From positions 1 to 53,911 of the forward strand of contig CALUSC010000013.1 in NCBI GenBank assembly GCA_944323345.1: DNA of 53,911 nt. Reading direction: 5' to 3'. This DNA is from an uncultured Bacteroidales bacterium. GTDB lineage: Bacteria > Bacteroidota > Bacteroidia > Bacteroidales > UBA932. Below the pieces are notes generated by a model. It ran no database searches. It saw only the letters and a list, made by a program, of their open reading frames with translations, and was not told the origin of the DNA. Shown here piece by piece: positions 1 to 53,911 of the stretch (position 1 is the first letter of the stretch; each line of letters starts with the position of its first letter). The translations under genes and the position numbers were made by a program.

Positions 1-56
1 CCATCAGCACCGAAAACGGAAGTCATTCCGATTTTCTTTCCAATTAATCCAGGCAT
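1..56 (-). CDS. rplC: 50S ribosomal protein L3, 5' fragment (continues past the left edge)
   Basis: Read on the minus strand from the ATG at 56-54, the sequence gives MPGLIGKKIGMTSVFGADG, the highly conserved N-terminus of bacterial L3, an early-assembly protein of the large ribosomal subunit near the peptidyl transferase centre. Only 18 full codons lie in the window. About 200 bp of AT-rich DNA separate it from the divergent dacA gene, so no room exists for rpsJ, which commonly sits directly upstream in the S10 operon. L3 therefore seems to be the first gene of its transcription unit here. Confidence 0.93.
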   Translation of the reverse strand, partial: MPGLIGKKIGMTSVFGAD

Positions 57-117
57 TGGTTTGTTTAATTAATTGTTTATTAATAAATTACATACCGCAA
101 TGCATTTTTGCGGGTTG

Positions 118-147
118 CAAATATACAATTAATATTTTAATTTTCAA
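118..147 (-). promoter_or_regulatory. Bacteroidota-type promoter for rplC
   Basis: On the minus strand a TTG (147-145) is followed after 19 nt by TATATTTG (125-118), matching the phylum consensus of a -33 TTTG and a -7 TAnnTTTG box. It lies about 60 bp upstream of the rplC start codon. Confidence 0.72.
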
Positions 148-204
148 TAGATTGTGCTGATTAAGTTGAAAATATTTCCCGAAGGGATTTTAGGATGTCC
201 GATT

Positions 205-235
205 TTGAAATATTATTTAATGTTGGTTATCTTTG
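205..235 (+). promoter_or_regulatory. Bacteroidota-type promoter for dacA
   Basis: TTTTG with its TTG at 205-207 is followed after 20 nt by TATCTTTG at 228-235, 23 bp before the dacA start. It is divergent from the rplC promoter at 118-147, with about 58 bp between the two -33 elements. Confidence 0.72.
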
Positions 236-258
236 CAAGGCAATTTAATTAAAGTATA

Positions 259-1068
259 ATGCTGCTGGCAATTTTCGGCTTTCTGAGCCTGTCGCTGATA
301 GACATACTCGACATTTTACTGGTGGCTCTTATCATTTTCGTGATTTTCCGATGGATAAGGGGGACCTCGGCCATGAGTATATTCGTGGCTATCCTGTCCC
401 TTTATTTCGCGAGAGTGGTCGTAAGCGCGTTCAACATGAGGCTCATGTCGGCCATCCTCGGCCAGCTTCTGGATGTCGGCGTGCTGGCCCTTATCGTCAT
501 TTTCCAGCCGGAAATCCGCAAATTCCTGATAAGGTTCGGAAGCAGATACCTGATGGAAGCCGGGCAGAACGGCTTTCTGGGCAAGCTTTTCGGAAACAAG
601 GCCAGGACGATGGGCAGTGCTACCGTGAAAGAGGTTACCGAAGCCTGCCGCACCATGTCCGAACAGAAGACGGGCGCATTGATAGTCATTCCGCACAAAT
701 CTCCGATTGACTTCGTGATAGAGACAGGTGACAGAATCGATGCCATAATCAGCAAAAGGCTGATAATGAATATTTTCTTTAAGAATTCCCCGCTCCATGA
801 CGGAGCAATGGTGATGAACAACGACCATATAATAGCGGCGCGGTGTACTCTGCCGATTACCGAAAAGACCGATATTCCGGCTCATTACGGGATGAGGCAC
901 AAAGCTGCGATAGGCATATCTGAAATGACTGACGTGGATGTCATCGTAGTCTCCGAGGAAACCGGGCAGATATCATTTGTCAAGGAGGGCAACATAACGC
1001 CGCTGAGTAATGCGAATGAACTGCAGTTGCTTCTGAATAAATCATTTTCAAAAGGACAGGAGGGTTAG
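259..1068 (+). CDS. dacA: Diadenylate cyclase CdaA (c-di-AMP synthase)
   Basis: Condenses two ATP into the second messenger cyclic di-AMP, which controls potassium and osmolyte transport and wall homeostasis in many bacteria. About three hydrophobic segments fill residues 1-85, followed by a DAC domain. The DGA motif is at residues 181-183 and the second nucleotide motif at 213-215 reads RHK where the family usually has RHR. Length of 269 residues fits the CdaA class. The start is the first ATG after a good promoter at 205-235. It is followed after 2 nt by mutS2 and probably co-transcribed. No c-di-AMP phosphodiesterase or CdaR-like regulator is visible in the window. Confidence 0.92.
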   Translation: MLLAIFGFLSLSLIDILDILLVALIIFVIFRWIRGTSAMSIFVAILSLYFARVVVSAFNMRLMSAILGQLLDVGVLALIVIFQPEIRKFLIRFGSRYLMEAGQNGFLGKLFGNKARTMGSATVKEVTEACRTMSEQKTGALIVIPHKSPIDFVIETGDRIDAIISKRLIMNIFFKNSPLHDGAMVMNNDHIIAARCTLPITEKTDIPAHYGMRHKAAIGISEMTDVDVIVVSEETGQISFVKEGNITPLSNANELQLLLNKSFSKGQEG

Positions 1069-1070
1069 GT

Positions 1071-3623
1071 TTGGAAGAAAACATGGCTGACATAGATGAG
1101 AGGCTGGAACAGAAGCTCGGTTTCGACAGGGTGAGAAAGGCGGTGGCCGACCGCTGTGCGACGGAATATGCCGTGAACAGGACGATGGAGGAGAGGTTCA
1201 TCTCGGACCCGAAAGCCATCAGGGAGAGACTTCTTCCCACGGACGAGATGCGGCTCATCCTGATGTTCGAGGAGAGTTTTCCGACCAGCGGTTACATAGA
1301 CTGTCTGGGCTTCCTCAAGCTTCTGGAGACGCCGTCTTCGTATATCAATCTGATTTCCATGCGCAAGCTCAGGACCATGCTTGAGACTGTAAGGAAAGTG
1401 ACGGATTTCTTTTCTTCGATAAAGGACGGCATATATCCTTCACTGAAAAAGATGGCCGGGCCGGTCATGAGTTTCCCTGCAGTACAGAGGCAGGTGGATG
1501 TCATTCTGGACAGATTCGGCGAGGTGAGGGATTCTGCTTCTGAAGAACTGGCTTCCATCCGCAGGTCTCTCAGGGATGCCGAGGGCGCCATATCCAGACG
1601 CGCAGGAGCCATTCTGAAGAAAATGCAGGAAGAAGGGGTGGCGGACAAGGATGCTTCCGTATCCGTGAGGGACGGAAAGCTGCTGATACCGGTGCCTGCA
1701 GTATATAAGAAAAAGGTGCCGGGATTCATTTATGACGAATCGGCATCCGGAAAGACCGCTTTCATCGAGCCTGCTGAAATCGTCGAGCTGGACAACAGGA
1801 TAAAGGAGCTGAAATTTGCGGAGAACAGGGAAATACTCAGGATACTGACTGCATTTTCCGACTTTCTGCGGCCGTACATACCGGATTTGCTGGATGCCGC
1901 CGAATACCTCGGAGAACTGGATTTCCTTATGGCCAAGGCCAATGTCGCCCTGGATATGATCGCCGGGATTCCGATATTGTCGTCTACGGGCGAGATGAGT
2001 CTCAGAAAGGCCAGGCATCCGTTGCTGGAAAAAGCTCTGAAAAAGGAACAGAAAGAAATAGTCCCTCTTACGGTAACATTGACTGACAAAAAGAGGATAC
2101 TGATGATTTCAGGCCCGAATGCGGGAGGAAAGTCCGTATGCCTGAAAACAGTGGGGCTCCTTCAGTATATGTTCCAGTGGGGTATGCTGATTCCTGTGTC
2201 GGAAACGTCCGAAATGCTCGTTTTCGACAGGATTATGGTGAATATCGGCGATGACCAGTCCATAGACAACGACCTCAGTACATACAGTTCTTTTCTTGCC
2301 GACATGCGTGAAGTCCTGCTTCATGCAGATGACCGGACCCTGGTGCTTATAGACGAGTTCGGCTCCGGTACTGAACCGGCGGCAGGAGGGGCGATCGCCG
2401 AAGCTATTCTTGCGGAACTGGACAAACGCGGGACTTACGGAATCATAACTACGCATTATACGAATCTCAAGCTTTATGCATCGGGTGCCGACACGCATGT
2501 GACGAACGGGGCTATGATGTTCGATGTCCGGAATATCGTTCCTCTGTTCAAACTGGAAATGGGATTGCCGGGAAATTCTTTCGCATTCGAACTTGCCAGA
2601 AAGATGGGGCTGCCGGAGAATATCGTAAAGGATGCGGAAAACAGGGCCGGAGAAGAGTTCGTGGGAATCGAAAGGAATCTGCGGAGAATTGCCAGGAACA
2701 GGAAGACCATAGAGGAAAAACTGGAACGGATCAGGAATACTGACAGGACCCTGGAAAGCATTTCGGACAAATACCAGAAAGAACTGCTGGAGATCAGACA
2801 GAAGAAGAAAGAGATTCTGGACGAAGCCACCAGGGAAGCCCGTGAGATAGTGGCCGGAGCCAACAGGCAGGTGGAAAATACCATCAAGACCATAAAAGAG
2901 GCTCAGGCCGAGAAGGAAATAACCAGAGAGGCCAGAAAAGAACTGCAGGATTTCGTGTCGGCCCTTACCAGAAAAAAGGAGCAGGAACAGAAAGCGAAAG
3001 ATGACTATATAGAAAAGAAGATAAGGCAGATAGACGCCAGACGGGAAAGAGAGAGACAGAGAAAGCTCCAGCGGGCGGATGAAAAGACGCGCCGTGAAAT
3101 GGAGGCGCAGGCTGAAGAGCAGAGAAAGCTGGAAGAGTTCAGGAATGCTCCTCTGAAACCCGGCGAGAAAGTCCGTATCAAGGATAACGGCATGGTAGGT
3201 GAAATCGTCAAGGTGTCCGCCAAGACAGTGATGGTGAATATCGGCAATATCAGTTCCAAGCTTTCTCCGGAAAGGGTCGAGAGGATAACGTCGAACGAGT
3301 ACAGGGATGCCGTGAAGGAAACTTCTCCGAGGGCTTCTTCCGTCCGGATAGATTCTTCCATTTCGGAACGCAAGCTGAATTTCAGTCCTGAACTGGATGT
3401 CAGGGGAGAAAGACTGAATGACGCCATTGAAAAAGTGACGAAGTATGTCGATGATGCCATCATGCTCAGTATTCCGAGTGTCAGGATCATTCATGGCAAG
3501 GGCACGGGAGTCCTGCGTGACGAACTCCAGAAAATGCTGCGCACGATGCCGGGAGTGGAGAAAGTTTCTGACGAGCATATACAGTTCGGCGGTACCGGAG
3601 TGACGGTAGTTACATTTTATTGA
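1071..3623 (+). CDS. mutS2: Endonuclease MutS2 (MutS-like ATPase with Smr nuclease domain)
   Basis: A MutS-superfamily ATPase that in characterised bacteria acts in suppression of homologous recombination or in rescue of collided ribosomes. Walker A GPNAGGKS starts at residue 348, Walker B is LIDEFGSGTEP with the Asp-Glu pair at 428-429, a long charged coiled coil covers about 520-700, a KOW-like segment follows (KPGEKVRIKDNGMVGEIV), and the C-terminal Smr domain carries LDVRG (from 775) and HGKGTG (from 808). Two starts are possible: TTG at 1071, placed 6 nt after AGGAGGG at 1058-1064, or ATG at 1083. The spacing of the AGGAGGG favours TTG. Numbering uses TTG. Confidence 0.95.
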   Translation: MEENMADIDERLEQKLGFDRVRKAVADRCATEYAVNRTMEERFISDPKAIRERLLPTDEMRLILMFEESFPTSGYIDCLGFLKLLETPSSYINLISMRKLRTMLETVRKVTDFFSSIKDGIYPSLKKMAGPVMSFPAVQRQVDVILDRFGEVRDSASEELASIRRSLRDAEGAISRRAGAILKKMQEEGVADKDASVSVRDGKLLIPVPAVYKKKVPGFIYDESASGKTAFIEPAEIVELDNRIKELKFAENREILRILTAFSDFLRPYIPDLLDAAEYLGELDFLMAKANVALDMIAGIPILSSTGEMSLRKARHPLLEKALKKEQKEIVPLTVTLTDKKRILMISGPNAGGKSVCLKTVGLLQYMFQWGMLIPVSETSEMLVFDRIMVNIGDDQSIDNDLSTYSSFLADMREVLLHADDRTLVLIDEFGSGTEPAAGGAIAEAILAELDKRGTYGIITTHYTNLKLYASGADTHVTNGAMMFDVRNIVPLFKLEMGLPGNSFAFELARKMGLPENIVKDAENRAGEEFVGIERNLRRIARNRKTIEEKLERIRNTDRTLESISDKYQKELLEIRQKKKEILDEATREAREIVAGANRQVENTIKTIKEAQAEKEITREARKELQDFVSALTRKKEQEQKAKDDYIEKKIRQIDARRERERQRKLQRADEKTRREMEAQAEEQRKLEEFRNAPLKPGEKVRIKDNGMVGEIVKVSAKTVMVNIGNISSKLSPERVERITSNEYRDAVKETSPRASSVRIDSSISERKLNFSPELDVRGERLNDAIEKVTKYVDDAIMLSIPSVRIIHGKGTGVLRDELQKMLRTMPGVEKVSDEHIQFGGTGVTVVTFY

Positions 3624-3631
3624 GATATAAT

Positions 3632-4081
3632 ATGAGGAAATTCATTCTGAACATATTGCTTCTTGTCGGCATTGCCGGTCTGGGTGTGCTGATGGCCTGG
3701 TTTGTAAAAAGCTGCGGAAAGACGGAAGAAGGGGCGCTTTCACCCCAGGATACCGTCAGGGCTTTCTATTCATCGTTGCTGACAGGCAGATGGGACGAGG
3801 CGGCCGGGCTGTGTCTGCAGAATGACGGCATGGTGACATATTGTCAGACTTTCCGGGATTTCTGGGAAAAGGCCCGGAAAACGGATTCGACATCTCTGCA
3901 TGTAGCTTCGGAAATCCTTCAGGAAGCCAGGATGTCATTGGCTGAAAGCCGGCAGAAGAAAAATTCATTTACGACGCAGTTTACGATAGAGACGGAAAAC
4001 GGGGACGTGAGGACCAAGGCTGTGGAACTTGTGCGGGAGGATGGCGTATGGCGCGTTTGCAGGATAACAGAAGCAGAGTAG
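3632..4081 (+). CDS. Small membrane-anchored protein with a DUF4878/NTF2-like domain
   Basis: About 149 residues. An N-terminal hydrophobic helix (residues 6-25, ending WFVKSCGK) is followed by a small soluble domain with the pattern DTVRAFYSSLLTGRWDEAAG, typical of DUF4878-like lipoproteins and NTF2-fold proteins. The Cys after the helix lacks a clear lipobox. An upstream in-frame TTG at 3620 would overlap mutS2, but the ATG at 3632 starts directly at the membrane helix and is preferred. It overlaps yraN at its 3' end by 34 bp, so the two are probably translated from one mRNA. Function unknown; family assignment rests on one motif. Confidence 0.62.
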   Translation: MRKFILNILLLVGIAGLGVLMAWFVKSCGKTEEGALSPQDTVRAFYSSLLTGRWDEAAGLCLQNDGMVTYCQTFRDFWEKARKTDSTSLHVASEILQEARMSLAESRQKKNSFTTQFTIETENGDVRTKAVELVREDGVWRVCRITEAE

Positions 4082-4428
4082 GGAAGAGAGGGGAGGATAT
4101 TGCCGCGAAGTTCCTGTGCGGCAGAGGGCATACGGTTCTGGCGAGAAACTGGAGGTCCGGGCATCTGGAAGTCGACATCATTTCGGAGGCGGCAGACGGA
4201 ATACATTTTGTAGAGGTCAAAAGCCGCGTTTTCCCGACCGAAGCGGAGCCTGAGGAGAATGTCGGATTCCTTAAACGCAGGAGAATGGTGGCAGCGGCTG
4301 GCAAGTGGCTGAAACTTAACGGCAGGGAGGATGCGGAATGTATTTTCGACGTGGTAAGTGTCGTTTTTGACGAGGGGACATACAGGCTCGACTATTTCGG
4401 GAATGCGTTTATTCCAGTGTTTGTATGA
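4048..4428 (+). CDS. yraN: YraN/UPF0102 family endonuclease-like protein
   Basis: 126 residues of the restriction-endonuclease fold family UPF0102. Visible family marks are GKRGEDIAAKFL near residue 12, NWRSGHLEVDII (the usual form is GEIDII) and HFVEVKSR, which together supply the acidic and Lys residues of a PD-(D/E)xK active site. The gene begins inside the preceding reading frame, overlapping it by 34 bp. The biological role of YraN is not established; links to DNA uptake or recombination are inferred in the literature from folds and neighbours. Next to mutS2 this could be a small DNA-maintenance cluster, which is inference. Confidence 0.85.
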   Translation: MARLQDNRSRVGKRGEDIAAKFLCGRGHTVLARNWRSGHLEVDIISEAADGIHFVEVKSRVFPTEAEPEENVGFLKRRRMVAAAGKWLKLNGREDAECIFDVVSVVFDEGTYRLDYFGNAFIPVFV

Positions 4429-4456
4429 CAGTGATGATTAAAACTAATATACCGAT

Positions 4457-5551
4457 ATGGACGATAATTTCTATTGCGTGATAATGGCCGGCGGCGCTGG
4501 TACGAGGTTCTGGCCCATGAGCCGGGCAGGGAGACCGAAGCAGTTCCTGGATATAGATGATACCGGCAAGTCGTTTATCCGCCATACTTATGACCGGTTT
4601 TCCCGAATTGTCCCGAAGGACAATATTATCGTGGTCGCTACGGACAGGCTGGGAGCCCTGGTCAGGGAGCATCTTCCGGAACTTAAGGAAGAGAATCTTC
4701 TGCTTGAACCGTATGGCAGGGACACCGCGCCGTGTATAGCTTATGCTACATATACTTTGCTGAAAAGGAATCCGGAGGCGACTGTAGTGGTGACACCGGC
4801 AGACCATATTATCCGGGACGAGCGGGTTTTCGCGGAAGATCTTCAGGCAGCGATGGAATATTCTTCCGGAAAAGATGTCCTGATGACCTTGGGTATGGTT
4901 CCCAACAGACCCGACCCGAATTACGGTTATATCCAGGTAAGCGGAGGAAGATGCAATGTCGAGGAACAGAAGGTCATGAAAGTGAAGACTTTCACGGAGA
5001 AACCCGATGTGGAACTGGCAAAGGTGTTCATCTCTTCCGGAGAGTTCTTCTGGAATTCCGGGATATTCGTATGGAGGGCAGAGAGCATCAAGTCCGAGAT
5101 GGAGAAATGCCTTCCGGAAGTGACCCGTCTTTTCATGGGGTGGGAAAACGCCATAGGCAGTCCGGTGGAGGACATGTTCATAGAAAAGGCGTATTCCGAC
5201 TGTCCCAAGATATCCATCGACTACGGGGTCATGGAGAAAACGTCGAAGGCGTGGCTTTATCCGGCCAGATTCGGATGGGCCGATGTCGGTACATGGGAGT
5301 CGTTATATAATAATGTGACGAAAAAGGACGGAGACGGGAATGTCTTCAATTCCGAGTATGTCCTTTCCGGAGATAACTCCGGTTCGCTCGTAATATCGGA
5401 GAAAAAGGACAAGCTGATGGCTGTCAGCGGTCTGAAAGATTTTGTAGTCATCGATACCGACGATGCGCTCCTGATTTGTCCGAAAAGCGACAAGCGCGTG
5501 AAGGATTTCATTTCGGGGCTGGCCATGCCGGGATTTGAACAATTCAAATAG
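4457..5551 (+). CDS. manC: Mannose-1-phosphate guanylyltransferase (GDP-mannose synthesis)
   Basis: Makes GDP-mannose from GTP and mannose 1-phosphate, a precursor for mannose and fucose in surface glycans. The N-terminal nucleotidyltransferase signature is VIMAGGAGTRFWPMSR (residues 8-23), followed by RPKQFLDI; further family marks are VTPADHII, TFTEKPD and FFWNSGIFVW. The 364-residue length corresponds to the guanylyltransferase alone, without the C-terminal cupin phosphomannose isomerase domain of bifunctional ManC/AlgA. It lies 28 bp after yraN and 24 bp before yqeY on the same strand. The symbol is by function; cpsB or rfbM would be equivalent. Confidence 0.92.
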   Translation: MDDNFYCVIMAGGAGTRFWPMSRAGRPKQFLDIDDTGKSFIRHTYDRFSRIVPKDNIIVVATDRLGALVREHLPELKEENLLLEPYGRDTAPCIAYATYTLLKRNPEATVVVTPADHIIRDERVFAEDLQAAMEYSSGKDVLMTLGMVPNRPDPNYGYIQVSGGRCNVEEQKVMKVKTFTEKPDVELAKVFISSGEFFWNSGIFVWRAESIKSEMEKCLPEVTRLFMGWENAIGSPVEDMFIEKAYSDCPKISIDYGVMEKTSKAWLYPARFGWADVGTWESLYNNVTKKDGDGNVFNSEYVLSGDNSGSLVISEKKDKLMAVSGLKDFVVIDTDDALLICPKSDKRVKDFISGLAMPGFEQFK

Positions 5552-5575
5552 AATCATAATAAAAACATAACTATC

Positions 5576-6025
5576 ATGGAACTTGAGAAACAGATTCAGT
5601 CGGATATGGTAGCGGCCATGAAGGCCAAGGAAACTGTCCGGCTGGCAGCGTTGAGAGGGATAAAGGCAGCCATATTGCTGGCAAAGACTTCAGAAGGGGC
5701 AAACGGGGAGATTACCGATGCCGATATAGTGAAGATTATAGGCAAATTAGTGAAACAGCGCAAGGAAAGCGCCGAGATATATTCCCAGCAGGGGCGGCCT
5801 GAACTGGCGGAGAACGAACTGGCTGAGGCTTCCGCGATGGAAGTCTACCTGCCAAAGCAGCTGTCGGAGGCAGAAGTGGAGGCCGAGTTGAGGAAGATAA
5901 TAGCCGAGGCCGGGGCTTCCAAAATGTCCGATATGGGCAAGGTCATGGGTGTGGCCACAAAGAAACTTGCCGGACAGGCTGACGGGAAGCTCATTTCCAC
6001 TCTCGTGAAGAAGCTCCTCGGCTAG
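5576..6025 (+). CDS. yqeY: GatB/YqeY domain protein
   Basis: 149 residues matching the standalone YqeY family, whose fold equals the C-terminal tail of GatB, the tRNA-binding part of the amidotransferase that makes Gln-tRNA. Recognisable stretches are MVAAMKAKETVRLAALRGIKA, IGKLVKQRKESAEIYSQQGR and EVYLPKQLSEAE, plus the conserved end MGKVMGVATKKLAGQADGK. It probably binds tRNA, but its cellular role is unknown. It closes the run from dacA; a hairpin 33 bp downstream may terminate transcription. Confidence 0.92.
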   Translation: MELEKQIQSDMVAAMKAKETVRLAALRGIKAAILLAKTSEGANGEITDADIVKIIGKLVKQRKESAEIYSQQGRPELAENELAEASAMEVYLPKQLSEAEVEAELRKIIAEAGASKMSDMGKVMGVATKKLAGQADGKLISTLVKKLLG

Positions 6026-6057
6026 GCTATAATTCTTATTGTTTGAATAAATTGTAT

Positions 6058-6096
6058 AGAGCACGCTTCAAGTGTCATAGAAACTGGGCGTGCTCT
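6058..6096 (+). terminator. Probable terminator after yqeY
   Basis: AGAGCACGC at 6058-6066 pairs perfectly with GCGTGCTCT at 6088-6096 (9 bp). The loop is long (21 nt) and only TTT follows, so termination strength is uncertain. Confidence 0.5.
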
Positions 6097-6109
6097 TTCC
6101 AGAAAGTAT

Positions 6110-7537
6110 ATGAAAAGACTATTGGCCATATTATCCGTATTGTCCGGAATCGTCATGGGACATGAAAGCCTGGCTGCGGAAAAAACCGACACACTGGCCA
6201 ATATATACGGGACAGTCCGGGGCCGTCTTCTTCATTATAATACTGAAAGCAAACTGCCGAGAGTCAGCGTACTGCTTGTTTCCGGACGAGATTCATCATA
6301 TACAGTCACGAACGGAGACGGAATATTCTATTTTAAAGACATCCGGCCAGGCAATATCATTCTGAGACTGTCGCATACCGGGAAACGGACCATCACCGAG
6401 AAATACGACGTCGAAGCCGGAGCCAATGCCTTCTTTTTCCGGATGGAAGATCTGCCGGAAGAACTGGAAGAAGCGACAGTATCTGCTGAAGCCGCCCTTA
6501 TGAGGCAAATCGCCGACACCACTGTATACAACACGGCAGCTGTCAGCTATCTTCCAGGAGAAAAACTGCGGGCCGTCCTCGAACAATTACCCGGATTCCA
6601 GGCCGACAGTAAAAAACTGCTTATCGACGGTGAGGAAGTGAAAAGGACATACGTGAACGGCACCCTGATATTCGGAGACAATCCTCTTACGGCAATAGAT
6701 GCTTTAATGGCAGATGAAGTGACGCAAATAAAGGTTTTCGACGAAGCCGATGTCATTGACCAAAGGAGAGGCCGGAAGCATGGAAAGAAAGACAGAAAGT
6801 ACGGAAACAGCGCAAGTTTCGAATACAATTATTCCCATAAGTTCGAAAACGGCAATAGCAGTACATTGCGTGAATTTTTCGCGGACGGCGACAATCCGGC
6901 AGGGAAATCGGCCGACACTTCCTCATCGGCAGCCGTAACGGGGCGCCACTATTTCATCACGCAGTTCGACCTTAAGGACACACCTCTGAAATCAGTTTTC
7001 CTGTCCCTGTCCGGAGATATACGGAATACCGGAAACTCAGCCTTGGACATTTCGGAAACGTCGACGGCGGATTCAGACAACATATCGCGGCGCCATGAAA
7101 CTTCCGCCTCAGATACCAGAGACTACAATGTGGATGCCCACTTGGCCTGGAAGAATAATGACGCTGTCATAATGCATCCTGAAGTTTCAGTAGACTTCAA
7201 TATGTCCGATTCCAATTCGTCATCATGGAAGACAGACACGCTTGCCACTTCGTCTTTCAGAAGACAGCTTTCTTCCGACGGATTCGGCAGGAATACTGGG
7301 CTTTCAGCCAGAGCGGGCTTTGAAAACTACCTGATAAACGACGAAAGACGCTCGTTATCCCTGTCATACGAATTCTGCAAAGGCATGCTGAAAGCATCCG
7401 CACATTGCGTAAACCTGTTGGATTCCGGCTCGTCCTTCACTGAAACCGTGACTGCGGAATCTTCCATACAGACATGGGAAAAGATTACCGGCAGGTACTT
7501 CATGCTGAGTCTGGTATATTCGTTCAGAAGAAAATGA
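6110..7537 (+). CDS. Shortened TonB-receptor-like outer membrane protein (most of the barrel missing)
   Basis: 475 residues. A signal peptide (1-22, cleavage near SLAA/EK) is followed by a carboxypeptidase-regulatory-like beta sandwich (about 30-115, with NGDGIFYFKDIRPG), then a plug-like domain (about 135-225, including VLEQLPGFQ and DGEEVKRTYVNG), then barrel-like strands. The last 50 residues (SAHCVNLLDSGSSFTETVT, then GRYFMLSLVYSF) resemble the terminal hairpin of large 'outer membrane beta-barrel' proteins, which usually have 800-1000 residues. Here the start of the barrel joins almost directly to its end. The frame is open, so it is either an internally deleted remnant or a small functional variant. 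No SusD or other partner is nearby. Confidence 0.66.
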   Translation: MKRLLAILSVLSGIVMGHESLAAEKTDTLANIYGTVRGRLLHYNTESKLPRVSVLLVSGRDSSYTVTNGDGIFYFKDIRPGNIILRLSHTGKRTITEKYDVEAGANAFFFRMEDLPEELEEATVSAEAALMRQIADTTVYNTAAVSYLPGEKLRAVLEQLPGFQADSKKLLIDGEEVKRTYVNGTLIFGDNPLTAIDALMADEVTQIKVFDEADVIDQRRGRKHGKKDRKYGNSASFEYNYSHKFENGNSSTLREFFADGDNPAGKSADTSSSAAVTGRHYFITQFDLKDTPLKSVFLSLSGDIRNTGNSALDISETSTADSDNISRRHETSASDTRDYNVDAHLAWKNNDAVIMHPEVSVDFNMSDSNSSSWKTDTLATSSFRRQLSSDGFGRNTGLSARAGFENYLINDERRSLSLSYEFCKGMLKASAHCVNLLDSGSSFTETVTAESSIQTWEKITGRYFMLSLVYSFRRK

Positions 7538-7610
7538 TAAGGTAAGTCCTCCCATGCGGAGGGGCGGATTTTGGAGGGGTGACACGAAAATGAAGAGATT
7601 TTGAAGAAAT

Positions 7611-7654
7611 CGAAACGGGGCGGACCGGATTTCTTCCAGTCCACCCCGTTTTCG
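7611..7654. terminator. Bidirectional terminator hairpin between the receptor-like gene and tRNA-Leu
   Basis: CGAAACGGGGCGGAC (7611-7625) pairs with GTCCACCCCGTTTTCG (7639-7654), about 15 bp with one G-U pair and a one-base bulge, loop of 13 nt. It begins directly at the 3' end of the minus-strand tRNA and lies 73 bp after the plus-strand gene, so it can serve both. Sequence 7538-7610 holds only a weak 5-bp hairpin (7548-7562). Confidence 0.6.
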
Positions 7655-7740
7655 TGCTCCGGACGGGGGTCGAACCCGTACGGACATTTCTGTCCAAGGG
7701 ATTTTAAGTCCCTCTTGTCTACCAATTCCAACACCAGAGC
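7655..7740 (-). tRNA. tRNA-Leu (anticodon UAA)
   Basis: Minus strand, 86 nt, class II. The acceptor stem GCTCTGG pairs with CCGGAGC (one G-U pair) with discriminator A. The D stem is TTG/CAA around a GGAATTGGTAGA loop. The anticodon arm is AGGGA-CTTAAAA-TCCCT, anticodon TAA. The long variable arm has a GGACA/TGTCC stem. The T arm is ACGGG-TTCGACC-CCCGT. CCA is not encoded. A TATCTTTG promoter box sits 11 bp upstream. Confidence 0.96.
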
Positions 7741-7750
7741 TTCCTGGGGA

Positions 7751-7758
7751 CAAAGATA
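7751..7758 (-). promoter_or_regulatory. -7 box for tRNA-Leu
   Basis: TATCTTTG on the minus strand, placed so that transcription would begin a few bases before the mature tRNA 5' end at 7740. The -33 position carries only a TTC. Confidence 0.6.
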
Positions 7759-7855
7759 TAAAAAAATCAGGCGCATCGAAAATGGAAAAGAAAGAAAATT
7801 GCTATATTAGCAGAATGTAGCACTAAAACAGTCATATACCTTAAATCATACGACT

Positions 7856-8281
7856 ATGGAAGATAAACTTAAAAACAATCCTTACTACGCGAAGGCTATA
7901 GAGTATATCCAGACTCATGATCTGAACGCTCTTGAGAACGGAAAGCATATTCTGGATGGGGATAACCTGTATGTAAATATCGTGGACAGCGACATGAAGA
8001 CGCCGCAGCAGGCCAGACTGGAAGTCCATGACAAATACATCGACATCCAGGTGCCGCTGTCGAAGGAAGAGACATTCGGAGTAAAGCCGCGCAGCGAATG
8101 CCGGATTCCGGACGGGGAGATGAATACCGTAAAAGACATTCTGTTCTACAAAGACCCGGTAGAGGAAACGAAGACCATCGCGCCTGGAGAGGCTGTCACA
8201 TTCGCGCCGGATATGGCACATGCCCCTCTTATCGGAGAAGGCAAGATCCACAAGGCTATTTTCAAGGTGAAGGTAATCTGA
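7856..8281 (+). CDS. YhcH/YjgK/YiaL family protein (DUF386)
   Basis: 141-residue cupin-like protein. Family hallmarks are LEVHDKYIDIQVPL (around residues 53-66) and FAPDMAHAPLIGEGKIHKAIFKV near the C-terminus, whose His and acidic residues form the metal/sugar-binding pocket in structures of the family. Members occur with sialic acid and other sugar-acid catabolic genes (YhcH), but no such genes are near here, so the substrate cannot be predicted. Convergent with the PAP2 gene, 8 bp apart. Starts at the first ATG after a 115-bp intergenic that also holds the tRNA promoter. Confidence 0.9.
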   Translation: MEDKLKNNPYYAKAIEYIQTHDLNALENGKHILDGDNLYVNIVDSDMKTPQQARLEVHDKYIDIQVPLSKEETFGVKPRSECRIPDGEMNTVKDILFYKDPVEETKTIAPGEAVTFAPDMAHAPLIGEGKIHKAIFKVKVI

Positions 8282-8289
8282 CAGGGATT

Positions 8290-9432
8290 TTACCAGAAAA
8301 ACAACGCGGAACCTCCGAGGACCGCGGAACTTGCCAGAGGCTTTTGCGATGTGAAGCGTGACGCTTCATATTCGGCAAAAGCCTTTATCTTGAAGTTTTC
8401 ACCGGTCGCGATGGCCAGACTGCATCCTGCCGACAACGCTATTCCGCTGAGAATACCTGCAGGTCCGGATATCTGCCGGTTCCCGGCCAATGAGTATCCG
8501 GCCATGACTCTGGCTCCGACTTCCAGTATCCTGGCGAACGGATGCCTCCAGTATCCTCCTGCCATAAAATCATAAGTGTTGAATGTCAGAAGATTGTCAG
8601 CGATATAAGAGTTGGCCCCGACTCTTGCGGCTACACCGGCCGAGCCTTTGAGTGCGGATGAGGCTGCAACGGGGACAGACACTTCGAGGCCTGATGTGCC
8701 GCCGCCTTTGAGATTTCCTTTGCCTGAAGGCATTCCGGTATCTCCGAAAAAGAACCGGTACCCGAAATACAGACCTATATCAAGGTACTTACCGTAGTCA
8801 TCGAAACCGAAACGGGGTTCCGCGTACTGTGGATCGAGGTATTTTTCCTTGAAAATCAGATCCGCCAGCCAGTAGCCGAGCTTTACGGACGCTATTCCTA
8901 TGGCAGCACCTGCTATGACATCCGAAGTCCAGTGCTTGTTGTTTATGATTCTGGAAACCCCGGTTACTGACGCCAGGGCATATCCTCCCAGGCTGAACCA
9001 TGGACTTCTCCATCCGTATTCTTCATGAAGCATTGCGGCCACCATGAAACTGGTGGCGGTGTGTCCTGACGGGAAGGAATTATATGCGGAACCGTCCGGC
9101 CGAAGTCTGGACACCGTGTATTTTATACCGTTGACGGCTGCAGCCATTACCGCTGTCGAGAAAGCATCCGATACTATCATCCTGCCCCATGAACTGCGGC
9201 TTTCATATCCGAAGGCTTTTAGTCCGACCATGACGCCGGCAGGGACATACTGGAGGTAGTCATCGAATTTGTACCTGTAGTCTCCTACGGCATTGTACCG
9301 CAACGTATAAATGCTTTTGTCGAAAGACAGTCCCGCTGCAGGTCTTCCGGGTACGGGCCTGGCATCGCACACGCCGGCGGAGAAGACGATGGCGGCAGCC
9401 GTCACTATCAGGAATTTCAGGATAGATTTCAT
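8290..9432 (-). CDS. PAP2-family lipid phosphatase with C-terminal beta-barrel-like domain
   Basis: 380 residues from the ATG at 9432, chosen because it starts a clean signal peptide (residues 1-23); an ATG at 9459 would add nine polar residues. The acid phosphatase motifs are complete: KYTVSRLRP (104-112), PSGH (121-124) and SRIINNKHWTSD (160-171), implying dephosphorylation of a lipid phosphate such as undecaprenyl-PP, lipid A or phosphatidylglycerol-P. From about residue 210 the sequence changes to alternating, aromatic- and glycine-rich strands (GLYFGYRFFFG, GGYWRHPFARILEVGARVMAGY) and ends in LFFW, like an outer membrane barrel strand. This suggests a periplasmic phosphatase tethered to the outer membrane. 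Substrate unknown. Confidence 0.83.
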   Translation of the reverse strand: MKSILKFLIVTAAAIVFSAGVCDARPVPGRPAAGLSFDKSIYTLRYNAVGDYRYKFDDYLQYVPAGVMVGLKAFGYESRSSWGRMIVSDAFSTAVMAAAVNGIKYTVSRLRPDGSAYNSFPSGHTATSFMVAAMLHEEYGWRSPWFSLGGYALASVTGVSRIINNKHWTSDVIAGAAIGIASVKLGYWLADLIFKEKYLDPQYAEPRFGFDDYGKYLDIGLYFGYRFFFGDTGMPSGKGNLKGGGTSGLEVSVPVAASSALKGSAGVAARVGANSYIADNLLTFNTYDFMAGGYWRHPFARILEVGARVMAGYSLAGNRQISGPAGILSGIALSAGCSLAIATGENFKIKAFAEYEASRFTSQKPLASSAVLGGSALFFW

Positions 9433-9456
9433 CTGCGCACAGGTTTTATGACGGCA

Positions 9457-9464
9457 CAAAGATA
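9457..9464 (-). promoter_or_regulatory. -7 box for the PAP2 gene
   Basis: TATCTTTG on the minus strand, 25 bp upstream of the ATG at 9432. At the -33 position TTACG replaces TTTG. Confidence 0.5.
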
Positions 9465-9517
9465 GGAAATTATGTAAAATGTCGTAAATTCGCGAAGTTT
9501 CGCATAAATTACTGGGA

Positions 9518-9717
9518 ATGTCTGGAAAGAAGGTGGTCGCAGTCAGAAATTTCGACTTCGTTTCAAAACCCGGTTACAGCTGGTTCAGAAGACATTGGCT
9601 GCATTTCCGGTACAGCCGTATGCTTCGTAAGGCCGATCTGGTGGTCGTCCCGTCGCAGAAAGTCGCCGACGATGCCGTCAAATATTATTTTGTCCCGAAA
9701 GAACGGATAAGGATAGG
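9518..9717 (+). pseudogene. Remnant of a glycosyltransferase (family 1/4), both ends missing
   Basis: About 66 codons translate to a stretch matching the middle of GT-B glycosyltransferases: VVAVRNFDFV (in intact enzymes usually VVTIHDLSF), then FRYSRMLRKADLVVVPSQKVADDA and VPKERIRI. Intact enzymes have 330-400 residues with roughly 100 before this region and a C-terminal nucleotide-sugar domain after it. Here the frame has a stop 31 bp upstream, and downstream it runs into the antisense of comF. The HD of the HDL motif is also changed. It is most simply a decayed gene truncated on both sides; expression as a short protein cannot be excluded. Confidence 0.6.
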
Positions 9718-9718
9718 C

Positions 9719-10471
9719 CTATCCGCTGCTGACGAATCCGAGAGTCACGGCGCTGATTCTCACTTGTCTGCCGAAATAATTCCTTAAGACCCTGTGGCAG
9801 GCGTTCATGGTGGCCCCTGTCGTGAAGACATCGTCTACGAGCAGGATATGAGACGGCGAACATCGTGATGCGATACGTTCATTTATCGAAAAGGCTCCCG
9901 ACACGTTCGTTTTCTTGTCCTCTACTGCCAGTCTTGTCTGCGTGGCAGTGTATCTGCCACGCAACAGCAGATTCCTGCACAGTTCAGCCTTCTTGTTCCC
10001 GGCCAGCTCTTCCGCAATGATTTCAGCCTGATTATACCCGCGTTTCCACCGTCTTTTCCAGTGAAGCGGAACAGGCACCACCATGTCCACGTCCCGGAAC
10101 CATTCTGCGGAGAATATCTTGTCCGCCAGCATTCTGGAGAAATACCTTCCCTCTCCGATCCGTTTCCTGTATTTCAGTCCCTGCGGTATCTTCTTGTATC
10201 CGGCTTCACCGTGGTAGAAGAAAAGGGCCGCAGCGAAAGAGTATCTTTCGAATTTGCCGCTGTTTTCTTCCATATCCTTGCCTATCATGAGATTCAGCCT
10301 GTCCGCCATCTCATTGTGAGTGGAAATCCAGAAACGCGTAAAGGGAAAGTCGGCCGAGCAATAAATGCACAGGTGGCTTTCCCTTATTCCCAATTCTCTG
10401 CCGCAGACTATGCAGCATCGCGGCAATGCGATGTCTGTCAGGGCGGACAGATAATATTTCAGATTGTCCAT
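9719..10471 (-). CDS. comF: ComF family protein (phosphoribosyltransferase fold)
   Basis: About 250 residues. An N-terminal zinc-finger-like pair CCIVCG and CIYC (first 40 residues) is followed by a phosphoribosyltransferase domain with VVPVPLHWKRRWKRGYNQAE and the PRPP loop HILLVDDVFTTGAT, both typical of ComF. In naturally competent bacteria ComF supports DNA import across the inner membrane; elsewhere its role is open. The ATG at 10471 is preferred over the one at 10483, because the latter lies within the -7 box at 10481-10488. Downstream it abuts the glycosyltransferase remnant. Confidence 0.9.
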   Translation of the reverse strand: MDNLKYYLSALTDIALPRCCIVCGRELGIRESHLCIYCSADFPFTRFWISTHNEMADRLNLMIGKDMEENSGKFERYSFAAALFFYHGEAGYKKIPQGLKYRKRIGEGRYFSRMLADKIFSAEWFRDVDMVVPVPLHWKRRWKRGYNQAEIIAEELAGNKKAELCRNLLLRGRYTATQTRLAVEDKKTNVSGAFSINERIASRCSPSHILLVDDVFTTGATMNACHRVLRNYFGRQVRISAVTLGFVSSG

Positions 10472-10480
10472 TTTTTCTTT

Positions 10481-10507
10481 CAAAGATACCGTGGAATCCT
10501 GCCACGG
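10481..10507 (-). promoter_or_regulatory. comF promoter with inverted repeat in the spacer
   Basis: TATCTTTG (minus strand, 10488-10481) lies only 10 bp before the comF ATG, so the mRNA would be almost leaderless. Directly upstream, CCGTGG (10489-10494) and CCACGG (10502-10507) form a perfect 6-bp inverted repeat with a 7-bp spacer, occupying the space between the -7 and -33 positions; this could be an operator. No TTG is found at -33. Confidence 0.45.
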
Positions 10508-10548
10508 ATATATTGGAAAAGAAAAAAATGTGACAGAAAAAGAAAAAT

Positions 10549-11295
10549 CTAGCAGTTCATGGCGCCGCAGCAGTGGATGACCTGGCCGCTTACGTATGAT
10601 GAAAGTTCGGATGCTAGGAAGAGGGCTACATTGGCCACATCTTCAGGAGTTCCGCCTCTTCTGAGAGGAATCTGCTTTTCCCATTCTTCGCGTACTTTTT
10701 CAGGAAGTGCGTTCGTCATGTCCGTGATGATGAATCCCGGTGCGATGCAGTTGGCACGTATTCCGCGCGGGCCCATTTCCTTGGCTATGGATTTGGCCAG
10801 ACCGATAAGGCCGGCTTTGGAAGCCGAGTAGTTGCACTGCCCTGCGTTTCCTGATACGCCTACTACGGATGACATGTTTATGATGCTTCCGTTTCTCTGC
10901 TTGGCCATTACAGGAGTTACGGCATGTATGAAATTGAAAGCGGATTTCAGGTTCACGTTGATGACTGCGTCCCACTGTCCCTCAGTCATTCTCATCATGA
11001 GTCCGTCCTTTGTGATTCCGGCATTGTTCACGAGGATGTCTATGTGGCCGAATTCATTCAGGATTTCGGTCACTACCTTGTGGGTTTCTTCAAAATCAGC
11101 TGCATTCGACGCGTAAGCCTTTACTTTTACTCCGAAAGCTTCGAGTTCCTTTGCAGTAGCTTCTGCTGCTTCGTTGATGACAAGGTCAGTGAATGCGATG
11201 TCTGCACCTTCTGACGCATATTTCAAAGCGATAGCTTTGCCTATACCTCTTGCCGCACCTGTGATGACGGCAACTTTTCCGTTTAGAAGTCCCAT
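10549..11295 (-). CDS. fabG: 3-oxoacyl-[acyl-carrier-protein] reductase FabG
   Basis: 248-residue short-chain dehydrogenase reducing 3-oxoacyl-ACP with NADPH in fatty acid elongation. Visible are the nucleotide motif TGAARGIGKAIA near residue 12, NNAG, the catalytic Ser in MSSVVG, Tyr156 and Lys160 in YSASK, and the late motif AEDVANVALFLASELSSYVSGQ (here written GTPEDVANVALFLAS). The C-terminus reads HCCGAMNC where most FabG proteins have VDGGM, giving three Cys in the last eight residues. A monocistronic gene with its own promoter at 11330-11360. SDR specificity is hard to fix from sequence; FabG is the best match. Confidence 0.88.
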   Translation of the reverse strand: MGLLNGKVAVITGAARGIGKAIALKYASEGADIAFTDLVINEAAEATAKELEAFGVKVKAYASNAADFEETHKVVTEILNEFGHIDILVNNAGITKDGLMMRMTEGQWDAVINVNLKSAFNFIHAVTPVMAKQRNGSIINMSSVVGVSGNAGQCNYSASKAGLIGLAKSIAKEMGPRGIRANCIAPGFIITDMTNALPEKVREEWEKQIPLRRGGTPEDVANVALFLASELSSYVSGQVIHCCGAMNC

Positions 11296-11329
11296 TTTGT
11301 CTCTTTGTTTATTGGTTTTATAATTCCTG

Positions 11330-11360
11330 CAAAATTATCTTACTTCTTCCTTTTAAGCAA
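11330..11360 (-). promoter_or_regulatory. Bacteroidota-type promoter for fabG
   Basis: On the minus strand TTG (11360-11358), 20 nt, then TAATTTTG (11337-11330), 35 bp before the fabG ATG. Confidence 0.68.
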
Positions 11361-11407
11361 ATTTTATTTCCTGAACCTGTCCCGAATCCTCATTCGCACA
11401 AAATTCA

Positions 11408-11415
11408 TATCTTTG
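11408..11415 (+). promoter_or_regulatory. -7 box for the S-adenosylhomocysteinase gene
   Basis: TATCTTTG, 26 bp upstream of the ATG at 11442. No TTG at the expected -33 site. No riboswitch-like structure was seen in the 146-bp intergenic. Confidence 0.5.
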
Positions 11416-11441
11416 CATCCGGTTTTTTAATATTGACGGAC

Positions 11442-12695
11442 ATGGCACACGAAATAAGGAACAGGGACCTCTGGAAGGACGGCCGCATGAAGATAGACTG
11501 GGTGAAGCATCACATGCCGCTTCTCAACGGCCTGGAGAAGGAATTTCTCGGACAGAAACCTTTCAAGGATTTGAAAATAGCGCTTTCCGTGCATCTGGAA
11601 GCGAAGACGGCTTATCTTTGCGAGGTTCTCGCCGCAGGCGGGGCGGAGATGTATGTGACCGGAAGCAACCCTCTTTCCACGCAGGATGACGTGGCTGCAG
11701 CTCTCGTGCAGTCCGGGCTGAATGTGTTTGCCTGGTACGGAGCCACTTCGGAAGAGTATGAAAGGCATATCAGGAAAGTTCTGGAAGTCGGCCCGAATAT
11801 AATCATCGACGATGGAGGAGATCTGGTGTCGCTCATGCACAGCGAGTTCCCTCATCTCATACCGGGTGTCATAGGCGGATGCGAGGAGACGACTACCGGT
11901 ATCCTCCGGCTCCAGTCCATGAACAGGGCCAGGACCCTCCAGTTCCCCATGATGCTGGTAAACAACGCCGACTGCAAGCATCTGTTTGATAACCGTTACG
12001 GAACGGGCCAGTCTGTGTGGACCGGAATAAACAGGACCACGAATCTGATAGTTGCCGGGAAGACCGTGGTAGTCGCCGGGTACGGCTGGTGCGGAAAAGG
12101 AGTGGCCCTGCGTGCAAAAGGCCAGGGCGCCAAGGTGATAGTCACCGAGGTGGATCCTGTAAAGGCGCTTGAAGCCGTGATGGACGGATTTTCGGTGATG
12201 AAAATGTCCGATGCGGCATCCGAAGGCGATGTATTCGTAACAGTCACAGGGTGCAGGGATGTCATTACCGGCCCGGATTTCATGAAAATGAAAGACGGGG
12301 CGATCTGCTGCAATGCCGGTCATTTCGATGTCGAAGTGGATGTCGCTTCTCTCAGAGGCATGGCGACAGATACCGTGCAGGCGCGTCAGAATATTACAGG
12401 CTACAGGCTTTCCAACGGGAATACCATCTACGTACTGGCGGAAGGCCGTCTCGTGAATCTGGCGGCAGGGGACGGTCATCCTGCGGAAATCATGGACATG
12501 TCATTTGCCATTCAGGCGCTCAGCGCCAGGTATCTGGTAGAGCACCGCGGATCTGTGCCGAGAGTTCCTGGCAAGATGGTGAACGAAATACCTGCGGAAA
12601 TCGATCAGGAAGTGGCCAGGCGGGAACTTGCCAGCTGGGGATGCGAAATAGATACGCTTACCGAAGAGCAGCGCAGGTATCTCTACGGCGCCTGA
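11442..12695 (+). CDS. ahcY: Adenosylhomocysteinase, compact form
   Basis: Hydrolyses S-adenosylhomocysteine to homocysteine and adenosine with bound NAD, completing the methyl cycle begun by MetK (far end of this window). 417 residues from the ATG at 11442; a TTG at 11433 adds three residues and is less likely. Conserved blocks are LSVHLEAKTAYL, TGSNPLSTQDDVAAAL, GGCEETTTGILRL, the Lys/Asp block LVNNADCKHLFDNRYGTGQS, and the NAD loop VVVAGYGWCGKG. The C-terminus ends LTEEQRRYLYGA and lacks the KPDHYRY tail and the roughly 40-residue insert of the common long bacterial enzyme, so it is of the short type seen in archaea and Thermotoga. Confidence 0.93.
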   Translation: MAHEIRNRDLWKDGRMKIDWVKHHMPLLNGLEKEFLGQKPFKDLKIALSVHLEAKTAYLCEVLAAGGAEMYVTGSNPLSTQDDVAAALVQSGLNVFAWYGATSEEYERHIRKVLEVGPNIIIDDGGDLVSLMHSEFPHLIPGVIGGCEETTTGILRLQSMNRARTLQFPMMLVNNADCKHLFDNRYGTGQSVWTGINRTTNLIVAGKTVVVAGYGWCGKGVALRAKGQGAKVIVTEVDPVKALEAVMDGFSVMKMSDAASEGDVFVTVTGCRDVITGPDFMKMKDGAICCNAGHFDVEVDVASLRGMATDTVQARQNITGYRLSNGNTIYVLAEGRLVNLAAGDGHPAEIMDMSFAIQALSARYLVEHRGSVPRVPGKMVNEIPAEIDQEVARRELASWGCEIDTLTEEQRRYLYGA

Positions 12696-12721
12696 ACCTC
12701 CGTGCCGCATCCGGCTGTCCG

Positions 12722-14191
12722 TCAGCCGAAATACCTCCGTTCGTGACGCACCAGGGCGATGAAAATGAACAGCAGGACGGTAAATGCCCAGAGGGAGGAC
12801 CCTCCATAGCTTACGAAAGGCAGTGGGATGCCGATGACGGGCATTATTCCTATGGTCATGCCTATGTTTATGAACAGGTGCATGAAAATGCAGCTCGCCA
12901 CGCAGTATCCGTATATTCTGGTAAAATTCTCGCGGCACCGTTCCGCATCATGTATCACCCTCCAGATGAGGAATGCATAAAGCAGGATGACGAATGCACT
13001 GCCGATAAATCCCCATTCTTCCCCTATGGTGCAGAAAATGAAGTCAGTACTCTGTTCGGGCACGAATCCGTATGTGGTCTGTGTCCCTTTCAGGAAGCCT
13101 TTGCCCGTCAGTCCGCCTGAACCTATCGCTATCATGGACTGGTTCACGTTGTATCCGACACCGGAGGGGTCGTCTTTCAGCCCCAGAAGGACTTCTATAC
13201 GCTTGCGCTGATGGTCCTGCAGCACGTCGTGGAAAATGAAATCCACCGAGAAGACCAGGAAGATTCCTGCCAGGAATGCCACTATGGACATCCATTTGAA
13301 CGTATTCCTTTCCCTGAAAGCCTGTATGGCGAAATACGGGATGGAGCACACGCCTATTCCGGCCAGAATATATTCGAGCGGAAGTCTGTAGAGTATGGAA
13401 TCTTCTCCGGCATGAGTTATCACCGCTATCCTTTCCAGTCCCCACGGCAGTATTGCCAGTACGGTGAGTACTGGCAATATGATAAGAAGCCATTTGCGGA
13501 TTTTTCCAGGGAACAGGTCGTTGCACAATGTGACGATAGCCATGAGGGCCAGAATGGAAAAATACGGCGACACGGTCAATGTCAGTATGAACAGGAGAAT
13601 CGCCACGCCTGTCATGAAAAGCAGCCAGCCTGACAGACCTTCCCTGTACAGCATGAAAATGAAGCCGGCATAGACCAGGGCCGATCCTGTCTCGCTCTGC
13701 GCGACTATTATGACCATCGGGACCAGAATGATAGCGGCCGTGAGGATGAAGTTCCTGATATTGCCGAGTTTGTATCCGTACTGGCTCATGACAGTGGCCA
13801 GCATCAGGGATGTGGATATCTTGGATATTTCCGCGGGCTGGAACCGGACGGGCCCGAATTCGAACCAGGACCTGGAGCCTTTCACTTCCACTCCCAGGAA
13901 AATGACGGCGACCAGCAGGCCTATTGTGGCCAGGTATATCGGCAAAGAAAAACTTTCGTAGACAGTCGGGCTTATCACGAACAGTATTATGGCGCCGAGA
14001 GAGAATGCGGTTATCATCCAGATAAACTGTTTCCCGCTTCTGGCCGTGAAATCGAATATGGATGACGGTTCCGCGGACTGGACAGACGCGTATATGTTTA
14101 TCCAGCCTATGAAGACCAGCAGCAGATAACAGATTATCAGCGGCCAGTCCAGTGTCTCTTTCAATCCTCGTCCTCGTCTAGATCTTTCCAT
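12722..14191 (-). CDS. rodA: Rod-shape peptidoglycan polymerase RodA
   Basis: 489-residue SEDS glycosyltransferase that polymerises lipid II for sidewall growth together with PBP2. About ten membrane helices. SEDS marks are GSRSWFEFGPVRFQPAE, QSETGSALVYAG (Glu where many have Asp), GVGYNVNQSMIAIGSGG, GKGFLKGTQT and PEQSTDFIF with the probable catalytic Asp383, then GIMPVIGIPLPFVSYGGSS. It is longer than the usual 370-430 residues because of extra membrane segments in the middle (about residues 190-290). Last gene of the mre operon, 12 bp after mrdA. Confidence 0.95.
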   Translation of the reverse strand: MERSRRGRGLKETLDWPLIICYLLLVFIGWINIYASVQSAEPSSIFDFTARSGKQFIWMITAFSLGAIILFVISPTVYESFSLPIYLATIGLLVAVIFLGVEVKGSRSWFEFGPVRFQPAEISKISTSLMLATVMSQYGYKLGNIRNFILTAAIILVPMVIIVAQSETGSALVYAGFIFMLYREGLSGWLLFMTGVAILLFILTLTVSPYFSILALMAIVTLCNDLFPGKIRKWLLIILPVLTVLAILPWGLERIAVITHAGEDSILYRLPLEYILAGIGVCSIPYFAIQAFRERNTFKWMSIVAFLAGIFLVFSVDFIFHDVLQDHQRKRIEVLLGLKDDPSGVGYNVNQSMIAIGSGGLTGKGFLKGTQTTYGFVPEQSTDFIFCTIGEEWGFIGSAFVILLYAFLIWRVIHDAERCRENFTRIYGYCVASCIFMHLFINIGMTIGIMPVIGIPLPFVSYGGSSLWAFTVLLFIFIALVRHERRYFG

Positions 14192-14203
14192 GCCGTTTCC
14201 AGA

Positions 14204-16042
14204 TTAATCCGTTTTGACTTTGTCCATCAGGTTTCCGTCGAGTATTCTCTTTTCGAGGGCTTTCCTGTTTCCCCGGATATCCCCCTCCAGATATTTTTCC
14301 ACCAGCAGGGATGCTATCGGCGCAGCCCATCTGGCTCCGAATGATCCGTTCTCCACGTATGCAGCTACGGCTATTCTGGGATTATCCTTGGGCGCGAAAC
14401 AGATGAATACCGAGTTGTCGTCACCCCTCGGGTTCTGGGCGGTGCCGGTTTTCCCGCAGATTTCAAGCCCGTCCACAGCCGCTATCGTTGCCGTTCCGCC
14501 TGAACCGTATCCGCTGTTGACGGCGCGGTACATGCCTTCGATGACTTCAGGGAAATATGACGTGTCTACCAGAGTGTATTGCCTTTCCTTGTATTTGCCG
14601 TCAATGGACACTTCTTCCGAATCCTTGATAAGGTGGGGGATGTAGTAGAATCCCCGGTTGGCTATGGTCGCGCACAGGTTCGCCAGATGCAGAGGCGTAC
14701 AGCCGATTTCTCCCTGTCCTATGGACAATGATATCACATTCGTCGCCTTCCATCTGCCCTCTCCGTAAACTCTGTCATAATACTTCGAATCAGGTATGAA
14801 TCCGCCGAGTTCTGACGGGAAGTCGCTGCCGAGCTTCCTGCCGAATCCGAAACTTTCCACATATCTGTTCCAGGCATCGAGGGCTTCGGCGACGGAAGCA
14901 TATTTGTCGTTTTCAAGTATCCCTCTCAGTACATAACAGTAATATGCGTTGCAGGACATCATGATGGATTCTTCGAAATCGAGAGGGGAGCGGTGGTCAT
15001 GGCATCCGAGTTTGTTCCTGCCGAAAAAGTATCCCATCCTGCAGGGATATTCCGTCTCCGGCGTAAAGACGCCTTCCTGCAGTCCTATCAGGCCGTTTAC
15101 CAGTTTGAATACCGAACCCGGCGGATAGGCTGACTGCACGGCCCTGTTGAACATCGGCTTGTACGGGTTCGCCAGAATTTCGTTATAATGCGAGCCGATG
15201 TCCGCGAGCATGTCCACATCTATGCCCGGACTCGAAACCAGGGTAAGGATTTCCCCTGTCGACGGCTCTATGGCGACCAGACTTCCCACCTTGTTCTGCA
15301 TGAGCATCTGTCCGTAATGCTGCAGTTCCGCATCAATGGTCGTGGTGATGTTCTTTCCGGGAACGGCCTCCTTGTCCATTTCCCCGTCCCTGTAGCTTCC
15401 TTCTATCTTGTTATGCGAGTTCCTCAGATAGATGTTGTATCCTTTTTCTCCTTTCAGATAAGGCTCGCAGGTCGCTTCTATTCCTGTTTTCCCTGCATAG
15501 TCGCCGGCGCTGTATCCTTCGTGCTTCCTGATGAAATCCTGGTCCACTTCAGAAACGTAGCCCAGCAGGTTTCCTCCTGCATTGTACGGATATTCCCTGA
15601 TGCTTCGGGCCTGTCCCCTGAATCCCGGAAACTTGTATGCTATTTCAGCGAATTTCATATACCGTTCGGGTGTCATCTGCTTGAGCATTACGACGGACTG
15701 ATAGCCTATCCTCCGCCTGTTCCTGTAATACTCCTTCATTTTTCCCCTGACGAACTCCGGGCTGATGTCCAGAGCTTCGCAGAGAGCCAGGGTGTCGAAA
15801 GCCTCCACTTCCTTGGGAGTCACCAGCAGATCGTATGCTATCTTGTTTCCTACCAGTATTTTCCCGTTCCTGTCATCGATAATTCCGCGTGGAGGGTATA
15901 TTATCGAATAGACCATGGAGTTGTTGCTCGCGTCGATTTTGTATTTTTCGTCGACTATCTGGATTATGAAAAGCCGGGACAGGATTATTGCCACAGCGAC
16001 ACCCAGTCCGATTTTCAGTTTATTGGATCTGTCGAGCTTCAT
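14204..16042 (-). CDS. mrdA: Penicillin-binding protein 2 (elongasome transpeptidase)
   Basis: 612-residue class B PBP that crosslinks peptidoglycan during elongation as partner of RodA. A single N-terminal membrane anchor (residues 9-30) precedes the pedestal domain (PPRGIIDDRNGKIL near 50) and a transpeptidase domain with Ser310-x-x-Lys313 (PPGSVFK), Ser363-Cys-Asn365 and Lys531-Thr-Gly533 (GKTGTAQN). All catalytic motifs are intact. Starts 9 bp after the mreD stop. Confidence 0.96.
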   Translation of the reverse strand: MKLDRSNKLKIGLGVAVAIILSRLFIIQIVDEKYKIDASNNSMVYSIIYPPRGIIDDRNGKILVGNKIAYDLLVTPKEVEAFDTLALCEALDISPEFVRGKMKEYYRNRRRIGYQSVVMLKQMTPERYMKFAEIAYKFPGFRGQARSIREYPYNAGGNLLGYVSEVDQDFIRKHEGYSAGDYAGKTGIEATCEPYLKGEKGYNIYLRNSHNKIEGSYRDGEMDKEAVPGKNITTTIDAELQHYGQMLMQNKVGSLVAIEPSTGEILTLVSSPGIDVDMLADIGSHYNEILANPYKPMFNRAVQSAYPPGSVFKLVNGLIGLQEGVFTPETEYPCRMGYFFGRNKLGCHDHRSPLDFEESIMMSCNAYYCYVLRGILENDKYASVAEALDAWNRYVESFGFGRKLGSDFPSELGGFIPDSKYYDRVYGEGRWKATNVISLSIGQGEIGCTPLHLANLCATIANRGFYYIPHLIKDSEEVSIDGKYKERQYTLVDTSYFPEVIEGMYRAVNSGYGSGGTATIAAVDGLEICGKTGTAQNPRGDDNSVFICFAPKDNPRIAVAAYVENGSFGARWAAPIASLLVEKYLEGDIRGNRKALEKRILDGNLMDKVKTD

Positions 16043-16051
16043 CCTGATTCC

Positions 16052-16564
16052 CTATTTTTTATCCGAAGTGAGCATGTTGACTACAGGCAGGGAAATCAGA
16101 TAGCCGCAGACGAGGGAAATGGCGAATTTGATGAGATTGAACAGGAACGGCCTGGTCCCGGCGCCGTCGGCGATGATATATATGGCGAGGAATACGGCCT
16201 GGCAGACGAGGATGGCGACAGAGACTTTCACGACTCCGTTCTTCTTCATCGAGAAGCCTTCGCCTCTGTCCACGTGCTCTTCTCCGAACAGGAGGCTGAC
16301 GGTCAGGTTTCTCATGAAAGCCACCGGTATGAGTGCCGCCATATTAAGTCCTGTTATCCCTTCGGCAAGCCAGTCTACGGCCAGTCCCGTGACCGCCGCT
16401 ATTATCATGAGCAATATCGTCGGTATGCCCAGCGGCAGGCAAAGCACGGCGGCAGGCAGGATGGAAAGGAATACATAAGGTCCGGTATTGATGAAATTGC
16501 AGATCAGTATCTGCGCTATCACCAATAAGATATAAGTCAGTGTGAAATTCCGGTCAGTCTTCAT
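16052..16564 (-). CDS. mreD: Rod shape-determining protein MreD
   Basis: 170 residues, almost all hydrophobic with about five membrane helices, including LPLGIPTILLMIIAAVTGL and AVDWLAEGITGLNMAAL. Sequence conservation of MreD is low; the call rests on size, hydropathy and position between mreC and mrdA. Its start overlaps the 3' end of mreC by 11 bp, which suggests translational coupling. Confidence 0.88.
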   Translation of the reverse strand: MKTDRNFTLTYILLVIAQILICNFINTGPYVFLSILPAAVLCLPLGIPTILLMIIAAVTGLAVDWLAEGITGLNMAALIPVAFMRNLTVSLLFGEEHVDRGEGFSMKKNGVVKVSVAILVCQAVFLAIYIIADGAGTRPFLFNLIKFAISLVCGYLISLPVVNMLTSDKK

Positions 16565-17378
16565 CCGCGTTTTCCAGTTCCTGTATTTCTTCCTTGTCTA
16601 TATTGCTTACTATGGTCACGTATCTGATCGAGCTGAAGTCCTCGAAAAGAGTTACTTTTATGTTGTATGTCGAGCCGTTCACGACAGTCGCCTCCCCGGT
16701 AGTCCCCAGCGGAATGTCCGGAGGGAATATGGCCGAAAACCCGCTTGTATATACCGTATCTCCCTGATGGAGGACGATATGGTGCGGGATTTCCCGCAAT
16801 ACGGCTCCGTTGCTGGACATGCCGTCCCACATTATTTCACCCACAGGTCCTTCCTTCCCGATGCGTGCGCTGACTACCATCCCGGAATTCTTGAAAGACC
16901 GGGCGTATGAATAATGCCTGCCTATGGCGTCTATGATGCCGATGACTCCGCTGTTCGTCACCACTCCGGACAGTTCTTCGATCCCGTCTTCGTAGCCTTT
17001 ATTCAGAATCAGATAGTTGTGCTGCTTGTTGTTGCTGACCTTCACCGCATCGGCCATTACATATCTGTATCCGCCAATTACGGCCGAGTCGCTGTCGGAG
17101 TCCGTTCCCCGGAGCGCTTCCGGGCCATATCTTCTGAGGGCATTGGTCAGCCTGAAATTTTCCCTGGCCAGTTCGTCGTTCTGCCTTCGGAGCGTGAAAT
17201 AGCTCCAGATGTTTTCCGCACCGCCCCACAGGAAAGACTGGACATTGTGTATTCCTTTGGAAATCCAGATATTCTGCATTTCGCCGTTATGCGTCAGCAT
17301 AACCAATGCAGCTACCTCCAAAATGATGAAGACAGCTGCATTGATGATAATCCTGAATATGTGCGTGCGGCCCGACAT
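16554..17378 (-). CDS. mreC: Rod shape-determining protein MreC
   Basis: 274 residues. One membrane helix (about 10-30), then a coiled coil (about 60-90, FTLRRQNDELARENFRL) and the beta-rich MreC domain with NKGYEDGIEELSGVVTNSGVIG, a typical family stretch, and GDTVYTSGFSAIFPPDIPLG. It links cytoplasmic MreB filaments to the periplasmic wall synthases PBP2 and RodA. Begins 1 bp after mreB. Confidence 0.95.
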   Translation of the reverse strand: MSGRTHIFRIIINAAVFIILEVAALVMLTHNGEMQNIWISKGIHNVQSFLWGGAENIWSYFTLRRQNDELARENFRLTNALRRYGPEALRGTDSDSDSAVIGGYRYVMADAVKVSNNKQHNYLILNKGYEDGIEELSGVVTNSGVIGIIDAIGRHYSYARSFKNSGMVVSARIGKEGPVGEIMWDGMSSNGAVLREIPHHIVLHQGDTVYTSGFSAIFPPDIPLGTTGEATVVNGSTYNIKVTLFEDFSSIRYVTIVSNIDKEEIQELENADED

Positions 17379-17379
17379 C

Positions 17380-18402
17380 CTATCTCATCAGGAACGGATA
17401 GCTTTCGGTGTGCTTGAGTGCGAGACAGGTTCCTCTCGCCACGGCCCTGAGCGGGTCTTCAGCTACGTGGAACGGGATGTTTACCTTTTCCGAAAGCCTC
17501 TTGTCCAGCCCCCTGAGAAGCGCGCCTCCTCCGGACAGGAAGATACCGCTTTCCACTATGTCGGCGTAAAGCTCCGGAGGTGTCTGTTCCAGTACATGGA
17601 GGACCGCCGCTTCGATTCTGGCGATGGATTTGTCCAGGCAGTGGGCGATTTCCTGATACGTGATCGTGGCGTCTACCGGATGAGCCGTCATCAGGTTTGG
17701 TCCCCTGACGAGGAACGGTTCCGGTTCCACTTCCAGGTCCGTGACTACGGAGCCGACCGCTATCTTTATTTTTTCGGCGGTGATTTCTCCCACCTTTATG
17801 TTGTGCTGCTGTTTCAGATAGTACTGTATGTCGCTGGTAAACACGTCTCCTGCGACCTTGATGCTGTTCTGCTGTACGATACCGCCGAGAGAGATTACGG
17901 CGATTTCCGTAGTTCCGCCTCCGATATCCACCACCATGTTCCCCTTGGGAGCCTCTACGTCCATGCCGATTCCGAGGGCTGCGGCCATAGGTTCGAAAAT
18001 CAGATATACGTCACGGCCTCCGGCATGTTCTGCAGAGTCGCGGACAGCCCTGATTTCCACTTCCGTACTTCCGGAAGGAATGCCGACCACGATTTTGAGG
18101 TTAGGGGTGAAAAGCGACCTGCGGCGGCTGTTCACTTCCTTGATGAAGCCGCGGATCATCATCTCCGCTGCGTTGAAGTCGGCGATTACTCCGTCTTTCA
18201 GCGGCCTGATGGTCTTGATGCTCGGATTTACCTTTTCGTGCATCAGCTTGGCCTTCTGACCGAGAGCTATCGGCTTGCCTGTATTATTGTCTATAGCTAC
18301 GATACTCGGCTCGTCCAGAACGATTTCGTCATTCTGGAAAATGACGGTGTTGGCCGTTCCGAGATCCATAGCCAGCTCTTGTGTCAAGAAAGAAAAACCC
18401 AT
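17380..18402 (-). CDS. mreB: Rod shape-determining protein MreB (actin homologue)
   Basis: 340 residues. The actin-fold nucleotide motifs are present: MDLGTANTVIF near residue 13, VDIGGGTTEIAVISLGG in the middle (phosphate 2), and GIFLSGGGALLRGLDKRL (adenosine). MreB filaments under the inner membrane guide sidewall synthesis. First gene of the five-gene operon mreB-mreC-mreD-mrdA-rodA, which suggests a rod or ovoid cell. A TAAATTTG box at 18443-18450 is 40 bp upstream. Confidence 0.97.
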   Translation of the reverse strand: MGFSFLTQELAMDLGTANTVIFQNDEIVLDEPSIVAIDNNTGKPIALGQKAKLMHEKVNPSIKTIRPLKDGVIADFNAAEMMIRGFIKEVNSRRRSLFTPNLKIVVGIPSGSTEVEIRAVRDSAEHAGGRDVYLIFEPMAAALGIGMDVEAPKGNMVVDIGGGTTEIAVISLGGIVQQNSIKVAGDVFTSDIQYYLKQQHNIKVGEITAEKIKIAVGSVVTDLEVEPEPFLVRGPNLMTAHPVDATITYQEIAHCLDKSIARIEAAVLHVLEQTPPELYADIVESGIFLSGGGALLRGLDKRLSEKVNIPFHVAEDPLRAVARGTCLALKHTESYPFLMR

Positions 18403-18442
18403 TGTTTACTAAACGATTAAATAGTTCTACGCAAATAACCCA

Positions 18443-18450
18443 CAAATTTA
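18443..18450 (-). promoter_or_regulatory. Candidate -7 box for the mre operon
   Basis: TAAATTTG on the minus strand, fitting TAnnTTTG, 40 bp before the mreB start. No TTG at -33, so only moderate support. Confidence 0.42.
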
Positions 18451-18473
18451 TAAAAAAACTCGGAACTTGTTTG

Positions 18474-18481
18474 TATTTTTG
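18474..18481 (+). promoter_or_regulatory. Candidate -7 box for ispD
   Basis: TATTTTTG, 25 bp before the ispD ATG. The -33 element is not clear. Confidence 0.45.
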
Positions 18482-18506
18482 ACGTTTAGTTAATGATTTT
18501 TACTGA

Positions 18507-19217
18507 ATGACCAGAAATAAATATCTTCTGTTGCTGGCCGGAGGCAGCGGTACGAGGATGGGCGCGGACAAGCCGAAGCAGTTTATCGAAATCGGGGGCA
18601 AGGCTATCCTGCACCATACTCTGGACAGATTCGTCTCGGCCTGTCCGGATATCCGGATCATAACGGTTTTGCCGGAAGGGTGGAAACAGGCATGGACGGA
18701 CTATTGTTATGAAAGGAACCTGGTTTATCCGCAGAAACTGGTTTCGGGAGGCATTACCAGATTCCATTCCGTGAAAAACGCTATGGAAAAGGTGCCGGAC
18801 GGGGCTGTCGTCGCCGTGCATGACGGAGTGCGCCCTCTGCTTTCCGGAAAAATGATTGTCCGGCTTTTTACGGAAGCCGGGACAAACCCGGCCGTTGTAC
18901 CTGTGGTGCCTGTGGTGGATACCGTAAAAGTCCTGGAAAAGGAAAAAACCGCGGACGGGCAGGTACATCTTGTTCCCGTTCCCGGGGAAAGGGCTGACAG
19001 AAGCCGGCTTTATGCGGCGCAGACCCCTCAGATTTTCTGGTCTGAAATATTGAAGGAAGCGTATGCGCAGCCGTATTCTCCGGAATTTACGGATGACGCT
19101 TCTGTCGTGGAGCGTTGCGGGATTGCAATAAAATATCCGGAGGGTGAAAAATACAATGTGAAAATCACGACTCCGGATGATATGGTTCTGGCCGATGCCT
19201 TGCTCGGAAGCAGGTGA
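18507..19217 (+). CDS. ispD: 2-C-methyl-D-erythritol 4-phosphate cytidylyltransferase
   Basis: Transfers CMP to methylerythritol phosphate in the non-mevalonate isoprenoid pathway, which supplies undecaprenyl phosphate and quinones. 236 residues. Family motifs are LLLAGGSGTRMGADKPKQF (8-26), GGITRFHSVKNAM, AVHDGVRPLLS, PVVDTVK, QTPQIF, TDDASVVE and KITTPDDMVLAD. The internal insertion near KEKTADGQVHLVPVPGERADRS is somewhat longer than usual. Convergent with the Lrp gene, 6 bp apart. Confidence 0.95.
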   Translation: MTRNKYLLLLAGGSGTRMGADKPKQFIEIGGKAILHHTLDRFVSACPDIRIITVLPEGWKQAWTDYCYERNLVYPQKLVSGGITRFHSVKNAMEKVPDGAVVAVHDGVRPLLSGKMIVRLFTEAGTNPAVVPVVPVVDTVKVLEKEKTADGQVHLVPVPGERADRSRLYAAQTPQIFWSEILKEAYAQPYSPEFTDDASVVERCGIAIKYPEGEKYNVKITTPDDMVLADALLGSR

Positions 19218-19223
19218 CAGGGA

Positions 19224-19745
19224 TTATTCTTTCTCTGATTCCTGCATTTTTCTGGCATTTGCCGAAAAGCTCGTGTTCTGGTATTCTTTTACCCAGACCT
19301 GCCTTTCGATAGCCTGGTCGAGCGATATCTGCGTCTCAGTAGACTGTACGTAAGGGATTTTCTGGATAGTGTTTACCAGAATTTCCATCAGATGGTCGTG
19401 GTTGAAACAGTAGATCTTGAGCAGCAGCGCATATTTGCCGGTTACGAAATGGCATTCTACTATCTCGGATATTTTCTTGAAAGATTCTATGACTTCCGGA
19501 TATTTGTTGGATTCGGAAAGCGAAACACTTACGTAGGCGCAAACGTTCAGACCGAGAGCCTGGGGCTTTACCAGCAGCCTGGATCCCGTGATGACCCCGT
19601 TGGCTTCGAGTCTCTTCACCCTCTGGTGGATGGCGGCACCGGAAACTCCGCATTCACGCGCAATTTCCAGAAACGGCATTCTTGCATTTTTTACAAGAAA
19701 CGATAAGATCTTCTGGTCAATCTGGTCGATGTGATAACTTTGCAT
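19224..19745 (-). CDS. Lrp/AsnC family transcriptional regulator
   Basis: 173 residues from the ATG at 19745, where the protein begins MQSYHIDQIDQKIL directly at the helix-turn-helix; an ATG at 19769 adds eight residues without family match. The HTH is in FLEIARECGVSGAAIHQRVKRLEANGVI (two parts of residues 22-50), and the RAM effector domain follows (CAYVSVSLSES, VECHFVTGKYALLLKI). Such proteins form octamers that sense amino acids. The tail after VKEYQNTSF is polar and slightly long. The target is not visible; the Phe/Tyr operon elsewhere has its own attenuator. Confidence 0.9.
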   Translation of the reverse strand: MQSYHIDQIDQKILSFLVKNARMPFLEIARECGVSGAAIHQRVKRLEANGVITGSRLLVKPQALGLNVCAYVSVSLSESNKYPEVIESFKKISEIVECHFVTGKYALLLKIYCFNHDHLMEILVNTIQKIPYVQSTETQISLDQAIERQVWVKEYQNTSFSANARKMQESEKE

Positions 19746-19864
19746 TTCTATATACACCTGAAAATTCAACCGCGAAGATATAATAAAATTTTAAAAATGG
19801 TATCGGAACAGGGTTAAAAATTATAAATCATAATCCAATTCCGCATTTTAATGAAATTTCGATA

Positions 19865-22174
19865 TTATTCCTTGCGTTTTCTTTTCGTTCTGCCGGTAGG
19901 CTGTCCTTCCGATATTATCCTTTTGCAGTCCTCTTCCGTCAATGCTTCCGCATCAGTCCCCTTAGGTATCCTGTAATTGCTGCCGGAGAACTTGATGTAT
20001 GGCCCGTAGTTGCCTGCGATGACCTGTATGCCGCTTTCCTGGAAATCGGCAATGACCTGCTTTTCCTGCCTGGTCCCTGCCTGCTCTATGATGCCGATGC
20101 ATTTTTCCAGATCAATGCGTATGGGATCGGTCCCGCGCGGAAGGGATATGTTCTTGTCCCCGTATTTCAGGTATGGCCCGAACCGGCCTTTGGTCGCAAT
20201 GATGTCCGTCCCGTTATATTGTCCTACGACGCGCGGCAGGCTGAACAGCTTCAGCGCCTCTTCCAGAGTGATGCTCTCTATGAGCTGGCCCGGGGCGAGA
20301 CTTGCATATTGTTTTTTGTCGCCCTCGCCTTTCTGGATATATGGTCCGTATTGTCCGTATTTTGCGATCAGCGGCTGGCCGTCCGCAGGGTCTGTGCCCA
20401 GTTCCCTGCTCACACGGCTGTATTCCTTGTTGTTTAGGGTTTCTTCCACTTTTTTGTGGAAAGCGGTGTAGAATGCCGATATGAGGCTTTCCCATTGTTC
20501 ATTGCCGGATGCTATCCGGTCGAATTCCTTTTCGACATTTGCCGTGAATTCATAGTCGAGGATGGTCTTGAACTTGTCCACGAGGAAGTCTGTCACGATC
20601 ATCCCTATTTCCTGCGGCAGCAGACGTCCTTTTTCGGCCCCTACCGTCTCGGTCCTGTCTGTCGGGACTATCGAAGTGCCCTTCAGGATGTAATCCGTGA
20701 CTTTCAGTTTTTCGCCCTCCTTGTCACCTTTTATTATATAGCCCCTGCCTTTGGTCAGAGTGGATATGGTAGGACCGTATGTGGACGGCCTTCCGATACC
20801 GAGCTCTTCGAGTTTCTTTACCAGCGTGCCTTCCGAGTAGCGGGCAGGCGGTGCCGTGAACTTGCAGATGGCGGATATGTCCTTTGCTTCCATGTCCTGG
20901 CCGTTTCCGAGCTCAGGCAGTATGGTTTCCTCTCCGTCCTGTTCGTCATCGATGCTTTCCATGTACAGTTTCAGGAATCCGTCGAAGAGCACTTCGCTGG
21001 ACTGGGCCGTGAACATTTCCGCGAATCTGTCGCAGCCTATCCTGATGTCTGTCTTCATGATTTTGGCGTCGGACATCTGGGATGCCACGGTCCTTTTCCA
21101 GATCAGTTCATACAGGCGTTTTTCCTGAGGTGTCCCGGAAATCTGCGTATTGCTGATGAATGTCGGCCTTATGGCTTCGTGGGCTTCCTGCGCACCCTTG
21201 CTTTTGGTCTTGTACTGGCGAGGTCTGGAATATCCGGCTCCGAAATTCTCCTGGATATATTCCTTTGACGTGTTTATGGCCAGCGATGACAGATTCGTGG
21301 AGTCTGTACGCATGTATGTGATGAGTCCCGACTCATACAGCCTCTGGGCAATGCTCATTGTCTGGCTGACGGACATGCGCAGTCTTCTCGACGCCTCCTG
21401 CTGGAGCGATGATGTGGTGAACGGTGCAGGTGGTGTCCTGGTGCCTTCTTTCTTGTCTATCCCTTTTATCGAAAAGGAGGCTCCGGCGCATTTTTCCAGA
21501 AAGCCGGTCGCTTCTTCCGGCGTGGCGAATTTTTTGTCGAGGACGGCTTTCACCAGGACATTGCCCGGCATGCCGGCAGGATGGAACACGGCCTCTATCC
21601 TGTAATATCTTTCTTTCTGAAAGCCGATGATTTCCTTTTCCCTGTCCACTACCAGTCTCAGAGCTACCGACTGCACCCTCCCGGCGGAAAGTTTCGGCTG
21701 GATTTTCTTCCACAGGATAGGCGAAAGCTCGAAACCTACCAGCCTGTCGAGAATCCTCCTGGCCTGCTGGGCGTCCACCAGATCCATGTCTATGTCTCTC
21801 GGATTCTTTATGGCGTTCTGTATCGCATCTTTGGTGATTTCGTGGAATACGATTCTCCGTGTATTTTCCCTGTTCAGACCCAATGTCTCGTAAAGATGCC
21901 AGGATATGGCCTCTCCTTCGCGGTCTTCATCGGATGCCAGCCATACTGTAGTGGCGCTCTTTGCTGCCTTTTTCAGTTCCGCCACGATGGCTTTCTTGTC
22001 TGCGGGGATTTCGTACTGGGGCTTGAATCCGTTTTCGATGTCTATGCTGAGCCTGTTTTTGCTCAGGTCTCTTATGTGTCCCTGGCTGGACTTTACGTTG
22101 AAGTCTTTTCCCAGGAATTTCTGTATCGTTTTCGCTTTCGCGGGGGACTCGACTATGACTAGATTCTCTTCCAT
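19865..22174 (-). CDS. topA: DNA topoisomerase I
   Basis: Type IA topoisomerase relaxing negative supercoils. 769 residues. The TOPRIM domain begins IVESPAKAKTIQKFLG with the acidic triad DEDREGE near residues 80-86; the catalytic Tyr287 lies in TYMRTDST; VGRPSTYGPTISTL is also present. The C-terminus carries three repeats of a short Topo_C-like module with YGPYI, FGPYLKYG and YGPYIKF, without zinc-binding Cys clusters, and a basic end KRKRKE. Divergent from the PBP1A gene. Confidence 0.96.
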   Translation of the reverse strand: MEENLVIVESPAKAKTIQKFLGKDFNVKSSQGHIRDLSKNRLSIDIENGFKPQYEIPADKKAIVAELKKAAKSATTVWLASDEDREGEAISWHLYETLGLNRENTRRIVFHEITKDAIQNAIKNPRDIDMDLVDAQQARRILDRLVGFELSPILWKKIQPKLSAGRVQSVALRLVVDREKEIIGFQKERYYRIEAVFHPAGMPGNVLVKAVLDKKFATPEEATGFLEKCAGASFSIKGIDKKEGTRTPPAPFTTSSLQQEASRRLRMSVSQTMSIAQRLYESGLITYMRTDSTNLSSLAINTSKEYIQENFGAGYSRPRQYKTKSKGAQEAHEAIRPTFISNTQISGTPQEKRLYELIWKRTVASQMSDAKIMKTDIRIGCDRFAEMFTAQSSEVLFDGFLKLYMESIDDEQDGEETILPELGNGQDMEAKDISAICKFTAPPARYSEGTLVKKLEELGIGRPSTYGPTISTLTKGRGYIIKGDKEGEKLKVTDYILKGTSIVPTDRTETVGAEKGRLLPQEIGMIVTDFLVDKFKTILDYEFTANVEKEFDRIASGNEQWESLISAFYTAFHKKVEETLNNKEYSRVSRELGTDPADGQPLIAKYGQYGPYIQKGEGDKKQYASLAPGQLIESITLEEALKLFSLPRVVGQYNGTDIIATKGRFGPYLKYGDKNISLPRGTDPIRIDLEKCIGIIEQAGTRQEKQVIADFQESGIQVIAGNYGPYIKFSGSNYRIPKGTDAEALTEEDCKRIISEGQPTGRTKRKRKE

Positions 22175-22266
22175 AATATTTTCTTTTCAGTATCCGGATG
22201 CCGGCACGGCCGGGCAATAAATCTGCAAAGTAAAATACAAACAAAGTAATTTTCAAATTTTGTTGC

Positions 22267-22274
22267 TATTTTTG
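22267..22274 (+). promoter_or_regulatory. -7 box for the PBP1A-ddl-prmC run
   Basis: TATTTTTG, 22 bp before the PBP1A start. No TTG is found at the -33 site. Confidence 0.45.
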
Positions 22275-22296
22275 CAGTTCTTAATAAAATACCGGA

Positions 22297-24642
22297 ATGA
22301 AAGACATTACGAAAAAAAGGATAGTCAAATGGTTCTGGATCATACTCCTGATACCGATCACCTGTTTTATCCTGCTCGTCCTGGCGGTATGGGCGTTTGC
22401 CGATATTCCGTCGTTCGAGGAATTGGAGAATCCGGAGAGCAAGCTTGCCACGCAGGTGATTGCCGAAGACGGGGAAATACTGACTACGTTCCATATAGAG
22501 AACAGGTCGTATGTCAGTTTCCAGGAACTGTCCCCTTATCTGATACAGGCGGCTGTCGCTACTGAAGACGAGCGTTTCTATTCACATTCCGGCATCGATT
22601 TCAAGAGCCTCGCCAGAGTGCTGGTGAAGACGCTCATGATGAATGATTCGAGCCAGGGCGGAGGCAGCACGATAACCCAGCAGCTGGCCAAAACACTTTA
22701 TCCGAGGGAGAACCTGGGCGGAAGTTTCCCGGGGGCACGTCAGGTCAAGATGGTGTGGACCAAGCTGAAAGAATGGATTACGGCTGTCAAGCTGGAAAGG
22801 AACTATACCAAGAACGAAATACTCGCCATGTACATGAATGCTGTCTTTTTCGGCAGCAATGCGTACGGAATCAAGACGGCTTCACAGACATTCTTTTCCA
22901 AAAACCCTTCGGAGCTGACTGTCGAGGAAAGCGCCATGCTGGTGGGAATGGTGAACAAGCCGACCAGATACAATCCTGTCCTGAATCCGGACAAGGCTCT
23001 GGGCAGGCGCAATTTCGTGCTGAAACAGATGTCCAGGGCCGGATATCTGACTGAGGCTGCTGCAGATTCCATAAGCAGGCTTCCCATAACGCTTGCTTAT
23101 CAGGTCCAGGACCATAATGCCGGCCTGGCACCCTATTTCAGGGACATGCTCCGGCGGATCATGAACGCCAAACAGCCGAAACGGTCATCGTACAGCATTT
23201 ATGAAGATTACAAGGTAGATTCGCTTCTGTGGGCGGACGATGATCTCTACGGATGGCTGAACAAGAACAAGAAGGCCGACGGGACATCGTACAGTCTGGA
23301 CAAGGACGGCCTGAGAATATATACCACCATCAATTACAAGATGCAGCAGTATGCCGAGGAGGCTGTCGCCGAGCATCTCGGTCTCGATCTCCAGAAAAGT
23401 TTCTGGAAAGATCTCAGAGGCAAAAGCCACAAGCCGTTCTCCGATGAAGTGGACGAGGCTACCAGAGACCGCCTCATGTCGCAGGCCAGGAGATGGAGCG
23501 ACAGATACCGCATAATGAAGGCCAGAGGGGCATCCGAACAGGAAATCATGCGGAGTTTCAGGGAGAAGACTCAGATGAGGGTATTTTCGTGGGACGGCAA
23601 AGGTTATATCGACACGCTGATGACCCCGGACGATTCCATAAAATATTACAAGGCGCATCTGCGTGCCGGATTCATGGCGATGGAGCCGGAGACCGGACAT
23701 GTGAAGGCGTATGTGGGAGGTCCGGATTACAGGTATTTCAAATATGACAATGTCCGTCAGGGGAAAAGGCAGGTAGGTTCCACTATCAAGCCGTTCCTTT
23801 ACACCCTTGCGATGCAGGAAGGCATGTCTCCGTGCGACAAGGTGGTGAACGTTCCCCAGACTTTCATCGTCGGAGAGGATACCTGGACGCCACAGAGTAC
23901 GGACAGTGAAGAGTGGATAGGCCAGACGGTGACGCTGAAATGGGGGCTTACCAAGAGCAGCAACAACATATCTGCATATCTGATGAAGCAGTTCGGACCG
24001 CACGCCATGGCGGAAATGATGCGGAAAATGGGAATAGGAAGCCATATCGACGAGGTGCCTTCCCTGTGTGTAGGCCCGGCAGACCTGTCTCTGTATGAGA
24101 TGGTGGCAGCCTACAACACTTTCCCGTCACGCGGAGTGTATGTCGAACCGTTGTTCGTCACGAGAATCGAGGATAATATGGGAAACCTGCTGTCGGAGTT
24201 CAGCAACAACAAAAGGGAGGCCATCAGCGAGCAGACGGCATACCTGATGGCGAATCTCATGCAGGGTGTGGTGACCGGCGGTACGGCCGTAAGACTGCGT
24301 TATAAATATCACCTTACCGGAGAGATTGCCGGCAAGACAGGTACGACCAACGACCAGGCTGACGGGTGGTTCATCGGATATACGCCAGTCCTGACAGCCG
24401 GAGTATGGGTCGGTGCAGAGGACAGACAGGTCCATTTCGAATCCCTGACTTTCGGCCAGGGTTCCAACATGGCACTTCCGATATGGGCTATTTTCATGAA
24501 TAAGGTGCTGGAAGACGGGACTCTCGGCATAACCGGAGAAGAAAAGTTCATTGCACCTGCAGGGATGCATCTGAATCTGGATTGCGACGGCAGCGATGCC
24601 GATGTGGTTTCAGACAGCGGCGGAGACGATTTTTTTGATTGA
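22297..24642 (+). CDS. mrcA: Penicillin-binding protein 1A (bifunctional glycosyltransferase-transpeptidase)
   Basis: 781 residues. A membrane anchor (8-32) is followed by a GT51 domain with catalytic Glu in ATEDERFYSHSGID (E90-H96 region) and GGSTITQQLAKTL, and then a transpeptidase domain with Ser495-x-x-Lys498 (GSTIKPF), Ser554-Ser-Asn556 and Lys680-Thr-Gly682 (GKTGTTNDQADGWF). All motifs are intact, so it can both polymerise and crosslink peptidoglycan in the periplasm. It leads ddl (1 bp gap) and prmC (4-bp overlap). Confidence 0.95.
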   Translation: MKDITKKRIVKWFWIILLIPITCFILLVLAVWAFADIPSFEELENPESKLATQVIAEDGEILTTFHIENRSYVSFQELSPYLIQAAVATEDERFYSHSGIDFKSLARVLVKTLMMNDSSQGGGSTITQQLAKTLYPRENLGGSFPGARQVKMVWTKLKEWITAVKLERNYTKNEILAMYMNAVFFGSNAYGIKTASQTFFSKNPSELTVEESAMLVGMVNKPTRYNPVLNPDKALGRRNFVLKQMSRAGYLTEAAADSISRLPITLAYQVQDHNAGLAPYFRDMLRRIMNAKQPKRSSYSIYEDYKVDSLLWADDDLYGWLNKNKKADGTSYSLDKDGLRIYTTINYKMQQYAEEAVAEHLGLDLQKSFWKDLRGKSHKPFSDEVDEATRDRLMSQARRWSDRYRIMKARGASEQEIMRSFREKTQMRVFSWDGKGYIDTLMTPDDSIKYYKAHLRAGFMAMEPETGHVKAYVGGPDYRYFKYDNVRQGKRQVGSTIKPFLYTLAMQEGMSPCDKVVNVPQTFIVGEDTWTPQSTDSEEWIGQTVTLKWGLTKSSNNISAYLMKQFGPHAMAEMMRKMGIGSHIDEVPSLCVGPADLSLYEMVAAYNTFPSRGVYVEPLFVTRIEDNMGNLLSEFSNNKREAISEQTAYLMANLMQGVVTGGTAVRLRYKYHLTGEIAGKTGTTNDQADGWFIGYTPVLTAGVWVGAEDRQVHFESLTFGQGSNMALPIWAIFMNKVLEDGTLGITGEEKFIAPAGMHLNLDCDGSDADVVSDSGGDDFFD

Positions 24643-24643
24643 T

Positions 24644-25657
24644 ATGAGCAAGTACAGTACTATTGCAGTCATTTACGGCAGCGATTCGTCCGAATGGGAG
24701 ATTTCGTGCCGCAGCGGTGAATTCGTGTCATCCCGTATCGACGGGACGAAATTCGATGTCTATGAAATTTTTGCCCGTTTCGGGCAATGGACTCTGGTCG
24801 CTTACAGGAAAAGGAATTCGGTAAGGGTCATACTCCCGGAAGGGGCACGTCCCGAGATAGACAAGACGGATTTTTCCGTGACTGTAGCCGGAGAAAAGGT
24901 GAAATTCGATTATGCATATATCATGCAGCACGGCACTCCCGGAGAGAACGGACTCATGCAGGGGTATCTGGAAATGCTCGGTGTTCCTTTCAGCAGCTGC
25001 AGTTCATTCGTTTCGGCCATTACATTCGACAAGTTCACGTGCAAGAACTATCTTCGGGGTCTCGATTATGTAAAGTGCGCCGATGACGTGTTTGTCAGGA
25101 AAGGGGAAGTGACTCCGGATCTGTCCCGGAAAGTCATAGACAGACTCGGCCTGCCGCTTTTCGTAAAGCCTACGGACGGGGGATCGAGCTTCGGCGTGGT
25201 AAAGGTGAAGAAGGAAGAAGAATTCGATGATGCCGTAAAAGTGGCGTTCTCGGAAGGGAAAATGATTATCGCTGAGCAGTTCATCCCTGGCAGGGAGCTG
25301 ACAGATGCGATTTATTTCAACGGGAAGGAGCTGGTCGCTCTGCCGGTCATCGAGATTGTTACCGATCATGAGTTCTTCGATTACGATGCGAAATATAACG
25401 GATTCAGCGAAGAAATATGTCCGGCTCCCATATCGGACAGCATGACAGCCCGGATCCAGGAAGTTTCCAGGAAGATTTACGCCAGGCTGGGATGTTCGGG
25501 AGTGGTCAGGGTAGACTACATCCTCTCAGGGGATGATCTGTATTTCCTTGAAGTCAACACCATACCTGGTATGACCAGTGCATCTCTGGTCCCGAAGATG
25601 GTAAGGACGGCCGGTATGGACATGACTGATTTCCTTACGGAGATAATCGGGGAATGA
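24644..25657 (+). CDS. ddl: D-alanine--D-alanine ligase
   Basis: ATP-grasp enzyme making the D-Ala-D-Ala end of peptidoglycan precursors. 337 residues from the ATG at 24644, one base after the PBP1A stop; an in-frame ATG at 24596 lies inside the previous gene. Recognised blocks are YIMQHGTPGENGLMQGYLEM, the N-terminal HGxxGEDG equivalent (GTPGENG), FVKPTDGGSSFGVVKV, EQFIPGRELTDA and FLEVNTIPGMTSASLVPKM. Genetic linkage with a wall transpeptidase fits its role. Confidence 0.95.
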   Translation: MSKYSTIAVIYGSDSSEWEISCRSGEFVSSRIDGTKFDVYEIFARFGQWTLVAYRKRNSVRVILPEGARPEIDKTDFSVTVAGEKVKFDYAYIMQHGTPGENGLMQGYLEMLGVPFSSCSSFVSAITFDKFTCKNYLRGLDYVKCADDVFVRKGEVTPDLSRKVIDRLGLPLFVKPTDGGSSFGVVKVKKEEEFDDAVKVAFSEGKMIIAEQFIPGRELTDAIYFNGKELVALPVIEIVTDHEFFDYDAKYNGFSEEICPAPISDSMTARIQEVSRKIYARLGCSGVVRVDYILSGDDLYFLEVNTIPGMTSASLVPKMVRTAGMDMTDFLTEIIGE

Positions 25658-26541
25658 CTATAGGTGAATTTGTCGGCAGTGCCAGGAAGGCCCTTTCCAG
25701 TCTGTACGACGGGCAGGAGGCTGCGGCAATAGTAGGCAATCTGTACGGCTCGGTACTCGGTGTGCCGGGCTATATTCATGTTACGGAGCCGGATATGGAG
25801 ATTTCTGCCGGAAATTTGCAGCGCCTGGAATCGTGTATGGACAGACTGCTTGCAGCCGAACCGCTGCAGTATGTCATGGGAAAGGCTGAATTTTTCGGGC
25901 TGGAGTTCAATGTGTCTCCGTCAGTCCTGATTCCCCGTCCGGAGACGGAACAGATGTGCCGGGAATTTGCGGAACATATCATTCCTGATTCCGGGATACG
26001 CAGGCCGGCAATCCTGGATTTGTGTACGGGTTCCGGCTGCATCGCCTGGTCTCTTGCATACCATATTCCCGATGCGGCGGTCACTGCGGCGGATCTTTCG
26101 GAAGAAGCCTTGTCCGTAGCTTCTTCGCAGGCCATAGGGAACAATGTCCCTGTATTTGTCAGGACTGATGTCCTCGGAAGTGCTGAAAGCATAAGAAGCA
26201 GCCTCGGAGAAAATACGTTCGATTTCATATTGGGCAATCCTCCGTATGTCACTGAATCCGAGAAAAGGCTGATGAGGAGGAATGTCCTGGATTATGAACC
26301 GTCCATGGCCCTGTTTGTCCCTGACTCCGACCCTCTTGTATTTTACAGGGCGATAGCCGCCATCGCGTCATCCTATCTTTCTCCCGGCGGAGTGGGGGCT
26401 GTAGAGATAAATGAAGCTTTCGGGCCGCAGGTCTGCGATATCTTTGCCGGGAACGGCATGTCATTTACCTGTTTGCGCCAGGATTTGTCCGGCAGGGACA
26501 GGTTCGTCTACTTTTCGCGCCAGCCGTTTTACTGCAATTAA
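25654..26541 (+). CDS. prmC: Peptide chain release factor N5-glutamine methyltransferase
   Basis: Methylates the Gln of the GGQ motif in release factors RF1 and RF2 using SAM. 295 residues with PLQYVMGKAEFFGLEFNVS and LIPRPETE in the N-terminal half, the SAM loop ILDLCTGSGCIAWSLA, and the catalytic NPPY (in FILGNPPYVTESE). Overlaps ddl by 4 bp (ATGA), indicating translational coupling. Confidence 0.95.
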   Translation: MTIGEFVGSARKALSSLYDGQEAAAIVGNLYGSVLGVPGYIHVTEPDMEISAGNLQRLESCMDRLLAAEPLQYVMGKAEFFGLEFNVSPSVLIPRPETEQMCREFAEHIIPDSGIRRPAILDLCTGSGCIAWSLAYHIPDAAVTAADLSEEALSVASSQAIGNNVPVFVRTDVLGSAESIRSSLGENTFDFILGNPPYVTESEKRLMRRNVLDYEPSMALFVPDSDPLVFYRAIAAIASSYLSPGGVGAVEINEAFGPQVCDIFAGNGMSFTCLRQDLSGRDRFVYFSRQPFYCN

Positions 26542-26552
26542 ACGTTTATTTC

Positions 26553-26583
26553 TTGAGAAAACGGATAGCTATTGCTCTATTTG
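26553..26583 (+). promoter_or_regulatory. Candidate promoter for the lipoprotein gene
   Basis: TTG (26553-26555), 20 nt, TCTATTTG (26576-26583); one mismatch to TAnnTTTG. It lies 20 bp before the ATG at 26604. Confidence 0.45.
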
Positions 26584-26603
26584 CAGAAAAAAGGAGAATA
26601 GTT

Positions 26604-27866
26604 ATGAAAAAGTTTTCTGACAGATTGGTCGCAGCAGCATTGTGCTCGGCATTTTTCGCCGTCTGCGGATGTATCGACCCGATTCCTGCCGCAAATGAGA
26701 AAGAACCGGAAACGGAAAAAACGGAAACCGTCCCGTCATTGGCGGAAATTGCAGCATTGCTGGCGGAGTTGCCATTCGAGAAGGAGCATATTGCCGAAGT
26801 GCATGATGCGGTTTCCGCCTCTTCCGCAAACGGATACGATGAGGAATACACCATGGCTAACCTCTTTTCTGTCCCAGGTTCCGGTGTCGGAGACGAACAT
26901 CTGCCTACCAAGACGCCTTCGACGTATCGGAATCCTGTCTCCGAGCTTATAAGAGAGCATCTTCTGTCGAAGGCCGGGACCAGGTCGGCGGTGGGCAATA
27001 CCGTTTTCGAAAGTGAAGAAGACGTGTCCGGGTATATGGATATTCTGGCTTCGTCGGATATCCAGGTATACTGGCCTTTTTCGGAGAACTGGACCGGAGG
27101 GAATGATATTCCGGTCATTACATTCGATCCTGAAGACGAATCCACTACCAATATCGGATACAGAATACGCAGGAATCCCGACGGGACCGTACAGGCTGAT
27201 ACGGTGATAGTAGACGAGAAGATGGCAGAAACGACACCAGTCTGGGTAGTCAACAGAAATACCGACGACGGCTATTTTTCTCTGGATATGATAAGGCAGC
27301 TTTATCCTGACCGGGTGGACGGCGGGGGTATCGTGGTGAATCCGGTACCGACGATGCGTTCTGGCTACTCTTCTTCGACGGAAAAAGTGAAGACATTGGT
27401 CCTTAAGGACTTCGTTATGAAAAGAAATTACGATCCGTGGTTTGCCGGAGCTTCGGAATTTTTTGTCAAATGCGGTTCGGTGGAGAATTTCACCGCCAGT
27501 ACGGAAGCTGAACTCCAGCTGTATTCGCCTTCCATAACGGATTTCATGATAGTGGTGAAAAGAAGTCAGGTCGGCAAGCCGCAGCCGTTCAATGCCGTCC
27601 TCGTTTCCGACTGGACCGGCCAGGTGGACAACTGCGCTTTCATGATTATCGAAGATGACGGAGGGAAGAGAACGTCGTGGAAGTGTACTGCACTGGTAAG
27701 AATCGCTTCCAAAAGTTACGGTATCGAAGTCGAACTTCCGTTCAATACCAGGGATGACATAGTCTGGAGAGGCTCTCTCAGCAGCCGGTATCTTGAAGCC
27801 CATAGCGGTGAGCAGCAGCATTTCGGGGATGTGGATGTGACGTTCGAGATAGAGGAAAGCATGTGA
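26604..27866 (+). CDS. Predicted lipoprotein of unknown function
   Basis: 420 residues from the ATG at 26604, chosen because it gives a type II signal peptide (MKKFSDRLVAAALCSAFFAV) ending in the lipobox-like VCGC; an ATG at 26553 would add 17 residues. The mature start is acidic and Lys/Glu-rich (EKEPETEKTETV), as a linker, then a region with few hydrophobic runs and the dipeptide-rich segments TVIVDEKMAETTPVWVVNRN and VKTLVLKDFVMKRNYDPWF. No domain was recognised. Such proteins are exported and lipid-anchored in Bacteroidota. It stands alone between prmC and a terminator shared with the acyl-CoA dehydrogenase operon. Confidence 0.7.
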   Translation: MKKFSDRLVAAALCSAFFAVCGCIDPIPAANEKEPETEKTETVPSLAEIAALLAELPFEKEHIAEVHDAVSASSANGYDEEYTMANLFSVPGSGVGDEHLPTKTPSTYRNPVSELIREHLLSKAGTRSAVGNTVFESEEDVSGYMDILASSDIQVYWPFSENWTGGNDIPVITFDPEDESTTNIGYRIRRNPDGTVQADTVIVDEKMAETTPVWVVNRNTDDGYFSLDMIRQLYPDRVDGGGIVVNPVPTMRSGYSSSTEKVKTLVLKDFVMKRNYDPWFAGASEFFVKCGSVENFTASTEAELQLYSPSITDFMIVVKRSQVGKPQPFNAVLVSDWTGQVDNCAFMIIEDDGGKRTSWKCTALVRIASKSYGIEVELPFNTRDDIVWRGSLSSRYLEAHSGEQQHFGDVDVTFEIEESM

Positions 27867-27870
27867 AAAA

Positions 27871-27911
27871 GACAGGAGGGCGTCCGTTGAATATCGATGC
27901 GCCCTCCTGTC
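27871..27911 (-). terminator. Intrinsic terminator of the etfB-etfA-acyl-CoA dehydrogenase operon
   Basis: GACAGGAGGGCG (27871-27882) and CGCCCTCCTGTC (27900-27911) form a perfect 12-bp stem with a 17-nt loop. On the minus strand it is followed by TTTTT, so it terminates the minus-strand operon; it can also block the convergent lipoprotein transcript. Confidence 0.82.
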
Positions 27912-27931
27912 CTCAATTATCTGCAAGGCCT

Positions 27932-29638
27932 TTATTTGGTGTAGCAGGCCAGATCTTCATTGTTGAAATTCCGGATGAATGCATTGTGTTTTTCCACTTC
28001 CGCTTCAGCATAGTTCACGTACACTTTTGCGGACTGGGTGAACATTTCAGGCGCACGGGTGGCGTCCTGTATTATCAGGTGGGACATTACGCAATCGGCA
28101 GCCATCTCATAGAGGCGGCGGGCCATGAAGTCATGCAGTTCCTGATTTGCAGCATCCTTTACCAGATTCGTGCATGCTTCGAACTTGTCTGTCATGGCTT
28201 TTACACGCTCAAGCAGCGGCTTCATCTCGTCGGAGCATGCTACCTGCTCGTAATCGCGGAGAGTCGCAAGGTAAGAGCCGTTGGTGACGTAACGTATCGC
28301 AGCGACAGTCTGCAGCTGGGTAGTACCTTCGTAGATGCTTGTAATACGTGCATCGCGATAAATACGCTGGCAGGCATATTCCAGCATGAATCCGCTTCCT
28401 CCGTGTACCTGGATGCAGTCGTAGGCATTCTGGTTCGCATACTCGGAGTTCATGCCTTTGGCCAGCGGGGTGAATGCATCCGCCAGTCTGGCGTATTTCT
28501 TCTGTTCCTGCCTTTCCTCAGGAGTCAGCTTGCGTTCACGGGCGATGTCGTCCAGCGCCTTGTAGATATCCACGTAGCGGGATGTCTGGTACAGCAGGGC
28601 GCGGCCGGCGTCCAGCTTGGCCTTGATGGTGGACAGCATGTCGTATACGGCAGGGAATTCGATGATGGCCTTGCCGAACTGCTTGCGGTCCTTGGCGTAT
28701 GCCAGAGCTTCGTTGTATGCGGCCTGGCTGAGTCCGACGCTCTGGGCGGCGATACCCAGACGGGCGCCGTTCATCAGGGCCATCACATATTTGATGAGAC
28801 CGAGTTTGCGTTCTCCGCAAAGTTCGGCCTTGGCGTTCTTGAATACGAGTTCGCATGTAGGTGACCCGTGGATACCGAGCTTGTTCTCGATACGGCGTAC
28901 ATTTACTCCGCCGCTTCTCTTGTCATAGATGAACATGGACAGGCCTCGTCCGTCGCGTGTGCCTTCTTCCGAACGGGCAAGCACAAGGTGAAGGTCTGCG
29001 TCTCCGTTGGTGATGAAACGTTTTACGCCGTTCAGTCTCCAGCAGTTCTCTGCCTCGTCGAACGTAGCCTTGAGCATCACGCTCTGCAGGTCTGATCCTG
29101 CGTCCGGCTCCGTAAGGTCCATGGACATGGTCTCTCCGGCGCAGATGCGCGGTATGAAACGGCTGTGCTGGTCTTCGTTTCCGAATTCATAAAGAGTCTC
29201 GATGCAGTCCTGCAGAGACCATATATTGCTGAATCCTGCATCAGCCGCAGCTACGATTTCCGCACACATCGTGTACGGAGTGATAGGGAAGTTCAGGCCT
29301 CCGAAGCGGCGCGGCATGGTCATGCCGTTCAGTCCGGCCTTTACCATCGCATCCATGTTCACTTTTGTGCCGGAGGCATATTCCACGCGTCCGTCAGCGC
29401 AGTGAGGGCCTTCGAGATCCACGCCCTCGGCATTGGCGGCGATGACATCGCCGGTAATCTCGCCTGTGATTTCGAGGACTTTGTCGTATGAGTCCATGGC
29501 ATCGGCATAGTCCTGCGGGGCATAGTCGAACTCATCCTTGTCCCTGTAGTTCCGCTCTTTGAGTTCGCAGATACGCTCCATCATCGGGTTGTTCAGATGG
29601 TAGCGCAGTTCCGGGTGTTCTGTATAGAAATTTGCCAT
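27932..29638 (-). CDS. Acyl-CoA dehydrogenase, long form
   Basis: 568-residue flavoenzyme oxidising an acyl-CoA (or reducing an enoyl-CoA) with ETF as partner. Signatures are MSMDLTEPDAGSDLQSV, GVKRFITNGDADLHLVLAR, RIENKLGIHGSPTCELVF, AYAKDRKQFGKAI, HGGSGFMLEYACQRIYRDARI and the catalytic Glu437 in IYEGTTQLQ. It is about 180 residues longer than the 380-residue type, with extra sequence at both ends. Directly follows etfA (1 bp), so it is very probably the redox partner of this ETF. Chain length and direction (beta-oxidation or fermentative butyryl-CoA formation) cannot be settled here; no thiolase or crotonase gene is in the window. Confidence 0.92.
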   Translation of the reverse strand: MANFYTEHPELRYHLNNPMMERICELKERNYRDKDEFDYAPQDYADAMDSYDKVLEITGEITGDVIAANAEGVDLEGPHCADGRVEYASGTKVNMDAMVKAGLNGMTMPRRFGGLNFPITPYTMCAEIVAAADAGFSNIWSLQDCIETLYEFGNEDQHSRFIPRICAGETMSMDLTEPDAGSDLQSVMLKATFDEAENCWRLNGVKRFITNGDADLHLVLARSEEGTRDGRGLSMFIYDKRSGGVNVRRIENKLGIHGSPTCELVFKNAKAELCGERKLGLIKYVMALMNGARLGIAAQSVGLSQAAYNEALAYAKDRKQFGKAIIEFPAVYDMLSTIKAKLDAGRALLYQTSRYVDIYKALDDIARERKLTPEERQEQKKYARLADAFTPLAKGMNSEYANQNAYDCIQVHGGSGFMLEYACQRIYRDARITSIYEGTTQLQTVAAIRYVTNGSYLATLRDYEQVACSDEMKPLLERVKAMTDKFEACTNLVKDAANQELHDFMARRLYEMAADCVMSHLIIQDATRAPEMFTQSAKVYVNYAEAEVEKHNAFIRNFNNEDLACYTK

Positions 29639-29639
29639 A

Positions 29640-30659
29640 TTATTTGCTGTGTGATTTATAGTACTTGATCATCTTCGGGATAACCTCCTCGACAGTGCCG
29701 TTGATGACATAGTCGGCGATGGCGTTGATAGGGGCGTTCTCGTCATTGTTTATGGAAATGATGATGCTGCTCTCCTGCATGCCGGCTATGTGCTGGATCT
29801 GTCCGCTGATTCCGCATGCGATGTAGAGTTTCGGACGCACTGTCACGCCTGTCTGTCCTATCTGGCGGTCATGGTCGGCAAATCCGGCGTCTACCGCGGC
29901 GCGGCTGGCTCCCACTTCCGCATGAAGTTCCTTGGCCAGTTCGAACAGCATGTCGAACCCTTCTTTGGATCCCATGCCGTAACCTCCGGCCACTACTATG
30001 GATGCTCCCTTGAGGTTATGTTTGGCTTTTTCCACATGACGGTCGATGACCTTTACCACATAGTCCGTTTCAGGAACGTATTTGGCTACGTCATGGTTTA
30101 TTACTTCGCCCTTGTAGTTCTCGTCGAGAATTTCCTTTTTCATCACACCTTCACGGACTGTCGCCATCTGAGGGCGGTGTTCCGGATTCACGATGGTGGC
30201 CACGATGTTTCCGCCGAAGGCCGGACGGATCTGGTAAAGCAGGTTTTCATATACTTTGCCGGCTTTCTTGTCTTCGTGGCTGCCTATCTCCAGAGCGGTA
30301 CAGTCAGCTGTCAGTCCGCTTGTAAGGGCGGATGATACGCGGGGACCGAGATCCCTTCCGATAACAGTAGCCCCCATCAGACAGATCTGCGGTTTCTCTT
30401 CCTTGAAGAGATTTATGAGGATGGAAGAGTGCGGCAGTGAAGTATACGGGAAAAGTCCTTCCGCATCGAATACGTGCAGTTTGTCTACACCGAAAGGCAT
30501 TACTTGCTTTTCGATGCCCGCCAGGCCGTGGCCTGCGGCAATGGCTTCCAGCCGGCAGCCGAGCTGGCTGGCCAGCTTACGTCCTTTGGTCAGCAGCTCC
30601 AGGCTGACATCGGCAACTGTAGTGCCTTCTATTTCAAGATATACGAATACGTTATTCAT
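29640..30659 (-). CDS. etfA: Electron transfer flavoprotein alpha subunit
   Basis: 339 residues. The C-terminal FAD domain shows VAGGYGMGSKEGFDMLFELA, VGASRAAVDAGFADHDRQIG, QTGVTVRPKLYIACGISG and SSIIISINNDENAPI, all typical EtfA. Pairs with EtfB to shuttle electrons to or from the adjacent acyl-CoA dehydrogenase. Starts 10 bp after etfB. Confidence 0.95.
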   Translation of the reverse strand: MNNVFVYLEIEGTTVADVSLELLTKGRKLASQLGCRLEAIAAGHGLAGIEKQVMPFGVDKLHVFDAEGLFPYTSLPHSSILINLFKEEKPQICLMGATVIGRDLGPRVSSALTSGLTADCTALEIGSHEDKKAGKVYENLLYQIRPAFGGNIVATIVNPEHRPQMATVREGVMKKEILDENYKGEVINHDVAKYVPETDYVVKVIDRHVEKAKHNLKGASIVVAGGYGMGSKEGFDMLFELAKELHAEVGASRAAVDAGFADHDRQIGQTGVTVRPKLYIACGISGQIQHIAGMQESSIIISINNDENAPINAIADYVINGTVEEVIPKMIKYYKSHSK

Positions 30660-30669
30660 GACTTGTCTA

Positions 30670-31563
30670 TTATCCTATCGTATGGTTTTCCAAAAGTTCT
30701 ACAATCAGTCCCTCCACGTCCTGGTCGCTTCCGGTGAGAGTCTTGCTTTCCTTTGCCTGGAAAGAGATGTTCTGAACGGTTTTCACCTTTGTCGGAGAGC
30801 CGCTGAGGCCGCACTGTGCCAGGTCTGCATTGACATCCGCAGTGCTCCATTCCTCGATGTTGAGGTACGGGCGCTTGTCATACAGTCCGGAATAAGGGAG
30901 TTCCGCCCCTTCCTTGGCGATGGCCGCCTTTTCCTGGGCGCCGAGAGCCCTTTTGTATTTCTGGACGAGTTTGGCATTGCGCGGACGGCAGGGAGCTGCA
31001 CTTCCGTTGACAGTGATTACGAGAGGGAGAGGTGCCGTTACGGTTTCCACTCCGCCGTCGATATGGCGCTTGATGACGACTTTTTTCGCCTCTTCATCCA
31101 CGCTGATGATCTCCTCGGCGTAAGTCACCTGTGCCAGTCCGAGTTTTTCAGCTACCTGCGGGCCTACCTGTGCGGTGTCCCCGTCGATAGCCTGGCGTCC
31201 GCCGATAATCAGGTCGTATTCTCCAATTTTGCGTATGGCCGTAGCCAGTGCATAGGATGTGGCCAGGGTATCGGCTCCTGCGAAAGCGCGGTCTGTAAGA
31301 AGGTATCCTCCGTCGGCTCCGCGGTATAATCCTTCGCGGATGATTTCTGCTGCGCGGCCCGGTCCCATGGTCAGTATGGTCACTGTCGAGCCGGGATGTG
31401 TATCCTTCAGCCGGAGAGCCTGCTCCAGAGCGTTGAGATCTTCAGGGTTGAAGATGGCAGGGAGTGCGGCACGGTTGATCGTGCCTTCGGCTGTCATGGC
31501 ATCTTTCCCGACATTGCGCGTATCGGGAACCTGTTTTGCCAATACTACGATTTTCAAACTCAT
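30670..31563 (-). CDS. etfB: Electron transfer flavoprotein beta subunit
   Basis: 297 residues starting MSLKIVVLAKQVPDTRNVG with NPEDLNALEQALRLKD, VTILTMGPGRAAEIIREGL and IGGRQAIDGDTAQVGPQVAEKLG, the family nucleotide-binding segments. First gene of etfB-etfA-acd. Length (297 versus about 250-260 in mitochondrial-type EtfB) is closer to the larger EtfB of anaerobes; whether it bifurcates electrons cannot be decided by eye. Confidence 0.95.
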   Translation of the reverse strand: MSLKIVVLAKQVPDTRNVGKDAMTAEGTINRAALPAIFNPEDLNALEQALRLKDTHPGSTVTILTMGPGRAAEIIREGLYRGADGGYLLTDRAFAGADTLATSYALATAIRKIGEYDLIIGGRQAIDGDTAQVGPQVAEKLGLAQVTYAEEIISVDEEAKKVVIKRHIDGGVETVTAPLPLVITVNGSAAPCRPRNAKLVQKYKRALGAQEKAAIAKEGAELPYSGLYDKRPYLNIEEWSTADVNADLAQCGLSGSPTKVKTVQNISFQAKESKTLTGSDQDVEGLIVELLENHTIG

Positions 31564-31620
31564 GTTATAAATTTATTTAACGTCAATAATCTCTTTGTGT
31601 CCGATAATGTAGACAACCTG

Positions 31621-31628
31621 CAAAGGTA
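31621..31628 (-). promoter_or_regulatory. Candidate -7 box for the etfB operon
   Basis: TACCTTTG on the minus strand, 57 bp before the etfB start; no clear TTG at -33. The neighbouring 31636-31653 contains a tandem ATCCGCG/AAAAATCCGCG-like motif. Confidence 0.42.
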
Positions 31629-31659
31629 TGCAAAATCCGCGAAAAATCCGCGGAAAAAA

Positions 31660-33537
31660 TCAGCTTGAAGGAGCCATTACCGCCATCTCGCAATTCTCGC
31701 AGTCGAAGCGGAGAGGGAAACGCCTTCCGTTGTTTTCCAGGAAAAGTTTCCCGGTCCAGCCATGTCCGTGATGTCTGGGACACTTGCCGAACTGATACTT
31801 TATGCAATATCTGGTTCTCATAAGTTCGGCATCAGGCCTGTGCGTGAGCTCGTATGCCGGTTCGATGGATGAGGCGCCGAGTTTTTCCATCAGGCCTGCA
31901 GCCCTGCGGTTGGCGATATTGTCCTTATATGAAATGGTTCCGGCCTGTTCTCCGCGTGAGGACAGTGTTTCCGGCCGGAATGCGGCCTTGTACAGCGGCC
32001 TGGCCCTGCATGGCTCTTCGTCCAGCTTGCCGGCGATCTCCCTTCTGAGCGAATTTACGGCGGAAACCGGCATGAACGGCAGTTCCCCGGCCGAAATGTT
32101 TTCCACTTGGAAAGAATAGTGCCCTGTCGTCTTCGACAGCTGGGCTGTCAATGTCCTGGCCATGTTTTCCCTGTCCCTGGCCATTTCGGAACCGCTTCCC
32201 GCGGTCAGTCTGCAAGTGCGCCCGTCTTCTGAAACGGCCGTGATTTCCAGCTCCGGCCTTCCTGCTTCCGAGGATTCTGATATGTTTATCGCTACCTGCA
32301 GTGTGCGTACAGGCTTGTCCGTTTCGAGTTCTTTCTCGAAAGCCGTGTCTATATTCCTGTAAATCATTGCCCCGTCGAAGAGTTCCGGCACCGGTTTGCA
32401 TCTGATGTCGAGATTCGTGCAGACATCTGCCCTGAATCCGGCCACTTCCTGTCTTCCGGTTACGAAGCACAGGCCGTCTCCGTTGTTCAGTACCAGATCT
32501 TTCCTGTCGGGGATGATGCGGATGCGTGTCTTGTCCGGCGATAGGATTCTTACTCTTCCCACGGGTTCTCCCATGGATGTGGCGGCATCTCCGCTTGCCC
32601 ACTGTCCTCGCTTTCCGTCTATGAACAGGTCGGTATATCCTCTGTTGAATGTCTTGCCGGGCTGCGGCACGAAGCCTCCGCGGGCTTTCCCGAATGAGGA
32701 CCTTGCATACTTTCCGGGATGTTTTTCCACGAGTCTGTCCAGTGCCATGGAATATTCTCTGACGACATTCCTGACGTAGGACATGCTTTTCAGCCGGCCT
32801 TCTATCTTGAATGACGATATGCCGCTTTCCGCCAGATCTTCAAGCCGGTCCTTGAGATTGTAATCCTTGAGCGACAGCAGCGGTTTGCCGGAAACCAGAG
32901 TCTTGCCTTCCGAATCTTTAAGGTTATATAGCGACCGGCAGGCCTGGATGCATGCTCCGCGATTCGCGCTGCGTCCGGCTATCTGTTCGGAAATGTAGCA
33001 CTGTCCGCTGTAGCATACGCATAATGCACCGTGCACGAAGAATTCCAGTTCACAGCTGACTGTGTCGCGGATTTGCCTTATCTGTTCCAGAGACAGCTCC
33101 CTTTCCAGAATCAGTCTTGAGAATCCGAGCTTTTCCAGAAACGCTGCCCTTTCCGGAGTCCGTATCGCACACTGTGTGGAAGCATGAAGAGGAATCCTTA
33201 TGTCCCGTGCGGCGTCTGCCAGATAAACGGCTGCCGGGCTCAGTCCCAGATCCTGTATGATTATGGCATCCGTCCCCGCTTCCTGCAGCCCCGCCATAGC
33301 TTCGCAGGCACGGTCTGTCTCACTGTCGTAGATAATGGTATTCAGTGCCGCGAATATCCTCGCCCCGAACCTGTGCGCATAACTGCACAGCCTTTCTATA
33401 TCTTCGAATGAATTTCCTGCTGCCTGCCTTGCCCCGAATTCGGGTCCGGCAATATATACGGCATCGGCACCGCAGTCGATGGCTGCAATGCCGATGTCAG
33501 CTGTCCTGGCCGGAGCCAGAAGTTCGAGTTCACGCAT
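31660..33537 (-). CDS. rlhA: U32 family protein, RlhA-like (23S rRNA hydroxylation)
   Basis: 625 residues from the ATG at 33537, which overlaps the stop of the upstream TPR gene as TAATG; a longer frame would run into that gene. The N-terminal U32 domain has LELLAPA, DCGADAVYIAGPEFGAR, FVHGALCVCYSGQCYIS and RSANRGACIQACR with the conserved Cys cluster. A DUF3656-like middle part and a C-terminal half with CIKYQFGKCP and FDCENCEM match the long RlhA form (E. coli RlhA is about 650 residues, modifying C2501). The short TrhP form lacks this extension. The precise RNA target is inference. Confidence 0.8.
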   Translation of the reverse strand: MRELELLAPARTADIGIAAIDCGADAVYIAGPEFGARQAAGNSFEDIERLCSYAHRFGARIFAALNTIIYDSETDRACEAMAGLQEAGTDAIIIQDLGLSPAAVYLADAARDIRIPLHASTQCAIRTPERAAFLEKLGFSRLILERELSLEQIRQIRDTVSCELEFFVHGALCVCYSGQCYISEQIAGRSANRGACIQACRSLYNLKDSEGKTLVSGKPLLSLKDYNLKDRLEDLAESGISSFKIEGRLKSMSYVRNVVREYSMALDRLVEKHPGKYARSSFGKARGGFVPQPGKTFNRGYTDLFIDGKRGQWASGDAATSMGEPVGRVRILSPDKTRIRIIPDRKDLVLNNGDGLCFVTGRQEVAGFRADVCTNLDIRCKPVPELFDGAMIYRNIDTAFEKELETDKPVRTLQVAINISESSEAGRPELEITAVSEDGRTCRLTAGSGSEMARDRENMARTLTAQLSKTTGHYSFQVENISAGELPFMPVSAVNSLRREIAGKLDEEPCRARPLYKAAFRPETLSSRGEQAGTISYKDNIANRRAAGLMEKLGASSIEPAYELTHRPDAELMRTRYCIKYQFGKCPRHHGHGWTGKLFLENNGRRFPLRFDCENCEMAVMAPSS

Positions 33538-34475
33538 TAATTGCACTTCAGGGCAGTGATCTGCTGCTTTGCAGTCTCGCCGTATTTCGGATCGGAAGTG
33601 ATCTTCTGGTAGTATCCGCATGCCTTTGCATTGTCACCTGCCTGCTGCGCGAGGACTGCGATGGAATAATAGATGTCGTTTACATTCCTTGCAGTAGGGG
33701 CGAGGGCTACATACTGTTCGAAATATGAGATGGCCTCAGTGCTCTTGCCCAGCTGGAGGGCTGCCTGTCCAGCTACCTGCATGGCGGTCGCGTTCTCAAG
33801 ATATTCGCTTGACTTTACCGCATACTGGATGGCGGCATCGTACTTTTTGGTCTTCAGGGCTGAAGCGGCGAGCTTTACATAAGTGTTCGAAAGCTGCTTC
33901 ACTGCGTTTTTCTCCTGTCCGTGCCTCATGGCCATCTTGTATGCTTCCTCAGCTTCGGCTATCTGGCCTGAAGATGCCAGAGCCATGCCGAGCCTGAGGC
34001 TGGCCATGCCGTTAGTAGAGTCGATTTCTATGGATTTCCTGTAGCTTTCAGCAGCTCCGGCGAAATCCTTGTCGTTGATAAGGGTATTGCCTTTCTGTAC
34101 ATATACCTGAGGTATAAGTTCCTTGGCGTCTGCCACTACGTCTGCATTCTGGAATTCCTCTCCGATCTTTATGGCTTCATCGAGCTGTGCCACTGCACCG
34201 TCGTAATCCTCAGCCTTGATTTTATCCTTGGCGATGGAAAGGGCTATCTGAGGGATGATGCCTTTGCAGTTTGCCACTATGTCGGCACCCTCTTCTCCGC
34301 AAGCTTCGGCCATGGTGAGGGCGTCACGGAAATACTGGAGCGCACCTTCGTTGTCCCCCATGTTGAGGGCAGTAGCACCATTGTTGTAAGTTTCAGTAGC
34401 TGCGGCCATGTCCTGGGCAGAAAGGGAAACTGCCGATACCGCCAGAGATAATGCGATGAGAATGATTTTCTTCAT
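33537..34475 (-). CDS. Secreted tetratricopeptide repeat protein
   Basis: 312 residues. A signal peptide (1-20, ending SLSAQ) is followed by TPR-like repeats: YNNGATALNMGDNEGALQYF, KAEDYDGAVAQLDEAIKIG, INDKDFAGAAESYRKSIEID, GMASLRLGMALASSGQIAEA and QLGKSTEAISYFEQYVALAP. Predicted periplasmic or outer-membrane-facing scaffold; the function is unknown. Its stop overlaps the start of the U32 gene by one base, so the two are translationally coupled despite very different predicted locations. Confidence 0.85.
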   Translation of the reverse strand: MKKIILIALSLAVSAVSLSAQDMAAATETYNNGATALNMGDNEGALQYFRDALTMAEACGEEGADIVANCKGIIPQIALSIAKDKIKAEDYDGAVAQLDEAIKIGEEFQNADVVADAKELIPQVYVQKGNTLINDKDFAGAAESYRKSIEIDSTNGMASLRLGMALASSGQIAEAEEAYKMAMRHGQEKNAVKQLSNTYVKLAASALKTKKYDAAIQYAVKSSEYLENATAMQVAGQAALQLGKSTEAISYFEQYVALAPTARNVNDIYYSIAVLAQQAGDNAKACGYYQKITSDPKYGETAKQQITALKCN

Positions 34476-34541
34476 AATGATGTGTTATTTAATTCTAATC
34501 TTTTCTTTATGGAATCGCGCATGCATTTTTGCACATCCGTA

Positions 34542-34549
34542 CAAAAATA
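34542..34549 (-). promoter_or_regulatory. -7 box for the TPR-rlhA operon
   Basis: TATTTTTG on the minus strand, 66 bp before the TPR start. It is divergent from and 15 bp away from the -7 box of the M16-like gene (34564-34571). Confidence 0.45.
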
Positions 34550-34563
34550 GCAAAATTTTATTT

Positions 34564-34571
34564 TACTTTTG
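34564..34571 (+). promoter_or_regulatory. -7 box for the M16-like gene
   Basis: TACTTTTG, 29 bp before the ATG at 34601. The -33 element is not evident. Confidence 0.42.
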
Positions 34572-34600
34572 TCCAGATTTATAAAAAATATGCTTTTTCG

Positions 34601-37171
34601 ATGAAAAATCGCCTGGCAAGTATATTATCGGCAGTGTCGGCAGCCCTGCTGTCCGGACTTGCCGCAGATGCCGCTTCGGCCTTGAAAACGGACCCTGCGG
34701 TTTCATCAGGAATGCTTGACTGCGGTCTTGCGTATTATCTTGTTTCCAATCCGTCAGAAGCCGGGACTGCGGATTTTGCCCTGGTGTCGAAATTTGACGG
34801 GAATGCCGGCAGTTCTGCCGAAACGGATATCGCGAGGGCCTGTCTCGACTCTCTGCCGCATTTCGCGCACAGGAGCCCTATGGATTTCCTGCAGGATAAC
34901 GGTATTGCATATCCGAGAAACGGATATGTGTCCGTACTGGAAGATGCCGCCCTGTATCATTTCAGGAATGTCAGCCTTTCCAGAACGGATAAAATCGCTG
35001 ATTCGACCTTGCTGATGCTTTTCGATATTGCAGCCAGGGCCGCATCGTCCGGCCGCGGCTGCGACAGCATTTCTTCCGGGATTGCCTCTCAGGCTCTTAT
35101 AGTATCGGGAGATATAGACAGGGATGCCGTGCTGAAAAAACTGGATGTCATGTCCCTGATGCTCAATATGAACGGAATGTCTGCAGACCGCCCCGTAAAA
35201 GATACCGTAAAACTGACAGCCACTGTCGCGGATACCTTGGAGACCTGCATTTACGTGGATTCCATAGGGAATGTAGCTTATGTCCAGGCCGTCTTTTATT
35301 CTCCGCAGATTCCGAGGAACAGGAGAGGCTCATCATTGTCTCTGGTCTCGTCCCGGTTCTGGAATGAATTCAGATCCGCGGCCGAAGTGCGTATCTCCTC
35401 TTTTCTCAGACAGGAAAAAATACCGTATTCCAATATCCGTCTGGCCAGGTCCGCCATGTCCGGTTCGGGGGATTATGACAAATACAGCATATCAGCAGGC
35501 GTGGCTCCGGAGGATACTTCCAGAGTGAAATCCATACTGGTTTCAGTCCTTTCCGATCTGCGCTATAACGGGCTGGGTGAAGAAGAGTACCGCTGTTTCC
35601 GCTCCATTTCTTCCAGGAACATGTATTTCAGGTCAGTCTCTCCGTCTCGGGCCAACAGTGATTACGTTATGAAATGTGCCGATGCATTCATTTACGGTGC
35701 AGGAATAATTTCCGCCAGGGACGAAGCGGATTTCTTTCTGTCTTCAGGCCTGTCCGATTCGACCGGGAGGAGGCTGCTGAACAAATATATCTCTGCGATC
35801 CTGCCCGATAATATTGCAAAGGAGCAGGTTTACTACGGACCTCGCAGGACGTTTGCCATGGCGGATACATTGCTGCTGACATCATGGCAGCAGCCGATGA
35901 AAGTCAGGAAGACCCGCGAGATGAAGAACTCAGGCAGCCTCGTATGGTATTTCCCGAACGGGATTCGCGTGATTTACAAAAAGATGCCGACCGACGGCAT
36001 GTTGTATTATTCATGGGTCATGCGCGGCGGTTTCTCTTCGGTCCCGGATCTGAAACCCGGAGAAGGAGCGTTTTACTCCGACCTGCTGTTCAAGGGAGAT
36101 GTCTGCGGCATGCGGAGTTCGGATTTCAGGCGGATGCTTTCAGCGGAGGGCATATCCATGAACTGTTCGGCAGGAGTCACCGATACCAGGATTTACGGTT
36201 CCGCACCTTTCAACAGGCTGACACTGCTCATGAAATCGCTGCTGTCCCTGTCCGAAACCTATTCCGAGGATGATGCTCTCGGAAACTATTACCTCGAATG
36301 CGAAAGGCTGAGATTGTCGTCCATGCGTGGCGAATATGTGACCAGACTTGCCGCTATCGACAGTATAATGAGTCCCGGATACATATATTCCGGGAACAAA
36401 TCCGTGTCCGGGCTTTATCCGGATCTTCCGGAACGCGCCGGACAATTTTACCGCGGGCAGTTTTCCAGGACGAATGACGGAGCCCTGGTCCTGGCCGGGG
36501 ACATGGAGGCTTATGATGTCAGGAAAGTGCTCGAAGATTTCATGGGCGGATTCAGGACATCGCCGGATGTGGCCAGGAGGCCCAATGCACATTACAGGTA
36601 TGTTTCGGGCTGGTCCACCTATGTCTCGGACGGAAGATCGAACTCGATCGATGTGGTGTCTTCCGCAAGGCTGATCCTGACTTCTTCCAGCTATATGTCG
36701 GCGCAGATAGTTACAATGGCTGTCAGGGATGCCGCCTCCAGGGCTCTGGCCGGGCTCGGAATGACAGTGAATGTTTCAGGAACCTTTTCCCAGTTTCCGC
36801 ATGAAAGATATACCGTTTACATATCGGCAGTTCCGGCCAGGATTTCATCCCTTCCCGCTTCTGTGGGGCAAGGCAGTTATTTCGCATGCCTGTATTCCAT
36901 AAGGAAGGCCTTGTCTGAACTGGCGGAAAAAGGTCTGGACAAGGATGACGTCGAAATGTACAAGAGAATATTGTCGGACAGCTACAAATCCAGACAGGAA
37001 GATCCGGGATATTGGGTCAGAGTCGTTTCTGACAGAATAGCTACCGGAAAGAATCTGGATGCCGGCTATGAAGAGAAAATAGCGGCTGTCTCGGAGGAAA
37101 GCGTGAATAATGTACTGACAGCCCTGTATCAGGGCAGCCAGGTGGAATATGTGATAAAAAAGGACAATTGA
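34601..37171 (+). CDS. M16-like (insulinase-fold) secreted protein without the zinc motif
   Basis: 856 residues from the ATG at 34601 with a signal peptide (1-24); an in-frame ATG at 34529 lies upstream of the -7 box. Two M16-type halves are suggested. The second begins SLVWYFPNGIRVIYKKMP and continues with VMRGGFSSVPDLKPGEGAFY, the place where active M16 peptidases have HxxEH (for example HFCEH), but here it reads FYSDL. The first half has LPHFAHRSPMDFLQ at the corresponding place and also lacks HxxEH. It therefore looks like a pseudo-peptidase. The family call rests on pattern similarity, so confidence is moderate. DUF3109 follows without a gap. Confidence 0.62.
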   Translation: MKNRLASILSAVSAALLSGLAADAASALKTDPAVSSGMLDCGLAYYLVSNPSEAGTADFALVSKFDGNAGSSAETDIARACLDSLPHFAHRSPMDFLQDNGIAYPRNGYVSVLEDAALYHFRNVSLSRTDKIADSTLLMLFDIAARAASSGRGCDSISSGIASQALIVSGDIDRDAVLKKLDVMSLMLNMNGMSADRPVKDTVKLTATVADTLETCIYVDSIGNVAYVQAVFYSPQIPRNRRGSSLSLVSSRFWNEFRSAAEVRISSFLRQEKIPYSNIRLARSAMSGSGDYDKYSISAGVAPEDTSRVKSILVSVLSDLRYNGLGEEEYRCFRSISSRNMYFRSVSPSRANSDYVMKCADAFIYGAGIISARDEADFFLSSGLSDSTGRRLLNKYISAILPDNIAKEQVYYGPRRTFAMADTLLLTSWQQPMKVRKTREMKNSGSLVWYFPNGIRVIYKKMPTDGMLYYSWVMRGGFSSVPDLKPGEGAFYSDLLFKGDVCGMRSSDFRRMLSAEGISMNCSAGVTDTRIYGSAPFNRLTLLMKSLLSLSETYSEDDALGNYYLECERLRLSSMRGEYVTRLAAIDSIMSPGYIYSGNKSVSGLYPDLPERAGQFYRGQFSRTNDGALVLAGDMEAYDVRKVLEDFMGGFRTSPDVARRPNAHYRYVSGWSTYVSDGRSNSIDVVSSARLILTSSSYMSAQIVTMAVRDAASRALAGLGMTVNVSGTFSQFPHERYTVYISAVPARISSLPASVGQGSYFACLYSIRKALSELAEKGLDKDDVEMYKRILSDSYKSRQEDPGYWVRVVSDRIATGKNLDAGYEEKIAAVSEESVNNVLTALYQGSQVEYVIKKDN

Positions 37172-37753
37172 ATGGAACCGGCTATTTTGCAGATAGGCGA
37201 CAGCCTAGTTTCTACTGAGATTCTTACGGAATATTTTGCTTGCGATTATGCGGTATGCAAGGGAGCGTGCTGCGTGGCCGGAGACAGCGGTGCTCCGCTG
37301 GAAGACTGTGAGCCGGAGGCGCTGGAACGGAATTATAATTATTATAAGGACCTGATGGGCGGAAAAGGCCGCAGCGTAGTGGAGTCTTCAGGATTTTCCG
37401 TAGTGGATTCTGACGGTGACCTGGTCACGCCGCTTGTCCCGGAGACGGAAGAATGTGTCTACAGCAGTTTCGATGCCGACGGGAACTGTTTCTGTACCGT
37501 GGAACGTTGCTGGATGGCAGGTCGCGGCGATTTCCGCAAGCCTATATCTTGCTGGCTTTACCCGATACGGGTTTCCGTGCTCGGCAGCGGACTCATGGCC
37601 TTGAACCTGCACAGATGGGAGATATGCAAATGCGCATTCGAAAAGGGGAAGAAAGAAGGAATCCATGTCTATGAATTCCTTAAAGAGCCTATAATAAGGT
37701 ATTTCGGAGAAGATTTCTATAATGAGATGGAGGAAGTCGCGTCTGCGCTTTAA
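37172..37753 (+). CDS. DUF3109 family protein
   Basis: 193 residues with a conserved Cys-rich pattern: DYAVCKGACCVAGDSG near 25-40, ECVYSSFDADGNCFCTVERCW around 90-115 and KPISCWLYPIRV, then CKCAFEKG. The Cys spacing suggests a metal or Fe-S site of the YkgJ/DUF3109 type. Function unknown. The ATG follows the previous stop directly, and its 3' end overlaps the convergent gene by 4 bp. Confidence 0.88.
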   Translation: MEPAILQIGDSLVSTEILTEYFACDYAVCKGACCVAGDSGAPLEDCEPEALERNYNYYKDLMGGKGRSVVESSGFSVVDSDGDLVTPLVPETEECVYSSFDADGNCFCTVERCWMAGRGDFRKPISCWLYPIRVSVLGSGLMALNLHRWEICKCAFEKGKKEGIHVYEFLKEPIIRYFGEDFYNEMEEVASAL

Positions 37754-38211
37754 TTTTCCCCTAGACGGTATTCCATGCGGGACATGATGCGGACTATGTC
37801 CTTGCGCAGGCCTTCTACGGAAAGTCCTGTCTCTGTCTGCTCCATGGTGATACGGTCTTCGTATCTTCTGGAGAAACGGGCGGCTCCGCTTTTCAGCCGG
37901 AAAGTCATCATGCCTACGCTTTCCTTTTCCACTTCATAGCCGAATTCCTGCATGAGAGAGATGATCTGCACTCTCAGACCGCTCAGATTGCCGTTTACCT
38001 TCGGGAATACTTTCACATAGCTGACCTTCGGATAGACAGCCGCTATCGCTATGAGCAGCGCCAGTATCTGCCACAATGAGTTGTATCCGTCGCGGAACAT
38101 GGTTTCGATATCGAATTCCGACATTCCTGTCAATACCACTACGGCTACAATGGCCACGAAAATAAGCAGAAAATATATGAAAGTCTTGAGCGCCCGGATG
38201 AAATATCTCAT
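37750..38211 (-). CDS. Small membrane protein of unknown function
   Basis: 153 residues. Two hydrophobic helices (about 8-28 and 46-62) are followed by a soluble domain (VKVFPKVNGNLSGLRVQIIS, YEVEKESVGMMTFRLKS) of mixed alpha/beta character. No family recognised. It is divergent from the coiled-coil protein gene and the two share a symmetric promoter region at 38243-38278, so they may be co-regulated. Confidence 0.72.
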   Translation of the reverse strand: MRYFIRALKTFIYFLLIFVAIVAVVVLTGMSEFDIETMFRDGYNSLWQILALLIAIAAVYPKVSYVKVFPKVNGNLSGLRVQIISLMQEFGYEVEKESVGMMTFRLKSGAARFSRRYEDRITMEQTETGLSVEGLRKDIVRIMSRMEYRLGEN

Positions 38212-38242
38212 AATTAGCAGTCAATTAACGATAAGTATGTGG

Positions 38243-38278
38243 CAAAGATAGGAAAATTCCCATATTTTCCTATCTTTG
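38243..38278. promoter_or_regulatory. Perfectly symmetric divergent promoter
   Basis: CAAAGATAGGAAAAT (38243-38257) and ATTTTCCTATCTTTG (38264-38278) are perfect 15-bp inverted repeats with a 6-bp spacer. Each outer half is a TATCTTTG -7 box facing outward: 38243-38250 on the minus strand (32 bp to the 38211 start) and 38271-38278 on the plus strand (43 bp to the 38321 start). No separate TTG -33 elements are visible. Confidence 0.66.
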
Positions 38279-38320
38279 TAAGATATTGTGGAAAATAAAT
38301 AATTTTTAATCTGATTGGCA

Positions 38321-39205
38321 ATGGAAGAAAACGTTGTAAACACCAAGGAAGAGACTTTGAAGAAAGTCATGTATGCCCTCATCGCCGTGGCGGTGGTCCT
38401 GGCTCTTGTGCTGGCATATATATGGTATCAGAAAAGTTCGCTGGTAAATGAGCTCAACATCGAAAAAGAAGCGCTGACCGAGCAGATGATTTCCCTGCAG
38501 CATGATTATGCCGCCCTGTCTTCCGACAATGACAAGATAAACGCCCAGTTGGATTCGTCCAGGGAAGAAGTTTCCCAGCTTATCGAACGTATCAGGAAAA
38601 CAGAGGCCACGAACAGGGCCATGATCCGCAAATACGAGCAGGAACTCGGTACTCTCCGCAGCATAATGAGGAACTATATCTCGCAGATCGACTCTCTCAA
38701 TACCCTTAATCACAAGCTGACTGCCGATGCCGCTGCCGCCAGGAAGGAAGCGGCTGAAACCAGGAAGCACTCAGAGCAGCTGAGCAAGGCTGTCGAGAGC
38801 CTTTCCGGCCAGGTGGCCGTAGGGGCCATCCTCAAGGGCAGGGCCATCAGGATGGACGCATACAATGCTTCGGACAAGGTCACTGACAGGAGCAGCAGGG
38901 TGGTAAGACTGCTGACGACTCTCAGCCTTGTGGAAAACGAACTGGCTTCCAAAGGTCCTGTAAGAGTGTATATCAGAGTGAAAGGTCCTGACGGAGTCCT
39001 GCTTACAAGCAATGACCAGCATACTTTCGAATTCGACGGCCAGCCTCTGATCTGCTCCGCTTCCAGAGAAGTGGACTATCAGGGACAGGAAGTGGAACTG
39101 AGCATATACCTCAACGGTATAGAAGATTATATGAAAGGCATATATACCGTGGATGCATATACGGAAAACAATCTTCTCGGTTCTGCTGAACTCATGCTCA
39201 GATAA
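38321..39205 (+). CDS. Membrane-anchored coiled-coil protein
   Basis: 295 residues from the ATG at 38321; a TTG at 38315 is possible. One membrane helix (about 18-38, YALIAVAVVLALVLAYIWYQ) is followed by a long heptad-rich coiled coil (about 45-165, with EKEALTEQMISLQHDY and ARKEAAETRKHSEQLSKAVE), then a beta-rich C-terminal domain (AVGAILKGRAIRMDAYN, VRVYIRVKGPDGVLL, YLNGIEDYMKGIYTVDAYTE). Related proteins in Bacteroidota are unnamed. The gene ends 3 bp before the hemW GTG start, so the two form one unit. Confidence 0.78.
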   Translation: MEENVVNTKEETLKKVMYALIAVAVVLALVLAYIWYQKSSLVNELNIEKEALTEQMISLQHDYAALSSDNDKINAQLDSSREEVSQLIERIRKTEATNRAMIRKYEQELGTLRSIMRNYISQIDSLNTLNHKLTADAAAARKEAAETRKHSEQLSKAVESLSGQVAVGAILKGRAIRMDAYNASDKVTDRSSRVVRLLTTLSLVENELASKGPVRVYIRVKGPDGVLLTSNDQHTFEFDGQPLICSASREVDYQGQEVELSIYLNGIEDYMKGIYTVDAYTENNLLGSAELMLR

Positions 39206-39208
39206 CAG

Positions 39209-40363
39209 GTGATTTATATTCACATTCCGTTCTGCAGGACATTCTGCACCTATTGCGGTTTCTACTCCGAGCAGCTTTGCCGGAACAGGGAGTTGCCGGA
39301 GTCTTATGCCGAAGCGCTCGGCCGTGAATACGCATTAAGGAAGCAGGGATTGCCGGACAGTCCGGATACGCTGTACATCGGAGGCGGCACCCCGTCGGTG
39401 CTGCCTCTTTCCGTGCTTGGATCCATTGTGCAGTCCGTCTCGTGCAGAGGTGACGGACTGCACGAATACAGGGAATTTACAGTAGAAGTCAATCCTGACG
39501 ATATCGTTGCCGGCGGACAGGAATATGTCGGTGCCCTGCTGTCCCTCGGCGTGAACAGGATCAGCATGGGTGTGCAGTCGTTCGATGACGGCATACTCGG
39601 ATGGATGAACCGCAGGCATGATGCCGCGGAAGCTGTCGAAGCCTTTTCGATATTGCGCCGTTCAGGCGTAAGGAATATCAGCCTGGACCTCATTTTCGGT
39701 ATCGGACTGATGACCGATGCACTCTGGCAGGATACTCTTGACCGTGTGCTCGGACTTCCCGGAGGCCCGCCGGAGCATATTTCTGCATATCAGCTTTCAG
39801 TAGAACAGGGTTCTGCCCTGGAGAAACTTGTCAGGACCGGCCGGTACAGGGAACCGGATGACGAATTTTGCTGCAGGCAGTATGATATGCTGTGTTCGGC
39901 CTTGCGTGGAGCCGGATACCGCCATTATGAAGTTTCCAATTTCGCCCTTCCGGGCCATGAGGCTGTCCATAATTCCGCATACTGGTCCGGAAGTCCGTAT
40001 CTGGGGCTTGGTCCCGGGGCACATTCATATACCGTAACGGACGGCAGGCATGTAAGAAGCTGGAACAGGCCGTCAGTACGTGATTATGTCAGGGCTTATT
40101 CAGCCGGGCGGAACCGGGAAGCCGATACAGGAATCAGAGGACAGGAAGTGCTGACTGAGGATCAGGTGAAAATGGAGCGGATCATGCTTTCACTGAGAAC
40201 CGACACGGGGATTTCCGAGGCGGTACTGAGGCAGGACGGGTCGCCGGGAGGAACGGACAGAATGATAGCGGAAGGGAATCTGGTGCGCCTGCCTGGCGGT
40301 TTTGTCAGGATTCCGGAAGACAAGTTCTTCATTTCCGACTCCATCATAGCAGAAATCGTATGA
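39209..40363 (+). CDS. hemW: Radical SAM heme chaperone HemW
   Basis: 384 residues from a GTG start 3 bp after the preceding stop, beginning directly with the family N-terminus MIYIHIPFCRTFCTYCGF. This CxxxCxxCxF cluster is the HemW form; HemN oxidases have a fourth Cys. Later motifs are LYIGGGTPSVLP, EFTVEVNPDD, RISMGVQSFDD, NISLDLIFGIG and the C-terminal GPGAHSY. In characterised species it binds heme and helps to insert it into respiratory proteins, which fits the use of cytochrome b in this genome. Confidence 0.93.
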   Translation: MIYIHIPFCRTFCTYCGFYSEQLCRNRELPESYAEALGREYALRKQGLPDSPDTLYIGGGTPSVLPLSVLGSIVQSVSCRGDGLHEYREFTVEVNPDDIVAGGQEYVGALLSLGVNRISMGVQSFDDGILGWMNRRHDAAEAVEAFSILRRSGVRNISLDLIFGIGLMTDALWQDTLDRVLGLPGGPPEHISAYQLSVEQGSALEKLVRTGRYREPDDEFCCRQYDMLCSALRGAGYRHYEVSNFALPGHEAVHNSAYWSGSPYLGLGPGAHSYTVTDGRHVRSWNRPSVRDYVRAYSAGRNREADTGIRGQEVLTEDQVKMERIMLSLRTDTGISEAVLRQDGSPGGTDRMIAEGNLVRLPGGFVRIPEDKFFISDSIIAEIV

Positions 40364-40376
40364 AAATCTTATAGCC

Positions 40377-42170
40377 ATGAACATTTTTGCAGAAAGGATA
40401 GAACGCCTGAGGGCGTGGATGTCCGGGAACGGCTGGGATGCCGTGATCATTTCAGGTTCGGATCCGCATGCGAGCGAATACACGGCTTCACGCTGGCAGC
40501 AGATAGCCTGGCTTACCGGATTTACCGGCGAAGCGGGAGATGTCGTCATTACTGCCGGACATGCCGGACTGTGGACGGATTCCAGGTTTTTCATACAGGC
40601 GGTCCGCCAGCTGGAAGGTACAGGAGTGGAGCTGCATAAGACCAGAGTCCCCGATGCCCGGAGTATTCCGGAGTGGATGTCCGGGAAAGTCCGCACTGTA
40701 GCTGTGGACGGCCTTTGCCTGACCGCAGCTTCGGTCGCCGAACTCGAACATTACGGCTTCAAGGTGGAAGATGTGCCGGATCTGCTTTCTTGTATCTGGC
40801 ATGACAGGCCAGGAATCCCGTCGACCCCGGTCATGACATTGTCAGAAGAATCAGTAGGCAAATCCCGTTACGACAAGCTTACCGACCTTCGCAAGTTCCT
40901 GCTGCTCCGTGACTGCGACTGTACAGTCATTTCAGCCCTTGACCAGATAGCGTGGCTTCTCAATGTGCGTGGAGAAGACATCGATTATAACCCTTACGTG
41001 ATTTCATGGCTTTTCGTTTCGCAGTCGGAAGCGGTATGGTTTGTCAGGAAAGACGAAGACGCTCCGGACCCCGACACGGAGGACAGCTTCCAGGAACTTG
41101 AAGCGGACGGGATATCCATAATGCAGTATCAGGATATCGTCCCTTTCCTGAAGGAAATGTCGGAAGAGGAGCCTCAGAAGATTTTCCTGGATTTCACGAC
41201 ATTGAATCATACTCTTTACCGGAACCTGCTCGAAGCGGCCGGCGAAGAAAATATCCTGGCAGGCACTTCTCCTGTCCCTCTTTGGAAGGCAGTCAAGACA
41301 CCTGCTGAGACCGAGGGCATGAAAGAGGCTTTTCTGGAAGACGGCGCGGCGATGGAAAAATTCCTTTTCTGGCTCGATACTACGGTGCATTCCGGCCGGA
41401 CGGTCACGGAATGGGAAGCGTCCGAAAAACTGACGTCGCTGCGTTCCTCGATTCCCGGATACCGCGGGAACAGCTTTCCGAATATCTCCGCCTATGGTCC
41501 TAATGCCGCTCTGCCTCATTATATTACACCGGAATCCGGTTCTTCCGTAATAGAACCGCACGGTCTGTATCTGACAGATTCCGGAGGACAATATCTTTTC
41601 GGTACGACAGACATTACCAGAACTGTCCCGATGGGAGAGTGCACATATCTTGAAAAAGAAGATTATACACTCGTCCTCAAGGGTATGATTGCCCTTTCCA
41701 GGGCAATATTCCCTCGCGGGACTGCCGGGTGCCATCTGGATGTGCTCGCCAGAAATCCGCTTTGGCAGCGCGCAAGGAATTTCGGTCACGGTACGGGGCA
41801 CGGGGTCGGTTTTTACCTGGGGGTACATGAAGGCCCGCAGGACATCAGGCAGAATTTCAACAGCCAGCCTCTGCTTCCGGGAATGATTACATCCGACGAG
41901 CCAGGAATCTATCGGGAGGGACAGCACGGAGTCCGTCATGAAAATATCCTGCTTTGCCGCGAAATGGAGCGGAACGCTTTCGGTTCCTGGCTATGTTTCG
42001 AGACCCTTACCCTGTGTCATATAGACACATCCGCCATCATCAGAGACCTGATGACAGCGGATGAAATAGAGTGGCTGAACGGCTATAACAGGCATGTCTT
42101 CGCAATGCTTTCCCCGAAACTTGACGAAGATGTCACGGCGTGGCTGCGTTCGAAGACTCGTCCTGTATAA
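40377..42170 (+). CDS. pepP: Xaa-Pro aminopeptidase (M24B)
   Basis: 597 residues, the three-domain long form that includes two creatinase-like N-terminal domains (1-160 and 160-300) and a catalytic pita-bread domain. Metal ligands are in YLTDSGGQYLFGTTDITRTV (two Asp), GHGTGHGVGFYLGVHEGP (His), TSDEPGIY (Glu) and GVRHENIL (Glu). Removes N-terminal residues preceding Pro in peptides. 13 bp after hemW, convergent with the trpB-like gene (3 bp apart). Confidence 0.93.
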   Translation: MNIFAERIERLRAWMSGNGWDAVIISGSDPHASEYTASRWQQIAWLTGFTGEAGDVVITAGHAGLWTDSRFFIQAVRQLEGTGVELHKTRVPDARSIPEWMSGKVRTVAVDGLCLTAASVAELEHYGFKVEDVPDLLSCIWHDRPGIPSTPVMTLSEESVGKSRYDKLTDLRKFLLLRDCDCTVISALDQIAWLLNVRGEDIDYNPYVISWLFVSQSEAVWFVRKDEDAPDPDTEDSFQELEADGISIMQYQDIVPFLKEMSEEEPQKIFLDFTTLNHTLYRNLLEAAGEENILAGTSPVPLWKAVKTPAETEGMKEAFLEDGAAMEKFLFWLDTTVHSGRTVTEWEASEKLTSLRSSIPGYRGNSFPNISAYGPNAALPHYITPESGSSVIEPHGLYLTDSGGQYLFGTTDITRTVPMGECTYLEKEDYTLVLKGMIALSRAIFPRGTAGCHLDVLARNPLWQRARNFGHGTGHGVGFYLGVHEGPQDIRQNFNSQPLLPGMITSDEPGIYREGQHGVRHENILLCREMERNAFGSWLCFETLTLCHIDTSAIIRDLMTADEIEWLNGYNRHVFAMLSPKLDEDVTAWLRSKTRPV

Positions 42171-42173
42171 GTA

Positions 42174-43520
42174 TCATTCAGCGAGGTTTTTCGCGATTTC
42201 CTCGTCCGAGAGTGAGTAATCCACGAGGTTTCCTGCAAGATACTGGTCGTATGAAGCCATATCCACGAGCCCGTGTCCTGAAAGGTTGAACAGGATGACC
42301 TTTTTCTCGCCTGTCTCCTTGCATTTCAAGGCCTCGCGTATGGCGGCAGCTATCGCATGGCATGATTCCGGGGCCGGGATTATGCCTTCGGCCTTGGCGA
42401 AAAGGCAGCCTGCCTTGAACGATTCAAGCTGCTGGATGTCCACCGCTTCCATAAGCCCGTCTTTCAGCAGCTGCGACACTATCACTCCGGCTCCGTGATA
42501 CCTCAGCCCGCCTGCGTGGATATTGGCCGGCTTGAATTTGTGTCCGAGAGTGAACATCGGCAGCAGCGGGGTGTATCCTGTTTCGTCTCCGAAATCATAT
42601 TCGAACTTTCCTTTTGTCAGTTTAGGGCATGAAGCGGGCTCCGCCGCTATGAATCTCGTCTTTTTCCCGTCCAGGATATTGTGTCTGAGGAACGGGAAGG
42701 AAATTCCCCCGAAATTCGAACCGCCTCCGAAGCAGGCTATCACCATGTCCGGATATTCTCCGGCCATTTCCATCTGTTTTTCAGCCTCCAGACCGATGAC
42801 GGTCTGGTGAAGGGTGACATGGCTCATGACGGAACCGAGGGTGTATTTGCATCCCGGAGTCATCTGCGCGAGCTCTACGGCTTCCGAAATCGCCGTTCCG
42901 AGGGACCCCTGATGATTCGGATCCTTGGTCAGGATGTCTTTTCCGGCCCTGGTGGTCATGGACGGGGACGGTATGACCTGGGCTCCGAAGACCTGCATGA
43001 TGCTGCGCCTGTACGGCTTCTGCTCATAACTGATTTTCACCTGATATACAGCCGCTTCTATGCCGAACAGTTTGGCTGCGTACGAAAGGGCTGCGCCCCA
43101 CTGTCCGGCCCCTGTTTCAGTGGTGACGTTGGTGATGCCCTCCTGTTTGCAGTAATATGCCTGTGCGAGGGCGGAATTGAGTTTGTGGGAGCCGACAGGG
43201 CTCACGCTTTCGTTCTTGAAATATATATGGGCAGGTGTTCCTATCGCTTCTTCAAGCCCGTATGCACGGACCAGCGGGGTAGAGCGATAATATGCGTACA
43301 TCTCGCGTACCTTGTCTGGTATGTCTATCCATCGGTCGGTCTGGTTGAGTTCCTGACGGCAGAGTTCTTTTGCGAAGATGGGGAAAAGCTCTTCGGCTTT
43401 CAACGGTTGCTTCGTAGCCGGATTCAGCAGAGGCATGGGCTTGTTCACCATATCCGCCTGGATGTTGTACCATTGTTTCGGCAGATCGGCCTCATTCAGA
43501 AAAAATCGTTTCTGTTTCAT
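42174..43520 (-). CDS. trpB: Tryptophan synthase beta-like protein (TrpB2 type)
   Basis: 448 residues of the longer TrpB2 subgroup, which often lies outside trp operons. PLP-Lys is in PVGSHKLNSALAQAYY; the phosphate loop is CFGGGSNFGG; other marks are PLVRAYGLEEAIGTPAHIYFKNE, TETGAGQWGAALSYA and RYHGAGVIVSQ. Converts indole and serine to tryptophan; TrpB2 may salvage free indole. No other trp gene is in the window. No clear promoter lies in the 97 bp upstream, only the sdhC terminator hairpin. Confidence 0.9.
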   Translation of the reverse strand: MKQKRFFLNEADLPKQWYNIQADMVNKPMPLLNPATKQPLKAEELFPIFAKELCRQELNQTDRWIDIPDKVREMYAYYRSTPLVRAYGLEEAIGTPAHIYFKNESVSPVGSHKLNSALAQAYYCKQEGITNVTTETGAGQWGAALSYAAKLFGIEAAVYQVKISYEQKPYRRSIMQVFGAQVIPSPSMTTRAGKDILTKDPNHQGSLGTAISEAVELAQMTPGCKYTLGSVMSHVTLHQTVIGLEAEKQMEMAGEYPDMVIACFGGGSNFGGISFPFLRHNILDGKKTRFIAAEPASCPKLTKGKFEYDFGDETGYTPLLPMFTLGHKFKPANIHAGGLRYHGAGVIVSQLLKDGLMEAVDIQQLESFKAGCLFAKAEGIIPAPESCHAIAAAIREALKCKETGEKKVILFNLSGHGLVDMASYDQYLAGNLVDYSLSDEEIAKNLAE

Positions 43521-43563
43521 GATGCGATGGATTAAGTAGGTTTTATATAGGTAATAATAAAAA

Positions 43564-43594
43564 GAGCCAGTCGGTATCTGTTTCCGGCTGGCTC
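43564..43594 (-). terminator. Intrinsic terminator after sdhC
   Basis: GAGCCAGTCGG (43564-43574) pairs with CCGGCTGGCTC (43584-43594), 11 bp with one G-U pair and a 9-nt loop. On the minus strand a TTTTTATTATTA tract follows. It lies 23 bp after sdhC. Confidence 0.8.
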
Positions 43595-43617
43595 CTTAAA
43601 GTTCCGTTCTGTTTTCC

Positions 43618-44298
43618 TTATGCCATTATGTAGGCGTTTATCGCTGTTGCGGTGAATCCGAGGAAAATCAGGGTTGCGAAAATATATGCAATGACTTTAA
43701 GTCTCTTCAGCCAGATATTGTTGTTCCATCCAAGAGTCTGGAATGCGCTCCAGAACCCGTGGGTAAGGTGGAACCAGAGAGCGCCGAACCAGATGATGTA
43801 AAGTACGAGCACCCACCAGTGTCCGAAAGTGGTGGTAAGCAGCAGGTACGGATCTACGGCTTCTTCTCCCATGAATTCCTTAAGCTGCATGTCTGCCCAG
43901 AAATGAGTCAGGTGGAAAGCCAGGAAACCGAGTACGATGATGCCGAGAACGATCATGTTCTGGGAAGCCCATGAATCGGCTTTTGCCTTGCTGGCTACCT
44001 TATAGCGGAAATATCCTCCGCGTGTGTTGAGGTTATGCAGGGTAAGTATGATGGCGTAAATGATATGGATTATGAAACCGAATGCCAGAACCGGCACCAT
44101 AATGGTCACGATAGGAAGAGACATGAATTCGCATCCCATGGCGAAAAGGCCGTCGGGCGCCCCGAAGTTACCAGTACATGAATCTATGATGGAAAATGAG
44201 TTGATGGTAAGATGGAGCAGGAGGAAGATAATGAGGAACAGTCCGCTGATGCTCATTATGAGCTTCTTTCCGATCGAAGATGTAAAAATGTTTGCCAT
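43618..44298 (-). CDS. sdhC: Succinate dehydrogenase/fumarate reductase cytochrome b subunit
   Basis: 226-residue membrane protein with five helices and His pairs suited to two hemes: FLLLHLTINSF (first helix), FGFIIHIIYAI, LAFHLTHFW and LWFHLTHGFW. This matches the single-subunit cytochrome b558 family of Bacteroidota, which anchors SdhA and SdhB and links quinone to succinate/fumarate. The genes for these two normally follow directly. Here a terminator comes 23 bp downstream, then trpB; no sdhA or sdhB occurs in the window. Confidence 0.94.
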   Translation of the reverse strand: MANIFTSSIGKKLIMSISGLFLIIFLLLHLTINSFSIIDSCTGNFGAPDGLFAMGCEFMSLPIVTIMVPVLAFGFIIHIIYAIILTLHNLNTRGGYFRYKVASKAKADSWASQNMIVLGIIVLGFLAFHLTHFWADMQLKEFMGEEAVDPYLLLTTTFGHWWVLVLYIIWFGALWFHLTHGFWSAFQTLGWNNNIWLKRLKVIAYIFATLIFLGFTATAINAYIMA

Positions 44299-44337
44299 GT
44301 CAGTATCCTAAATAATTCGTTTTAGACTTCAGTTGTG

Positions 44338-44345
44338 CAAAGATA
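44338..44345 (-). promoter_or_regulatory. -7 box for sdhC
   Basis: TATCTTTG on the minus strand, 39 bp before the sdhC ATG. The -33 element is weak. Confidence 0.52.
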
Positions 44346-44354
44346 TATTCTTTC

Positions 44355-44385
44355 TTGCAAGTTTCATAATAAAATGATATTTTTG
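44355..44385 (+). promoter_or_regulatory. Bacteroidota-type promoter for pyrH-frr
   Basis: TTG (44355-44357), 20 nt, TATTTTTG (44378-44385), 41 bp before the pyrH start. Spacing and boxes fit the phylum consensus. Confidence 0.7.
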
Positions 44386-44426
44386 TTTGCGTAAAAATAA
44401 GCCGGTATGGCTGTGATTGGAGAATT

Positions 44427-45131
44427 ATGTATCGAAGAGTATTGCTGAAACTCAGCGGAGAAAGTCTGGGAGGCCCGTCGGGCAAGGGAATCAGTGAGGA
44501 CATGCTTGCGGCATACGCGCGTGAGATAGCCGCTGCCGTAAAGGCCGGACTCCAGGTCTCCGTCGTTATAGGAGGAGGGAATATTTTCAGAGGCCTGTCC
44601 GGTGCGGGCAAGGGTTTCGACCGTGTCAACGGGGACAAGATGGGAATGCTGGCGACAGTCATCAATTCTCTCGGTCTGGCGATGGCCATACGTTCCGAAG
44701 GAGTCGGGGCAGAAGTCTTTACAGCCACTCCGATGATGCCGGTAGCCAGATATTATATGAGGGATGATGCAGTGGCGTTTATGGAAAACGGCGGAGTCTC
44801 GCTCATTGCCGGTGGAACCGGCAATCCGTTCTTCACCACTGATTCGGGAGCTGCGCTGAGAGCCCTTGAAATAGGGGCGGACGCATTGCTGAAAGGCACC
44901 AGAGTGGACGGAGTCTATACCGCTGACCCGGAAAAGGACCCACAAGCCGTCAGATATGAGGAACTTACTTTCGACAAGGCCATGGAAGACCACCTGAAGG
45001 TAATGGACCAGACGGCATTTGCACTGTGCAGGGAAGGCAATATGCCGATAATCGTCTTCGACATGAACGCTGAAGGGAATCTGATGCGGCTGCTCAGGGG
45101 CGAGAAGGTCGGCACTCTCGTGCATGTCTGA
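44427..45131 (+). CDS. pyrH: UMP kinase
   Basis: 234-residue amino-acid-kinase-fold enzyme phosphorylating UMP to UDP. Family motifs: VLLKLSGESLGG (residues 5-16), VVIGGGNIFRGL, DKMGMLATVINSL, FTTDSGAALRALEIGADALLKGT and VDGVYTADPEKDP. Typical bacterial neighbour order pyrH-frr, with 28 bp between the two. Confidence 0.96.
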   Translation: MYRRVLLKLSGESLGGPSGKGISEDMLAAYAREIAAAVKAGLQVSVVIGGGNIFRGLSGAGKGFDRVNGDKMGMLATVINSLGLAMAIRSEGVGAEVFTATPMMPVARYYMRDDAVAFMENGGVSLIAGGTGNPFFTTDSGAALRALEIGADALLKGTRVDGVYTADPEKDPQAVRYEELTFDKAMEDHLKVMDQTAFALCREGNMPIIVFDMNAEGNLMRLLRGEKVGTLVHV

Positions 45132-45159
45132 TTTTATCGTGAACAAATAGATTGGAATT

Positions 45160-45723
45160 ATGATAGACAAAGCAAAAGAACTTGTAGCTACGGCCAGGAC
45201 CAAGATGTCCGATGCTGTGAAATTTCTGGAGGAAGACCTCAAGACTTACAGGGTAGGTAAGGCCAATCCTCTTATATTCAATAATGTCGTCGTAGATTAT
45301 TACGGAACTCCCACTCCTGTTCCACAGGTGGCTTCCGTGACGACTCCTGATGCCAGGACCCTGGTCATACAGCCATGGGAAAAGAAGATGATCCCGGTCA
45401 TCGAAAAAGCCATCATGGACGCCAATATCGGTCTGACTCCGCAGAATAACGGAGAAAGCATCAGATGCAGCGTGCCGCCTCTTACCGAAGACAGGAGAAA
45501 AGAACTGATAAAGAAAGTAAAGGCTGCAGGTGAAAACGCGAAAGTCGTGGTCAGGAACGCACGCCGTGATGCCATAGACGCCCTGAAAAAAGCACAGAAG
45601 GACGGCCTTCCGGAGGATGCGGAGAAAGACTTCGAACAGAATGTCCAGAAGGATACCGATTCATTCGTGAAGAATATCGACGAACTCGTTTCATCGAAGG
45701 AGAAGGAAATTCTCACGGTCTGA
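45160..45723 (+). CDS. frr: Ribosome recycling factor
   Basis: 187 residues. Splits post-termination ribosomes with EF-G. Conserved stretches are KTYRVGKANPLIFNNVVVDYYGTPTPV (in two parts), VTTPDARTLVIQPWEK, IEKAIMDANIGLTPQNNG and VPPLTEDRRKELIKKVK; the C-terminal helix ends with the usual DELVSSKEKEILTV. The next promoter (for the aromatic operon) begins 4 bp after the stop codon. Confidence 0.96.
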   Translation: MIDKAKELVATARTKMSDAVKFLEEDLKTYRVGKANPLIFNNVVVDYYGTPTPVPQVASVTTPDARTLVIQPWEKKMIPVIEKAIMDANIGLTPQNNGESIRCSVPPLTEDRRKELIKKVKAAGENAKVVVRNARRDAIDALKKAQKDGLPEDAEKDFEQNVQKDTDSFVKNIDELVSSKEKEILTV

Positions 45724-45726
45724 TCA

Positions 45727-45757
45727 TTGTATTTTTGAAAAAATAGCTTTATATTTG
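45727..45757 (+). promoter_or_regulatory. Promoter of the Phe/Tyr operon leader
   Basis: TTG (45727-45729), 20 nt, TATATTTG (45750-45757). Transcription would start near 45763, about 12 nt before the leader peptide ATG. A second TAnnTTTG match, TATTTTTG at 45730-45737, lies between the boxes. Confidence 0.74.
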
Positions 45758-45775
45758 TACTTGTTACGTCTGAAT

Positions 45776-45832
45776 ATGAGCAAACGATTTAGCGCATACG
45801 GTTATTTTTATTTCTATTTCCAGAAAAGGTGA
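45776..45832 (+). CDS. Phe/Tyr leader peptide (attenuation)
   Basis: An 18-codon reading frame, MSKRFSAYGYFYFYFQKR, with four Phe and four Tyr codons, seven of them among codons 8-15 in the alternating order TAC GGT TAT TTT TAT TTC TAT TTC. It lies between a good promoter and a strong terminator directly ahead of pheA. Such a composition is the hallmark of ribosome-mediated attenuation: a ribosome waiting for charged tRNA-Phe or tRNA-Tyr would stop 15-30 nt before the segment 45836-45842 that can act as antiterminator. Too short for usual gene finding. Confidence 0.85.
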   Translation: MSKRFSAYGYFYFYFQKR

Positions 45833-45835
45833 TAG

Positions 45836-45889
45836 CCGGACGTCGCGTGTAGTACAATATAATATAAAAAATATGTTGGAGCTGTCCGG
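45836..45889 (+). promoter_or_regulatory. Candidate antiterminator pairing of the Phe/Tyr attenuator
   Basis: CCGGACG (45836-45842), starting 4 nt after the leader stop, can pair with TGTCCGG (45883-45889): six Watson-Crick pairs plus one G-U. This would break the 5' arm of the terminator stem at 45878-45888. A ribosome that reaches the stop codon would cover 45836-45842 and let the terminator form. The pairing is short, so other alternative structures are possible. Confidence 0.5.
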
Positions 45890-45913
45890 GTGCGGGCGGC
45901 TCCGTTTTTTTTT
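45878..45913 (+). terminator. Attenuator terminator before pheA
   Basis: GGAGCTGTCCG (45878-45888), loop GGTG, CGGGCGGCTCC (45893-45903): 11 continuous pairs with two G-U, then G and nine T (45905-45913). It ends 6 bp before the pheA ATG at 45920, so full-length transcription requires read-through. Confidence 0.9.
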
Positions 45914-45919
45914 GAAGAA

Positions 45920-46765
45920 ATGGAAAATACGACTAAAAAAAGAGTAGCGATACAGGGCTATTCGGGATGTTTTCACGAGCAGGCTGCCAGAATATTCTAT
46001 GACAAATTCGACGGCAGTACGCCGGGTATAGTGGAGTGTCCTACATTCGATGATCTGTACAGATCTTTGGATGCGGGAAGGGCGGATGCGGCCATCATGG
46101 CTATCGAAAATACGGTTTCAGGCGGTTTGCTCCCTAATTTCGAACTGCTCAGGAAATACAACGTGAAGATAAAGGGAGAGGTTTTCCTGCGTATCCAGCA
46201 GAACCTCATGGCGCTCCCTGGCCAGAAGATAGAAGATATCAAGGAAGTGAGGACGCATTACATGGCCATCAACCAGACCCGTCCGTTTTTCCAGTCCTAT
46301 CCGTGGATAAGGCTCGTGGAGTCTGAGGATACGGCGAAAAGCGCTGCGGATGTTGCGGAGCAGAAGCTTGCCGGGGTAGGAGCCGTGGCATCCCTGCTGG
46401 CGGCTGACCTTTACGGACTGGAAGTCCTTCAGGAAAGCATCGAGACATACAAGCAGAATTTCACCAGATTCCTGGTATTCGATGACAGCATCACTATTCC
46501 CAAAGACAGGGTGAATAAAGTTTCCCTGTGCTTTACGCTTCCCCATAAGGCAGGCTCGCTGGCGCAGGTCCTCACCATACTCTCGTTCTACGATATGAAT
46601 CTCACCAGAATACAGTCTCTTCCCATACCGGGGAAATCGTGGCAGTATTTTTTCTATGCCGACATAAAATTCGACAATTATCTCCGTTACAGCCAGGCTG
46701 TTTCGGCTGTACGCCCTCTGATGGAGGATCTCAATATCCTCGGAGAATATGAAGCTGCATTGTAA
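45920..46765 (+). CDS. pheA: Prephenate dehydratase
   Basis: 281-residue standalone dehydratase turning prephenate into phenylpyruvate. The ATG at 45920 is the start; a longer frame from GTG at 45890 runs through the terminator stem and T-tract. N-terminal VAIQGYSGCFHEQAA and FDDLYRSLDAGRADAAIMAIENT, catalytic Thr-Arg-Phe at 182-184 (NFTRFLVF), and a C-terminal ACT domain (KVSLCFTLPHKAGSLAQVL) containing the Phe-sensing ESRP-like region as RIQSLPIPG, where the consensus E and R are not kept. First structural gene of the attenuated operon. Confidence 0.95.
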   Translation: MENTTKKRVAIQGYSGCFHEQAARIFYDKFDGSTPGIVECPTFDDLYRSLDAGRADAAIMAIENTVSGGLLPNFELLRKYNVKIKGEVFLRIQQNLMALPGQKIEDIKEVRTHYMAINQTRPFFQSYPWIRLVESEDTAKSAADVAEQKLAGVGAVASLLAADLYGLEVLQESIETYKQNFTRFLVFDDSITIPKDRVNKVSLCFTLPHKAGSLAQVLTILSFYDMNLTRIQSLPIPGKSWQYFFYADIKFDNYLRYSQAVSAVRPLMEDLNILGEYEAAL

Positions 46766-46791
46766 CCACTGACAGAAAACACATAAGTATC

Positions 46792-47994
46792 ATGATAATC
46801 AGACCAGCCAAAAGGACAGAATCAGTCCGGGAATATTACTTCTCACGGAAGCTGAAAGAAATAGACAGGATGAACGCGGAAAGGGTTGCCTCCGGCCGCG
46901 ACCGTATCATAAATCTGGGCATAGGCGCACCTGACGGGATGCCGCCTGCCGCGGCAATAGATGCTCTCAGGGAATCGGCTTCGCAGCCGGGCAATCATGC
47001 TTATCAGAGCTACATAGGTATTCCGCAACTGAGACAGGCATTTGCGGAATGGTATGCAAGATACTACGGCGTTACTCTCGATTCTGAAAAGGAAATCCAG
47101 CCTTTGGCCGGCTCGAAGGAGGGAATACTTCTGATATCGCTTGCTTTTCTGAATCCCGGAGACAAGGTTCTGGTTCCGGATCCGGGATATCCGACTTATT
47201 CATCCGCTACAGCCCTGACCGAAGCTGAACTGGTGCCGTATGACCTGAAGGCAGACAACGGGTGGCGGCCAGACTTCGATGCATTGGAAAAAATGGATCT
47301 AAGCGGAGTGAAAATCATGTGGACGAACTATCCCAACATGCCGACCGGAGCTTCCGCTGACATGGAATTATATGGCAGACTCGTGGATTTCGGCCGCAGA
47401 CACGGGATCCTGGTCTGCAACGACAATCCTTACAGTTTTATCCTGAATGACAACCCGCTTTCCATTCTGGCCGTTCCGGGAGCCAAAGACTGCTGTCTGG
47501 AGCTGAATTCGCTGAGCAAGGCGCACAACATGTCCGGCTGGCGTATCGGAATGGTGGCCGCAGATGCTGAAATCATCTCGCAGATATTGAAGGTCAAGAG
47601 CCAGATGGATTCGGGGATGTTCAAACCGTTGCAGCTGGCTGCCGTGGAAGCATTGTCCCAGGGGCCTGAGTGGTTCGAATCCCTCAATGCGGAGTACCGG
47701 CGCCGCCGGGTTCTGGCCGGAAGGATTTTCGACATTATCGGCGCGGATTATGACAGGGACAGCAGCGGGATGTTTCTATGGGGGAGAATCTCTCCGGGCA
47801 ACAGATTCCTGAATCCAGAGGCCGGTGACGCTTCTCTCGGAGAGCAGGTGTCCGATAAGATTCTATATAATGCAGGGGTTTTCATCACTCCGGGTTTCAT
47901 TTTCGGCAAGAACGGGCGTGATTATATACGTATCTCGCTCTGCGCAAAGCCGGAAATCCTCGAATGCTCGGCTGAAAAAATCCTGGGGATATGA
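46792..47994 (+). CDS. Aminotransferase class I/II (aromatic amino acid operon)
   Basis: 400-residue fold-type I PLP enzyme. GIGAPDGMPPAAAIDAL (residues 43-59), YQSYIGIPQLRQAFA, PLAGSKEGILLISLAF, DPGYPTYSSA, TNYPNMPTGA and the PLP-Lys in LNSLSKAHNMSGWRIG. Position between pheA and tyrA suggests that it transaminates phenylpyruvate and 4-hydroxyphenylpyruvate to Phe and Tyr, or prephenate to arogenate. The sequence alone resembles LL-diaminopimelate/aspartate-type aminotransferases, so specificity is inferred from context. 26 bp after pheA. Confidence 0.88.
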   Translation: MIIRPAKRTESVREYYFSRKLKEIDRMNAERVASGRDRIINLGIGAPDGMPPAAAIDALRESASQPGNHAYQSYIGIPQLRQAFAEWYARYYGVTLDSEKEIQPLAGSKEGILLISLAFLNPGDKVLVPDPGYPTYSSATALTEAELVPYDLKADNGWRPDFDALEKMDLSGVKIMWTNYPNMPTGASADMELYGRLVDFGRRHGILVCNDNPYSFILNDNPLSILAVPGAKDCCLELNSLSKAHNMSGWRIGMVAADAEIISQILKVKSQMDSGMFKPLQLAAVEALSQGPEWFESLNAEYRRRRVLAGRIFDIIGADYDRDSSGMFLWGRISPGNRFLNPEAGDASLGEQVSDKILYNAGVFITPGFIFGKNGRDYIRISLCAKPEILECSAEKILGI

Positions 47995-48047
47995 GGATGT
48001 CGAATCTGACAGCATGATAGCGAAAAAGAAAACAAAACAGACAGGAA

Positions 48048-48914
48048 ATGAAGATTGGAATTGTAGGTCTGGGCCTGATAGGAGGCTCGATGGCCATCGA
48101 TCTGAAAAGAAAAGGGTTTGCCGATGAGATAACCGGAGTCGAGTCGGACAGCGTGAATGCGGCTGCTGCCTTGAAGATCGGACTTGTGGACAGGATATTG
48201 CCATTGAAAGAATGTGTGGATGTCAGCGACATGATAATATTGGCTGTCCCGGTGGGGGCAGCCGTAAGAATGCTTCCGGAAATACTGGATATGTTCAAGG
48301 CAGAGGAAAATGCGGCGGGAGTGTGCCGGAGAACGGTCATTGATGTCTGTTCTACAAAGGAACAGCTGGCGAAAACAGCGCATTACCATCCCATGAGGAC
48401 CCATTATGTGGCGACGCATCCGATGGCCGGTACTGAATATTCGGGCCCGTGGGCTGCCATGCCGGGGCTTTTCGACGGGAGAGCCTGCATCATCTGCAAT
48501 CAGGAGGAATCTTCGCCGGCATCCGTGCGTCTGGTGGAGAAAATGTATGATGTGCTGAATATGAGACCGATATACATGAACGCATCAAGCCATGACGTGC
48601 ATACGGCGTATGTGTCGCACATTTCCCACATCACTTCTTTCGCTCTGGCCCTTACGGTGCTGGACAAGGAAAAGAACGAAAAGCACATCTTCGATCTGGC
48701 TTCGGGAGGATTTTCATCTACCGTGCGTCTGGCGAAAAGCAACGCCGACATGTGGGTGCCGATATTTTCCCAGAACAGGGAGAATCTGCTGAAGGTGATA
48801 GATACGTATATCGACAAGATCAACGCTTTCCGCAGGGCCATAGATGAATTCGACGAACCGGGAATACGTTCGCTTATCGAAGATGCCAACAGGATAAAAA
48901 GAATAATAAGATAA
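48048..48914 (+). CDS. tyrA: Prephenate dehydrogenase
   Basis: 288 residues. Nucleotide-binding IGIVGLGLIGGSMAIDL at residue 3, then MIILAVPVGAAVRMLPEIL, VIDVCSTKEQL, THPMAGTEYSGP and the catalytic-region His in NASSHDVHTAYVSHISHITS. Converts prephenate to 4-hydroxyphenylpyruvate for Tyr. Monofunctional (no chorismate mutase domain; that is on the next gene). 53 bp after the aminotransferase. Confidence 0.93.
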   Translation: MKIGIVGLGLIGGSMAIDLKRKGFADEITGVESDSVNAAAALKIGLVDRILPLKECVDVSDMIILAVPVGAAVRMLPEILDMFKAEENAAGVCRRTVIDVCSTKEQLAKTAHYHPMRTHYVATHPMAGTEYSGPWAAMPGLFDGRACIICNQEESSPASVRLVEKMYDVLNMRPIYMNASSHDVHTAYVSHISHITSFALALTVLDKEKNEKHIFDLASGGFSSTVRLAKSNADMWVPIFSQNRENLLKVIDTYIDKINAFRRAIDEFDEPGIRSLIEDANRIKRIIR

Positions 48915-48933
48915 TTATAAAACGGACTTTGTC

Positions 48934-50055
48934 ATGGAAAAGAAACTCGACATCATTCCACTGGAAGAGTGGAATCTGTTCAATCTGTTCAACGAAAAGA
49001 AACCTCTGCTCATCGCAGGACCTTGCAGTGCTGAATCCGAAATACAGATTATGGAGACTGCTCGCGGACTCAAGTCGATGGGAGTCAGTGTGTTCCGTGC
49101 CGGAATATGGAAACCTCGCACTCATCCGAATACTTTCGAGGGCGTAGGTACACCGGGACTGAAATGGCTTCAGAGGGTGAAAAACGAACTCGGAATGAAA
49201 ATATGTACTGAAGTCGCCAGCGAAAGACATATCTTCGACTGTATGAAATTCGGTGTCGATATGGTCTGGATAGGCGCACGTACCACGGCGAATCCTTTTC
49301 TGGTGCAGGAAATCGCTGATGCCCTGAAAGACACGGACATACCTGTCCTCGTGAAAAATCCGGTGAATCCGGACATCGACCTTTGGATAGGAGCGTTGGA
49401 ACGCCTGAACCAGGCAGGAGTGAAGAAACTGGGAGTAATCCACCGCGGTTTCTCGACTTCAGAGAAGATTCCTTACAGGAACAGGCCGGACTGGCAGATA
49501 GCGGTAGAATTGAGGACCCGCTATCCGGAACTGCCTTTCTTCTGCGATCCGAGCCACATGGGCGGAGCCAAGAAATACATTCAGGAAATCTCGCAGACGG
49601 CACTTGATCTGGGGCTGGACGGGCTGATGATCGAGTCGCACTGCGATCCGACATGCGCTCTCAGCGATGCCAAGCAGCAGCTTACTCCGAAAGAGATGGA
49701 AGAGCTGATGTCCAGGCTGACTGTCAGGGAGAACGATTCGGACAGTCCGGAATACCGGGAAAACATACACCAGCTGCGTGCCAAGATAGACGTCCTGGAT
49801 GACAGTCTGCTCTATCTTCTCGGTTCCAGAATGGATATCAGCCGTCAGATAGGGGAGTATAAGAAGACCAACAATATCGCGATACTTCAGACGGGGCGTT
49901 GGGATGAACTGCTCGCCAAGGCCATCGAAAAGGGTGCGACTCTCGGACTTCCGGCGAAATTCGTTTCCGCAGTCTTCAATGCCATACACGAGGCTTCCGT
50001 ACAGGTCCAGAATGATATCCTTACAGGAGGCTCTTCAGAAGATTCCGGAAAATAA
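48934..50055 (+). CDS. aroF: DAHP synthase fused to chorismate mutase
   Basis: 373 residues. Residues 1-265 are a KDO8P-synthase-like (type I beta) DAHP synthase, with LLIAGPCSAESEIQI, FRAGIWKPRTHPNTFEGVG, ICTEVASERH, KNPVNPDIDLWIGALERL, FFCDPSHMGGAK and IESHCDPTCALSDAKQQLTP. Residues about 285-365 form an AroQ chorismate mutase (LRAKIDVLDDSLLYLLGSRM, ISRQIGEYKK). The enzyme thus provides the first shikimate step and the chorismate branch to prephenate. The fusion order DAHPS-CM is common in Bacteroidota. Its 3' end overlaps lpxK on the other strand by 35 bp. Confidence 0.95.
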   Translation: MEKKLDIIPLEEWNLFNLFNEKKPLLIAGPCSAESEIQIMETARGLKSMGVSVFRAGIWKPRTHPNTFEGVGTPGLKWLQRVKNELGMKICTEVASERHIFDCMKFGVDMVWIGARTTANPFLVQEIADALKDTDIPVLVKNPVNPDIDLWIGALERLNQAGVKKLGVIHRGFSTSEKIPYRNRPDWQIAVELRTRYPELPFFCDPSHMGGAKKYIQEISQTALDLGLDGLMIESHCDPTCALSDAKQQLTPKEMEELMSRLTVRENDSDSPEYRENIHQLRAKIDVLDDSLLYLLGSRMDISRQIGEYKKTNNIAILQTGRWDELLAKAIEKGATLGLPAKFVSAVFNAIHEASVQVQNDILTGGSSEDSGK

Positions 50056-51148
50056 CGGTTTCGTGTTCCGTCAGGAACGCGGCCTCTATAGGTACCTGGA
50101 ACATCCTTTTCCGGAGAGTTTCAGGTACTTCTTTTATTTCCCGCAGCCTTTGCGCGTCTTTTTCCGTAGTGGCGACCAGTGCCGTAGGTTCTCCGGCAGC
50201 GGCTGAATCTATTTCCCTGATATCGGACTTTTTGAATCTGTGGTGGTCTCCGAAAGCCAGATGTCCGGCTATTTTGTATTTTCCGGCGAGATAAGACCTC
50301 AGAGGCGTATCGTTGGCTATGCCTGAGACCAGAATGGCACGCTTTGAATAAATATAGTGTGCATCGCCTTCAGGGAAGACTTTTTCAGCATCGCAGTAGC
50401 GTATCGTCGAGAACAGAACAGTCTGTTTCCTGCCCGTGATGTTTGTCCCCTGCAGGGTTTCCGGATTGAAATCCCGTATTCCCATGGAGCCGAGCCATTC
50501 CTGTTTTGTCTCCTCGTCCATGAAAGACGGGCATTTTGTGATGATTATCACATCGGCTGCATTCGCCCGCTCCCGGAGATCTCTCAGCCGTCCTATCGGC
50601 ATCAGGTGGTCGGTCATTATCGGGCGGCCATAGTCTATGAGCAGGATGGAAAGTGCCGGTTTCAGAGACCTGTGCTGGAACGCATCATCCAGAATTATGA
50701 TATCGGCCGGCAGAAATTCCCTGTTCAGACACCTGCGTCCCTTTTTCGATGTCTTCAGCCTGTCCGGATGACAGAGGAAACCGCATCCTTCCACCCGGTC
50801 AGCATCTACAGCTACGGTCACTTCCGGGAATTTCATCTTTATCTGCAGCGGCTCGTCTCCTGAGAAAGAAGATTTGCTGTCCGTCAGGACTTGCTGGAAA
50901 CCTTTGCTGCGGCGCCCGTAACCTCTGGACAGGACTGCAAAATGCTTTCCGGCGCTTTCTTCCATTGAAAGCAAAGTCCTGAGAGTCATTTCAGTATGCG
51001 GTGTCTTTCCGGTCCCTCCGACAGTAATATTGCCTATGCAGATGGCAGGGACTTCTGCCGCTGTCGATTTCCTGATTCCTTTGTCGAAAAGGAAATGTCT
51101 GAATTTCAGTGCGAAATAGTATGGTGCAAGTAATATAGCGTCTATCAT
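50021..51148 (-). CDS. lpxK: Tetraacyldisaccharide 4'-kinase
   Basis: 375 residues. Phosphorylates the 4' position of the lipid A disaccharide at the inner membrane. P-loop IGNITVGGTGKTPHTEM (38-54), AVLSRGYGRRSKGFQ, SGDEPLQIKMKFP, and IIILDDAFQHRSLKP are canonical, with TEKDAQRL near the end. Shows that the organism makes lipid A. 14 bp after dusB. Confidence 0.95.
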   Translation of the reverse strand: MIDAILLAPYYFALKFRHFLFDKGIRKSTAAEVPAICIGNITVGGTGKTPHTEMTLRTLLSMEESAGKHFAVLSRGYGRRSKGFQQVLTDSKSSFSGDEPLQIKMKFPEVTVAVDADRVEGCGFLCHPDRLKTSKKGRRCLNREFLPADIIILDDAFQHRSLKPALSILLIDYGRPIMTDHLMPIGRLRDLRERANAADVIIITKCPSFMDEETKQEWLGSMGIRDFNPETLQGTNITGRKQTVLFSTIRYCDAEKVFPEGDAHYIYSKRAILVSGIANDTPLRSYLAGKYKIAGHLAFGDHHRFKKSDIREIDSAAAGEPTALVATTEKDAQRLREIKEVPETLRKRMFQVPIEAAFLTEHETVIFRNLLKSLL

Positions 51149-51162
51149 ATACTCTTATGGAT

Positions 51163-52167
51163 TTATTTTTCTCCCCAGCGCTCCGCCACGTAGTCCAGAG
51201 TCCGGTACAGTTCATCCGGTTCATACAGAGTCACCAGCTTGAGCCTTGTCTCCTTGAAATCAGGCAGCCCCTTGAAATATGCCGACAGGTGGCGCCTCAT
51301 TTCCAGGACACCGACTTTCTCTCCTTTTACTTCGACGGATTTGGCCAGATGCTTTTTCGCGAGCGTCACTCTTTCATTTACGCTCATGGGAGGCAGGAGT
51401 TCCCCGGTGTCCAGGAAATGCCTTATTTCCCTGAAAATCCACGGATGTCCGTATGTGGCCCTGCCTATCATGATGGCGTCCACTCCGTATCTGTCGAAAT
51501 ATTCCCTGGCTTTCAGCGGCGAGTCTATGTCTCCGTTTCCGATTATCGGTATATGCATCCTCGGATTTTCCTTGACTTTTCCTATCAGGGTCCAGTCAGC
51601 ATCGCCCTTGTACATCTGGCACCTCGTCCTGCCATGAATGGTCAATGCCTTGATTCCGACATCCTGAAGCCTTTCGGCCAGTTCTACTATGATTTTCGAG
51701 TCTTCATCCCAGCCGAGTCTGGTCTTTACCGTCACGGGCAGTTTCACGGCATCCACCACCATTTTCGTGATCATGACCATCTTGCCCGGCTCTTTCATCA
51801 TTCCGGAGCCCGCCCCGCGGCGGGCAATCTTGTTGACCGGACAGCCGAAATTGATGTCTATCAGATCGGCTCCGTGCCCACCGACCAGCTGCACGGCATT
51901 CTCGGCCATTTTCGCGGCATCTACCATGGCCTCCGGTATGTTCCCGTAGATCTGTATTCCTATCGGAGCTTCATAGTCATGGGTGACCATCTTGGCCAGA
52001 GCTTTTCCGGCATCGCGAATCAACCCGTCGGAAGATACGAATTCAGTGTACATCATGTCCGCCCCGAATTCCTTGCACACGAAACGGAAGGATGCGTCCG
52101 TCACATCTTCCATCGGCGCCAGGAAAAGCGGTCTGTCCCTGAACTCGATATTTCCGATATTCATCAT
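51163..52167 (-). CDS. dusB: tRNA-dihydrouridine synthase
   Basis: 334-residue FMN enzyme reducing uridines in the tRNA D loop. LFLAPMEDVTDASFRFVCKE near the start, catalytic Cys in DINFGCPVNKIARRGAGS, VKTRLGWDED, IKALTIHGRTRCQMYKG, PIIGNGDI and MIGRATYGHPWIF. Two adjacent ATG codons could start it. In the 71 bp upstream (52168-52238) a 7-bp hairpin (52208-52214 with 52223-52229) lacks a T-tract, so metK transcripts may read into this gene. Confidence 0.94.
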   Translation of the reverse strand: MMNIGNIEFRDRPLFLAPMEDVTDASFRFVCKEFGADMMYTEFVSSDGLIRDAGKALAKMVTHDYEAPIGIQIYGNIPEAMVDAAKMAENAVQLVGGHGADLIDINFGCPVNKIARRGAGSGMMKEPGKMVMITKMVVDAVKLPVTVKTRLGWDEDSKIIVELAERLQDVGIKALTIHGRTRCQMYKGDADWTLIGKVKENPRMHIPIIGNGDIDSPLKAREYFDRYGVDAIMIGRATYGHPWIFREIRHFLDTGELLPPMSVNERVTLAKKHLAKSVEVKGEKVGVLEMRRHLSAYFKGLPDFKETRLKLVTLYEPDELYRTLDYVAERWGEK

Positions 52168-52238
52168 TATCTGTCCTGTTTTTCAGTCCCAGTAACCTGC
52201 TTGGATGAAAGCAGCGGAGTGCCTGCTTCCGTTGGTTT

Positions 52239-53573
52239 CTACAAGTTGAATTCCTTTTTTACGGTGTCGACTGAATCGAGAAGCTCCCATCCGAAGAACT
52301 GCGCCACTTCCTGAGTCTTTACGCCTCCCCGGTACACTTCCACGAATTCCTGGTAAGGCTTCCTGCCTACATGGCCGTATGCGGCGGTCGGCTCGTAAAT
52401 AGGTTTCTTGAGCTGGAATTTCTCGATGATCTTCGCCGGTCTCAGGTCGAACAGCCGGCCGATGCGCCCGGCTATATAGGAGTCGCTGTACTGCTTTCCT
52501 GAAGGGTCTTTGGCAGCTGTCCCGTATGTGTTCACATATATACTTACAGGTTCGGCTACGCCTATCGCATAAGCCAGCTGCACCAGCATTTCATGTGCAA
52601 GTCCTGCAGCTACCATGTTTTTCGCTATGTACCTGGCTGCGTAGGCTGCGGAACGGTCCACTTTCGACGGGTCCTTGCCTGAAAAGGCTCCGCCGCCGTG
52701 CGCTCCCTTGCCTCCGTAAGTGTCCACTATGATTTTCCTTCCGGTCAGCCCGGTATCTCCGTGAGGGCCGCCGATTACGAATTTTCCGGTAGGGTTTACG
52801 TGAAGGATGTAGCCGTCTCTGAACAGGGCGGCAGTTTCTTCCGGAAGTTCGGCTATCAGTTCAGGTATAAGTATTTCCTGGACATCCTTCCGTATCTTCG
52901 CCTGCATGGCTGCATCTACGCGTTTCTGGCCGTATTGGTCGCAGGCCTCCCTGTAACTCATATTGCCGAGCTCTGCCGGCACGAACTCGTCGTGCTGTGT
53001 GGAGATGACGATGGTGTGGACTTTTACCGGACGGTGTGTTGCATCATCGTATTCTATGGTGAACTGTGATTTTGAATCCGGTCTCAGATATGGCATCAGT
53101 TCCGGAGTCTCTTTTCTGATTCTGGCCAGAATCATGAGAGCCTTGTGGGCGAGAGCCAGCGGCAGCGGCATATATTCGGCTGTATCGTTGCATGCATAAC
53201 CGAACATCATGCCCTGGTCTCCTGCTCCCTGTTCGTCTGCGTTTTCTGTCACGACTCCGCGGTTTATATCCTGGGATTGCTCGTGAATGGCAGACAGGAC
53301 TCCGCATGAATTCCCGTCGAACATATATTCGGCCTTGTTGTAGCCGATTTTGTTGATGACTTTTCTGGCCACGCTCTGTATGTCCACGTATGCGTCCCTG
53401 GAGCTGACTTCCCCGCCTACTACCACGAGTCCGGTGCTGCAGAAAGTCTCGCAGGCCACTTTCGCCTCAGGGTCCTGGCGGAGGAATTCATCGAGTATTG
53501 CATCGGATATCTGGTCCGAAACCTTGTCAGGGTGTCCTTCCGACACCGATTCTGAAGTAAACAAATATGCCAT
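52239..53573 (-). CDS. metK: S-adenosylmethionine synthetase
   Basis: 444 residues from the ATG at 53573; the frame extends upstream to an ATG at 53672, but that lies in the RNA leader and terminator. [43 protein letters not shown], the flexible-loop/active-site stretch [19 protein letters not shown] and the C-terminal YGHVGRKPY are standard. Makes SAM from methionine and ATP. A SAM-II-like RNA and a terminator precede it. Slightly longer than the usual 385-430 residues. Confidence 0.97.
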
Positions 53574-53640
53574 GTCGTTTAGTTTATGTTTATCCGGTTT
53601 GTAAATTCTTCGCCAGAAGCTTTTGCCGGTTCCGGGGCAT

Positions 53641-53668
53641 AAAAAAAGCTCCTGCCGGAATGAGGAGC
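53641..53668 (-). terminator. Terminator in the metK leader (expression platform)
   Basis: On the minus strand GCTCCT (53668-53663), loop CATTCCGGC, AGGAGC (53653-53648), then seven T (53647-53641). It lies 67 bp before the metK ATG and 43 bp after the riboswitch-like core, with no gene between, so it probably acts as the off-state of the leader. Confidence 0.83.
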
Positions 53669-53711
53669 ACAAACCATATCTAAAAATTGAGATGCACGCT
53701 GTACGTGCAAT

Positions 53712-53762
53712 GTCATTTTAGCATTTTTTTGTGTGGTTGCAAGCAGCCAAATCTCTCCACAT
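53712..53762 (-). promoter_or_regulatory. SAM-II-like riboswitch aptamer upstream of metK
   Basis: On the minus strand TGTGG (53761-53757) pairs with CCACA (53736-53732) as P1. The loop starts AGAGATTTGGC and ends CTTGCAA, and the 3' strand carries an A-run then GCTAAAA (53722-53716). GATTT, TTGCAA and GCTAAAA in this order and spacing match the conserved core of SAM-II (and the related SAM-V) aptamers, in which they form the ligand site. The P2 pseudoknot pairing after GCTAAAA is not obvious to me, which is the main weakness. Location before metK and a terminator supports it. A TGCACG/CGTGCA hairpin (53690s-53708) follows. Confidence 0.68.
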
Positions 53763-53777
53763 TTCTGTTTTCGGCTG

Positions 53778-53806
53778 CAAATATAGATATTTTTGCTTTT
53801 TTACAA
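53778..53806 (-). promoter_or_regulatory. Bacteroidota-type promoter for metK
   Basis: On the minus strand TTG (53806-53804), 18 nt, TATATTTG (53785-53778). The transcript would start near 53772, giving a leader of about 200 nt. Confidence 0.68.
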
Positions 53807-53854
53807 AAGATTTTATGCGGAATTCGGTATATATAAGTTCCTGTCGAGCCTGTC

Positions 53855-53886
53855 GTTCCGGCAGATTTGCAGTCTGTTCCGGCAGA
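53855..53886 (+). repeat. Short tandem direct repeat at the right edge
   Basis: GTTCCGGCAGA occurs at 53855-53865 and again at 53876-53886, period 21 bp. The segment 53807-53911 shows no recognisable gene; it may be the edge of a coding region that continues beyond the window. Confidence 0.4.
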
Positions 53887-53911
53887 CACGCATACGACAC
53901 CTGCGTTTCGG

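Follow-up and report, generated by a model that had tools for sequence, protein, structure and literature searches.

The window—the whole stretch of 53,911 nt analysed here, from an uncultured Bacteroidales bacterium—contains a four-gene aromatic amino-acid operon that begins with pheA, directly downstream of frr. Read directly from the sequence, positions 45727–45920 comprise a promoter, an 18-codon open reading frame (ORF), an antiterminator segment, a terminator and the start of pheA (Table 1). This bears out an initial sequence-only reading of the region, which had described a promoter, an 18-residue leader peptide with four Phe and four Tyr codons, a possible antiterminator, a terminator with nine T and pheA 6 bp further on. 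That reading had also given the terminator an 11-bp stem; the stem is present, and consists of 11–12 pairs with G-U pairs included. The T run is separated from the pheA ATG by 6 nt.

Table 1. Features of the frr–pheA leader region and of the downstream operon.
Feature	Position	Strand	Basis
frr stop codon	45721–45723		sequence reading
Promoter: TTG at 45727–45729, 20-nt spacer, TATATTTG at 45750–45757	45727–45757	+	sequence reading; recurrence of TANNTTTG in relatives
Leader peptide ORF, MSKRFSAYGYFYFYFQKR, 4 Phe and 4 Tyr	45776–45832	+	sequence; recurrence in relatives
Control codons Y G Y F Y F Y F	45797–45820	+	sequence; (TWY)6 unique in genome
Strand 1, CGGTTAT, able to pair with 45832–45838 (protector hairpin)	45799–45805	+	minimum-energy fold; genus alignment
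Strand 2, antiterminator arm CCGGAC	45836–45841	+	sequence, pairing, arm placement, masked folding
Strand 3, GTCCGG, common to antiterminator and terminator	45884–45889	+	genus alignment
Intrinsic terminator: stem 45877–45904, then nine T at 45905–45913	45877–45913	+	sequence; terminator detection; genus alignment
pheA, prephenate dehydratase, first gene of operon	45920–46765	+	gene identity search
Aminotransferase (LL-DAP/aspartate aminotransferase-like)	46792–47994	+	gene identity search
tyrA, prephenate dehydrogenase	48048–48914	+	gene identity search
aroG-like DAHP synthase with chorismate mutase domain	48934–50055	+	gene identity search

The arrangement TTG-N19-21-TANNTTTG, which we take to be the Bacteroidetes promoter consensus, is fitted by the TTG and TATATTTG elements upstream of the leader, and transcription is expected to start at around 45763. 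Strand 2 begins 15 nt past the last Phe codon and 3 nt past the leader stop codon, and it is the complement of strand 3, which lies within the 5′ arm of the terminator. The (TWY)6 codon run occurs once in the 2,119,513-base assembly, namely in this leader; the reversed pattern occurs four times, and rarity alone is thus moderate evidence only. The 151-nt leader folds 2.6 sd more stably than its dinucleotide shuffles, with three of 200 shuffles as good. That the element stands above chance is shown chiefly by the recurrence of its layout across the class, as described below.

The PheA of this contig is 92% identical to that of a Bacteroidales metagenome-assembled genome, 88% to that of Ca. C. 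merdigallinarum and 76%–78% to those of two further Candidatus Cryptobacteroides species. On these identities the host very probably belongs to Candidatus Cryptobacteroides. With this query, a PheA match was found in just 23 of 59 genomes of the host's family (17 of 40 good assemblies), which suggests that Phe synthesis has often been lost or that the enzymes have diverged.

PheA was then searched in genome samples of the genus, family, order and phylum, and the sequence upstream was scanned for leaders. A leader paired with a terminator was present in 140 of the 186 pheA loci, and a further group among them possesses a leader for which the finder detected no terminator. Among 20 additional loci of the class (L209–L228), 17 have a leader; the Tyr/Phe-rich short ORF that the sequence-only reading had proposed to look for in relatives does precede pheA in most Bacteroidia loci examined. 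In the same phylum but another class, a leader was found in three of 20 loci (L201–L203; two of the 20 have no PheA match), and L166, also from outside Bacteroidia, carries one. The PheA proteins of these out-of-class loci are 40.8%–48.5% identical to that of this contig (47% for L166), and this closeness to the Bacteroidia kind makes transfer a likely reason for the leader being there. The promoter motif recurs as well: of the 142 leader-bearing operonic loci—those with an aminotransferase and/or tyrA downstream of pheA—116 have TANNTTTG no more than 70 nt ahead of the leader ATG, versus 5.2% of mononucleotide shuffles. Two contigs labelled Lentisphaerae and Sericytochromatia (L292 and L336) encode PheA proteins 52% and 50% identical to that of this contig, respectively, through either mis-binning or transfer, and L292 has an F/Y leader upstream of pheA.

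These data bear on whether the region is simply an ordinary frr terminator accompanied by a chance ORF, with pheA served by its own promoter downstream. The terminator does sit between frr and pheA, part of the genus has no leader and has pheA abutting frr, and the reversed codon pattern is found four times in the genome, as noted above. However, frr is immediately upstream in just 15 of the 159 leader-bearing loci that have at least 600 nt of upstream sequence, and the element therefore belongs to pheA rather than to frr. The short gap between the T run and pheA and the placement of the complement after the control codons (see below) likewise tell against such an arrangement, which we regard as extremely improbable. 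A T-box or riboswitch before pheA was rejected, as no Rfam family, leader and T-box families included, reached its gathering score at the leader element or in 12 relatives. The sole Rfam match in the window is elsewhere, a SAM-II riboswitch (RF01726, 63.4 bits) at 53708–53766 on the minus strand, upstream of a gene that appears, from its ORF, to be metK-like.

We propose that the region is a ribosome-mediated transcription attenuator that would read both charged tRNA-Phe and charged tRNA-Tyr, with a shortage of either sufficing for a response, and we place the probability of this reading at nearly nine in ten. It is supported by the anatomy of the sequence, its conservation, the placement of the pairing arms and the way in which leader codons match the genes of the operon; from these we infer the stalling of the ribosome, the read-through and the OR response. 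RNA polymerase would start near 45763 and a ribosome would translate the leader. With both tRNAs charged, translation would proceed to the stop codon at 45830 and the ribosome would cover strand 2; strand 3 would then pair with strand 4, and transcription would end at the T run, short of pheA. A shortage of either tRNA would instead stall the ribosome at a Tyr or Phe codon. It would then cover strand 1 but not reach as far as strand 2, which would be free to pair with strand 3. This pairing would block the terminator, allowing transcription of pheA, the aminotransferase gene, tyrA and aroG. If no ribosome is present, strands 1 and 2 would pair and the terminator would form.

The placement of the arms is as ribosome-mediated attenuation requires: in 136 of 140 loci, the best complement of the terminator 5′ arm starts 0–20 nt downstream of the control codons, with a median of 12 nt, which corresponds to about one ribosome leading edge. 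Placement was measured from the final F/Y codon within the 10-codon window densest in such codons, and the search ran from the leader start to the terminator; where densest windows were tied the first was taken, and the reference codon at this locus is hence Y14 and not F15. The complement starts between −6 and +25 nt in 139 of 140 loci, whereas even placement would put about 32% of starts within this 32-nt stretch. The antiterminator duplex is better than at least 95% of its dinucleotide shuffles in 81% of the 140 loci, and better than 99% in 47%. Across the same loci, the arms of a locus pair at a mean of −15.2 kcal/mol versus −10.0 kcal/mol with arms from foreign loci, albeit just 82 of 140 beat 90% of foreign arms, and a CGGGA-like arm is common to many families.

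Within the genus alignment (n = 34), 89.4% of antiterminator cells and 95.1% of terminator cells are paired. The sequence-only reading had proposed to look for compensatory changes in both stems. These are seen in the antiterminator, in which columns 67 and 137 hold A-U in 14 sequences and U-A in five; against column shuffles, the pairs changed and the pair types were reached by 298 of 500, and the cells changed and the score by one of 500. Covariation of the terminator is not clearly above column shuffles in this alignment, with 39–90 of 500 reaching the observed measures. In the protector helix 75.4% of cells are paired, one pair is nearly always broken, and a slide of one column scores higher on covariation; support for this helix is weak.

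Competing folds, which the sequence-only reading had also proposed to compare, were computed for the transcript to 45892 with a ribosome masking the RNA at A-site codons Y8, Y10, F11, Y12, F13, Y14 and F15 and at the stop codon. With the ribosome at Y8, F13, Y14 or F15—that is, at four of the seven control codons—the antiterminator forms, and with the ribosome at Y10, F11 or Y12 strand 2 pairs with the 5′ end of the transcript instead of with strand 3. None of the seven control codons tested places strand 2 under the masked ribosome; the earlier idea that lack of either tRNA would stall the ribosome in the same place is thus unneeded. With a ribosome on the stop codon neither the antiterminator nor the 5′-end pairing forms, and when the ribosome is removed strand 1 pairs with strand 2. 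The terminator is present in the full-length minimum-energy fold of each of the nine states tried, and the decision must therefore depend on the order of synthesis. By sequence and masked folding, a ribosome stalled at a control codon would free an antiterminator whose formation rules out the terminator.

Whether both amino acids are read is best judged against relatives in which pheA stands apart from the other genes. Leader codons were compared with gene content in a table of 200 deduplicated loci made up of the order sample and the named loci; the genus, family and phylum samples lie outside this table because tyrA was unlocated there. TyrA was located with PF02153 in 145 of 295 genomes (a single-protein query gave 62 of 295), and aroG with a profile at a stricter cut-off, after a looser profile had drifted in iteration. 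Linkage was assigned by coordinates, on the same contig and within about 6 kb, and for genomes without linkage the genes that follow pheA were inspected directly. The leader finder used for the table accepted ATG starts only and did not require a terminator, with GTG and TTG starts checked separately.

An ATG-started leader precedes operonic pheA in 142 of 165 loci. Among the other 23, five lack upstream sequence and five (L005, L092, L134, L297 and L339) have GTG- or TTG-started leaders, all mixed for Phe and Tyr. Parabacteroides sp. An277 (L319), a named record that is not a metagenome-assembled genome, has both the leader and the operon. At least two Tyr and at least two Phe occur in the 10-codon control window of 140 of the 142 ATG-started leaders, and none is without Tyr; the two exceptions are L159, with one Tyr, and L280, with no Phe in the control window and one further up the leader. 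Overall, Tyr accounts for 36.5% and Phe for 44.9% of control-window residues. Where pheA is accompanied by aroG alone, a leader is present in eight of ten loci, all eight with at least two of each residue (in three of the ten, L301, L318 and L343, the looser profile saw tyrA further on), and loci of unclassified operon context have one in five of nine cases, all mixed. Lone pheA genes have a leader in eight of 16 loci, and of these six have no Tyr in the control window and two have one. Four labelled families account for seven of these eight leaders (f28, f38 and f99 with two each, f18 with one), and the eighth is from the unlabelled locus L344. The difference in Tyr-less control windows, 0 of 142 operonic versus 6 of 8 lone leaders, gives a Fisher P of 2e-9, and a Mann–Whitney comparison of operonic with lone leaders gives P = 5e-7, both with related loci counted as independent.

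Genes split off from pheA follow a similar pattern. The order sample has 13 genomes with lone pheA, of which all but G359 were examined; in 11 of these 12 the separate aminotransferase/aroG/tyrA unit has its own F+Y leader with a terminator; the twelfth (L259) has an F+Y leader and no terminator. In G256, pheA–aroG has a mixed leader and the separate aminotransferase–tyrA pair a Tyr-heavy one (L262). G158 keeps pheA, the aminotransferase gene and aroG together behind a mixed leader, and no leader was found upstream of its separate tyrA (L261). Mixed leaders, predicted in advance for seven linked genomes, were borne out in all seven. A Phe-only leader was expected before pheA in three unlinked genomes (G189, G383 and G292), and no leader was found in any of them; Tyr-only leaders were expected before the split-off tyrA units, and those found were mixed. 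As these units also hold shared genes, mixed leaders fit, a refinement made afterwards. Outside the table, L017 (G033) is an exception, with a Phe-only leader before pheA–aroG. The Tyr content of the leader thus appears to follow operon content, which argues for dual sensing, under a rule noticed on part of the same data. Together with recurrence in the class and the placement of the arms, this composition lends support to the earlier proposal of a Phe-plus-Tyr attenuator serving a combined operon.

Some leaders (for example L055–L057, L097, L152 and L256–L258) also have Trp codons within or next to their F/Y run, and Trp is present in 11 of the 142 operonic control windows, at 0.8% of residues; it is a possible third signal because DAHP synthase serves Trp too. 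In the host's own genome, no His-rich ATG leader ORF was found at the first 10 of 25 loci that match a His-run pattern.

The same comparison bears on a nascent Phe/Tyr-rich peptide that would itself arrest the ribosome in the manner of TnaC or Erm leaders, perhaps sensing a free aromatic compound and not charged tRNA. Peptides so dense in aromatic residues could contact the exit tunnel, and the length of the leader would suit. Arrest peptides usually keep defined residues, however, whereas in these leaders it is the composition that is kept while order, spacing and length differ, and the composition follows the amino acids made by the operon. We consider peptide-mediated arrest very unlikely.

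The regular Tyr–Phe alternation to which the sequence-only reading gave weight is present at this locus, but it is not conserved. Over 119 distinct control windows, successive F/Y switches number 522 of 838 against a permutation mean of 433.6 (sd 12.9). After collapse to 20 similarity clusters, however, FF neighbours are depleted (22 versus 32.6 expected, sd 3.0) and YY neighbours are not, with a weak excess of FY/YF among the 20 representatives (P about 0.03). As only the FF depletion is strong after clustering, alternation amounts to no more than a weak trend overall and was rejected as the key feature; the neat pattern seen here is particular to this clade.

The depletion of FF neighbours is what would be expected if the attenuator sensed Phe only and its Tyr codons were fillers, breaking up U-rich Phe runs at which slippage or premature termination might occur. 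Moreover, in 112 of 142 leaders Phe is the final aromatic residue encoded in the control window. Yet leaders of lone pheA genes (L091 and L118) run FFFFFF without Tyr, breaking the U run with synonymous codons (TTTTTCTTTTTC), and since such Phe-only leaders alternate TTT and TTC, avoidance of slippage alone cannot explain the Tyr codons. Tyr also makes up 36.5% of control-window residues against 44.9% for Phe, L280 has Tyr without Phe there, and Tyr tracks gene content. Filler Tyr codons in a Phe-only attenuator are therefore an improbable account, and sensing of both tRNAs is preferred.

The attenuator is not universal even among close relatives. A leader is present in 22 of 32 loci from the host's genus; the leaderless loci are L039–L041, L043–L045, L047, L048, L051 and L052, and in seven of these ten the end of frr runs directly into pheA, as read at the junction. 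On a PheA tree of 35 rows, the label of leader presence needs six changes, two of which are forced by well-supported branches. Across the 165 operonic loci, 18 have no leader even when GTG and TTG starts are allowed, five of these being short of upstream sequence. The leaderless operonic loci and the ten leaderless loci of the genus indicate that the switch is dispensable. In G007, the pheA match (L022), which has two in-frame stops, lies behind a terminator, and no F/Y-rich leader was found there; this pheA looks like a gene in decay.

Conversely, two complete leader–terminator modules stand in series at 16 of the 293 loci scanned, a total in which duplicates between collections were kept (L053, L064, L068, L076, L078, L081, L089, L125, L152, L155, L156, L157, L163, L232, L233 and L338). 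Every module of these doubled loci has both Phe and Tyr, and there is therefore no split into one sensor per amino acid. We lean towards the view that an ancient Phe-or-Tyr OR gate is common to the class and was retuned at each operon split—to Phe only before lone pheA, and to Phe plus Tyr before shared or Tyr genes—and sometimes doubled in series.

The switch is not without forerunners in this phylum, in which the sequence-only reading had called leader peptides little studied. Transcriptome work on Flavobacterium psychrophilum finds hints that leader peptides attenuate amino-acid operons, and describes a structured 5′ element that is conserved upstream of pheA in this species and other Flavobacteriaceae (PMC9723704). 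This is the same gene in the same phylum, and class-level loci described here (among L162–L188) may well represent the same element; the passages of that paper describing it, however, give no leader sequence, statement on Phe or Tyr, test against operon content, or extent beyond Flavobacteriaceae (PMC9723704). Long 5′ untranslated regions (UTRs) of Bacteroides thetaiotaomicron contain short ORFs reminiscent of attenuating leader peptides, with BT_4401 as the example, and pheA is not named in the sections concerned (PMC7366714). In Actinobacteria, a survey detected no RNA element conserved upstream of Phe or Tyr operons, while citing Phe attenuators of other species (PMC1262725), and the terms pheA and Bacteroid- are absent from the main text of a 2010 attenuator survey (PMC2965389). 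Attenuation of the pheL type is thus known, and the Phe-plus-Tyr variant, its class-wide extent and the tracking of operon content seem to be new here, subject to earlier literature. A comparative study by Lopatovskaya et al. (2010) may already list Bacteroidetes attenuators.

The results provide a testable rule for how a major class of gut and environmental bacteria may control the synthesis of aromatic amino acids, and add a Phe-plus-Tyr class to the known leader attenuators. The natural contrasts described above—operonic versus lone pheA, one versus two attenuators, and retention versus loss within one genus—open the gain and loss of attenuator specificity to study.

The closest known counterpart is pheL–pheA of Escherichia coli, in which a short leader rich in cognate codons is combined with alternative hairpins and a terminator just before pheA. 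All three traits are shared with the element described here; the E. coli attenuator, however, senses Phe alone and serves pheA alone, whereas that of Bacteroidia would read Phe and Tyr for an operon of four genes. For the reading of several products of one pathway by one leader there is precedent in the enterobacterial thrL (Thr, Ile) and ilvL (Ile, Val, Leu), which also follow OR logic. The Bacteroidia leaders resemble these in that respect, but they concern other amino acids, and among relatives their composition differs with the content of the operon.
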